Assembly (NCBI GenBank): GCA_018268515.1
Contig: JAFDWK010000061.1
Span: 1-37,805, forward strand
Length of the DNA: 37,805 nt
Direction: 5' to 3'
Source: Actinomycetota bacterium
GTDB lineage: Bacteria > Actinomycetota > Actinomycetes > Actinomycetales > Microbacteriaceae
The notes under the pieces are model-generated. The model saw only the letters and a program-made list of their open reading frames with translations. It was not told where the DNA came from and did not search any database. The position numbers and the translations under genes were made by a program. Shown piece by piece: positions 1 through 37,805 of the stretch. The first letter of the stretch is position 1. The number at the start of each line of letters is the position of its first letter.

Positions 1-1
1 C

Positions 2-1144
2 ACGATCGCGAAGCGGCGCACGCCGAAGGCGGCCTTCGACTACACCGACGGCGCAGCCGAGGGCGAGCTGTCGCTGGCGCGCGCCCGCCAGGCGTTCGAA
101 GACGTGGAGTTCCACCCGGGGATCCTCGCTCCCGCCCCCGAGCTCGACACCTCCACGACGATCCTGGGCGGCCCCAGTGCGCTGCCGTTCGGGATCGCTC
201 CGACCGGGTTCACGCGCCTCATGCAGACCGAGGGCGAAGTCGCCGGCGCTGGCGCCGCAGCGGCCGCGGGGATCCCCTTCACGCTGTCCACGCTCGGCAC
301 GACCTCGATCGAGGACGTGACGAAGACGAACCCCGCCGGACGGAACTGGTTCCAGCTGTACGTCATGCGCGACCGGGAGATCTCCTACGGCCTCACCCGC
401 CGCGCCGCCGCAGCCGGCTTCGACACGCTCATGTTCACGGTGGACACCCCGGTCGCCGGTGCCCGCCTGCGTGACAAGCGCAACGGCTTCTCGATCCCGC
501 CGCAGCTCACGCTCGGCACGATCATCAACGCGATCCCGCGGCCGTGGTGGTGGATCGACTTCCTCACCACCCCGAAGCTCGAGTTCGCCTCGCTGTCGAC
601 GACCGGCGGCACGGTCGGGGAGCTGCTGGACGCCGCCATGGATCCGACCATCAGCTACGACGACCTCGCCGTGATCCGGGACATCTGGCCCGGCAAGCTC
701 GTCGTCAAGGGCGTGCAGACCGTCGAGGACGCGGCGCGGCTGAAGGACACGCACGGCGTGGACGGCGTGGTGCTGTCCAACCACGGCGGACGCCAGCTCG
801 ACCGGGCGCCCATCCCGTTCCACCTGCTGCCGAAGGTGCGCCAGGCCGTGGGCGACGACTTCACGGTCATGGTCGACACCGGCATCATGAACGGCGCCGA
901 CATCGTCGCCGCGGTCGCCCTCGGCGCGGACTTCACGCTCATCGGCCGCGCCTACCTCTACGGCCTCATGGCGGGCGGGCGCCGCGGTGTCGACCGCACC
1001 ATCGCGATCCTGCGCACCGAGATCGAACGCACGATGCGACTGCTCGGCGTCTCGTCGCTCGCCGAACTCGAACCGCGTCACGTCACCCAGCTCACCCGCA
1101 TGGTGCTCGTGGGACAGGGCGCGGCGGAGGTCTCAGCGCGCTGA
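2..1144 (+). CDS. FMN-dependent alpha-hydroxy-acid dehydrogenase (L-lactate dehydrogenase type), 5' truncated
   Basis: This enzyme would oxidise an L-2-hydroxy acid such as L-lactate to the 2-oxo acid using bound FMN. The frame is open from base 2 with no start, so the first tens of residues lie outside the window; the visible part is 380 residues. The visible N-terminus contains [12 protein letters not shown], close to the family's F-DY--GGA-DE segment. The FMN/substrate barrel follows: WFQLYV, the [18 protein letters not shown] strand, LVVKGV with the FMN-contacting Lys, SNHGGRQLD with the catalytic His and a substrate-binding Arg, [11 protein letters not shown] and IGRAYLYG. The usual D-GIRRG phosphate loop reads DTGIMNG here, a variant I believe occurs in mycobacterial LldD2-like proteins. 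The substrate cannot be fixed from sequence, so no gene symbol is given. A repeat block follows the stop codon. Confidence 0.9.
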
Positions 1145-1161
1145 GCGGGACTCTCCGTCTC

Positions 1162-1348
1162 GGTCGTTGAGCGCCCTTGGTCTTGTCGCTCCGCTCCTCG
1201 CTCAGGAATCGCGAAGCGAGACGCCCTTCGTCTCGTCCCGTGTGCTCCTCGCTCAGGGACCGGTCTGGGGTTCGGTTCCTGAGCGAGCGAAGCACCTTCG
1301 TCTCGCTCCGCTCCTCGCTCAGGATCCGACGAAGGTCGATCAACGACC
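1162..1348. repeat. Composite REP-like intergenic repeat with inverted ends
   Basis: The block starts with GGTCGTTGA (1162-1170) and ends with its exact reverse complement TCAACGACC (1340-1348). Between them, variants of the words GAGCGAAGC, CTCCTCGCTCAGG and CTTCGTCTCG occur in both orientations at about 1185-1205, 1208-1232, 1240-1258 and 1278-1325. This is the look of dispersed palindromic repeats in actinobacterial intergenic DNA. It lies between the dehydrogenase stop and the convergent HAD gene and may also terminate transcription of both. No coding potential is visible. Confidence 0.75.
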
Positions 1349-1403
1349 CGTGATGGGGGCGAATCGCGCGCACCCTTTCGCGGACCAGCCGCAGCCGCAG
1401 CGC

Positions 1404-2183
1404 TTACGTCGTAGGAGCTTCTACGACGTCCAGGGTGGCCAGCAGTGCGTCGAGGTGGTCTGCGGTGTCTTCCCAGCCGTCCACGGCCACGCAGGGCACG
1501 CCGAGGGCCTTCACGGGGTAGTCGTTGCCGCCCTCGTCGAGGCGGTCGCCGTAGAACAGCATCTCGGCGAACGGGATGCCCGTGCGCTCGGCGAGCTCGG
1601 TCATGCCGTAGGCCTTGTCGATGCCGGCGCGGGTGATGTCGATCGAGGTGGATCCGCCCGAGCGCACCTCGAGGTCGGGCACGCGCGGCGCCACGGCGTC
1701 GCGCAGGGCGGCCCGGCGGGATCCGTCCGGGTCCCAGGCCTTCTTCGCGTCGTGGGGGGCCTTCTGGCCGAGGGCGGAGAAGGTGATCTGCGAGCCGCGG
1801 TCTTCCAGGATCGGGCCCCAGGTCTCGCTCTCCCACAGGCCGAGGCGGTGCGCCTCCTCCTCGAGCGCAGCGAGGGCGGCGCTCTTCTGCTGGTCGCTGA
1901 GATCGCGGGCGTAGACGAGGGAGAATCCGGATCCGGCGTAGCGGAGGTAGCGGGTGCCGCAGGTGGGCAGCAGGTGGATGCGCTGCAGGAGCGGGGCGTC
2001 GGCGGTGCCGAGCCGGGAGATCACCTGGGTGCGGAACTGCTCCTCGTTGCCGCCGGAGATGATCGCGACCTCGACCCGGTCTGCGAGGGCGAGGAGGAGC
2101 CCCGCGATGCGGGGATCGATCGCACTCTTGGAGGGGGCGAGGGTGTCGTCGAGGTCGAAGGCGACCAGGCGGGGTGTCGTCAT
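1404..2183 (-). CDS. HAD-IIB family phosphatase (phosphomannomutase-like)
   Basis: A 259-residue hydrolase of the haloacid dehalogenase superfamily, subclass IIB, expected to act on phosphorylated sugars in the cytoplasm. Motif I is FDLDDTLAPSK, with nucleophile Asp10 and acid/base Asp12. The metal-binding motif IV is YGDRLDEGGNDYPV, resembling the GDR--GGNDY loop of eukaryotic-type phosphomannomutases. Between them lies a cap domain. The open frame runs further upstream, but MTTPRLVAFDLDD is the natural N-terminus because strand 1 begins there; the extension is low-complexity. The end carries a 9-bp inverted repeat (1406-1414/1421-1429) overlapping the TAA stop. The gene stands alone between a repeat and tRNA-Pro. 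The family is secure; the substrate is not. Confidence 0.85.
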   Translation of the reverse strand: MTTPRLVAFDLDDTLAPSKSAIDPRIAGLLLALADRVEVAIISGGNEEQFRTQVISRLGTADAPLLQRIHLLPTCGTRYLRYAGSGFSLVYARDLSDQQKSAALAALEEEAHRLGLWESETWGPILEDRGSQITFSALGQKAPHDAKKAWDPDGSRRAALRDAVAPRVPDLEVRSGGSTSIDITRAGIDKAYGMTELAERTGIPFAEMLFYGDRLDEGGNDYPVKALGVPCVAVDGWEDTADHLDALLATLDVVEAPTT

Positions 2184-2258
2184 AGCGCTTCCAGGATACG
2201 GGAGGAGGCTGAGACGTGCCGTCGAGGTGCCGTCCGCCACGCGCGGGCGCCGGCTCGA

Positions 2259-2286
2259 TTCGCTCCGCGGTCGCTCTCCGTATAGA
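2259..2286 (+). promoter_or_regulatory. Putative promoter of tRNA-Pro
   Basis: TTCGCT (2259-2264) and TATAGA (2281-2286, overlapping TAGACT) are spaced 16 bp apart and end about 15 bp before the tRNA. The -10 box is the best AT-rich hexamer nearby. The -35 box is weak. Confidence 0.45.
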
Positions 2287-2301
2287 CTTGAACGGTTGCC
2301 A

Positions 2302-2378
<77 letters not shown>

Positions 2379-2384
2379 ACATGA

Positions 2385-2414
2385 GAGGGGCCGATCCGCA
2401 TGGATCGGTCCCTC
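2385..2414 (+). terminator. Terminator hairpin after tRNA-Pro
   Basis: GAGGGGCCGATCC (2385-2397) pairs with GGATCGGTCCCTC (2402-2414) around loop GCAT, giving 13 pairs including one G-U. It starts seven bases after the tRNA's CCA. A short CTTC follows rather than a T-run, typical of high-GC actinobacteria. Confidence 0.8.
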
Positions 2415-2925
2415 TTCGCATCGTCACGGGATGTCGGTCGGGCCGTGTCGGCCGAATCCTCCAGGAGCACTGGAATGCCGTTCCTTACTCGCCGCGCGTG
2501 AGGCGATAGACGGGTGAGAGCGGCGAAGCGGCGACGCGGTCCCGTTTCCGCCCAGACGCGTCCTGATCGCTCACGACGCACTTTCGTCCCGCATCCACCC
2601 GAGGCCGCCGTCGGCGCTCAGGTCCGACGGCACGTGTGGCACGTGCCAGAACAGGACGTGACACCACGGCCGGCAACGCACCGTTCACGTCGGTCGCGGC
2701 GGTCTCCGAGGCGCGGGAGCGTCCCGACGCCGCATAGCGTGCTGCCAGCGTATGCATAGTCGTCGTTCATACGTTCTTCAGGATCAGTGGTTTCCGCCAT
2801 GGCTCGGCTCGTCGAGTCTGAAGAGCTCCGGAGGTGGCAGTGCCTCACAACGTGCTCGTTTCGGAGCCTGCCGGAGAGGCGGCTCCAGGGCAGCATCCGG
2901 CCGCCGCGCGAGTGAGGTTCCGGCC
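2415..2925. other. 511-bp stretch without a supported gene
   Basis: Short open frames exist on both strands (about 80-90 codons at 2485-2757 and 2514-2759), but none has a convincing ribosome site, recognisable motif or consistent codon bias, and several overlap one another. The stretch follows a tRNA and precedes an orphan secreted protein, so it could be decayed accessory DNA. I see no repeats or attachment-site duplication. Confidence 0.5.
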
Positions 2926-3483
2926 ATGAAGCGCACCGCGGTGATCACATACGCGGTGACGGGGCTCGCCGTGGCGGGGCTCGTGGCTCTCGCCGCGCCG
3001 ACGGTCATCTCAGCTGCCACATCGGTGCCGCATCACGTGAAGGCGACTGTGCAGGGCGCACCGGTGATGACACCGGATCCCACGTCCACGCCGACCTCCG
3101 ACCCGGACCGCGTCATCTGGCTCGGGGACGGGATCAGCGTGAAGGTCAGCTCGCTCCCGAGGGGGTGCACGACGTATTCGAAGATCCAGATCTTCGACGT
3201 GAACGGCCACAGCTACGGCAGGCTCGTCGGCGAGGCTGCAGACCGCGGAGCATCCCCGGGGGCGACCGGCACCGTGAGTCGCGACGCTGCCGGGAACATC
3301 GTCAGCTACACGGCCGCGCCCGGTGACGACTCCTGGTCGGTGGGCGACCGTCTCTGCACGAACCCCCTCATGGTGGGCCGGTACAACCACATCGGCACCG
3401 ACCGGGGCGACCACGCCCTCCAGCCGGGAGAGACCGTGGTGATCCGCCCCGACATGAACGTCGTCTGGACGCCAGGCGCATGA
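2926..3483 (+). CDS. Hypothetical secreted protein
   Basis: A 185-residue protein I do not recognise. Starting at MKRTAVITYAVTG gives a clear Sec signal: a basic start, a hydrophobic run (residues 7-26) and an A-x-A-like cleavage region around residues 28-33. A Pro/Thr/Ser-rich linker (about 45-58) follows, then a compact domain with VIWLGDGISVKVSSLPRG, two widely spaced Cys (in RGCTTYS and DRLCTN) that could form a disulfide, and a C-terminus PGETVVIRPDMNVVWTPGA. The open frame extends 58 codons upstream, but that extension has no domain and would bury the signal peptide. It converges with the metallophosphoesterase gene. Function unknown; possibly accessory. Confidence 0.7.
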   Translation: MKRTAVITYAVTGLAVAGLVALAAPTVISAATSVPHHVKATVQGAPVMTPDPTSTPTSDPDRVIWLGDGISVKVSSLPRGCTTYSKIQIFDVNGHSYGRLVGEAADRGASPGATGTVSRDAAGNIVSYTAAPGDDSWSVGDRLCTNPLMVGRYNHIGTDRGDHALQPGETVVIRPDMNVVWTPGA

Positions 3484-3498
3484 CGTCCGCTGTGGAGC

Positions 3499-4434
3499 TC
3501 AGCCGCGCGGCAGCAGCGTCAGCAGCGTGGCCTCGGGGCGGCAGGCGAAGCGGATCGGGGCGTAGATCGAGTGGCCGCAGCCGGCGCTCACGTTCAGCGG
3601 CACGGTGCGGCCGGCGTGGGTCCAGGTGCTGAGGCCCTTCGCCTGCTTCAGGGGGATGTCGCAGTTCGCCACGATCGCGCCGAAGCCCGGGATGCACACC
3701 TGACCGCCGTGGGTGTGGCCGCCGAGGATCGCGTCCGCGCCGAGGTCGGTGTACGCGTTCAGCACGCGCTGGTAGGGCGCGTGCGTGACGCCCAGAACCG
3801 GAACATCGGCAGCGCGCGGGCCGAGTGCGTCGATCGCCGGCGGAAGTGCGTCGAGGTCGTCCCAGTCGCGATGCGCATCGCTGACGCCGAAGAGATCCAC
3901 GCGGGATCCGGCGACCTCGATCGTCGCGGCGGTGTTGTTCAGATCCGTCCAGCCCAGCTCATCGGTGAAGAACGCGTCCATGGCGGCCGTGTCGAGCTTG
4001 GCGGCGGTGGGGATCCTGCCGGAGGGGCCCATGAAGTACCGGAACGGGTTGCGGGGTGACGGCGCGTGCACGTCGTTCGAGCCGTGCACGAAGACTCCGG
4101 GGATCCCGGCGAAGGGGGAGAAGGCGGCGCGCACGCCCCGGAGGCCGTCCACATGGCCGAGGTTGTCGCCGGTGTTCACGACGAGGTCGGGACGCAGCTC
4201 GGCCAGCGACGCCAGCCACTGCTGCTTGCGGTGCTGCCAGGGCGCCATGTGCGCATCGGAGACGTGCAGGATCCGCAGCGGCCGGGACCCTGCCGGCAGC
4301 GACCGCGCCGTGGCGTGGCGCAGCGTGAAGAGGTACCGCTCGATGCCGATGCCCCAGGTGGCGGCCGCGACACCGGCGGCCCCCACCGCACCGAGTGCGA
4401 TGAGGGCCGAACGGCTGCTGCTGGACAGGGTCAT
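3499..4434 (-). CDS. Membrane-anchored metallophosphoesterase
   Basis: A 311-residue calcineurin-like phosphoesterase with an N-terminal membrane segment (residues about 9-28), so the catalytic domain probably faces outward. Metal-ligand motifs appear in order: HVSDAHM, NTGDN, GSNDVH (in place of the usual GNHD), GVTHAP and GGHTHGG. Its ATG overlaps the stop of the upstream PBP gene (ATGA), so the two are co-transcribed and probably translationally coupled. From memory the same pair, PonA2 followed by a phosphoesterase, occurs in mycobacteria, which suggests a cell-envelope role. The substrate is unknown; relatives include UDP-diacylglucosamine hydrolase-like and YkuE-like enzymes. Confidence 0.9.
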   Translation of the reverse strand: MTLSSSSRSALIALGAVGAAGVAAATWGIGIERYLFTLRHATARSLPAGSRPLRILHVSDAHMAPWQHRKQQWLASLAELRPDLVVNTGDNLGHVDGLRGVRAAFSPFAGIPGVFVHGSNDVHAPSPRNPFRYFMGPSGRIPTAAKLDTAAMDAFFTDELGWTDLNNTAATIEVAGSRVDLFGVSDAHRDWDDLDALPPAIDALGPRAADVPVLGVTHAPYQRVLNAYTDLGADAILGGHTHGGQVCIPGFGAIVANCDIPLKQAKGLSTWTHAGRTVPLNVSAGCGHSIYAPIRFACRPEATLLTLLPRG

Positions 4435-7091
4435 CCCTTGCAGTTCTTCGTCACGTAGTTGAGCGTGACGGAGGAGCCCTTCGGCGCGGCCGTTCCCGCG
4501 GCGGGGTTCGTCGCCGACACCGTGCCGGAGTCGTCGCCGTTGCCGACGGTGCAGGTGCCCTTCGCCGCCTGGAAGCCGGCCTGCTTGAGCGCGTTGGCGG
4601 CGTCACCCATGGTCATGCCGACGACGTTCGGCACCGAGGCGCCCTGACCGTTGCTCGGCGAGATCGTGATCGTGCTGCCGGTCACGACCTGACCCGGACC
4701 CGGATCCTGCTGGGCGATCTGGTCGGTCGGCAGATTGCTCGAGACCGCCGCCCCCACCGAGACCGAGAAGCCGGCGCCCTCGAGCGTCTGCGTGGCCTGG
4801 TCGACGGTCATGCCGACCACGCTCGGCAGGTTCGTGTACGACTGCTTGAGCGCGCTCTGCTGCGGATCAGGGAAGGCACCGCCGGGGAACAGTTCGTCCG
4901 CTGTGGTCAGGATCTGACGACTGAGGTAATAACGGATGTTCGGGACGTTGGTGTCCTTGGTGTAGAAGTCGTTGATGTCGACGATATCGCCGTTCGCCTG
5001 ACCGACCCACACACCCGTGGTCGAGCCCGTGGACGACGCCATGAGCATCGTCTGCGCGTTGTTGTGCGTACCCGTCTTGCCGATCAGTGGGGTGCCGTCA
5101 CCGGGGTTCGCCTGCGATCCGGTACCGCCCGAGTTCATGACTCCCTGCAGAGCGTAGGCGGTGGCCGCTGCGATGTCGGGCTTCACGACCTCGGTGCAGG
5201 TGGTCGGCGGCAGCGGGAGGTCGACGCCGTCGGGACCGGTGATCTTGTCGATCGCGTGCGGATCGCAGCGCGTGCCGTTGTTGGCGATCGTGGCGTAGAC
5301 GGAGGCCATATCGAGGGGGGCGATGTTCTTCGACCCGAGGACGTCGAACGGCGCGGGTGCGAGTGCGAGGACGTTCCCCTGATCGTCGACGATGTTCTCC
5401 CGGTTGTTCACCGGGAGCATCTTGCCCTTGTACTCCGTGCCCAGATGAACGCCCATCCGAGCAGCGACGTCGTTGATGTCGCAGATATCGAGCTTGGAAG
5501 CCATGCCGAGGAAACCACTGTTCAGCGACGCTGCAGTGAACTGCAGCGGGGTCCCGGTGTAGCCACGCTGATTCTGGAAGTTCTTGATCTCACCGGCGTC
5601 CGCTCGCATGGTCTGGGTACCGCATTTGAAGTTCATCCACTTGAGGTTGCCATCCACAGACTCGCGCAGGGAATGGCCCTTCTCCAGCCAGTCGATCAGC
5701 GTGAAGATCTTGTACGTTGATCCGACCGAGAATCCCACTCCTCCGCCGTGCGCCTGATCGGCCGCATACACCAGGCTCGTGAGTCCAGTGGTCGCCGTAT
5801 CTGACTGCTCTTCGGTGAAGCCCGTGTTCTGCGCGAGCGACAGGATTCTTCCCGTTTTCGGCTCGATCGTGACCGCGGAAGCGCCGAAATCCATCCCCGC
5901 GATCGTGGGGGTGGTGTTGTCAGCCATCGCCTGCAGCGCCGCGCCCTGCATCGGCGCCGACAACGTCGTGTGGATGTTCAGCCCGCCACGGTACAGCTTG
6001 TCGGCGCGGTCCTTCACCGGGCCGAGCACGGAGTCGAGGGACGCGTCGTTCCTCAGCGTGGAGATCACGTACTGGCAGAAGAACGCGTTGCCGCCGGCAT
6101 CGCCGCAACCCGAACTCGGAGCCTTGATCGCCGGGGTGATCGGCTGAGCCTTGTCGGCCTCGTACTCCGCGGTGGTGATCTTGCCGAGCGTGTGCATGCG
6201 GCTGAGCACGTAGTTCCGGCGCACGAGGGTGTCGTGGTAGCCGTCGGCCTGCGAGTTCTTGCAGTTCTTGCCGTCCTTGTCGCAGTCGTACGTGCCGCCG
6301 GGCATATCGATGCGGAATGCGTTCGGGTTCTGCACCATGCCGACCAGGGTCGCGGCCTGCACCGCGTTGAGCTGCGAGGCGGAGACGCTGAAGTAGCGCT
6401 GCGCGGCGGCCTCGATGCCGTAGGTGGTGCCGCCGAAGTTCACCAGGTTCAGGTAGCCGATGAGGATGTCCTGCTTGGAGTACTGCTTCTCGATCGCCGT
6501 GGCGTAGCGGATCTCCTGCAGCTTGCGCGCGATGCCCTTCGAGCCGACGGCCGAGGCTGCGTCCAACCAGCACTGGTTCAGCTTGGCGTCGCGCTTCTGA
6601 TCGCTGAGCGGGACGCCCTTCTCGCATTCCTGCAGCAGCACGTTCTTCACGTACTGCTGGCTGATCGAGGATCCGCCGTTGGTCGCGGATCCGGTCACGT
6701 TGCCGACGATGGCCTTCAGCGTGCCGGTGATGTCGATCCCGCCGTGCGAGTAGAAGTTCTTGTCCTCACTGGCCAGCAGCGCGTCGTACAGCACCGGCGC
6801 CACCTGGTCGTACTTCACCGGGACGCGGTTCTGGTCGTAGAAGCGCGCCATGACCTGATCGTTGCCCGCCGCGTCCTTGGCGTAGATCGTGGTCGGCAGC
6901 ATCGGCCGGTCGACCTTCAGGTTGGAGGGCAGGCCCTCGAACATGTCGATCGACTGTGCGGCGGCAGCACCGGTGACGGCGAACACCGGCGTGACGGTGG
7001 CCGTGACGAGCACACCGGCGACGACGCTGAGACCGACGAGGCCGGCCAGGCCGCTGAGCACACCGGTGAGCGTGCGTTTGGTCTGAGGCAT
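4431..7091 (-). CDS. Class A penicillin-binding protein with two PASTA domains (PonA2-like)
   Basis: A bifunctional peptidoglycan synthase of 886 residues. An N-terminal membrane anchor (about 9-40) precedes the GT51 glycosyltransferase with EDKNFYSHGG (catalytic Glu109), GGSSISQQYVKN and a family-typical RKLQEIRYA helix. The transpeptidase has Ser458 in GSTYK, an SLNSG segment (SxN) and GKTGT (Lys672). The C-terminus carries two PASTA repeats (each with P-VVGMT and a following AGF), which in this family bind muropeptides or lipid II. The start is MPQTKRT at 7091; an 11-codon TTG extension is possible, but the -10 box at 7099-7104 falls inside it. In mycobacteria a whiB gene lies beside ponA2; none is seen here. 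Confidence 0.95.
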   Translation of the reverse strand: MPQTKRTLTGVLSGLAGLVGLSVVAGVLVTATVTPVFAVTGAAAAQSIDMFEGLPSNLKVDRPMLPTTIYAKDAAGNDQVMARFYDQNRVPVKYDQVAPVLYDALLASEDKNFYSHGGIDITGTLKAIVGNVTGSATNGGSSISQQYVKNVLLQECEKGVPLSDQKRDAKLNQCWLDAASAVGSKGIARKLQEIRYATAIEKQYSKQDILIGYLNLVNFGGTTYGIEAAAQRYFSVSASQLNAVQAATLVGMVQNPNAFRIDMPGGTYDCDKDGKNCKNSQADGYHDTLVRRNYVLSRMHTLGKITTAEYEADKAQPITPAIKAPSSGCGDAGGNAFFCQYVISTLRNDASLDSVLGPVKDRADKLYRGGLNIHTTLSAPMQGAALQAMADNTTPTIAGMDFGASAVTIEPKTGRILSLAQNTGFTEEQSDTATTGLTSLVYAADQAHGGGVGFSVGSTYKIFTLIDWLEKGHSLRESVDGNLKWMNFKCGTQTMRADAGEIKNFQNQRGYTGTPLQFTAASLNSGFLGMASKLDICDINDVAARMGVHLGTEYKGKMLPVNNRENIVDDQGNVLALAPAPFDVLGSKNIAPLDMASVYATIANNGTRCDPHAIDKITGPDGVDLPLPPTTCTEVVKPDIAAATAYALQGVMNSGGTGSQANPGDGTPLIGKTGTHNNAQTMLMASSTGSTTGVWVGQANGDIVDINDFYTKDTNVPNIRYYLSRQILTTADELFPGGAFPDPQQSALKQSYTNLPSVVGMTVDQATQTLEGAGFSVSVGAAVSSNLPTDQIAQQDPGPGQVVTGSTITISPSNGQGASVPNVVGMTMGDAANALKQAGFQAAKGTCTVGNGDDSGTVSATNPAAGTAAPKGSSVTLNYVTKNCKG

Positions 7092-7098
7092 ACGCTTG

Positions 7099-7104
7099 AT
7101 CGTA
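7099..7104 (-). promoter_or_regulatory. -10 box of the PBP gene, leaderless type
   Basis: Read on the minus strand, TACGAT lies exactly 7 nt before the ATG at 7091 and no Shine-Dalgarno sequence fits. This spacing puts the transcription start at or next to the A of the ATG. Confidence 0.6.
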
Positions 7105-7165
7105 GGGGAGTTCCCTGAACGCAAACTTTGACGCGCCTCAACGCGCCCGTCCCTTCGGGAGAGCC

Positions 7166-7390
7166 ATGACCACGTGGGAATACCTCACCACACCGCTGCT
7201 GATCCACAACACCGCCGCGATCCTGAACAACTGGGGCAAGCAGGGCTGGGAGCTCGTCCAGGTCGTCACCGGCCCCGAGGGCGGGCTCGTGGCGTACTTC
7301 AAGCGTCCGGTCGGCGGCGACGCCGCAGCCAACACCGGTCTCGGAGCCGCGGCAGAGGCCGCGCGTCAGTTCGAAGGAGAACAAGCATGA
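7166..7390 (+). CDS. DUF4177-like small protein
   Basis: A 74-residue protein beginning MTTWEYLTTPLLIHNTAAILNN, followed by GKQGWELVQVV, the GW-L--V core of DUF4177-type small proteins. The C-terminal 20 residues are Ala/Gly-rich and probably disordered. GGGAGAG just before the ATG supports the start. Its stop overlaps the next ATG (ATGA), so it is coupled to the RidA gene. From memory the same pair sits near PonA2 in mycobacteria (Rv3678A/Rv3678c). Molecular function unknown. Confidence 0.85.
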   Translation: MTTWEYLTTPLLIHNTAAILNNWGKQGWELVQVVTGPEGGLVAYFKRPVGGDAAANTGLGAAAEAARQFEGEQA

Positions 7391-7845
7391 CCATCAGCGC
7401 CCGCCTCGCCGAGCTCGGCATCGAGCTGCCGTCCGTCGCCGCCCCCGTGGCCGCCTACGTGCCCGCCCGCGTGCATTCCGGACTCGTCCACACCTCGGGA
7501 CAGCTGCCGTTCGTGGCCGGATCCCTCCCCGCGACCGGCAAGGTCGGCGCGGAGATCCCGGCGGACGACGCCAAGGGGCTCGCACGCGTGTGCGCGCTGA
7601 ACGCGATCGCCGCGGCGGCCGATGCGGCCGGCGGCGTGGACCGGCTCGGCGGCGTGCTCCGCGTGGGCGGCTTCGTCGCGTCCGACCCGTCGTTCTCCGG
7701 CCAGCCCGGCGTGATCAACGGCGCGAGCGAGGTGCTCGGCGAGATCTTCGGCGACGCCGGCAAGCACGTCCGTGCCGCGGTCGGCGTGGCCGTGCTGCCG
7801 CTGGACAGCCCGGTCGAGGTCGAGGTCGTCTTCACCCTGGCCTGA
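7387..7845 (+). CDS. RidA family protein (YjgF/YER057c/UK114)
   Basis: A 152-residue trimer-forming protein. Classical RidA deaminates reactive enamine/imine intermediates of PLP enzymes. Visible landmarks are GLVHTSGQLPF, the ALNAIAAAADAAGGVD helix and the final strand VEVEVVFTLA. It resembles the longer actinobacterial Rid subgroup, where the deaminase Arg of classical RidA is often absent; here I read VGGFVAS and no clear catalytic Arg, so activity should not be assumed. The ATG overlaps the preceding stop. A strong terminator follows. Confidence 0.88.
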   Translation: MTISARLAELGIELPSVAAPVAAYVPARVHSGLVHTSGQLPFVAGSLPATGKVGAEIPADDAKGLARVCALNAIAAAADAAGGVDRLGGVLRVGGFVASDPSFSGQPGVINGASEVLGEIFGDAGKHVRAAVGVAVLPLDSPVEVEVVFTLA

Positions 7846-7862
7846 GCGCGACCTCCGCTGCG

Positions 7863-7916
7863 CGGAGATGGAAAACGCACCCGAGAACGCGATGCCGGGT
7901 GCGTTTTCCATCTCCG
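7863..7916. terminator. Bidirectional terminator between ridA and acs
   Basis: A perfect 21-bp inverted repeat (7863-7883 and 7896-7916) with a 12-nt loop. The arms include AAAAC/GTTTT, so a T-tract lies within the stem on either strand. It sits 17 bp after the ridA-like stop and about 100 bp past the end of convergent acs. Confidence 0.85.
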
Positions 7917-7923
7917 GAGAACG

Positions 7924-7980
7924 GCGAGACCCCCGATCCGGGCCCTTCGACAAGCTCAGGGACCGGATCGGGGGTCTCGC
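7924..7980. repeat. Palindromic REP-like element with CCCTTCGACAAGCTCAGGG core
   Basis: An 18-bp perfect inverted repeat (7924-7941 and 7963-7980) flanks the core GCCCTTCGACAAGCTCAGGG. The core occurs again, nearly identical, inside topA (14167-14199). It may be a second terminator for acs. Similar TTCGACAAGCTCAGG palindromes are dispersed in many actinobacterial genomes. Confidence 0.8.
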
Positions 7981-8014
7981 GGAACCGGATCCCTCCTTCA
8001 GCGGATCCGGATCC

Positions 8015-9979
8015 CTACTTCACCTGTGCCGAGATGGTGGACATCACCATCGTGTCGGCGAGCGTGGTGGTGTCGCCGACGTCGCGGCCCTCGGCCACGT
8101 CGCGCAGCAGTCGGCGCATGATCTTGCCGGAGCGGGTCTTCGGCAGCTCGCCGACGATGTACACGTCGCGCGGGCGGGCGATCGGGCCGATCTGCTCGCC
8201 GACCCAGCCGCGCAGCTGCTGTGCGAGACCCTCGGGGGAGTGCGCCTTGAGGTAGCTCTCCTTGATGATCACGAAGGCGACGACCGCCTGGCCCGTGGTC
8301 TCGTCGGAGGCGCCGACCACGGCCGCCTCGGCGGTGGCCTCGTGCGCGACCAGCGCGGACTCGATCTCGGCGGTGGACAGCCGGTGACCGGACACGTTCA
8401 TCACGTCGTCGACGCGTCCGAGCAGCCACAGGTCGCCGTCCTCGTCGAAGCGGGCGCCGTCACCGGCGAAGTAGTAGCCCTGCGTCGCGAACTTCTCCCA
8501 GTAGGTCTCGACGAACCGCTCCGGGTCGCCCCAGATGCCGCGCAGCATGCTCGGCCACGGTTCGGTGATCGCCAGCAGCCCGCCGCCGCCCTCGCCCACG
8601 GCGTTGCCGTCGTCGTCGACCACGTCGATCGAGATGCCGGGCAGCGCCACCTGGGCGGATCCGGGCTTCGTCGCGGTGACGCCCGGCAGCGGCGAGGCCA
8701 TGATCGCGCCGGTCTCGGTCTGCCACCAGGTGTCCACGATCGGCGCGTGACCGCCGCCGATGACATCGCGGTACCAGATCCACGCCTCGGGGTTGATCGG
8801 CTCGCCGACCGAGCCGAGCAGGCGCAGGCTCGACAGGTCGTACTGGTTCGGGATCTCCCGGCCCAGCTTCATGAAGGAGCGGATCGCGGTGGGCGCGGTG
8901 TACAGGCTGGTGACGCCGTACTTCTGGATGATCTCCCACCAGCGCCCCTGCTGCGGAGTCTCGGGGGTGCCCTCGTACATGACCTGGGTGGCGCCGTTCG
9001 CGAGCGGCCCGTAGGTGACGTAGGAGTGCCCGGTGACCCAGCCGATGTCGGCGGTGCACCAGTAGACGTCGGTCTCGGGCTTCAGGTCGAAGACGACGCG
9101 GTGCGTGTACGCGGCTTGGGTCAGGTAGCCACCCGAGGTGTGCAGGATGCCCTTGGGCTTTCCGGTGGTGCCGGAGGTGTAGAGGATGAACAGCGGGTTC
9201 TCCGCACCGAAGGCCTGGGCCTCATGGGCGTTCGAGGCCGCACCCACGACATCGTGGTACCAGAGGTCGCGGTCGGCGTCCCAGTCGATCTCGTTCTCGC
9301 AGCGCTTCACGACGATGACGTGCTCGACGGTGTTCTGCTCGCCGTCGCCGCGGTCGGACAGGGCCTGGTCGACGGTGGGCTTCAGCGCGGACGCCTTGCC
9401 CTTGCGGTAGCCGCCGTCGGCGGTGATGACGAGCTTGGCGCCGGCGTCGTCGATGCGCGAACGCAGGCTGTCGGCGCTGAAGCCGCCGAAGACGACGGAG
9501 TGGATCGCGCCGACGCGGGCGACCGCCAGCATCGAGGCCACCGCCTCCGGAATCATCGGCAGGTAGATGGCGACGCGGTCGCCGTGGCCGACGCCGAGTC
9601 CCTCGAGCACGTTCGCGAGGCGCTTGACCTCATCGGTCAGCTCGGCGTAGGTGATCCGCCGCTCGTCACCGGGCTCGCCCTCCCAGAGCAGCGCCACACG
9701 GTCGCCTCGGCCCGCCTCGACGTGCCGGTCGAGGCAGTTGTAGGCGACGTTGAGCTCGCCGTCGGCGAACCACTTCGCGAACGGCGGGGTCGACCAGTCC
9801 AGCACCTCGGTGAACGGCGTGTGCCAGTGCAGCTCGCGCGCCTGCTTCGCCCAGAACGCCTCGCGGTCGGCGGCCGCCTCGGCGTAGATCCCGGGCTGCG
9901 CGACGGCGGCCGCGGCGAACTCGGGAGAAGGCGGGAAGACGCGGGTCTCGTCGAAGACGTGATCGATCTGGCTGCTCAT
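8015..9979 (-). CDS. acs: Acetyl-CoA synthetase (AMP-forming)
   Basis: Converts acetate, ATP and CoA to acetyl-CoA with AMP and PPi in the cytoplasm. The 654-residue length is normal. The AMP-binding P-loop is YTSGTTGKPKGI; other family marks are TADIGWVTGHSY, DTWWQTETG, the YFAGDGAR hinge region, and the C-terminal PKTRSGKIMRR with Lys619, the residue acetylated to switch off Acs in other bacteria. The frame runs 157 codons further upstream, but that part is repetitive. MSSQIDHVFDETRVFPP is the expected N-terminus, with AAAGGAG about 12 nt before the ATG. It is monocistronic and faces away from the Tad cluster. Confidence 0.97.
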   Translation of the reverse strand: MSSQIDHVFDETRVFPPSPEFAAAAVAQPGIYAEAAADREAFWAKQARELHWHTPFTEVLDWSTPPFAKWFADGELNVAYNCLDRHVEAGRGDRVALLWEGEPGDERRITYAELTDEVKRLANVLEGLGVGHGDRVAIYLPMIPEAVASMLAVARVGAIHSVVFGGFSADSLRSRIDDAGAKLVITADGGYRKGKASALKPTVDQALSDRGDGEQNTVEHVIVVKRCENEIDWDADRDLWYHDVVGAASNAHEAQAFGAENPLFILYTSGTTGKPKGILHTSGGYLTQAAYTHRVVFDLKPETDVYWCTADIGWVTGHSYVTYGPLANGATQVMYEGTPETPQQGRWWEIIQKYGVTSLYTAPTAIRSFMKLGREIPNQYDLSSLRLLGSVGEPINPEAWIWYRDVIGGGHAPIVDTWWQTETGAIMASPLPGVTATKPGSAQVALPGISIDVVDDDGNAVGEGGGGLLAITEPWPSMLRGIWGDPERFVETYWEKFATQGYYFAGDGARFDEDGDLWLLGRVDDVMNVSGHRLSTAEIESALVAHEATAEAAVVGASDETTGQAVVAFVIIKESYLKAHSPEGLAQQLRGWVGEQIGPIARPRDVYIVGELPKTRSGKIMRRLLRDVAEGRDVGDTTTLADTMVMSTISAQVK

Positions 9980-10038
9980 GATGAGAGGGCGCTCCTTTGC
10001 GGCGGGGATCTGTCGCGGCACGAGCGGCGACATCGGTG

Positions 10039-10044
10039 AATCTA
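10039..10044 (-). promoter_or_regulatory. Putative -10 box for acs
   Basis: On the minus strand TAGATT lies about 60 nt before the acs ATG, with TACTGA 17 nt further upstream as a weak -35. It would give a leader of roughly 50 nt containing the ribosome site. Confidence 0.35.
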
Positions 10045-10218
10045 GCCGTGCCCATCGTCTCTCAGTACCGCCGGAAGTCGGTAGTCGGATCCGTTTTGTT
10101 CGGCGTGTTTTCGGTCGTACACTGGCCGACGGCCGATCATTCGAATCTGGCTTTCCTGCGGCCGCGACGGCCCCCCTCCGTCCCCCGCAGACGGGCGGCA
10201 CCCCATTCCCCCCGTGAG

Positions 10219-10343
10219 GTGCCGCCCACCTCCGATCCCTGCGGTGCCGTCCATCTCCGCTCCCCGCGGTGCCGTCCATCTCTGCTCCCTGTGGTGCCGT
10301 CCACCTCCGCTCCCTGCGGTGCCGTCCACCTCCGCTCCCCGCG
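10219..10343 (+). repeat. Five tandem copies of a 25-bp repeat
   Basis: Units start at 10219, 10244, 10269, 10294 and 10319. The consensus reads GTGCCGTCC, then A(C/T)CTCCGCTCC, then C(C/T)GCG. Unit 1 differs most (CGCCCACC, GATC); units 2-5 differ by one to three bases. A sixth copy starts at 10344 but decays after GTGCCGTC. There are no spacers, so this is a minisatellite and not CRISPR. The whole interval between acs and the pilus genes (about 10045-10490) has no supported gene. Confidence 0.95.
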
Positions 10344-10490
10344 GTGCCGTCGGGCCGGATCCGTCCTGCGGGATCGCAGGCCCCCTGTCGAGTTCGGCCG
10401 AGCACCCGCCGAAGGTTCCACACAGCCGGGACTCTCACGCAGCTCCGCACGGGTTGCGCGACCGCCGTCCCGCGAGGACGCGCGGGTGCC

Positions 10491-10496
10491 TAGCGT
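10491..10496 (+). promoter_or_regulatory. -10 box of the Tad cluster, leaderless type
   Basis: TAGCGT is followed by six bases (CGGGAC) and the ATG of the TadA-like gene; no Shine-Dalgarno sequence is present. Confidence 0.55.
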
Positions 10497-10502
10497 CGGG
10501 AC

Positions 10503-11492
10503 ATGGCCTCGCCCTTCGTCATCGTCCCGCGCGGATCCGCCGCTGCCGCCCAGCAGCTCGAACTGGATCCGGCGTTCGGCGAGCTGGCCGTGCATGCGGC
10601 CGACGCGAGGGTGACGGACCTCTTCCTGAACGGCGCGGACGGGCTCTTCCTCGATCGCGGGGCCGGCATGGAGGCCGTGCCGGGATGGAGTGCGTCGGAG
10701 CGGGAGGTGCGCGAGCTCGCGGTGCGCCTGGTCGCGCTCGGAGGCCGCCACCTGGACGACCAGGCGCCGTGCGTGGATGTGCGCCTCGCCTCGGGCGTGC
10801 GCGTGCATGCGGTGCTCGCGCCGGTGGCGACCAGCGGCACCGCGGTGTCGGTGCGCATCCCCCGGGTGCGCGCGGCCGACCTCGACGACCTCGGACGGCT
10901 CGGTGCGATCGACGGCGCCCAGCGCACCTGGCTGGACGAGGTGGTGCGCGACCGCCGGAACGTGCTGATCACCGGCGGCACCGGGACGGGCAAGACCACG
11001 ATGCTCGCGGCGATGCTCGCGCACGTACCGTCCCGGGAGCGGATCGTCACGATCGAGGACGTCGCGGAGCTGCGGCCGAGGCATCCGCACCACGTCTCGC
11101 TCGAAGCGCGGCAGCCGAACCTCGAGGGCGTCGGCGCGATCACCGTGGCGCGCCTCGTGCGCGAGTCGCTGCGGATGCGGCCGGATCGGCTGATCGTGGG
11201 GGAGTGCCGCGGGGAGGAGATCCGCGACCTGCTCACGGCGCTGAACACGGGCCACGACGGCGGCGCGGGCACCCTGCACGCCAGCGGGCTCGCGGATGTG
11301 CCGGCGCGGCTGGAGGCGCTCGGGGCGCTGGCCGGGATGGATCCGCCGGCGCTCGCGCGGCAGGCGGTGAGCGCGTTCGCGTACGTGCTGCATCTGGTCC
11401 GCGCCGCGGGCGGCGTGCGCAGGCTCGCGCAGGTGGGCGCGCTGCGCCTGGACGGTGCGCACCTCGGCGTCGAGGAGGTGCGGCCGTGGTGA
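10503..11492 (+). CDS. TadA/CpaF-type secretion ATPase
   Basis: A 329-residue hexameric ATPase of the type II/IV secretion superfamily that would power assembly of a Flp/Tad pilus at the inner membrane. Walker A is GGTGTGKTT (Lys164), followed by the TIEDVAELRP Asp box, a Walker B region (DRLIVGECRGEEI) and the His-box ALNTGHDGGAGTLHAS. The N-terminal domain is short compared with full-length CpaF, like the M. tuberculosis Rv3659c group often annotated as 'conjugal transfer-associated'. It heads a five-gene cluster with overlapping or closely spaced genes. Confidence 0.92.
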   Translation: MASPFVIVPRGSAAAAQQLELDPAFGELAVHAADARVTDLFLNGADGLFLDRGAGMEAVPGWSASEREVRELAVRLVALGGRHLDDQAPCVDVRLASGVRVHAVLAPVATSGTAVSVRIPRVRAADLDDLGRLGAIDGAQRTWLDEVVRDRRNVLITGGTGTGKTTMLAAMLAHVPSRERIVTIEDVAELRPRHPHHVSLEARQPNLEGVGAITVARLVRESLRMRPDRLIVGECRGEEIRDLLTALNTGHDGGAGTLHASGLADVPARLEALGALAGMDPPALARQAVSAFAYVLHLVRAAGGVRRLAQVGALRLDGAHLGVEEVRPW

Positions 11493-12382
11493 GGCGGAAG
11501 GCGACCGGGGTATCGGAGACCCGTGCGGCCGAGGCCGTGCGGACCCTCGCCGTGCTGCTGCAGGCCGGCTCGGAGCCGGTCGCGGCCTGGCGGCACCTCG
11601 CCGACAGCGGCACCGGCGCCGCCGCGGAGGTGCTCACCGACGTGGAGCGGGGGCGGCCCCTGGTCGAGGCGATCCGCGCCGTGGGCGGGGTGTGGCGCAC
11701 GGTCGCCGCGGCCTGGGGCATCGCCGCCACCGTCGGCGCCCCGCTGGGAGACGTGCTGCGCGCGATCGCCGCGGCGCTCGAGGGCGCGGGCGACATCCGG
11801 GACGAGGTCGCGGTCGCACTCGCCGAACCGGCCGGCACCGCACGGCTGATGCTGTGGCTGCCGCTGGTCGGCCTGCTGCTGGGAACGGCGCTCGGCTTCG
11901 ACACCGTCACGGTGCTGGTCACGCAGCCCGCCGGATGGATCTGCCTGGCCGCGGGGCTCGGCCTGCTGCTGGCTGCACGCGCGTGGACCCGCGCGCTGGT
12001 GCGCCGTGCCGCCCCGCAGCCCGGCATTCCCGGGATCCGGGCCGAGCTGCTGGTCGTCGCGCTCACCGGCGGCACCGCGATCGTGCGGGCGCGGAGCCTG
12101 GTCGAGCAGGAGCTCGGCGACACGACCGCAGCAGACGATGAGGCGATCGAGCGCGTGCTGCGGCTGTCGGCGGCCGCCGGCGTCCCGGCGGTCGAGCTGC
12201 TCCGAGCAGAGGCCGACCGTGCCCGGCGCGAGGCCCGCACCGTCGGCCGCACCGGCGCCGCGCGGCTGAGCTCCCGGCTGCTGCTGCCGCTGGGAGTCTG
12301 CACCCTTCCGGCATTCATGCTGCTCGGGGTCGCGCCCCTCATCCTCAGCGTGCTGTCCACGACGCCGCTGACATTCACCTGA
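11486..12382 (+). CDS. Type II secretion F-family membrane protein, TadB/TadC-like fusion
   Basis: The inner-membrane partner of the ATPase, 298 residues. The first half holds a degenerate T2SSF helical domain (residues about 10-110) and two membrane segments (LMLWLPLVGLLLGTALGF and a WICLAAGLGLLLAA run), like TadB. The second half has another helical region ending in RLSSRLLLPLGVCTLPAF and LLGVAPLILSVL, the typical TadC C-terminus. One gene thus seems to cover two usual ones. GGAGG at 11474-11478 lies 7 nt before the GTG at 11486; an in-frame GTG at 11489 is equally possible. It overlaps the TadA-like gene. Confidence 0.82.
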   Translation: MVRRKATGVSETRAAEAVRTLAVLLQAGSEPVAAWRHLADSGTGAAAEVLTDVERGRPLVEAIRAVGGVWRTVAAAWGIAATVGAPLGDVLRAIAAALEGAGDIRDEVAVALAEPAGTARLMLWLPLVGLLLGTALGFDTVTVLVTQPAGWICLAAGLGLLLAARAWTRALVRRAAPQPGIPGIRAELLVVALTGGTAIVRARSLVEQELGDTTAADDEAIERVLRLSAAAGVPAVELLRAEADRARREARTVGRTGAARLSSRLLLPLGVCTLPAFMLLGVAPLILSVLSTTPLTFT

Positions 12383-12432
12383 GCCCTGCGGTGCCGACCG
12401 GGTGCCGCCAACCGGAAGAGAGAAGGAAGACC

Positions 12433-12723
12433 ATGAATCAGAACCTCAGCGACCCCACGCCGTCGCCCGCGCGGAAGGCGGTCACGCCCGCGAGCCCGGC
12501 AGAGGCTGCGGTGCATCCGGGCGCCGCGCTCGCGCTGCCGCCGCTGAACCGGCGAAGGGCGGCGCAGCTGTTCGGCGACGACACGGGCGCCGCCACCGCG
12601 GAGTACGCGATCGCGACCATGGCGGCGGTGGCCTTCGCCGGCCTGCTGGTGGTCATCATGCGCAGCGACGAGGTGCGCGGGATCCTGACCGATCTCGTGC
12701 GCCGTGCGCTGACGGTGGCATGA
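12433..12723 (+). CDS. DUF4244 / Flp pilin-like protein
   Basis: A 96-residue protein with a long polar N-terminus (about 55 residues) and then GAATAEYAIATMAAVAFAGLLVVIM, split as a G-x-x-TAEYA motif and hydrophobic helix. This is the type III/IV pilin pattern (Glu five residues into the mature helix) shared by Flp and DUF4244 proteins. The leader is unusually long for a prepilin. GAAGGA nine bases upstream fixes the ATG. It is the candidate major pilin; no prepilin peptidase is seen nearby. Confidence 0.85.
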   Translation: MNQNLSDPTPSPARKAVTPASPAEAAVHPGAALALPPLNRRRAAQLFGDDTGAATAEYAIATMAAVAFAGLLVVIMRSDEVRGILTDLVRRALTVA

Positions 12724-13127
12724 CGCCCCGGATCCCGCGCTCCCGTCCCGTCCCCCAATGCCGCCCGACCGAGCCCGGCCCGCAACGCAGCCCGACCGGG
12801 CGGGAACGCGGTTCGGCGACGGCGGAGCTCGCCGTTGCGCTGCCGGTCGTCGTGCTCACGCTGCTGCTCGGCGTCGGTGCGCTCGGCGCAGGCATGCGCC
12901 TGGTGGCGCTGCAGGATGCGGTCGCCGATGCGGCGCGCATCCTGGGGCGCGGCGACGATGCGGGCGGCGCCGGTGCGGCGGTCGCACGCGCGGATCCGGC
13001 GGCCGGTTTCGCGGTGAGCAGATCCGACGATCTCGTCTGCGTCACGGCGTCGGCCGAGTCACGGATCCTGGGCGGGATCGCCGTGCCGATCCGCGCCACC
13101 GGCTGCGCCCTGGATGGAGGGCGGTGA
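12720..13127 (+). CDS. TadE-like pseudopilin
   Basis: A 135-residue protein with an Arg/Pro-rich N-terminal tail (about 30 residues), then RGSATAELAVALPVVVLTLL, the TadE signature with Glu at +5 and a single membrane helix, followed by an extracytoplasmic domain with two Cys (DLVCVTA and TGCAL). Its ATG overlaps the preceding stop (ATGA). It corresponds in position to Rv3655c. Probably a minor pilin. Confidence 0.85.
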   Translation: MTPRIPRSRPVPQCRPTEPGPQRSPTGRERGSATAELAVALPVVVLTLLLGVGALGAGMRLVALQDAVADAARILGRGDDAGGAGAAVARADPAAGFAVSRSDDLVCVTASAESRILGGIAVPIRATGCALDGGR

Positions 13128-13468
13128 TGGCGGGCTCCGCGCTCGCGGTCGGCGGGATCGCCGTGACCGCGGTGCTCGGTCTCGGTGCGGCCATGATCGG
13201 CGGTGCCGGCGCGACGTCGCAGCGGATGGCGGCGGCCGCCGACGCCGCAGCGCTCGCCGCGGCCGACGCGCTCTCCGGCGCGATCCCGGTGGCCGAGGAG
13301 CCGTGCGCGCTGGCGGCGCGGGTCGCGGGCGCGCACGGCGCGACGCTGCAGGACTGCCGTATCGAGGGCGCGGTGGTCATCGTGCACGTCTCAGCGGCGT
13401 ACGCTGGGTTCCCGGCCGTCGCCGGATCCCGTGCAGGACCACCCGAACATCCTGCGGGCGGCGGATGA
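13127..13468 (+). CDS. Rv3654c-like TadE-related protein
   Basis: A 113-residue protein starting MAGSALAVGGIAVTAVLGLGAA, a single membrane helix, followed by AAAADAAALAAADAL, characteristic of TadG/TadE-related secreted proteins, and two Cys (EEPCALAA, LQDCRIEG). GGAGG six bases before the ATG supports the start, which overlaps the TadE-like stop. It is last in the Tad cluster, 62 bp before topA. Role in the pilus is inferred from context only. Confidence 0.8.
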   Translation: MAGSALAVGGIAVTAVLGLGAAMIGGAGATSQRMAAAADAAALAAADALSGAIPVAEEPCALAARVAGAHGATLQDCRIEGAVVIVHVSAAYAGFPAVAGSRAGPPEHPAGGG

Positions 13469-13530
13469 CCGCGCTGAGTACCCGACTCCGGTGCGGTGTG
13501 TATGGTGTGCTTCGACGAAAGGACGCACCC

Positions 13531-16398
13531 GTGGCGCAAGGCAAGAAGCTTGTGATCGTCGAGTCCCCGACGAAGATGAGGTCCATCCAGGGCTATCTCG
13601 GCGATGGCTTCGAGGTGCTCAGCTCGGTGGGTCACATCCGTGACCTCGCCGACAAGAAGGACATCCCTGCGGCGGACAAGCAGGCGTACGGCAAGTACTC
13701 GATCGACGTCGACCACGACTTCGATCCCTACTACGTCGTCTCCGATCGCAAGACCAAGACCGTGGCGGAGCTCAAGCGCGCCCTGAAGACGGCCGACGAG
13801 CTCCTGCTCGCCACCGATGAGGACCGCGAGGGCGAGGCCATCGCGTGGCACCTGCTGGAGACGCTGAAGCCGAAGGTCCCGGTCAAGCGCATGGTGTTCC
13901 ACGAGATCACCAAGGACGCGATCCAGGCCGCGGTCGGCAACACCCGCGAGCTCGACCTCGCGCTCGTCGACGCGCAGGAGACCCGCCGGATCCTGGACCG
14001 CCTGTACGGCTGGGATGTCTCGCCGGTGCTCTGGTACAAGGTGAAGTCGGGCCTTTCCGCCGGGCGCGTGCAGTCCGCCGCGACCCGCATGATCGTGGAC
14101 CGGGAGCGCGAGCGCATGGCGTTCGTCTCCGCCGAGTACTGGGACGTGGACGCCCAGGCGGCCGCGCCGGGCCCTTCGACAGGCTCGGGGACCGGATCCT
14201 TCAGCGTGCGCCTGGTGCGCCTCGACGGCGGCGTGATCGCCCGCGGCACCGACTTCGACGGCAACGGCGCCCTCAAGAAGGCCGTCGTCGTTCTCGACGA
14301 GAAGGCCGCTGCAGCGCTGGCCGCCGCGGTCGACGCGGTCGGATCCGGCACCGTCACGAAGGTCGAGGCGAAGCCCGGCACGCGCAGCCCCTACGCTCCC
14401 TTCACCACCTCCACGCTGCAGCAGGAGGCCGGCCGCAAGCTCTCGATGAGCGCGAAGCAGGCGATGAGCGTCGCCCAGCGCCTCTACGAGAAGGGCTTCA
14501 TCACCTATATGCGCACCGACTCGACCGCGCTCAGCACCCAGGCGGTGCAGGCGGCCCGGTCGCAGGCGGTCGCGCTCTACGGCGACGCTGCGGTGCCGCT
14601 CAAGCCCCGCGTCTACAAGTCCAAGAGCAAGAACGCGCAGGAGGCACACGAGGCGATCCGCCCGTCCGGCGAGCAGTTCCGCACCCCGGCGTCCGTGTCC
14701 TCGCAGCTGGACCGCGAAGAGCTGCGCCTCTACGACCTCATCTGGAAGCGCACGGTCGCCAGCCAGATGTCCGACGCGAAGTACGAGACCACCACCGTCA
14801 CGATCGCCGTGGACGCCGACGGCCGCACCGCGGAGTTCACCGCGTCCGGCACGGTCTACACCTTCAAGGGCTTCCTGGAAGCGTACGAGGAGGGCAAGGA
14901 CGAGCGTCGCAACGCCGCCGACGCCGCGGAGAACCAGTCGCTGCCCGCCGTCGCCGTGGGCGACGTGCTCGGGGTCGCGGATGCCGAGGCCAAGCCGCAC
15001 CGCACCACCCCGAAGCCGCGCTACACCGAGGCCTCGCTGGTCAAGGCGCTCGAGGAGCACGGGATCGGGCGTCCGTCGACGTTCGCCAGCATCATCGGCA
15101 CCGTGATCGACCGCGGCTACGCGACCAAGCGCGGACAGGCCCTCGTGCCGACCTGGATGGCGTTCAGCGTGGTGCGTCTGCTCGAGCAGCACTTCGCCGA
15201 CCTCATCGACTACGACTTCACCGCGGCCCTCGAGGACGACCTCGATGCGATCGCCCGCGGCGAGCAGAAGCGCATCGAGTGGCTGCGCTCCTTCTATTAC
15301 GGATCCGACACGCAGGTGGGCCTGCGTCAGGTGGTCGACAACCTCGGTGAGATCGATGCGCGGGCGCTGAACGCGACCCGGATCACCGACACGGCCACGC
15401 TCCGCTTCGGCAAGTACGGCCCCTACCTCGAGGTCGCGGATCCCGCGCACCCCGATGCGAAGCCGCGCATCGTCAACGTGCCCGAGGACCTCGCGCCAGA
15501 CGAGCTGACGGCAGCGAAGGCGCAGGAGCTCATCGACGCGCCCGTCGCCGGCGATCGCGTGATCGGCGAGAACCCCGCCAACGGCAAGATCATCGTCGTC
15601 AAGGACGGCCGCTTCGGCCCCTACATCCAGGAGAACGATCCCGTCTCCGACGACGACCAGGTCGATGAGGCGACCGGCGAGGTCGTCGAGGCGCCGAAGC
15701 CGGCCCGCGGCAAGAGCGCGAAGAAGGAGGCGGCGCCCAAGCCCCGCACGGCCTCGCTGTTCCGGTCGATGTCGGTCGACACGATCGACCTCGACACCGC
15801 GCTCAAGCTCCTCGAGCTCCCGCGCGTCGTCGGGGTCGACCCCGCGACCGAGGAGGAGATCACCGCGCAGAACGGACGCTTCGGTCCGTACCTGAAGAAG
15901 GGCGCCGATTCGCGCTCGCTCGAGAACGAGCAGCAGATCTTCGACATCACGCTCGAGCAGGCCCTGGCGATCTACGCGCAGCCCAAGTACGGCGCACGGC
16001 GCGCTTCCAGCGCGCTCGCCGAGTTCGAGGCCGATCCCGTGAGCGGAAAGCCGATCCGGATCCGCGACGGACGGTTCGGCGCGTACGTCACCGATGGCGA
16101 GACCAACGTGACCATCCCGCGCGGCCAGCAGGTGCAGGACATCACGTTCGAGATCGCCGCGCAGATGCTCGCGGACAAGCGCGCGAAGGGCCCCGCCCCC
16201 AAGCGCGGGTCTCGCACGGCGGCCGCGAAGAAGACGACCACCGCGAAGAAGGCGCCTGCCAAGACCGTGAAGACGAGCACGGCGACGAAGACGGCGACGG
16301 CGAAGACCGACGCCGAGAAGGCCGCCGCCCGCTCGGCCGCCGCGAAGAAGGCGGCCGCGACGCGCGCCGCCAACGCCGCGAAGCGTCGTGCTGAGTGA
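13531..16398 (+). CDS. topA: DNA topoisomerase I (type IA)
   Basis: Relaxes negative supercoils through a 5'-phosphotyrosine link. The protein has 955 residues. The TOPRIM domain has VIVESPTK (Glu11) and ATDEDREGEAIAWHL (Asp96, Asp98). The catalytic Tyr326 is in ITYMRTDSTALS, and HEAIRP follows. The C-terminal repeats (GRFGPY, GRFGPYL, GRFGAYV motifs) are the zinc-free type seen in mycobacteria, and the tail from about residue 890 is Lys/Ala-rich, which in actinobacteria aids DNA binding and processivity. The GTG at 13531 has GAAAGGA upstream and gives the expected MAQGKKLVIVES; an open frame continues upstream but belongs to no domain. Residues 211-223 are encoded by a dispersed repeat. Confidence 0.98.
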   Translation: MAQGKKLVIVESPTKMRSIQGYLGDGFEVLSSVGHIRDLADKKDIPAADKQAYGKYSIDVDHDFDPYYVVSDRKTKTVAELKRALKTADELLLATDEDREGEAIAWHLLETLKPKVPVKRMVFHEITKDAIQAAVGNTRELDLALVDAQETRRILDRLYGWDVSPVLWYKVKSGLSAGRVQSAATRMIVDRERERMAFVSAEYWDVDAQAAAPGPSTGSGTGSFSVRLVRLDGGVIARGTDFDGNGALKKAVVVLDEKAAAALAAAVDAVGSGTVTKVEAKPGTRSPYAPFTTSTLQQEAGRKLSMSAKQAMSVAQRLYEKGFITYMRTDSTALSTQAVQAARSQAVALYGDAAVPLKPRVYKSKSKNAQEAHEAIRPSGEQFRTPASVSSQLDREELRLYDLIWKRTVASQMSDAKYETTTVTIAVDADGRTAEFTASGTVYTFKGFLEAYEEGKDERRNAADAAENQSLPAVAVGDVLGVADAEAKPHRTTPKPRYTEASLVKALEEHGIGRPSTFASIIGTVIDRGYATKRGQALVPTWMAFSVVRLLEQHFADLIDYDFTAALEDDLDAIARGEQKRIEWLRSFYYGSDTQVGLRQVVDNLGEIDARALNATRITDTATLRFGKYGPYLEVADPAHPDAKPRIVNVPEDLAPDELTAAKAQELIDAPVAGDRVIGENPANGKIIVVKDGRFGPYIQENDPVSDDDQVDEATGEVVEAPKPARGKSAKKEAAPKPRTASLFRSMSVDTIDLDTALKLLELPRVVGVDPATEEEITAQNGRFGPYLKKGADSRSLENEQQIFDITLEQALAIYAQPKYGARRASSALAEFEADPVSGKPIRIRDGRFGAYVTDGETNVTIPRGQQVQDITFEIAAQMLADKRAKGPAPKRGSRTAAAKKTTTAKKAPAKTVKTSTATKTATAKTDAEKAAARSAAAKKAAATRAANAAKRRAE
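14167..14199 (+). repeat. Dispersed REP-like repeat embedded in topA
   Basis: Thirty of 33 bases match the intergenic element at 7938-7970. It is in frame and encodes the low-complexity stretch PGPSTGSGTGS (residues 213-223) between the YWDVDAQAAA strand and FSVRLVRL. Confidence 0.85.
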
Positions 16399-17057
16399 GT
16401 GGGGCGGAACGACGTGAAGCGGACCGGCGGGTGAGCGCGGGCCGCGGCCTCTGGATCACCCTCGAGGGCGGCGACGGCTCGGGCAAGACCACGCAGGCGG
16501 GCCTGCTCGAGGAATGGCTGCGCGCACAGGGCCGGACGACTCTGCGCACCCGTGAGCCCGGCGGCTCCGAGGTCGGCGTGCTCATCCGCGACATCGTGCT
16601 GCACCACCGCGGCGACATCGCCCCGCGCGCGGAGGCGCTGCTGTATGCGGCCGACCGCGCCCACCACGTCGCCACGGTCGTGCGCCCGGCGCTCGAGCGC
16701 GACGAGGTCGTGATCCAGGACCGCTACCTCGACTCCTCCGTCGCCTACCAGGGCGCCGGGCGCGTGCTCGACGCGGACGAGGTGCGCGGGCTGTCGCTGT
16801 GGGCGGCCGAAGGCGCACTGCCCGACCTCACGGTCCTGCTCGACCTGGACCCCGCCACGGCGCGCCGCCGTCTGGACTCCGCGGACAAGCCGTTCGACCG
16901 GCTCGAGGCGGAGCGCGAGGAGTTCCACCAGCGCGTGCGCGAGTCCTTCCTCGCGCTGGCGGCGGCCGAGCCGGAGCGCTTCCTCGTCCTCGACGCCGCA
17001 CAGGATCCGGCCGTCATCGCCGAGGCTGTGCAGGCCCGGGTCGCGGCCCTGCTCTGA
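16395..17057 (+). CDS. tmk: Thymidylate kinase
   Basis: Phosphorylates dTMP to dTDP for DNA synthesis. It has 220 residues from the GTG at 16395, whose first four bases overlap the topA stop. The P-loop is GGDGSGKTTQ, followed by the TREPGGSEVG lid/base-binding segment and QDRYLDSSVAYQG (DR-Y motif). A second in-frame GTG at 16431 would give MSAGRGLWITLEGG, closer to the usual N-terminus, and is a real alternative; neither start has a strong ribosome site. It is translationally linked to topA. Confidence 0.95.
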   Translation: MSGAERREADRRVSAGRGLWITLEGGDGSGKTTQAGLLEEWLRAQGRTTLRTREPGGSEVGVLIRDIVLHHRGDIAPRAEALLYAADRAHHVATVVRPALERDEVVIQDRYLDSSVAYQGAGRVLDADEVRGLSLWAAEGALPDLTVLLDLDPATARRRLDSADKPFDRLEAEREEFHQRVRESFLALAAAEPERFLVLDAAQDPAVIAEAVQARVAALL

Positions 17058-17069
17058 TCCTTCCGCTCG

Positions 17070-17120
17070 CTGGTCGCGGATTGCGGGTTCTCCCCGCGGA
17101 ATGGCGCAATCCGAGACCAG
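17070..17120 (+). terminator. Hairpin downstream of tmk
   Basis: CTGGTCGCGGATTGCG (17070-17085) pairs with CGCAATCCGAGACCAG (17105-17120) with one mismatch. The rest of the tmk-holB gap (to 17285) contains related words (AGTGAACGACAGGGATC, AGTGAGCGACCAGGATC), suggesting decayed copies of one repeat. No gene is seen there. Confidence 0.55.
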
Positions 17121-17285
17121 TGAACGACAGGGATCGGGCACCTGCGGGCGGGACCGGCGAACGAGAGGGATCCGACCCGGCCGCGACGAGTGAGCGACCA
17201 GGATCCGGCAGGGAGGCACGGCTACCGGATCTCGCGGAGGGCCGCTCGGGTCGGGCGATGCGCCGTCGATGTCCGAGCCAGCGTT

Positions 17286-17291
17286 TAGGCT
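17286..17291 (+). promoter_or_regulatory. -10 box of holB, leaderless type
   Basis: TAGGCT is seven bases before the ATG at 17299, with no Shine-Dalgarno sequence. It also argues against an alternative start 30 bases upstream. Confidence 0.6.
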
Positions 17292-17298
17292 TGACCGC

Positions 17299-18453
17299 AT
17301 GCCGGACACCGCTCTCGCCCCGTTCCCGTGGACGGACGTGTGGGGGCAGGACGCCGCCGTCCAGACGCTGCGGGGCGCCGTCGCGAACCCCGCGGCGATG
17401 TCGCACGCCTGGCTCATCACCGGACCGCCCGGATCCGGCCGGTCGACGCTCGCCACGGCCTTCGCGGCGTCCTTGATCGCCGGTGCGGACGACGAGCAGG
17501 CCATGCACCAGGTGCTCGCCGGCACCCATCCCGACGTGACCGTGCTGCGCACTGAGAAGGTGATCATCTCGATCGCCGAGGCCCGCGCACTCGTGGAGCG
17601 GTCCTACTTCGGCCCGTCCAGCGGGCGGTACCGGGTGATCGTCGTCGAGGACGCCGATCGCATGACCGAGCGCACCTCGAACGTGCTGCTGAAGGCGCTC
17701 GAGGAGCCGCCCGAGCAGACCGTGTGGATCCTGTGCGCACCGAGCGAGGCGGATCTGCTGCCCACGATCCGCTCCCGGGTGCGCTCGCTGCGGCTGCGCG
17801 AGCCCGACGTCGCCTCCGTCGGCGAGCTCATCGTGCGCCGCACCGGCGCCGATCCCGCCGTCGCCGAGCAGGCCGCGAGGCACGCGCAGCGGCACATCGG
17901 CATGGCGCAGCGCCTCGCGACGGACGAGGCGGCCCGGGTGCGCCGCGACACCACGCTGCGCGCCGTGCTGGGCGCCCGGGGTGTCAGTGACGCCGTGGAG
18001 GTCGCCGGGCAGATCGTGAACGCGGCCACGGAAGACGCGAAGGCGCTCACCGCGGCGCGGGATGAGGCTGAGCGACGGGCGCTGCTGCACACGGTCGGCA
18101 TCGCCGAGGGGCAGGCTGTGCCTCCCGCCGTGCGCTCGCAGATCAACGCGCTGGAGGATGAGCAGAAGCAGCGCGCCCGACGCAGTGTGCGCGACGGGCT
18201 CGACCGGGTGCTCACCGATCTGCAGTCGCTGTTCCGCGATGTGGTGATGCTGCAGTTCGGCCGCGACGACGCGCTCATCAACCGCGAACTCGCGCCGGAG
18301 CTCACGTCCCTCGCCGCTGCGTGGGAGCCTGAGCGCACCCTCATCGTGCTGGACCATCTCGCCGAGACCCGGGAATCGCTGGAGCGCAACGTCGCCCCCG
18401 CGCTCGCCCTCGAGAGCTTGCTCGTGACCGTCACGAGCGGGAGGAGACCATGA
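17299..18453 (+). CDS. holB: DNA polymerase III subunit delta' (clamp loader)
   Basis: A 384-residue AAA+ protein of the clamp loader that places the beta clamp on DNA. It starts PFPWTDVWGQDAAV, has the P-loop-like GPPGSGRST with Arg replacing the catalytic Lys, and the sensor region VVEDADRMTERTSNVLLKALEEPP with the downstream IRSRVRSL (SRC-like motif with Val). Loss of the P-loop Lys fits delta', a stator that need not hydrolyse ATP. The zinc module is not evident. From memory topA and a delta'-like gene are also neighbours in mycobacteria. Its stop overlaps the next ATG. Confidence 0.93.
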   Translation: MPDTALAPFPWTDVWGQDAAVQTLRGAVANPAAMSHAWLITGPPGSGRSTLATAFAASLIAGADDEQAMHQVLAGTHPDVTVLRTEKVIISIAEARALVERSYFGPSSGRYRVIVVEDADRMTERTSNVLLKALEEPPEQTVWILCAPSEADLLPTIRSRVRSLRLREPDVASVGELIVRRTGADPAVAEQAARHAQRHIGMAQRLATDEAARVRRDTTLRAVLGARGVSDAVEVAGQIVNAATEDAKALTAARDEAERRALLHTVGIAEGQAVPPAVRSQINALEDEQKQRARRSVRDGLDRVLTDLQSLFRDVVMLQFGRDDALINRELAPELTSLAAAWEPERTLIVLDHLAETRESLERNVAPALALESLLVTVTSGRRP

Positions 18454-20006
18454 ACACGCGATCCGCTTCGCGCCTGCGCCGCATCGCCGCGGTGGCGGCA
18501 GGGCTCGTCGTCGCCTCGATGGCGCTGACCGGCTGCCTCTACTCCATGATCCCGGCGACATCGACGTCGGTCGGTCCGACCGCCCAGCCCGACACGTCGG
18601 GCGTCGCCGAAGACCTGAAGCCGTTCTACGAGCAGACGCTGAGCTGGTCCGCCTGCGGCACCGGGATGGACTGCACGACCGTGAAGACGCCGCTGGATTG
18701 GATGGATCCCGGCAAGGGATCCCTCGATCTCGCCGTGGTGCGTCATCGCGCCACGGGCACGTCGAAGGGCTCGCTGCTGACGAATCCGGGCGGGCCCGGC
18801 GCCAGCGGGCTCGATCTGATCAAGTCCAGCCTCAGCTATGCGGTCAGCCCGACCCTCGCCAAGAACTACGACGTGATCGGATTCGATCCGCGCGGGGTCG
18901 GGGCTTCCACGGCCGTGAAGTGCCTCGATGCGTCGCAGATGGACGACTACCTCTACACGATCCGACCGGGAGCGCGCGGCAGCGACCAGTGGACGGCGGC
19001 GCAGGAGGCGCAGAACAAGAAGTTCGCCGACGCCTGCGAGCAGAACAGCAAGGGGATCCTGCCGTACATCACGACCGTGAACTCCGCCCGGGACATGGAT
19101 CTGCTGCGCGGCGTGCTGGGCGACAAGAAGCTGAACTACCTCGGCTACTCGTACGGCACGTTCCTCGGGGCGACCTATGCGCAGCTGTATCCCGACCGCG
19201 TCGGGCACCTGGTCCTCGACGGTGCGCTGGATCCGGCGGTGTCCAGCCTCGACGTCAACACGACCCAGGCGATCGGGTTCGAGTCGGCGCTGCGCGCCTA
19301 CATGACCGACTGCCTGAAGGGAAAGAAGTGCCCGTTCCAGGGCAGCGTCGACGAGGCGATGAGCGACCTCGGCGCGCTCCTGGCGAGCGTCGAGCGCTCG
19401 CCGCAGAAGAACGCCGACGGGCGCCTGCTGGGCGCCGACTCGCTGATGACCTCGATCGTCGCGGCGCTCTACTCCCAGGAGAACTGGTCGTACCTGACGC
19501 AGTCGCTCACCGCGGTGCTGAAGGGCGATCCGTCCATCGCGTTCCAGCTCGCGGACTTCTACAACAACCGCGAGAACGGGAAGTACACCAGCAACTCCAC
19601 CGAGGCGTTCCGGGCGTACAACTGCATGGATTACCCGCTCGAGAACGACCCCGCGGCCAAGGCGGCGTCGGATGCGAAGATCAAGGCCGAGGCGCCGACC
19701 GTCGCCCCGTACTGGGACGGGCCCGACCCCTGCGAGCAGTGGCCGTATCCGCCCACCGGCAAACGCGGCAAGATCACCGCGGCCGGATCCGGTCCGATCC
19801 TCGTGATCGGGACGACGAACGATCCGGCCACGCCGTACGCCTGGGCCGAGTCGCTGGCGAAGCAGCTCGAGGGCGGGATCCTGATCACCCGTGTCGGCGA
19901 GGGCCACACCGGCTACAACAAGGGCAACTCCTGCGTGGACGACGCCGTGGACGCCTACTTCGTCGACGGCACCGTGCCGGACAAGGCGGGCATCCGCTGC
20001 GAGTAG
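18450..20006 (+). CDS. Secreted alpha/beta-hydrolase lipoprotein (tripeptidyl aminopeptidase family)
   Basis: A 518-residue exported hydrolase. The signal peptide ends in ALTGC, a lipobox with Cys29, so it is probably a lipoprotein. The fold shows LTNPGGPGASG (oxyanion region), IGFDPRGVG, the nucleophile elbow GYSYGTF with Ser234, acid GTTNDPATP with Asp458, and EGHTGY with His486. The C-terminal TAP-like domain is present. Relatives are the Streptomyces SlpD/SlpE and Tap tripeptidyl aminopeptidases; the exact substrate is unknown. The ATG overlaps the holB stop (ATGA), an odd pairing that is probably transcriptional convenience. Confidence 0.93.
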   Translation: MNTRSASRLRRIAAVAAGLVVASMALTGCLYSMIPATSTSVGPTAQPDTSGVAEDLKPFYEQTLSWSACGTGMDCTTVKTPLDWMDPGKGSLDLAVVRHRATGTSKGSLLTNPGGPGASGLDLIKSSLSYAVSPTLAKNYDVIGFDPRGVGASTAVKCLDASQMDDYLYTIRPGARGSDQWTAAQEAQNKKFADACEQNSKGILPYITTVNSARDMDLLRGVLGDKKLNYLGYSYGTFLGATYAQLYPDRVGHLVLDGALDPAVSSLDVNTTQAIGFESALRAYMTDCLKGKKCPFQGSVDEAMSDLGALLASVERSPQKNADGRLLGADSLMTSIVAALYSQENWSYLTQSLTAVLKGDPSIAFQLADFYNNRENGKYTSNSTEAFRAYNCMDYPLENDPAAKAASDAKIKAEAPTVAPYWDGPDPCEQWPYPPTGKRGKITAAGSGPILVIGTTNDPATPYAWAESLAKQLEGGILITRVGEGHTGYNKGNSCVDDAVDAYFVDGTVPDKAGIRCE

Positions 20007-20043
20007 CCGGGTGCGGGCCGCGGATCGGGGTTGGGCCGCGCCC

Positions 20044-20069
20044 GGGGTGCGCGTGGTTCGCAGCACCCC
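20044..20069 (+). terminator. Hairpin between the peptidase gene and tRNA-Thr
   Basis: GGGGTGC (20044-20050) pairs with GCACCCC (20063-20069) around a 12-nt loop, 38 bp after the stop codon. There is no T-run. It overlaps the presumed -35 region of the tRNA promoter. Confidence 0.5.
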
Positions 20070-20086
20070 CGTGGACAGGGTAAGAT
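20057..20086 (+). promoter_or_regulatory. Putative promoter of tRNA-Thr
   Basis: TTCGCA (20057-20062) and TAAGAT (20081-20086), spacing 18 bp, lie 45 bp before the mature tRNA 5' end. The -10 box is good, the -35 weak. Confidence 0.5.
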
Positions 20087-20131
20087 CGTTGTTCGTGCGG
20101 TTCGCCCGCATGCGCATCCGCCAGGGTGTGC

Positions 20132-20204
20132 GCCGCCCTAGCTCAGTCGGCAGAGCATTTCACTCGTAATGAAAAGGTCAAGGGTTCGATTCCCTTGGGC
20201 GGCT
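20132..20204 (+). tRNA. tRNA-Thr (anticodon CGT)
   Basis: The cloverleaf is complete: acceptor GCCGCCC/GGGCGGC, D arm GCTC/GAGC, anticodon stem TTTCA/TGAAA with loop CTCGTAA (anticodon CGT, reading ACG), and T arm AAGGG/CCCTT with loop TTCGATT. The discriminator is T and CCA is not encoded. Confidence 0.97.
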
Positions 20205-20210
20205 CGACTA

Positions 20211-20250
20211 AGAAGGCCCGATCAGGAAATAATTCCAGATCGGGCCTTCT
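20211..20250 (+). terminator. Terminator of tRNA-Thr
   Basis: AGAAGGCCCGATC (20211-20223) and GATCGGGCCTTCT (20238-20250) form a perfect 13-bp stem around an AT-rich 14-nt loop, seven bases after the tRNA. Confidence 0.85.
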
Positions 20251-20298
20251 GTATGCTCGGGTGAGTTCGTGGGGCGAACGCGGGGCGCCCTGCGTGGT

Positions 20299-20304
20299 TA
20301 CACT
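20299..20304 (+). promoter_or_regulatory. -10 box of pncA, leaderless type
   Basis: TACACT is followed by six bases (CGACGC) and the ATG at 20311. No ribosome site is present, and this favours 20311 over an in-frame GTG 42 bases upstream. Confidence 0.6.
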
Positions 20305-20310
20305 CGACGC

Positions 20311-20961
20311 ATGACCCGCGCACTGCTGATCGTCGACGTGCAGAACGACTTCACGGAAGGCGGCGCGCTCGCCGTGGCCGGCGGCGATGCGGTGGCCCGC
20401 GGCGTGAGCGCGCTGCTGCGTGAGCATGGCGCCGACTATGACGTCATCGTGGCCTCGCGCGACTGGCACGACCCCACAGGGGACAACGGCGGGCACTTCT
20501 CCGCGCAGCCCGACTTCGTCGACAGCTGGCCGGTGCACTGCGTCGCCGAGACGTCCGGCGCCGCCTACGACCCGCTGCTGGACACGACCGCCGTCACCCA
20601 CCACGTGCGCAAGGGTCAGGGCAAGCCGGCGTACTCGATGTTCGAGGGCGTGACAGAAGCGGGGGAGACCGTGGCCGGGATCCTGTCCGCGCACGGGGTG
20701 GTCACCGCCGACGTGGTCGGCATCGCGACCGATCATTGCGTGCGCGCCTCGGCGGCCGACGCGATCGCGCACGGGGTGCACGTGCGGATCCTGACCGACC
20801 TCGTCGCCGGTGTCGGCGCGGAATCGAGCGAGGCCGCACTGGCCGAACTCGCGCACGCGGGGGCCGAGCTGGTCGACAGCCCCGGCGGCGGAGCAGCGTC
20901 CGACGGCTCCGCCGCGTCGACCGATGGCCCCGGAACGACGTCCGACGGCGCCGCCGGGTGA
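20311..20961 (+). CDS. pncA: Nicotinamidase (isochorismatase family)
   Basis: Hydrolyses nicotinamide to nicotinate in NAD salvage; in mycobacteria the same enzyme activates pyrazinamide. The catalytic triad is in place with mycobacterial-like spacing: Asp9 in VDVQNDF, Lys101 in HHVRKGQ (or Lys105), and Cys143 in ATDHCVR. The metal site shows Asp51 and His53 in SRDWHDP, His62 in GGHFSA, and His76 in WPVHC. The protein has 216 residues; the last 30 are a Gly/Ala/Ser-rich tail absent from typical PncA. Its stop overlaps the next gene's GTG. Confidence 0.92.
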   Translation: MTRALLIVDVQNDFTEGGALAVAGGDAVARGVSALLREHGADYDVIVASRDWHDPTGDNGGHFSAQPDFVDSWPVHCVAETSGAAYDPLLDTTAVTHHVRKGQGKPAYSMFEGVTEAGETVAGILSAHGVVTADVVGIATDHCVRASAADAIAHGVHVRILTDLVAGVGAESSEAALAELAHAGAELVDSPGGGAASDGSAASTDGPGTTSDGAAG

Positions 20962-21503
20962 GCGTTGAGCGTTGCGCACTGCTTCTGCGAGCGGTGAACC
21001 TGGGCACCAGGAACAAGGTGCCGATGGCCGAGCTCCGGTCGTTGATGACCGCGCAACTGGATCTCGGGGAGGTGAGCACCTATATCGCCAGCGGCAACGT
21101 GATCTGCGACGTACCGGCCGATCGTGACAGGGTGTGCGCCGAGGTGCGCACCCTCATCCACGATCGCTTCGGGGTGGACACGCCGGTGGTCCTGCGCACG
21201 CATGCGGAGCTGGAAGTGGTGCTCGACGAGAATCCGTTCCCCGATGCGGCGAACGACAAGCTGCTGCACGTCATGTTCCTGGAGGGTGCGCCTCAGGACG
21301 GCGCCGTCGACGCGCTCACCGCGCGCCTCATCCCCGGGGAGCGGATCGCTCTTGCAGGGCACGACCTCTGGATCGACTACGCGCCGGGCGGAGTGCATAC
21401 GACCAGGCTGACACGCGCGGTCCTGGATCGTGCCCTCGGCGTCGCCGGCACGGCCCGCAACCTGCGCACCGTGCAGAAGCTCGCCGAGCTCACCGCCGGC
21501 TGA
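20958..21503 (+). CDS. DUF1697 family protein
   Basis: A 181-residue protein matching DUF1697: it starts MSVERCALLLRAVNLGTRNKV, then MAELRSLM, VSTYIASGNVI, the NPFP segment and the C-terminal TARNLRTVQKLAEL (R-W-T/R-L-T-V-KL-like motif). The GTG at 20958 overlaps the pncA stop, so the two are co-transcribed. The biochemical function of this family is not established. A strong terminator shared with the opposing tRNA-Lys gene lies 111 bp downstream. Confidence 0.9.
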   Translation: MSVERCALLLRAVNLGTRNKVPMAELRSLMTAQLDLGEVSTYIASGNVICDVPADRDRVCAEVRTLIHDRFGVDTPVVLRTHAELEVVLDENPFPDAANDKLLHVMFLEGAPQDGAVDALTARLIPGERIALAGHDLWIDYAPGGVHTTRLTRAVLDRALGVAGTARNLRTVQKLAELTAG

Positions 21504-21614
21504 GACCCCGCTCGCGCCGTCGCAACCTGCGGTCGAGTCCGCTTTCGACAGCGCGGGCCGGCGCAGGTGCCGCTGCCCGAGCCATCGCCGCACCGAGCGA
21601 GCTGAACGAACGGC

Positions 21615-21650
21615 AGGAGGGGCCCGGTCAGTGTTGACCGGGCCCCTCCT
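21615..21650. terminator. Bidirectional terminator between the DUF1697 gene and tRNA-Lys
   Basis: AGGAGGGGCCCGGTCA (21615-21630) and TGACCGGGCCCCTCCT (21635-21650) make a perfect 16-bp stem with loop GTGT. It ends five bases past the tRNA-Lys 3' end and serves both convergent units. Confidence 0.85.
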
Positions 21651-21655
21651 CACGG

Positions 21656-21946
21656 TGGGCCCCGTGGGGCTCGAACCCACGACCCGCGGATTAACCTGCC
21701 ACTTCGGCTTTCGCCGCCGCCCGATGGACGTTCGTGGTCTGGACTGTCCCTTCACCCTGGCTTGCGCTGTAGGTGCCACCCGTCCAGTCTCTACACCTTC
21801 CGGACTCGCGCCCGGCTTGGCTCGGGATTGCCAACTGGTCTCCCAGGAAGGGTTCCCCGACTTTGAGTGGTGTCATCCCCGGGGTTTCCCCCGGGGCGCT
21901 CCTATTGTGTTGAAGTCCGATGCTCTGCCAACTGAGCTAGAGGCCC
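21656..21946 (-). tRNA. tRNA-Lys (anticodon TTT) interrupted by a group I intron
   Basis: Joining 21946-21913 (34 nt) to 21694-21656 (39 nt) on the minus strand gives a complete 73-nt tRNA. The acceptor stem is GGGCCTC/GGGGCCC with one G-U pair, the D arm GCTC/GAGC, and the anticodon stem TCGGA/TCCGC with four of five pairs. The anticodon loop is CTT+TTAA, anticodon TTT, spliced between positions 34 and 35. The T arm is GTGGG/CCCAC with loop TTCGAGC, and the discriminator is A. CCA is not encoded (CCG follows). Exon junction, loop size and anticodon agree only if exactly 218 nt are removed. An uninterrupted-gene search would miss it or call a pseudogene. TTT is the wobble-reading lysine tRNA; whether it is the only copy is not visible here. 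Confidence 0.93.
21695..21912 (-). ncRNA. Group I self-splicing intron in tRNA-Lys
   Basis: This 218-nt insertion shows group I hallmarks. The 5' exon ends in U, and CTT can pair with GAG at intron nt 12-14 through a terminal U-G pair (P1). The last intron base is G. P2 is a perfect CCCCGGGG/CCCCGGGG hairpin with a GAAA loop (21877-21896). The Q-like segment AATCCCGAGCC (21819-21829) supplies CCCGA that pairs with TCGGG upstream (P4). The R-like segment AGAGACTGGACGGG and S-like GACAGTCCAGACC pair as GACTG (21785-21789) with CAGTC (21742-21746), the P7 guanosine-binding helix. A GCGAAAGC hairpin precedes the 3' end. From memory the order and wording resemble the cyanobacterial tRNA-Leu(UAA) intron, subgroup IC3. 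No open frame or homing endonuclease is present. Confidence 0.9.
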
Positions 21947-21955
21947 GTGCTCTCG

Positions 21956-21961
21956 AGTCTA
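21956..21961 (-). promoter_or_regulatory. -10 box of tRNA-Lys
   Basis: On the minus strand TAGACT ends 9 nt before the first base of the mature tRNA, so the primary transcript would start at or just before the tRNA itself. The -35 region is weak. Confidence 0.5.
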
Positions 21962-21999
21962 ATGGTCGCGACTGGGTGCCTTGCGTCGGTCGGCGCGCG

Positions 22000-22005
22000 T
22001 AGCCT
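22000..22005 (+). promoter_or_regulatory. -10 box of the 22012 gene, leaderless type
   Basis: TAGCCT is six bases before the GTG at 22012 and no ribosome site is present. It is divergent from the tRNA-Lys promoter. Confidence 0.55.
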
Positions 22006-22011
22006 GGGTCG

Positions 22012-22641
22012 GTGCCCGCGCCCTTCCATCGCCCCGTCCGCCTCTCCCCGGAGACGTTCGACAACCTGCTCGGATCCCATGACCCGGCCGAGCAGACCCG
22101 GATGGCGCACGCCACGGCCTCGGCTCTGCTGGCGCGCGTGCGCGCGGACGACAGCGGCGTGAGTGCGGAGCGTCTCGTGGCGTATGCGACCGAGCACGGC
22201 ATAGACGAGGTCGCCGAGCTCTGGGCGAAGAGCCCCGCGGTGTCGCTGCCGGGGGCGCTCTGGCGGCTGTACCTGCTGCAGGCGTCCATCCATGCGGATC
22301 CGCTGTTCGCCGCGCTCCTGCACGAGCGCGGACGCGTCGAGCTGCCCTCGGCCGACGCGCTCGTCGCCGGTGCGCCGGTGCCGGCCGGTCCCGACGAACT
22401 CGTCGGCCTGATCGACACGATCCTGCACGGCGCGTTCTCCGGCGACTTCGCGATCGCGCTCGAACGGGCCGCCGCCTTCTGCCGGGTGCAGGCGTCCGGG
22501 GCCACGCACATCGCCGACGACTACGACCCGACCGAGCCTGATCGGGCCAGCGAACTCACGACGCGTGCCGCCCGGCTCAGCGCCTACGCCCAGGACCTGA
22601 CGGCTTCGGCCGCCGCCTGGCGCGACGGCTCGCTGAACTGA
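22012..22641 (+). CDS. Conserved-looking hypothetical protein
   Basis: A 209-residue soluble protein I do not recognise. It begins with GTG (MPAPFHRPVRLSPETFDNLL) and is almost entirely predicted alpha-helical, with PGALWRLYLLQASIHADP and LIDTILHGAFSGDFAIALERAAAF as its most structured parts and a helical C-terminus rich in Ala, Ser and Arg. There is no signal peptide or membrane segment. Codon use is typical of the window and the frame is uninterrupted, so it is a real gene. The Leu/Ala-rich helical repeats suggest a binding rather than catalytic role, but this is a guess. Confidence 0.8.
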   Translation: MPAPFHRPVRLSPETFDNLLGSHDPAEQTRMAHATASALLARVRADDSGVSAERLVAYATEHGIDEVAELWAKSPAVSLPGALWRLYLLQASIHADPLFAALLHERGRVELPSADALVAGAPVPAGPDELVGLIDTILHGAFSGDFAIALERAAAFCRVQASGATHIADDYDPTEPDRASELTTRAARLSAYAQDLTASAAAWRDGSLN

Positions 22642-22665
22642 GCGGATCCGCCGGAGGCTCCGGGT

Positions 22666-22671
22666 TAGGGT
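22666..22671 (+). promoter_or_regulatory. -10 box upstream of the VOC gene
   Basis: TAGGGT lies seven bases before an ATG that opens a 19-codon frame and 127 bases before the VOC ATG. It is either a leaderless promoter for the small frame or the VOC promoter with a long leader. Confidence 0.4.
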
Positions 22672-22678
22672 GGGATCG

Positions 22679-22738
22679 ATGATGACCAGTCAGGCCCGCG
22701 CGGGCCGTTCCCGGATCGGCGATCTGGTCGCCGACTGA
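22679..22738 (+). CDS. Putative 19-residue leader peptide
   Basis: The frame reads MMTSQARAGRSRIGDLVAD and stops at TGA (22736-22738). Its ATG stands at the leaderless distance from a TAGGGT box, and it ends 60 bp before the VOC gene. The same DNA contains the GC-rich palindrome GGCCCGCGCGGGCC, which could be a hairpin. Position and spacing are the only evidence; it may be untranslated leader. Confidence 0.3.
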   Translation: MMTSQARAGRSRIGDLVAD

Positions 22739-22798
22739 GCCGCGCACCTCCTCTCCTGTGCCGTCCCCGACAGCGCAGAACAGACACAGAGGAGAGAC

Positions 22799-23173
22799 AT
22801 GACAGCGCATTTCAACCACACGATCATCGCGTCCATCGACGCCGCAGAGATGGCGGACTTCTACCGCGACCTGCTCGAAGCAGTGGAGGCCCCGTCCTGG
22901 GGGCCGTTCACGAACGTACAGATCGGAGGCGGGATCCTGCTGCAGTTCGCGACGCCGCCGATCGAGTTCCCGCCCCAGCACTACGCCTATCTCGTGGATG
23001 ACGACCACTTCGATCGCGCCTACGCGACGATCACCGGACGGGGGATCGCGCACTGGGCGGACCCGCAGCGCACCAGGCCGGGCGAGATCAATCACGAGCA
23101 CGACGGCCGAGGTGTGTACCTGCTGGATCCATCCGGGCACTATCTCGAGCTGCTCACGCGTCCGTACTTGTGA
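22799..23173 (+). CDS. VOC family protein (glyoxalase/bleomycin resistance fold)
   Basis: A 124-residue single-domain protein with paired beta-alpha-beta-beta-beta modules. It starts MTAHFNHTIIASIDAAEMADFYRDLL, a first His in the metal-ligand position (NHT), has HYAYLVDDDHFD in the middle, and ends GRGVYLLDPSGHYLELLTRPY, the classic VOC terminus with Glu as last metal ligand. Members include dioxygenases, lyases and drug-binding proteins; the specificity is not determinable here. GAGGAGAG just before the ATG is a good ribosome site, in contrast with the leaderless genes nearby. Confidence 0.9.
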   Translation: MTAHFNHTIIASIDAAEMADFYRDLLEAVEAPSWGPFTNVQIGGGILLQFATPPIEFPPQHYAYLVDDDHFDRAYATITGRGIAHWADPQRTRPGEINHEHDGRGVYLLDPSGHYLELLTRPYL

Positions 23174-23583
23174 GAGCCGGGCCGGCCTCGGTCCTGGCAT
23201 GAAAGAGCCGGGCCGCAAGAACGCCTCTCGGCGGAAGGCCGCTCGCAGCGGCGAAAAATGGAGCCCGGGGTTATGCGGCCCGGCCGATCAAGTGTAACGC
23301 GTCGACCCGGTTGGTATTCCCGTCGGCGCGAACGCCCGACGGCCGGTCCAGACGCCCGACGGCCGGCCCGGCCGCGACGCCGGACGTCCGGCCCCGGCGT
23401 TCGACGGCCGACTCGGACGCCGGACACCGGCATGGCCGCGATGCCGGCCCACGACGCCGACCGCCCGGCTCCCGGACGCGACGCCGGCACGCGGCCGGGA
23501 CGCCGGCACGCAGCGTTGAACACGTGACGCCGGACGGCGACGTCGACCAGGCTGGGGCGTGCGGATCCGTCCCGGCCAGCCCT
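23174..23583. repeat. Gene-free GC-rich stretch with recurrent GACGCCGG words
   Basis: About 410 bp without a supported gene. GACGCCGG occurs at 23376, 23416, 23480, 23499 and 23526, and GACGCCCG or CGCCCGACGGCCGG variants occur at about 23330-23370. Several are followed by an inverted CCGG or CCGGC, making short palindromes. The first part (23176-23280) holds hairpin-forming GAGCCGGGCCG words that may end VOC transcription. No frame has a plausible start and codon bias across it. Confidence 0.55.
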
Positions 23584-23589
23584 TAGGCT
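23584..23589 (+). promoter_or_regulatory. -10 box of pabC, leaderless type
   Basis: TAGGCT is six bases (CTGATC) before the ATG at 23596, with no ribosome site. Confidence 0.6.
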
Positions 23590-23595
23590 CTGATC

Positions 23596-24474
23596 ATGGA
23601 CCGCCGTTTCGCGCTGATGATCGAGCCCGCCGCCGACGTTCGGACCGACTATTCGGACACGTTCGCCATCGTGGACGCTTCGGCGCCCGCGCTCAGCGTC
23701 GGAGAGCTCAGCACGCAGCGCGGAGACGGCGTGTTCGAGTCGATCGGGGTCGTCGACACGCATGCGCAGGAGACCGAGCCCCACCTGCAGCGTCTGGCCC
23801 ACTCCGCGCGGCTGTGCGAGCTGCCCGAACCGAACCTCGCGCAGTGGCGGCAGGCGATCGGTGTCGCCGCGGCGCAGTGCGGACCGGGGGAGAGCGTGAT
23901 CAAGCTCATCCTCAGCCGCGGCGTCGACCACGGCCCTGCCCCGACCGCGTGGGTCACGGCGGCCCCCGCCCCGGACTTCTCCGCCGCGCGCACGTCCGGG
24001 ATCCGTGTCGTCACGCTCGACCGCGGCTACGACAGCGGTGCGGCCGAGCGCTCCCCGTGGCTGCTGCTCGGGGCGAAGACGCTCTCCTACGCGGTGAACA
24101 TGGCGGCCCTGCGCGAAGCGCACCGCCGCGGCGCCGACGACGCGATCTTCGTGACCACGGACGGCGTCGTGCTGGAGGCTCCCACGGCGTCGCTCATCCT
24201 GCGCTTCGGGGATCGCTTCGTCACGCCGGCGCCGCACGGGGGCATCCTGCAGGGCACGACGCAGATCAGCCTGTTCGCGCACCTCGTGCAGCAGGGCTTC
24301 GCCACCGAGTACGCCACCGTGCCGACCGCCGACCTCACCCGCGCGGACCAGGCGTGGCTGCTCTCCAGCGTGCGCCTGGCCGCCCCGATCACCGCGATCG
24401 ACGACGCGGCTCTCACTGTGGACCACGCGTTCACCGACGCCCTGAACGCCTACCTGCTCTCCCCGCGCGACTGA
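23596..24474 (+). CDS. pabC: Aminodeoxychorismate lyase (class IV aminotransferase fold)
   Basis: A PLP enzyme of 292 residues that would cleave 4-amino-4-deoxychorismate to p-aminobenzoate and pyruvate for folate synthesis. Fold-IV marks are RGDGVFESI, the catalytic Lys161 in LGAKTLSYAVNMAA, DDAIFVTTDGVVLEAPTAS, and GGILQGTTQ (PLP phosphate loop). Class IV enzymes also include branched-chain and D-amino-acid aminotransferases. The actinobacterial synteny with ygfZ and nitrobindin-like genes and the fused pabAB at the end of this window favour PabC. Confidence 0.87.
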   Translation: MDRRFALMIEPAADVRTDYSDTFAIVDASAPALSVGELSTQRGDGVFESIGVVDTHAQETEPHLQRLAHSARLCELPEPNLAQWRQAIGVAAAQCGPGESVIKLILSRGVDHGPAPTAWVTAAPAPDFSAARTSGIRVVTLDRGYDSGAAERSPWLLLGAKTLSYAVNMAALREAHRRGADDAIFVTTDGVVLEAPTASLILRFGDRFVTPAPHGGILQGTTQISLFAHLVQQGFATEYATVPTADLTRADQAWLLSSVRLAAPITAIDDAALTVDHAFTDALNAYLLSPRD

Positions 24475-24530
24475 GCCGGAGTGGATCCGGATCCGCTCCG
24501 GTGCGCCCTTGCCCGACCGGCAGCTCCCGC

Positions 24531-24595
24531 GAGACATCAGTTATGGCATGAGACACCATGCCATATGCGATGTCTCATGTAGGAAATGGTGTCTC
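24531..24595. repeat. Cluster of four inverted half-sites
   Basis: GAGACATC (24531-24538) and GAGACACC (24550-24557) are followed by their reverse complements GATGTCTC (24569-24576) and GGTGTCTC (24588-24595). The second and third also form CATGAGACA/TGTCTCATG (24547-24555/24571-24579). ATGGCAT (24543-24549) and ATGCCAT (24558-24564) make a further palindrome. Spacings of half-sites are regular (19 bp start to start). The segment is AT-richer than its surroundings and lies between two convergent genes, where no operator is expected. Confidence 0.8.
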
Positions 24596-24645
24596 GCCGA
24601 CGGGGCCGCCGCGCGCACGCGGATCCGAAGCCGCGCACACACGCA

Positions 24646-24679
24646 CGAGGGGCCCGGCGCCGCAGCGCCGAGCCCCTCG
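24646..24679. terminator. Terminator between pabC and pstB
   Basis: CGAGGGGCCCGGCGC (24646-24660) and GCGCCGAGCCCCTCG (24665-24679) pair with one mismatch around loop CGCA, 14 bp past the end of pstB on the minus strand. Confidence 0.75.
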
Positions 24680-24693
24680 CAGTGGATCCGGGA

Positions 24694-25473
24694 TCACCCG
24701 AAGCGGCCGGAGACGTAGTCCTCGGTCGCCTGCACGGACGGGGTGGTGAAGATCGTCGTGGTGTCGGCGTACTCGATGAGCTTGCCGGGCTTGCCGGTGC
24801 CGGCGATGTTGAAGAACGCGGTCTTGTCGCTCACGCGCGACGCCTGCTGCATGTTGTGCGTGACGATCACGATCGTGTACTGCTGCTTGAGCTCCTCGAT
24901 CAGCTCCTCGATCGCGTAGGTCGAGATCGGGTCGAGGGCCGAACAGGGCTCGTCCATCAGCAGCACGTCGGGGGCGACGGCGATCGCGCGCGCGATGCAC
25001 AGACGCTGCTGCTGTCCGCCGGAGAGGCCGGATCCGGGCTTGTCGAGGCGGTCCTTGACCTCGTTCCACAGGTTCGCGCCCTGCAGCGACTTCTCCACCA
25101 GTGCGTCGGCGTCGGACTTCGAGATGCGCTTGTTGTTCAAACGCACGCCGGCGAGCACGTTCTCCCGGATCGACATGGTCGGGAACGGGTTGGCGCGCTG
25201 GAACACCATGCCGACCTGACGGCGCACGGCCACGGGGTCGACGCCGGAGGCGTACAGGTCCTCGCCGTCCAGCAGCACCTCGCCCTGTACGCGGGCACCG
25301 GGGATGACCTCATGCATGCGGTTCAGGGTGCGCAGGAACGTGGACTTGCCGCAGCCGGACGGGCCGATGAACGCGGTCACGCTGCGCGGCTGGATCTCGA
25401 GGGAGACGCCCTCCACGGCGAGGAAGTCGCCGTAGTAGACGTTGAGGTCGTTGACTTCGATGCTCTTGGACAT
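24694..25473 (-). CDS. pstB: Phosphate ABC transporter ATP-binding protein
   Basis: The ATPase of the high-affinity phosphate importer, 259 residues. Walker A is GPSGCGKST (residues 37-45), Q-loop VFQRANPFP, signature LSGGQQQR, Walker [14 protein letters not shown], and switch His in THNMQQA. The NPFPMSI-type Q-loop and the [10 protein letters not shown] box are PstB-specific. It is last in pstSCAB. A GAAGGAAGACAG ribosome site precedes its ATG. The C-terminal [19 protein letters not shown] is family-typical. Confidence 0.98.
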
Positions 25474-25507
25474 TCTGTCTTCCTTCAGACTGCGGGCACA
25501 GGGTGGC

Positions 25508-26611
25508 TCAGCGGCCGGTCTTGGGCGCGAACAGCTTCGCGACGAGTCGGGCGATCAGGTTCAGGACCATCACGATGATGATCAGGGTGAGCGCCGCGGC
25601 CCAGGCGCGCTCGATGTAGGCCTCCGGGGGGATGCCCTGGTAGGCGTACTGGGAGTAGACGAACACCGGGAGCGTCTGCATCCGGCCGCCGAACAGGTTG
25701 TAGTTCATCTGGTCGGTGAAGCCGGCGGTGATCAGCAGCGGCGCTGTCTCGCCGATGACCCGCGACACGGCGAGCATCACACCGGTGGTGATTCCGGCGA
25801 TCGAGGTGGGCAGCACGACCTTGGTGATCGTCAGCCAGCGCGGCACCCCGAGCGCGTAGGAGGCCTCGCGCAGGTCGTTCGGCACCAGGCGGAGCATCTC
25901 CTCGCTGGAGCGCACCACCACCGGGATCATCAGCACCGACAGGGCGACGGATCCGGCGAAGCCCATGCGCACGCCGGGCCCGAAGATCATCGCGAACAGG
26001 GCGTAGGCGAACAGACCCGCGACGATCGAGGGGATGCCGGTCATGACGTCGACGAGGAACGTGATGGCCCTCGACAGCTTGTTGCCGCGACCGTACTCGA
26101 CCAGGTAGACCGCCGTCATCACGCCGATCGGCACCGAGATCACCCCGGCCGCGAGCGTGACCAGCAGCGTGCCCATGATGGCGTGCAGCGCGCCACCGCC
26201 TTCGCCGAGCGTGCCCTTCATCGAGGAGTTGAAGAACAGCGGGTCGAAGCGGTGGACGCCGTCGGCGATCACGGTCACGGCGACGGAGATCAGCGGCACC
26301 AGCGCGATCGCGAAGGCGCAGGTGACGATGCCCGTGACGAGCCGGTCGAGGGCCTTCCGGCCGCCCTCCACGATCCGGGAGAGCACGTAGATCAGCACGA
26401 GGTAGACGATCGCGCCGACCACGAGGGTGCCGGCGATGTTGAATTCGCCGCGCTGGCTCATCGCGGTGAGCGCGAACGGCGTGGCGACGATCAGCAGCGA
26501 TGCCCCGAGCAGGGCCCAGGGCGCCCAGCTCGGCAGGCGTCCGGAGCTCAGCGAGGCCGTGGACCGGGTCGTGCCGGGCAGCTTCGGGGTCTGCGAGGTG
26601 ATGACGGCCAT
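25508..26611 (-). CDS. pstA: Phosphate ABC transporter permease PstA
   Basis: One of the two channel subunits, 367 residues. Beyond the usual six-helix core it has an N-terminal extension with two additional membrane segments (about 32-52 and 60-80), as in other Microbacteriaceae PstA proteins. The core shows [27 protein letters not shown] and the EAA loop [20 protein letters not shown], each shown here in part of a longer helix region. It starts one base after the pstC stop, so translation is coupled. Confidence 0.96.
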
Positions 26612-26612
26612 C

Positions 26613-27557
26613 TCAGTTGCCTCCCTGGATCCGGCGGCTGACCACCCAGCGGGCGATCGCGTTGACCGCGAAGGTGACGACGAACAGCACCAGGCCGGTG
26701 GCGATCAGCACGTTGATGTTGGTCTGGAAGGCTTCGGGGAACGTCAGCGCGATGTTCGCGGCGATCGTGGACGGGTTGGTCGAGGTGAACAGCTCCCAGG
26801 TGATCTTGCTGCTCACCGAGAGCACCATCGTCACGGCCATCGTCTCGCCGAGGGCGCGGCCGAGGCCGAGCATCGAGGCGGACACGATGCCCGAGCGACC
26901 GTAGGGGAGCACCGCCATGCGGATCATCTCCCACCGGGTGGCGCCGAGGGCGAGCGCCGCCTCCTCGTTCAGGCGGGGCGTCTGCAGGAAGATCTCGCGG
27001 CAGATCGCCGTGATGATCGGCACGACCATCACCGCGAGCACGATCGCCGCGGTGAGGATCGTGCGGCCGGTCTTGGACAGCTCGCCCGCGAACAGCGGGA
27101 ACCACCCGGCGTAGGTGTTCAGCCAGGCGTACACCGGCTGCACGGCCGGTGCCAGCACCGCGAAGCCCCACAGACCGAAGACGACCGAGGGCACCGCGGC
27201 GAGAAGATCGATGATGTAGCCCAGCAGCTGGGCGAGGCGCCGCGGCGCGTAGTGCGTGATGAACAGGGCGACGCCCAGGGAGAGCGGCACGCCGATCAGC
27301 ATCGCGAGGAAGGCGACCCAGACCGTTCCGAACAGCAGCGGTCCGACATACGCCCAGAAGTTGCTGGTGAGCAGCGATGCGCTCTTCGGATCGGCGCCGA
27401 AGGCGGGGATCGACTGCGCGATCAGGAAGATCGCGACCGCGGCGAGCGTGATCAGGATCATGGATCCGGCGGCGACCGCAGCGCCCGAGAACCAGATGTC
27501 ACCTGCCCGGCGCTTGGCGACGGTCGGCTTCGGGGCCGGCGCCGTGGTGGCTGTCAT
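26613..27557 (-). CDS. pstC: Phosphate ABC transporter permease PstC
   Basis: The second channel subunit, 314 residues with six predicted membrane segments. Landmarks are the FWAYVGPLLFGTVWVAFLA periplasmic-helix start, AAVPSVVFGLWGFAVLAP, the EAA loop EAALALGATRWEMIRMAVLP and GLGRALGETMAV. It begins 112 bp downstream of pstS, with a strong hairpin in the gap, and abuts pstA. Confidence 0.97.
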   Translation of the reverse strand: MTATTAPAPKPTVAKRRAGDIWFSGAAVAAGSMILITLAAVAIFLIAQSIPAFGADPKSASLLTSNFWAYVGPLLFGTVWVAFLAMLIGVPLSLGVALFITHYAPRRLAQLLGYIIDLLAAVPSVVFGLWGFAVLAPAVQPVYAWLNTYAGWFPLFAGELSKTGRTILTAAIVLAVMVVPIITAICREIFLQTPRLNEEAALALGATRWEMIRMAVLPYGRSGIVSASMLGLGRALGETMAVTMVLSVSSKITWELFTSTNPSTIAANIALTFPEAFQTNINVLIATGLVLFVVTFAVNAIARWVVSRRIQGGN

Positions 27558-27624
27558 GGGTGCTGCGTCCTATCGGGTGGGCACGTGGCGTGCGTGCAGG
27601 CGAGCGGGGAAGCGGGACGTGAGC

Positions 27625-27664
27625 AGGCGGCTCCCGGGACGTGATCGCGTCCCGGGAGCCGCCT
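27625..27664 (-). terminator. Intercistronic hairpin between pstS and pstC
   Basis: AGGCGGCTCCCGGGACG (27625-27641) and its exact complement (27648-27664) form a 17-bp stem with loop TGATCG, five bases after the pstS stop. No T-run follows. It probably acts as a partial terminator or a 3'-end stabiliser that keeps pstS mRNA more abundant than pstCAB mRNA. Confidence 0.75.
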
Positions 27665-27669
27665 GGAGG

Positions 27670-28779
27670 TCACTTGATCAGGTCGATCGCGGCCTGGGCC
27701 TTGGTACGCAGCTCGTCCGAGATCGGCGCGCTGCCGGCGTTGGTCGCGGCCTCCTTCTGGCCCTCGGCCGAGATGGCGGTCGAGAAGAACGACTTCACGA
27801 GCGCCGCGGTCTCCGGCTTCTCGTACTGCGTGCAGGCGATCAGGTAGCTGACCAGGAGCACGGGGTAGGCGCCCTTGGCGGTGGTGGTGCGGTCGACCTT
27901 GATCGCCAGGTCGCCGGCCGTGCGGCCGGAGTCGACCTTCGAGGCGTCGAGGGTCGCGGCGGCACCCGCGGCGGAGTGCTCGACCCACGCGTCGCCGACC
28001 TTGACCTTGACCGAGGAGAAGCCCTTGGCCTGCGAGGAGTCGATGTAGCCGATCAGGCCCTCGCCGCCCTGCACGGCCTTGACGACGCCCGAGGTCTTCT
28101 CGGCGGACTCGCCACCGAGGTCGGCCGGCCAGGTGTCGACCGAGCCGGCGGACCACACGTCGGGCGCGGTCTGGGCGAGGTAGTCGGTGAAGTTGGCGGT
28201 GGTGCCCGACTTGTCGGAGCGGTGCACCGGCGAGATCGTCTCGTCCGGCAGCGTCGCCTTCGGGTTGGTCGCGGCGATCGCCGGGTCGTTCCACTTGGTG
28301 ATCTTGCCCGCGAAGATGCCCGCGATGGTCTTCGGGTCGAGCTCGAGCGAGTCGACGCCCTTGAGGGTGAAGACGATGGCGATCGGCGACACGTAGGCCG
28401 GGATCTCGACGATGTCGGAGCCCTTGGCGCACGCGGCGAAGCCACCGGCCTGGATGTCGGCGGTCTTGAACGCCGAGTCGGAGCCGGCGAACTGCACGCC
28501 GCCCTGCTGGAAGGCCTGGCGACCCGCGCCGGATCCCTGCGGGTCGTAGTTGACCTGCGCGTCGGGGTTGGCGCCGGTGAAGATCTTGGTCCAGGACTGG
28601 ATCGCGACCTGCTGGGCGGAGGAACCCGAGCCGACCAGGCTGCCGGTGACGGGCGTGGCGGTCGAGGTGGCGGAAGCGGAGGAGTCGGGGGTGGCGCCTT
28701 CGTTCGCGGCGCAGCCGGCGAGGGAGAGTGCAGCGACAGCGCCGATGGCGCTGATGCGCGCGATGCGGGAGATCTTCAC
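27670..28779 (-). CDS. pstS: Phosphate-binding lipoprotein PstS
   Basis: The extracellular phosphate receptor of the Pst importer, 369 residues from GTG. The signal peptide ends in LSLAGC (lipobox Cys23), followed by a Ser/Thr/Ala-rich linker. Phosphate-contact segments are GSGSSAQQ, GSGAGRQAFQ and AGSDSAF, with HRSDKSGTTANFTDYL as the conserved central loop. GTG at 28779 is preferred over upstream starts because it places the basic n-region (KISRIAR) correctly. It is first in the pst operon, with a PHO-box-like site upstream. Confidence 0.97.
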   Translation of the reverse strand: MKISRIARISAIGAVAALSLAGCAANEGATPDSSASATSTATPVTGSLVGSGSSAQQVAIQSWTKIFTGANPDAQVNYDPQGSGAGRQAFQQGGVQFAGSDSAFKTADIQAGGFAACAKGSDIVEIPAYVSPIAIVFTLKGVDSLELDPKTIAGIFAGKITKWNDPAIAATNPKATLPDETISPVHRSDKSGTTANFTDYLAQTAPDVWSAGSVDTWPADLGGESAEKTSGVVKAVQGGEGLIGYIDSSQAKGFSSVKVKVGDAWVEHSAAGAAATLDASKVDSGRTAGDLAIKVDRTTTAKGAYPVLLVSYLIACTQYEKPETAALVKSFFSTAISAEGQKEAATNAGSAPISDELRTKAQAAIDLIK

Positions 28780-28835
28780 TGTGGATCCGTTCGATCGTGG
28801 TTGGGGTGACGGCCCGGTGCAGGGCACACACAGTG

Positions 28836-28841
28836 ACGTTA
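28836..28841 (-). promoter_or_regulatory. -10 box of pstS
   Basis: On the minus strand TAACGT lies just downstream of the PHO-box-like repeats and about 57 nt before the GTG. No good -35 exists, as expected if PhoP supplies contact with RNA polymerase. Confidence 0.55.
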
Positions 28842-28845
28842 GGGC

Positions 28846-28890
28846 GGGCGGTTAACGAGACTCGTCCCTGGGGGTAAACGGAAGGTGAAC
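28846..28890 (-). promoter_or_regulatory. PHO-box-like direct repeats upstream of pstS
   Basis: On the minus strand GTTCACCTTCC (28890-28880) is followed directly by GTTTACCCCCA (28879-28869) and, after 12 nt, GTTAACCGCCC (28856-28846). These match the 11-nt direct-repeat unit bound by PhoP in Streptomyces (GTTCA-CC type). Phosphate-starvation control of pstSCAB is the direct inference. Confidence 0.72.
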
Positions 28891-28975
28891 GGAACGCGGC
28901 GCGCTCCGCATCCGCGCGGCCGGTGCCGGAGCCGGTGCCTGAGCCGAAGACAGGGCGCTCAGCCGCCGGATCCGG

Positions 28976-29980
28976 TCAGATCTTGGGCAGATGCGTCTCG
29001 ATCGAGATGATCCCGGATCCGGGATTCGTCGCACTCAGGTGCACGACGCTGAACGCGCCCACCTCGAGTGCGGAGGCGCTGCCGAGGTAGGACCCGTGCA
29101 TCGTGCCGGTGGCCAGCGCGATCTCGCGCAGGATGTCCGGCAGCACCGGTCCGTGGCTGCACAGCACGGCGGAACTTCCGGAGCGCACGCGCTTGCCGAT
29201 GACGGTACGCGGATCCGACATCCCCTCGTCCCAGGAATCCTGGCTGAGCAGCTCGGTCTTGTGGATCTTGTGGCCGATCGCCTTCGCCAGCGGCTTCACG
29301 GTCTCCACGCAGCGGCGGGCATCGCTGGAGACGATCTTCTGCACCCCGAAGGCGCGCAGCGGGCCCACGATCGCGTTCGATTGCGCATGCCCGCGCGGCG
29401 TCAGCGGGCGGGAGGCGTCGGATCCGAGCCACACGCCGCGGTTCGCGGCTTTGGCGTGCCGCAGCACGATGAGCGGGAAGGTGCGCAGCGCCCCGTCGTC
29501 GACGAGCTTCGCGAACGCGTCCAGGATCTCCACGTCCACGGGATAGCTGAGCCGGGCGCGCGCCTTCTTCAGGCTCACCCACTCGATCGCCGCGATCTCG
29601 CGGTTGGGCACGAACACGGATGCGCGCACGGCGTCGTCCGTCGCCTCCGCGGCCCAGTAGTGCACGACCTTCTGCTTGCGGTTGGCCATCGTGTACCGGG
29701 ACACGCCCACCGGGGCGCCGAGCGAGACACGGATCCCGGTCTCCTCGAAGATCTCCCGCACGGCGGTCTCCGCGAGCATCTCGCCCGGATCCACCTTGCC
29801 CTTGGGTAGCGTCACGTCGCGGTACTTCGTGCGGTGGATCAGCAGGATCCGCAGCTTGTCCTCCACGATGCGCCAGACCAGGCCGCCCGCCGCATACACC
29901 GCGCGGTCGGGGCGGTCGGCGACGACCGTGATGCCCGTGGTGTCCGCGGTGGCGGCGGGCCCGGAGGGGCTGGAAGTCAT
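28976..29980 (-). CDS. mutT1: NUDIX hydrolase fused to a histidine phosphatase (MutT1-like)
   Basis: A 334-residue two-domain protein. The NUDIX domain (about 25-150) has the complete box [20 protein letters not shown] ending in TGI (residues 61-83). The C-terminal histidine phosphatase domain (about 168-330) starts LIVLRHAKA (Arg174, His175) and has [10 protein letters not shown] and CSHGPVLP with the second His. This architecture matches mycobacterial MutT1, which degrades 8-oxo-(d)GTP and diadenosine polyphosphates. The ATG overlaps the ppk stop (ATGA). In M. tuberculosis mutT1 also adjoins ppk, to my knowledge. Confidence 0.92.
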
Positions 29981-32142
29981 CGCACCGCCCTGGCCCGGCG
30001 GCGCTTCTGGATCTCGGACATGGTCCTATCCTGCAGGTCGATGAGCGGTACGCCAACCTCGGAGAAGGCGCGCCGGGTCCATTCGCCGTCCGCGCCGAGA
30101 TGCCAGGACGACGTCTCGGGGCTCAGTGCGCGGTCGAAGAACGCCAGCAGCTCCTCGACGTGGGCGGGGTCGGTGACCCGCACCAGCGCCTCGACGCGGC
30201 GGTCGAGGTTGCGGTGCATCATGTCGGCGCTGCCGATGTACACCTGCGGGTCGCCGTCGTTGTGGAACGCGAAGATGCGCGAGTGCTCGAGATAGCGGCC
30301 GAGGATCGAGCGCACCGTGATGTTGTCGGTGATGCCGGGCAGATCCGTGCGCAGGCTGCAGATGCCGCGCACCCACACCTCCACCGGGACGCCCGCCGCG
30401 CTCGCGCGGTACAGCGCATCGATGATCTGCTCGTCGACCATCGAGTTCACCTTGACCCGGATATGCGCGGGCTTTCCGTCCAGCGCGTTCTGCCGCTCCT
30501 TCTCGATCAGGCGCAGCAGCCCCTTGCGCAGATGCAACGGGGCGACCAGCAGGCGCTTGAACTTCTTCTCGATCGCGTAGCCGCTGAGCTCGTTGAACAG
30601 GCGATTGAGATCCTTGCCGACCTGCGGGTCGGCCGTGAACAGGCCGAAGTCCTCGTAGATGCGGCTGGTCTTCGGATTGTAGTTGCCGGTGCCGATGTGG
30701 CTGTAGCTGCGCAGCACGCCGTCCTCCTCGCGGATGACGTTGACGAGCTTGCAATGCGTCTTCAGCCCGACCAGGCCGTACACGACATGCACCCCGGCCT
30801 TCTCGAGCTTGCGCGCCCAGACGATGTTGTTCGCCTCGTCGAAGCGGGCCTTCACCTCGACCAGGGCGAGCACCTGCTTTCCGGACTCGGCGGCGTCGAT
30901 GAGCGCCTGCACGATCGGGCTGTCGCCCGAGGTGCGGTAGAGGGTCTGCTTGATGGCGAGCACATGCGGATCCCGTGCCGCCTGCTCGAGGAACGCCACG
31001 ACGCTGGTCGTGAACGACTCGTACGGGTGGTGTACGAGCACGTCGGCCTTGCGGATCGCTTTGAAGATGTCGATGCGCTCGTTCGCGCCCGGCTTGAACG
31101 CGACGGCGGTCGTGGGCAGGTGCGGGGTGTACCGCAGGTCGGGCCGATCGATCCGGCCCAGTCCGAACAGACCGCGCAGATCGAGCGGGCCGGGAAGCCG
31201 GTAGACCTCCTGATCGGTGATGTCGAGCTCGCTGATGAGCAGGTCGAGCGTCACGTCGTCCATGTCATCGGTGATCTCGAGCCGGATCGGCGGGCCGAAC
31301 CGGCGGCGCAGGAGCTCGGCCTCGAGCGCCTGGATGAGGTTCTCCGACTCGTCCTCCTCGATCTCCACGTCCTCATTGCGGGTGAGCCGGAACGCGTGGT
31401 GATCGAGTACCTCCATGCCGGGGAAGAGGTCGTCGAGGTGGTTGGCGATGAGCTCCTCGAGGCGGATGAAGCGCAGTTCGCCGTCCTCGGAGGGCACCTC
31501 GACGAAGCGCGGCAGCATCGGCGGCACCTTGAGACGCGCGAACTCCTGGCGGCCGGTGCGGGCATTGCGGATCCGGATCGCGAGGTTCAGCGACAGACCC
31601 GAGATGTACGGGAACGGGTGCGCGGGATCGACGGCGAGCGGCATCAGCACCGGGAAGACGTTGGTCTGGAAGTAGTCGGTCAGCTCGGCCTTGGCCTCAC
31701 CGTCCAGATCGTCCCAGTCCACGATCGCGATGCCCTCGGCCGCGAGGCTCGGCCGCACCAGCTCGGTCCAGGCCGCGGCGTGCCGCAGCTGCAGCCGGTG
31801 CGCCTCGGCGGAGATGTCGGCGAGCACGTCGGCGGGGGCGCGGCCGACGTTGGTCGGCACGGCGAGCCCGGTCACGATGCGGCGCTTGAGGCCGGCCACG
31901 CGCACCATGAAGAACTCGTCCAGGTTGCTGGCGAAGATCGCGAGGAAGTTCGCCCGCTCCAGCACCGGCAGGGTCTCGTCCTCGGCGAGCTCGAGCACGC
32001 GCTGGTTGAACGCCAGCCAGCTCAGCTCCCGGTCCAGATACCGGGTCTCCGGAAGAAGGGAATCGTCAGGCGCGACGAGTTCGTCGAAGTCGTCGTCCTC
32101 GGCGTCGCCGAGACCGGAATCTGCCAGTGCGGGATCGATCAT
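29977..32142 (-). CDS. ppk: Polyphosphate kinase 1
   Basis: Reversibly polymerises the gamma-phosphate of ATP into polyphosphate. It has 721 residues in the four-domain PPK1 layout: the N domain begins [20 protein letters not shown], the head domain follows, and the two PLD-like C domains carry the phosphorylated His482 in [19 protein letters not shown] and His620 in [20 protein letters not shown] and [14 protein letters not shown] are further signatures. The acidic 30-residue start is variable. Next to pst it ties phosphate uptake to storage. It is the first gene of a two-gene unit with mutT1. Confidence 0.98.
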
Positions 32143-32208
32143 TCGCCCATCATTGCAGGATGACGTGGCCTGCAGGTGAACGCGGCCGGATCCGGATCCT
32201 TGCGACGT

Positions 32209-32901
32209 TCAGCGGGTGTCGGGGATGACCGGCCTGGTCTCGTCCTCGTCGACGTTGAAGCGGTAGCCCACATTGCGCACCGTGCCGATGATGTGCTCCT
32301 GGTCGCCGAGTTTGGCGCGCAGCCGCCGGACGTGCACATCGACGGTGCGGGTGCCGCCGAAGTAGTCGTAGCCCCACACCTCACTGAGCAGCTGCTCGCG
32401 GGTGAACACCCGCGACGGGTGCGTGGCGAGGAAATGCAGCAGCTGGAACTCCTTGTAGGTGAGATCGAGCGGGGATCCGCGCAGTTTCGCCGAGTAGGAC
32501 TGCTCGTCGATCGTGAGCCCCGAGGCCTGCACGCGGACGGGCTCGGTCGCGGGTTCCTCACGGGACAGCGCGAGCCGGATGCGGGCATCGATCTCCGCCG
32601 GGCCCGCCCCGGTGAGCAGCACGTCGTCGATGCGCCATTCGCCGTTCACGGCGCTCATGCCGCCCTCGGTGACCACGAGCAGCAAGGGGCCGCGCAGGCC
32701 CGTGGTGCGGATCAGCGTGCACAGCGACTTGGCGGCCACGAGGTCGGTGCGCGCATCGATGATCACCGCATCGGCATCGGGTGCGGTGACCAGTTCCGCG
32801 GGTTGTGCGGGGATCGTGCGGACGCGATGGCCGAGCAGCTCCAGGGCGGGCAGGACCGGCTCCCCGTCGGGAGACGACGTCAGCACCAGCAGTTGCGCCA
32901 C
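32209..32901 (-). CDS. glnR: GlnR-like orphan response regulator (OmpR family)
   Basis: A 230-residue regulator. The receiver-like domain starts [10 protein letters not shown] and contains [26 protein letters not shown] (Asp49), and [11 protein letters not shown] in place of the usual Lys-containing segment, the pattern of GlnR, which lacks a cognate kinase. The winged-helix domain has [46 protein letters not shown] and [11 protein letters not shown], each a close match to mycobacterial GlnR. GlnR controls nitrogen assimilation genes. GTG is the start, with AAAGGA upstream. In other actinobacteria mshD lies near glnR; it is not in this window. Confidence 0.88.
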
Positions 32902-33032
32902 GTGGATCCTTTCCGGATCACACTCTACTCAGCCCACTTCAGCGCGCCCCGCCGTGCGTCGCTGCACGGCGCGATCGCCCGCGGCGTGCGGCGCCCCGGC
33001 GCATGCTGGAGGCGCCGGACGGACGGATGCGC

Positions 33033-33038
33033 GACAAT
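33033..33038 (+). promoter_or_regulatory. -10 box of the 33045 gene, leaderless type
   Basis: GACAAT is six bases (GGGCGC) before the ATG at 33045; there is no ribosome site. The first base departs from TAnnnT. Confidence 0.45.
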
Positions 33039-33044
33039 GGGCGC

Positions 33045-33335
33045 ATGGCAGATCCCGCCCTCGCTCCGCGCAGCCCCTTCGTGGGGCTCGTCGTCACCTG
33101 GGTCGCCGCCGCGATCGGCGCGATCCTGATCGGGCTCCTCGCACCCGGAAAGCTGCTGATGACCTGGTATGTGATCGGGTTCGGGATCTGCGTCCTGCTG
33201 TCCTTCACGGTGCAGCTGTTCCGCGGGGAGACCCGCGGCTACATCCTGCGCGTGTCCGCGGGCAGCCTCGGCGCCCTGCTCGTGATGGGCATCGTCTCGG
33301 CCGGGTTCGGCATCGCCTCCCTGTTCAGCGTCTGA
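33045..33335 (+). CDS. Small hypothetical membrane protein, three helices
   Basis: A 96-residue protein with three predicted membrane segments: FVGLVVTWVAAAIGAILIGL, TWYVIGFGICVLLSF and LGALLVMGIVSAGFGIASLF. The helix 2-3 loop has VQLFRGETRGYILR. It has no charged active-site pattern and I do not recognise the family. The frame is open further upstream, but the -10-like box and the natural N-terminus MADPALAPRSP support 33045. Confidence 0.8.
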   Translation: MADPALAPRSPFVGLVVTWVAAAIGAILIGLLAPGKLLMTWYVIGFGICVLLSFTVQLFRGETRGYILRVSAGSLGALLVMGIVSAGFGIASLFSV

Positions 33336-33346
33336 GGCTCGGCCCT

Positions 33347-33421
33347 GCGCGGAGGCCGTGCCCGCGTCGTATGCGGCGCGGAGGCCGTGCCCGCGTCCTA
33401 TGCGGCGCGGAGGCCGTGCCG
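33347..33421 (+). repeat. 29-bp tandem repeat, 2.6 copies
   Basis: Units at 33347-33375 and 33376-33404 differ by one base (GTCGTATG/GTCCTATG); a third begins at 33405 and stops after GGAGGCCGTGCC. They start 12 bp after the preceding stop codon and end before the promoter of the 37-residue gene. Confidence 0.92.
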
Positions 33422-33445
33422 GCGCCGGCGGGCGCGCGGACGGCA

Positions 33446-33451
33446 TAGAGT
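33446..33451 (+). promoter_or_regulatory. -10 box of the 37-residue gene, leaderless type
   Basis: TAGAGT is six bases (AGGGGC) before the ATG at 33458. The AGGGG is too close to the ATG to be an effective ribosome site. Confidence 0.55.
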
Positions 33452-33457
33452 AGGGGC

Positions 33458-33571
33458 ATGGACATCGTCGCGCTCGAACTCTTCTTCGTCGGCCTGCTGG
33501 TCCTCGCGGGGCTCTCGATCGCCTTCTGCGCAGGGGCCGTGCTGGTCAACCTGTTCCGCGGCCAGCGCTGA
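33458..33571 (+). CDS. 37-residue membrane microprotein
   Basis: The frame begins MDIVALELFFVGLLVLAG and ends AGAVLVNLFRGQR with a TGA stop. A single hydrophobic helix (about residues 5-32) with a basic tail (R34, R37) suggests one membrane pass with the C-terminus inside. It is too short for most gene finders. A leaderless-type promoter sits at the right distance, and the helix has the third-position G/C bias of coding DNA. It lies 41 bp before the nitrobindin-like gene and may share its transcript. Function unknown. Confidence 0.65.
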   Translation: MDIVALELFFVGLLVLAGLSIAFCAGAVLVNLFRGQR

Positions 33572-33612
33572 TCAGCGCCCGCCTCGCGACATCTGCTGAG
33601 AGAAGGCGCCCC

Positions 33613-34233
33613 GTGCTCGATCTCCCCTCCGACCTGCCTGCCGACATCGTGCCGCTGTCGTGGCTGCTCGGCGTCTGGGAGGGCACCGGCGTCATCGACT
33701 ACGAGGTGCCCGGACCCGACGGCGGCGAGGGGCACCGCTATCAGGGCGAATTCGCCCACCGGGTGAGCTTCAGCCACGACGGCGGCCCGTTCCTGAACTA
33801 CGCCGCGACCGCCACCTTCACGCCCGAGGACGGCGAGGCTGTCGCCCTCGTCGCGGAGTCGGGTTTCTGGCGCCTGGCGCGGCCGGCCGACGAGCAGGAC
33901 GCGGGCCCAGCGCTGCTCCCGCCGCGCGAGAGCCGGGGCACGGCGCGCACGGTGGACGATGTCGAGGCCCTGCGCCTGGCGGAGGGCGGCTTCGCGATCG
34001 AAGTCTCCCTCGCGCACTCCGACGGCGTGCTCGAGCTCTACCTCGGCCGCATCGACGGACCCCGCATCGACATCGCCACGGACGCGATCGTGCGCGCCTC
34101 GGGCGCCAAGGACTACGGTGCGGCCACCCGCATGTACGGCCTGGTCGACGGGCACCTGCTGTGGGCGTGGGACATCGCCGCTCTCGGTGCGGGGCTCGGC
34201 TCGCACGCCTCCGCGCGGCTGGCGAAGGTCTGA
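33613..34233 (+). CDS. Nitrobindin/FABP-like heme-binding protein
   Basis: A 206-residue beta-barrel protein. WLLGVWEGTGVIDYE is the family's G-W-G-G motif, and the C-terminal GHLLWAWDIAALG plus SHASARLAKV contains the His expected as the heme-iron ligand. Bacterial and plant nitrobindins bind ferric heme and isomerise peroxynitrite to nitrate. GTG is the start, with GAGAGAAGG ten bases upstream. A 35-residue insert around residues 85-120 is polar. It is two bases from ygfZ; the same pairing occurs in mycobacteria (Rv0813c/Rv0811c region, from memory). Confidence 0.88.
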   Translation: MLDLPSDLPADIVPLSWLLGVWEGTGVIDYEVPGPDGGEGHRYQGEFAHRVSFSHDGGPFLNYAATATFTPEDGEAVALVAESGFWRLARPADEQDAGPALLPPRESRGTARTVDDVEALRLAEGGFAIEVSLAHSDGVLELYLGRIDGPRIDIATDAIVRASGAKDYGAATRMYGLVDGHLLWAWDIAALGAGLGSHASARLAKV

Positions 34234-34235
34234 TC

Positions 34236-35369
34236 GTGGCGCGCTTTCCCGCCCTGGACGGGGCGATCGCGGACGGCGACGTCGTGATGCACCTCGGGGA
34301 CCCGATCCGCGAACAGCGTGCCCTGGAGCGCGGCGACGCGCTCGCGCCGCTCGGCGACCGGACCGTGATCGAGCTGGCCGGATCCGAACGGCTGACCTGG
34401 CTGGACTCGATCACCTCGCAGTCTGTCGCGCGGCTGCAGGCCGGACAGAGCACCGAGCTGCTGGTGCTGGATCCGCAGGGGCGGGTGGAGCACGTCGCCG
34501 CGGTCTTCGACGACGGCGCCTCGACGTGGCTGATCGCCGACGCCGCCGACGCCGAGCCCCTGGCCGCGTGGCTCGGGCGCATGGTGTTCCGCGCGGATGT
34601 CACCGTCGTCGTGCGTGCGGAGCTGAGCGTGGCCGGCTTCTTCGCCGGGGGCGGCGCGGAGCAGCGGGCCGAGAGCGCCGCGCTCGCCCCGCACGGCGTC
34701 GCCGTCGTGTGGACCGACCCGTGGCCGGCCGTGCAGCCCGGCGGACATCAGTACCACGAGGGCCGGCACCCCGGCGCCGACTACCGTTGGCGCACCGCCG
34801 TGCTCGACGAGGCGTCGGCCGCCGCGCTCGCCGCGGACCCCGACGCGGCCTGGGCCGGTGCGCTCGCCGCGGAGGCGCTGCGCGTCGCCGCCTGGCGCCC
34901 GCGCTGGGCAGCCGAGGTGGACGAGCGCTCCCTGCCGCACGAGACGGACTGGATCCGCACCGCGGTGCACCTGAACAAGGGCTGCTACCGCGGACAGGAG
35001 ACCGTGGCCAAGGTGCACAACCTCGGCCACCCGCCGCGGCGCATCGCCGCCCTGCACCTGGACGGCAGCGAGAGCGTGCTGCCCGAACCCGGCGCGCCCG
35101 TGCTGGTGCGCACCGCCGACGGCTCCGGCGAAGATGAGGTCGGGCACATCACGTCGTCCGCCCGGCACCACGAGCTGGGGCCGATCGCACTGGCGATCCT
35201 GTCCCGGCGTGCCCCCGTCGGCGACCTCGTGGTGCGCACCCCGGACGGCGACGTGGCGGCGGCGCAGGAGGTCATCGTGCCCGCCGACGCCGGAGCCACC
35301 GCCGACGTGCCACGGCTGACGCGGCTGTCACGCCGCCCCTCGGCGCCGGATCCGCGCGACGCGCGCTGA
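34236..35369 (+). CDS. ygfZ: YgfZ/GcvT-like folate-binding protein
   Basis: A 377-residue protein of the aminomethyltransferase fold that uses tetrahydrofolate to support Fe-S cluster assembly or repair. The diagnostic KGCYRGQE motif is present (LNKGCYRGQETVAKVHN, Cys essential in E. coli YgfZ). LTWLDSITSQ and LLVLDPQGRVEH are N-terminal folate-domain marks. GTG follows the nitrobindin-like stop by two bases and GGCGAAGG upstream serves as ribosome site. The last bases overlap the pabAB start (TGATG), linking a folate user with a folate precursor gene. Confidence 0.93.
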   Translation: MARFPALDGAIADGDVVMHLGDPIREQRALERGDALAPLGDRTVIELAGSERLTWLDSITSQSVARLQAGQSTELLVLDPQGRVEHVAAVFDDGASTWLIADAADAEPLAAWLGRMVFRADVTVVVRAELSVAGFFAGGGAEQRAESAALAPHGVAVVWTDPWPAVQPGGHQYHEGRHPGADYRWRTAVLDEASAAALAADPDAAWAGALAAEALRVAAWRPRWAAEVDERSLPHETDWIRTAVHLNKGCYRGQETVAKVHNLGHPPRRIAALHLDGSESVLPEPGAPVLVRTADGSGEDEVGHITSSARHHELGPIALAILSRRAPVGDLVVRTPDGDVAAAQEVIVPADAGATADVPRLTRLSRRPSAPDPRDAR

Positions 35370-37705
35370 TGCGGACGTCTCCACCGGGGGCGTCGGAGTC
35401 CGCACCCTCGCGGTCGGGCCCTCCGCCGGAGAGCCCTGACCCGGCGCCTCCGACGTGCCCGGACTTCGCGGACCGGACGGCCGTCGCCGCTCCGTCTGCC
35501 GGGGCCTCTCCGAGGGCCGAGGCCGGCGCGCTCGGTCCGCTGCGCATCCTCCTGATCGACAACTACGACTCGTTCACCGGCAACCTGGTGCACCAGATCG
35601 CGGCCACCGCCGGGCAAGCGCCCACCGTCGTGCAGAACGACTGGGAGGGGTGGGATCCGGCCGTGCTCGACCAGTACGACGCGGTCGTGCTCTCGCCGGG
35701 CCCCGGGGATCCGCGCGTGCCGGCGGATTTCGGCATCTGCGCGGATGCGCTGCGGATCGCCGCCGAGCGGGGCATCCCGCTGCTCGGCGTGTGCCTCGGG
35801 CATCAGGGGCTCGGGCATGCGTTCGGCGCCGCGGTGCGGCGCGCCCCGGAGCCGCGGCACGGGCGGCCGTCGCCGGTCCGGCATGACGGGACCGGGCCGT
35901 TCCGGGGTCTGGCGTCGCCGCTCGAGGTGGTGCGCTACCACTCGCTCGTGGTCGAGGATGTGCCGGACGACCTCGTCGTCACGGCGCGCGCCGATGACGG
36001 CGTGATCATGGGACTCCGGCATCGCACGCTGCCGCTGTGGGGCGTGCAGTTCCACCCCGAGTCGATCGGCACCCACGACGGCACCCGCATGATGGCGAAC
36101 TTCGTCGCGTTCGCGCGGAAAGCGGCCGCAGGGCGGACCAGGCTGGCAGCCGCGCCGGCAGGGCCGGAGCGTGCGCCGGTGGGCGAATCGGCGGTCGGAG
36201 AACCGGACAGCGGCGGTTCCGACGGCGCGACGGGCGGAGGCGGTTCCGATGACACAGGCGACGGCGCGAGCGCGCCGGTGTCGCGCCGGGCGGCCGTGCG
36301 CACCGTGCGGCGGCGCTCGCTCCCGCTGGTCGCGGACCCGGCACGGCTGTTCGCAGAGCTGTTCGGCCATGCCGGGCAGGCCGTCTGGCTCGACGGGAAC
36401 CGTCCGGGGGACGCCCGCGCCCGGTATTCGATCCTGGGCGGCGGGGACGATCTGGCCACGGCGCTGGCCGATGTGCAGGCGGGCACCGTCACCGTGCGCC
36501 AGGGCGGGACGGAGCGCGTGATCCGCTCCGGGGTGTTCGACTGGCTCGACGCGGAGCTCTCGGCCACCGTCACCGCGTCGACGGACCTGCCGTTCGCGCT
36601 CGGCTGGGTCGGCGCCCTCGGCTACGAGCTGCGCGCGGAGGCAGGATCATCGCACGGGCGCCGTGCCGCGACCCCCGACGCGATGCTCGTGCGGCTCGAC
36701 CGCGCCCTGGTCCTCGACCACGAGACGCAGCATATCCACCTCCTCGCCTTCGACGACGACGCCTGGCCGGATGACATGGCGAGCCGCATCGCGGCGCTCC
36801 AGACGGATCCGGTCGCGGATCGTGTCGCGGTTCCGGTCGTGGCCGCGGATCCGCCCGTCGCCCCGCCGCTCGTGCTCGCGGCCCGGCACTCCCGCGCCGC
36901 ATACCTGGGCCGCATCGCCGCGGCCCAGGAGGAGATCGCGGCGGGCGAGACGTACGAGGTCTGCCTGACCAATCTGCTGCACGCGCCCGCGCCGGACGGA
37001 TGGGATCCGCTGGCCGCCTATCTCACGCTGCGTGCGCAGAACCCGGCACCGTTCGGGGCATTCCTGCGCATCGACGGGGTGAGCATGCTGAGCACGTCGC
37101 CGGAGCGCTTCCTGCGGATCAGCGCGGACGGTGCGGTCGAGTCCAGCCCGATCAAGGGCACCCGCCCGCGCGGCGCGACCGCGGAGGAGGACGAGCGGAT
37201 CCGCGCCGAGCTGGCGGGATGCGAGAAGGACCGCGCGGAGAACCTGATGATCGTGGACCTGGTGCGCCATGACCTCGGACGCACGGCGCAGCTCGGATCC
37301 GTCCAGGTGGACGGCCTGTTCCGGGTGGAGAGCTACGCGACCGTGCATCAGCTCGTGAGCACCGTGCGCTCCCGGCTTGCGGCTTCGCCCGTCGCCTGCG
37401 TGCGGGCCGCGTTCCCGCCCGGGTCGATGACGGGCGCGCCGAAGCGGCGCACCATGGCGATCCTGGATCGGCTCGAGGACGGTCCGCGCGGCCTGTACAG
37501 CGGCGCCCTCGGGTACTTCTCCTTCGACGGTTCGGTCGATCTCAGCGTCGTGATCCGCACCCTTGTCGCGCACGACGGCGGCCTCGACTACGGCGTCGGC
37601 GGGGCGATCGTCTCGCTCTCGGACCCGGAGGAGGAGTACGCCGAGACCGGGGTCAAGGCGCGTCCGCTGCTGCGTCTGACCGGGGCGGAGTTCCCGCAGG
37701 GGTGA
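35369..37705 (+). CDS. pabAB: Fused aminodeoxychorismate synthase (PabA-PabB)
   Basis: A 778-residue fusion making 4-amino-4-deoxychorismate from chorismate and glutamine. After a 57-residue Pro/Ser-rich extension, the glutaminase domain (58-250) has IDNYDSFTGNLVH, LSPGPGDP, nucleophile Cys142 in GVCLGHQ, and His229/Glu231 in QFHPES. A Gly/Asp-rich linker (about 255-310) joins the chorismate domain (about 315-775): ETYEVCLTNLL, STSPERFL, PIKGTRPRG, ENLMIVDLVRHDLGR, FPPGSMTGAPK and GYFSFDGSVDLSVVIRTL. Lys in PIKGT is characteristic of PabB; TrpE has Ala there, so this is not anthranilate synthase. TGATG couples it to ygfZ. The extension is unusual. Confidence 0.95.
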   Translation: MRTSPPGASESAPSRSGPPPESPDPAPPTCPDFADRTAVAAPSAGASPRAEAGALGPLRILLIDNYDSFTGNLVHQIAATAGQAPTVVQNDWEGWDPAVLDQYDAVVLSPGPGDPRVPADFGICADALRIAAERGIPLLGVCLGHQGLGHAFGAAVRRAPEPRHGRPSPVRHDGTGPFRGLASPLEVVRYHSLVVEDVPDDLVVTARADDGVIMGLRHRTLPLWGVQFHPESIGTHDGTRMMANFVAFARKAAAGRTRLAAAPAGPERAPVGESAVGEPDSGGSDGATGGGGSDDTGDGASAPVSRRAAVRTVRRRSLPLVADPARLFAELFGHAGQAVWLDGNRPGDARARYSILGGGDDLATALADVQAGTVTVRQGGTERVIRSGVFDWLDAELSATVTASTDLPFALGWVGALGYELRAEAGSSHGRRAATPDAMLVRLDRALVLDHETQHIHLLAFDDDAWPDDMASRIAALQTDPVADRVAVPVVAADPPVAPPLVLAARHSRAAYLGRIAAAQEEIAAGETYEVCLTNLLHAPAPDGWDPLAAYLTLRAQNPAPFGAFLRIDGVSMLSTSPERFLRISADGAVESSPIKGTRPRGATAEEDERIRAELAGCEKDRAENLMIVDLVRHDLGRTAQLGSVQVDGLFRVESYATVHQLVSTVRSRLAASPVACVRAAFPPGSMTGAPKRRTMAILDRLEDGPRGLYSGALGYFSFDGSVDLSVVIRTLVAHDGGLDYGVGGAIVSLSDPEEEYAETGVKARPLLRLTGAEFPQG

Positions 37706-37721
37706 TGCCCGCGGGTTGGGG

Positions 37722-37805
37722 TCAGCGCTCCACGATGAGTCGGGGTCGCGGACCCTCGATCCGTGCCACCGCGATCTTGACCTCGGTCAGCTCATGTTCG
37801 ACGGC
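37722..37805 (-). CDS. C-terminal end of an unidentified protein (5' part outside window)
   Basis: The last 84 bases, read on the minus strand, give 27 residues (AVEHELTEVKIAVARIEG, then PRPRLIVER) ending in TGA. The helix-like start and strong G/C third-position bias argue for real coding sequence, convergent with pabAB at a 16-bp gap. The piece is too short to assign a family. Confidence 0.6.
   Translation of the reverse strand, partial: AVEHELTEVKIAVARIEGPRPRLIVER

Follow-up and report, generated by a model that had tools for sequence, protein, structure and literature searches.

A tRNA-Lys(UUU) gene split by a group I intron in an actinobacterial genome, and its probable past partnership with a free-standing HNH endonuclease

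The window considered here, namely, the whole stretch of 37,805 nucleotides, carries on its minus strand (21946-21656 in the window sequence) a tRNA-Lys(UUU) gene interrupted by a group I intron. The initial annotation had described such a gene, with a 218-nt group I intron between positions 34 and 35, and the sequence itself, a match to the Rfam group I model RF00028 and a fold scored on relatives all agree on this point. The gene and the element that follows it are made up as listed below.

21913..21946, minus strand: 5' exon of tRNA-Lys(UUU), positions 1-34, with CUU34 at its 3' end (sequence; ARAGORN on the spliced form)
21695..21912, minus strand: group I intron, IC3-like, 218 nt, between U34 and U35, ending in G (RF00028; fold on 55 relatives)
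21656..21694, minus strand: 3' exon of tRNA-Lys(UUU), positions 35-73, beginning UUAAUCC (sequence; ARAGORN on the spliced form)
21614..21651, no strand given: GC-rich hairpin directly 3' of the tRNA, a probable terminator (weak miRNA-model matches)

When the two exons were joined in silico, ARAGORN called the product tRNA-Lys(ttt), i.e., a normal tRNA-Lys once spliced, as had been predicted for removal of the 218 nt. The unspliced gene was detected neither by ARAGORN with default settings nor by the Rfam tRNA model, the window yielding two different tRNAs and no more in either search; the expectation that standard searches would miss the gene was thus borne out. With introns permitted, ARAGORN did detect the gene, with the splice sites placed differently and the label Asn(gtt). 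The suggested comparison with RF00028 yielded a match at 21922-21724 of the minus strand over the full length of the model, with an E-value of 3.5e-6 and a score of 30.8 bits, as against a curated cut-off of 50; the scores of relatives were likewise low (21-41 bits). The U at the 5' junction, in a U.G pair at the 5' splice site, and the G at the intron end, both noted earlier, are present in the window sequence. The intron appears to hold no gene of its own, as had also been stated; among ORFs of at least 60 aa only one, of 61 aa, is almost wholly intronic, with the longer ORFs traversing the intron. An HNH gene within the intron was ruled out by tblastn of window positions 19001-24500, none of the matches listed having an E-value below 0.09. 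Hairpins comparable to that 3' of the tRNA were seen by eye at five of the 11 relatives listed (L140, L034, L035, L195 and L209).

To describe the fold, the P2-P9 structure, including P3 and P7, was drawn from the window sequence and scored on 55 distinct tRNA-Lys introns from Microbacterium, Nesterenkonia, Tsukamurella, Prauserella, Phytoactinopolyspora, Actinomyces, Frankiales bins, Alphaproteobacteria and phages. In order along the minus strand, the elements are the following.

21899..21904, minus strand: internal guide UAG-GAG; GAG with 5' exon CUU (P1, G.U34), UAG with 3' exon UUA (P10)
21877..21896, minus strand: P2 with GAAA loop; 97.0% of cells paired, 6 of 8 pairs altered on both sides
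21865..21870, minus strand: P3 5' strand, partner 21776-21781; 100% paired, 5 of 6 pairs altered on both sides
21822..21860, minus strand: P4-P5 domain; P4 100% paired, 4 of 5 P4 pairs invariant
21795..21820, minus strand: P6-P6a (fold scored on 55 introns)
21786..21791, minus strand: P7 5' strand with bulged A, partner 21741-21745; identical in 55 of 55 introns, though part of the selection pattern
21776..21781, minus strand: P3 3' strand, same helix as 21865-21870
21753..21775, minus strand: P8; main helix 88.0% of cells paired, last pair failing in 33 of the 54 introns with letters there
21741..21745, minus strand: P7 3' strand; identical in 55 of 55 introns, outside the selection pattern
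21699..21737, minus strand: P9-P9b; 99.3-100% paired

Over the 55 introns, 97.8% of cells were paired, 30 of the 56 pairs were altered on both sides and 183 cells held double changes, with none of 500 shuffled controls attaining any of the five measures. When the partner strands were slid, pairing fell to 26.9-47.8%, a contrast that is partly built in because the structure was drawn from one of the 55 introns, the double changes being exempt from this. Similarly, the pattern used to select the introns required the terminal G, GAGCCAAG and GARGGTGNAGAGACT, covering the P7 5' strand, so that the constancy of these stretches is partly built in. P2 with its GAAA loop and the complementary P4 strands, both described on first reading, were upheld by the scores listed. 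The complementarity of P7 was seen as claimed, its five pairs being kept in 55 of 55 introns, but this helix is conserved rather than proved by covariation, since it is invariant and its 5' strand, which we take from known group I introns to be the guanosine site, belongs to the selection pattern. The group I core, P3-P8 with a P3/P7 pseudoknot, is accordingly present, P3 by covariation and P7 by constancy only.

The internal guide, U9A10G11-G12A13G14, is able to pair with both exons, forming P1 with C32U33U34 and P10 with U35U36A37. The guide AUAGGAG accompanies the 3' exon UUAAUC in 43 of 48 tRNA-Lys loci (L076-L164; the other five misfit), G-rich guides (10 AUGGGAG and 2 UUGGGAG) accompany UAAUC in 12 of 15 loci, and AUACGAG accompanies GUAAUC in both of two phage tRNA-Thr(UGU) loci. 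In these loci, the guide mostly follows the host anticodon loop. Viral contigs L156 and L160 hold tRNA-Thr(UGU) genes with group I introns in which the guide matches the Thr anticodon loop.

The genome that holds the window is 96% complete and gave 41 tRNA matches, two of them in the window. When the 39 others were extracted and examined with ARAGORN, 38 were decoded, the sole Lys among them being CTT; the remaining match (L075, 42.9 bits) drew no ARAGORN call. Neither a normal nor a recoded Lys(UUU) anticodon arm was found in this genome. As such, the split gene is the only tRNA-Lys(UUU) found there, and the second, intact copy that the initial annotation had advised looking for did not turn up. 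The codon AAA is rare yet used (4 AAA versus 159 AAG in 15 hand-picked window ORFs taken as genes). tRNA-Lys(CUU) is unable to read AAA, and tRNA-Lys(UUU) would be required for these codons.

Introns at 34|35 of tRNA-Lys(UUU) were also found in Microbacterium, Nesterenkonia, Tsukamurella, Prauserella, Phytoactinopolyspora and Actinomyces oricola, as well as in Frankiales bins, three alphaproteobacterial bins, one Gemmatimonadetes bin and phage contigs. The supposition that the intron is peculiar to the present lineage must therefore be given up. The tree of the Lys introns was poorly resolved and did not reject a single Microbacterium clade (45% of bootstrap trees), leaving transfer of the intron between genera unsupported. 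In Gordonia phage Daredevil (NC_048021; L038, 1494-1805), an unannotated tRNA-Lys(UUU) gene contains a 238-nt group I intron and lies near the integrase and an annotated HNH gene.

The proposed kinship with IC3 introns of tRNA-Leu was supported. Introns in tRNA-Leu(UAA) of plasmids, taken here as IC3, showed 74-76% identity to the window intron by blastn over 82-84% of the query; in all, 1277 of 72,556 plasmid records matched, with query coverage of 80% or more in 1254 of them. The host tRNA was recognized as Leu by ARAGORN for L039 and by eye for L037, for which ARAGORN gave Stop(tta). The window intron thus has the sequence kinship of the IC3 tRNA-Leu lineage and lacks its host tRNA-Leu(UAA), the host here being tRNA-Lys(UUU). 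On sequence grounds, it was filed as a relative, rather than a member, of that lineage, in a new host. The further suggestion that it had moved over from tRNA-Leu gains no support from the poorly resolved tree of the Lys introns. In the IncL/M plasmid pCTX-M3 (L037, 1477-1775), an IC3-like intron lies, by eye, within an apparent tRNA-Leu(UAA), and no annotated feature was seen beneath the plasmid intron matches among the 20 matches listed.

Examination by eye brought further placements to light. In Verrucomicrobia (L077, L088, L113, L139 and L147, one of these being Akkermansia), an IC3-like intron probably lies at 33|34 of a CAU tRNA, either Ile2 or Met, and in Rhodothermales and Bacteroidetes bins (L084, L092, L141 and L145) probably at 36|37 of tRNA-Arg(UCU). 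In Acetobacteraceae (L080, L115, L119, L130 and L146) and Sphingomonas (L076 and L148), tRNA-Lys(UUU) is apparently split at 35|36.

The state of Lys(UUU) was surveyed in 366 genomes of the same genus, taken to be Microbacterium on the basis of HNH domains identical to those of named Microbacterium records (L036/L110 and L105/L201). The window-type intron splits Lys(UUU) in 33 of these genomes, with both exons present in 31 and, in the other two, the 5' exon and core found by pattern. A second, larger group I intron occupies the same 34|35 site within a foreign Lys(UUU) body in 17 genomes, and a recoded, intronless Lys(UUU) replacement is found in 19. A normal anticodon arm with at most one mismatch was seen in 291 genomes among the matches listed, or 289 once G129 and G254, in which the native Lys(UUU) genes are broken though scored as normal arm, are removed; eight genomes of 44-88% completeness were assigned no state. 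Some of the one-mismatch matches to the normal arm, among those listed, are tRNA-Arg(UCU), while two-mismatch matches to the recoded arm, being tRNA-Asn(GUU) by anticodon, were excluded from the count. A whole normal tRNA was present at 29 of 30 sampled normal-arm loci, G129 being the exception. The presence of a normal working gene together with a replacement in one genome was ruled out, given the broken native genes of G129 and G254. The recoded tRNA was called Lys(ttt) by ARAGORN at seven of 12 loci and missed at five, making its activity less sure.

The surroundings of the gene were compared in 16 genomes, using 19-kb stretches (16 kb for L268) that represent four normal arms, two window introns, four second introns and six recoded tRNAs. 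Genes at 22012, 23596 and 24586 served as flank markers on one side, and the DUF1697 gene and those at 20269 and 18450 on the other; the two nearest markers are as follows.

22012..22641, plus strand: conserved neighbour with no Pfam match, upstream marker of the slot (slot comparison)
20736..21503, plus strand: DUF1697 gene (PF08002), downstream marker of the slot (Pfam)

Neighbours from the window were found on both flanks of the tRNA at 12 of the 16 loci, covering all four states, on one flank only in L259, L261 and L274, and on neither in L268, where a prophage carries the 22012-side neighbours at its far end. The different Lys(UUU) states occupy one common chromosomal slot.

Near the split gene of many relatives lies a gene for a protein of 150-200 aa that contains CxxC pairs as well as an HNH-like motif. 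Residues D91, H92, N128 and H130, read here as that motif, are invariant in 12 such sequences. Three of these flanking proteins, from Microbacterium, a Frankiaceae bin and phage Daredevil, match the HNH endonucleases of PHROG 2255 with E-values of 1.5e-30 to 6.7e-35 and phage endonuclease VII families more weakly, with no match to a Pfam family. A search of solved structures for relatives of the HNH protein returned a cytochrome as its best match (E 0.088), and the AlphaFold model of the protein has a mean pLDDT of 87.6.

The distribution of the HNH gene was then considered in all 366 genomes. Close HNH genes, defined by a cut-off set after inspection of the data as matches of at least 75 bits or partial matches with 68-71% identity, were found in 23 of the 33 window-intron genomes, 10 of the 17 second-intron genomes and 12 of the 19 recoded genomes; matches that scored below 75 bits and shared less than 65% identity were excluded, as were weak remnants in G384 and G049. 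Judged by coordinates, none of the 45 is more than about 1 kb from the tRNA, two being partial copies (49-51 bits) admitted on their 68-71% identity. By contrast, none of the 289 normal-arm genomes contained a close HNH gene. The association of HNH with an unusual Lys(UUU) state gave a Fisher p of 9e-41, with G129 and G254 left out and kinship among genomes ignored. The involvement of three different states and of both sides of the tRNA, the HNH position varying by locus, argues against one inherited accident. Distant HNH relatives of 34-49% identity were present elsewhere in 11 normal-arm genomes, and in the first 30 contiguous-arm loci no HNH was found within 1.5 kb.

The window is among the loci where the HNH gene is absent. 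Its genome gave no HNH match at an E-value of 1e-10, and no HNH gene lies between DUF1697 and the tRNA, tblastn of 19001-24500 giving E-values of at least 0.09 among the matches listed. In this it resembles 10 of the 33 window-intron genomes, which hold no close HNH. Decay of the gene was also seen, the G014 copy being split over two frames and G004 keeping a degraded HNH start. Beyond the genus, the HNH profile found nothing beside the introns of Nesterenkonia, Tsukamurella, Prauserella and Phytoactinopolyspora, where some stretches are short, and Cys-rich ORFs beside the introns of other genera included no convincing endonuclease among the 14 loci listed.

A class-wide search found HNH relatives in 10 of 394 genomes, seven of these outside the genus. 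In L278, L279 and L280, the HNH gene adjoins an intact, intronless tRNA-Lys(UUU) with a normal arm, which limits any rule of protection to the present genus. In L277, by eye, it adjoins a recoded tRNA-Lys(UUU), in L281 and L283 it lies near other tRNAs, and in L284 no tRNA was called. Distant relatives in L281, L282 (same genus) and L283 are found near Arg, Ser, His, Trp, Gly and Pro tRNA genes. There seems to be a general association between the HNH family and tRNA genes, and the family may home on such genes more widely.

Within the genus, any form next to HNH in which the normal arm halves CGGACTT/TTAATCCG are retained has an intron at 34|35; the intronless replacement beside HNH has the altered arm ACCGGCTTTTAACCGGT. 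Remnants of the native gene beside replacement tRNAs start at position 40 (G163 and G215), 36 (G254) and about 23 (G129). G129 apart, such starts and arm forms are what would be expected were the HNH protein to cut the anticodon arm and were survival to depend on a form without the intact target.

Taking these observations together, we consider it fairly probable that the intron in the only tRNA-Lys(UUU) gene found is self-splicing, that it spread through the genus as a pair with the HNH gene, and that the latter was subsequently lost from the window. The pre-tRNA would, as in known group I chemistry, splice itself in two guanosine-started steps directed by the UAG-GAG guide. Less certainly, the free-standing HNH protein encoded beside the tRNA would cut an intronless tRNA-Lys(UUU) in the anticodon arm, whereupon repair from the donor would copy both the intron and the HNH gene into the cut allele. 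The acquired intron would then split the target site and so protect the new host, in what is termed collaborative homing. A foreign tRNA with the second intron or a recoded intronless tRNA, some at least being prophage-borne, would give equal protection. The window would represent an end stage, with the intron fixed, the HNH gene lost and the intron retained, we propose, because the tRNA is needed. An adjoining free-standing endonuclease, as a collaborative homing pair has, is present in 23 of 33 relatives and absent from the window, and it is for this reason that the window was not filed as such a pair, only as a possible vestige of one.

More tentatively, and with the balance of our judgement somewhat against it, actinobacterial tRNA-Lys(UUU) might be seen as a contested slot, in which a tRNA-specific HNH endonuclease, and prophage integrases directed at the same anticodon arm, attack the normal gene and in which three 'antidotes', namely, the IC3-like intron in the native tRNA, the other intron in a foreign tRNA and the recoded tRNA, compete as forms of immunity.

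Prophages offer another account, which we regard as unlikely though deserving of attention. Here, the slot would be a prophage hot spot, with phages entering the anticodon arm together with a replacement tRNA, the HNH gene being a passenger and the intron an independent resident. Contig C11 of G254 (L292 1950-3425, L293 and L294) speaks for this, containing a prophage with integrase (PF00589), portal, terminase and tape-measure matches that splits the native tRNA-Lys(UUU) in the anticodon arm, with the native halves at the prophage ends overlapping by 6 bp (TAATCC). The prophage brings a recoded tRNA that adjoins the integrase, with HNH absent there; replacement tRNAs can therefore come with phages, and exclusion need not imply cutting. 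Indeed, the mutual exclusion of HNH and the normal arm could arise in the absence of cutting if HNH arrives solely in linkage with replacements. Fragments resembling integrases, located close to the second-intron loci in G002 and G129, and the proximity of intron-split tRNA-Lys, integrase and HNH gene in Daredevil, fit the same picture. Against it, the window-intron loci keep the native tRNA body and gave no match to two integrase queries, yet have HNH at a distance of up to about 1 kb in 23 of 33 cases. Moreover, HNH can lie on either side of the tRNA, and second-intron and recoded-tRNA partners are intermingled in the HNH tree, with weak support.

It is improbable that the intron is old, immobile and vertically kept, in the manner of that in cyanobacterial tRNA-Leu, with the HNH gene unrelated to it. 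The compatibility of the intron tree with one genus clade, the lack of a gene in the intron and the lack of HNH in the window would all agree with such a history, which does not sit well with the restriction of the intron to 33 of 366 genomes, with the occurrence of three further states in its slot, or with a close HNH and a normal arm never occurring together. Finally, a dead gene, i.e., a pseudogene tRNA with a non-splicing intron, to which the RF00028 score beneath the curated cut-off might point, is so improbable as to be set aside, given that no other Lys(UUU) was found in the genome, that both exons or, in two genomes, the 5' exon and core persist in all 33 genomes, that the fold is maintained by double changes and that the relatives score equally low. 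Spread of the intron together with HNH, followed by loss of the latter in the window, is thus the reading retained.

Collaborative homing has been put forward as a route by which introns lacking endonuclease genes gain mobility, and ORF-less tRNA introns may be more mobile than they appear. A genus with 366 genomes, four slot states and HNH genes that are intact, broken or gone would make the idea testable in culturable bacteria. Were the contested-slot reading true, an essential tRNA would owe its immunity to self-splicing introns, and bacterial chromosomes would provide a collaborative homing system built around a tRNA gene. As a needed tRNA gene was invisible to ARAGORN and Rfam defaults, 'missing' actinobacterial Lys(UUU) genes deserve to be re-checked.

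Neither for tRNA-Lys(UUU) nor for Microbacterium was a group I intron recognized in the open literature searched, which is weak evidence of absence, as most subscription papers lie outside it. Established hosts of group I introns include tRNA-Leu(UAA) of cyanobacteria and plastids (IC3) and tRNA-Arg(CCU). The cyanobacterial and plastid tRNA-Leu IC3 introns share with the window intron the same anticodon-loop site, a CUU/GAG P1, small size and a close core. Unlike these, the window intron resides in tRNA-Lys(UUU), the P10 half of its guide fits UUA, and introns of its type are patchily distributed in one genus, frequently with an HNH gene as neighbour. The introns of tRNA-Arg(CCU), tRNA-Ile2(CAU) and tRNA-fMet lie in other tRNAs and at another site in the loop; the first likewise hides its gene from tRNA finders. 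Group I introns that hide their genes in the same way are described for tRNA-Ile2(CAU) and tRNA-fMet (PMC8450103). 'Group I introns' of 22-49 nt claimed in 2017 for cyanobacterial tRNA-Arg, -Gly and -Lys(CTT) (PMC5733544) were dismissed as group I because a group I core would not fit into so few nucleotides; the anticodon also differs.

A 2014 review places every phage group I intron known at the time within protein genes (PMC3984707), and it is for this reason that the Daredevil tRNA-Lys intron is of interest. The same review knows collaborative homing from two phage systems (PMC3984707). Regarding PHROG 2255, two of the three matching proteins here are chromosomal and lie beside tRNA-Lys, and none has a Pfam match. 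A close parallel in arrangement is the psbA intron of cyanophage S-PM2 and F-CphI, in which collaborative homing involves a free-standing endonuclease encoded beside the host gene (PMC6083498; PMC3984707). Relative to psbA and F-CphI, the present case involves a bacterial chromosome, a tRNA gene, another endonuclease family and three alternative forms, and cleavage is putative, with the endonuclease absent in the window. As with psbA and F-CphI, a group I intron and a free-standing endonuclease gene adjoining the host gene would both be tied to one site.
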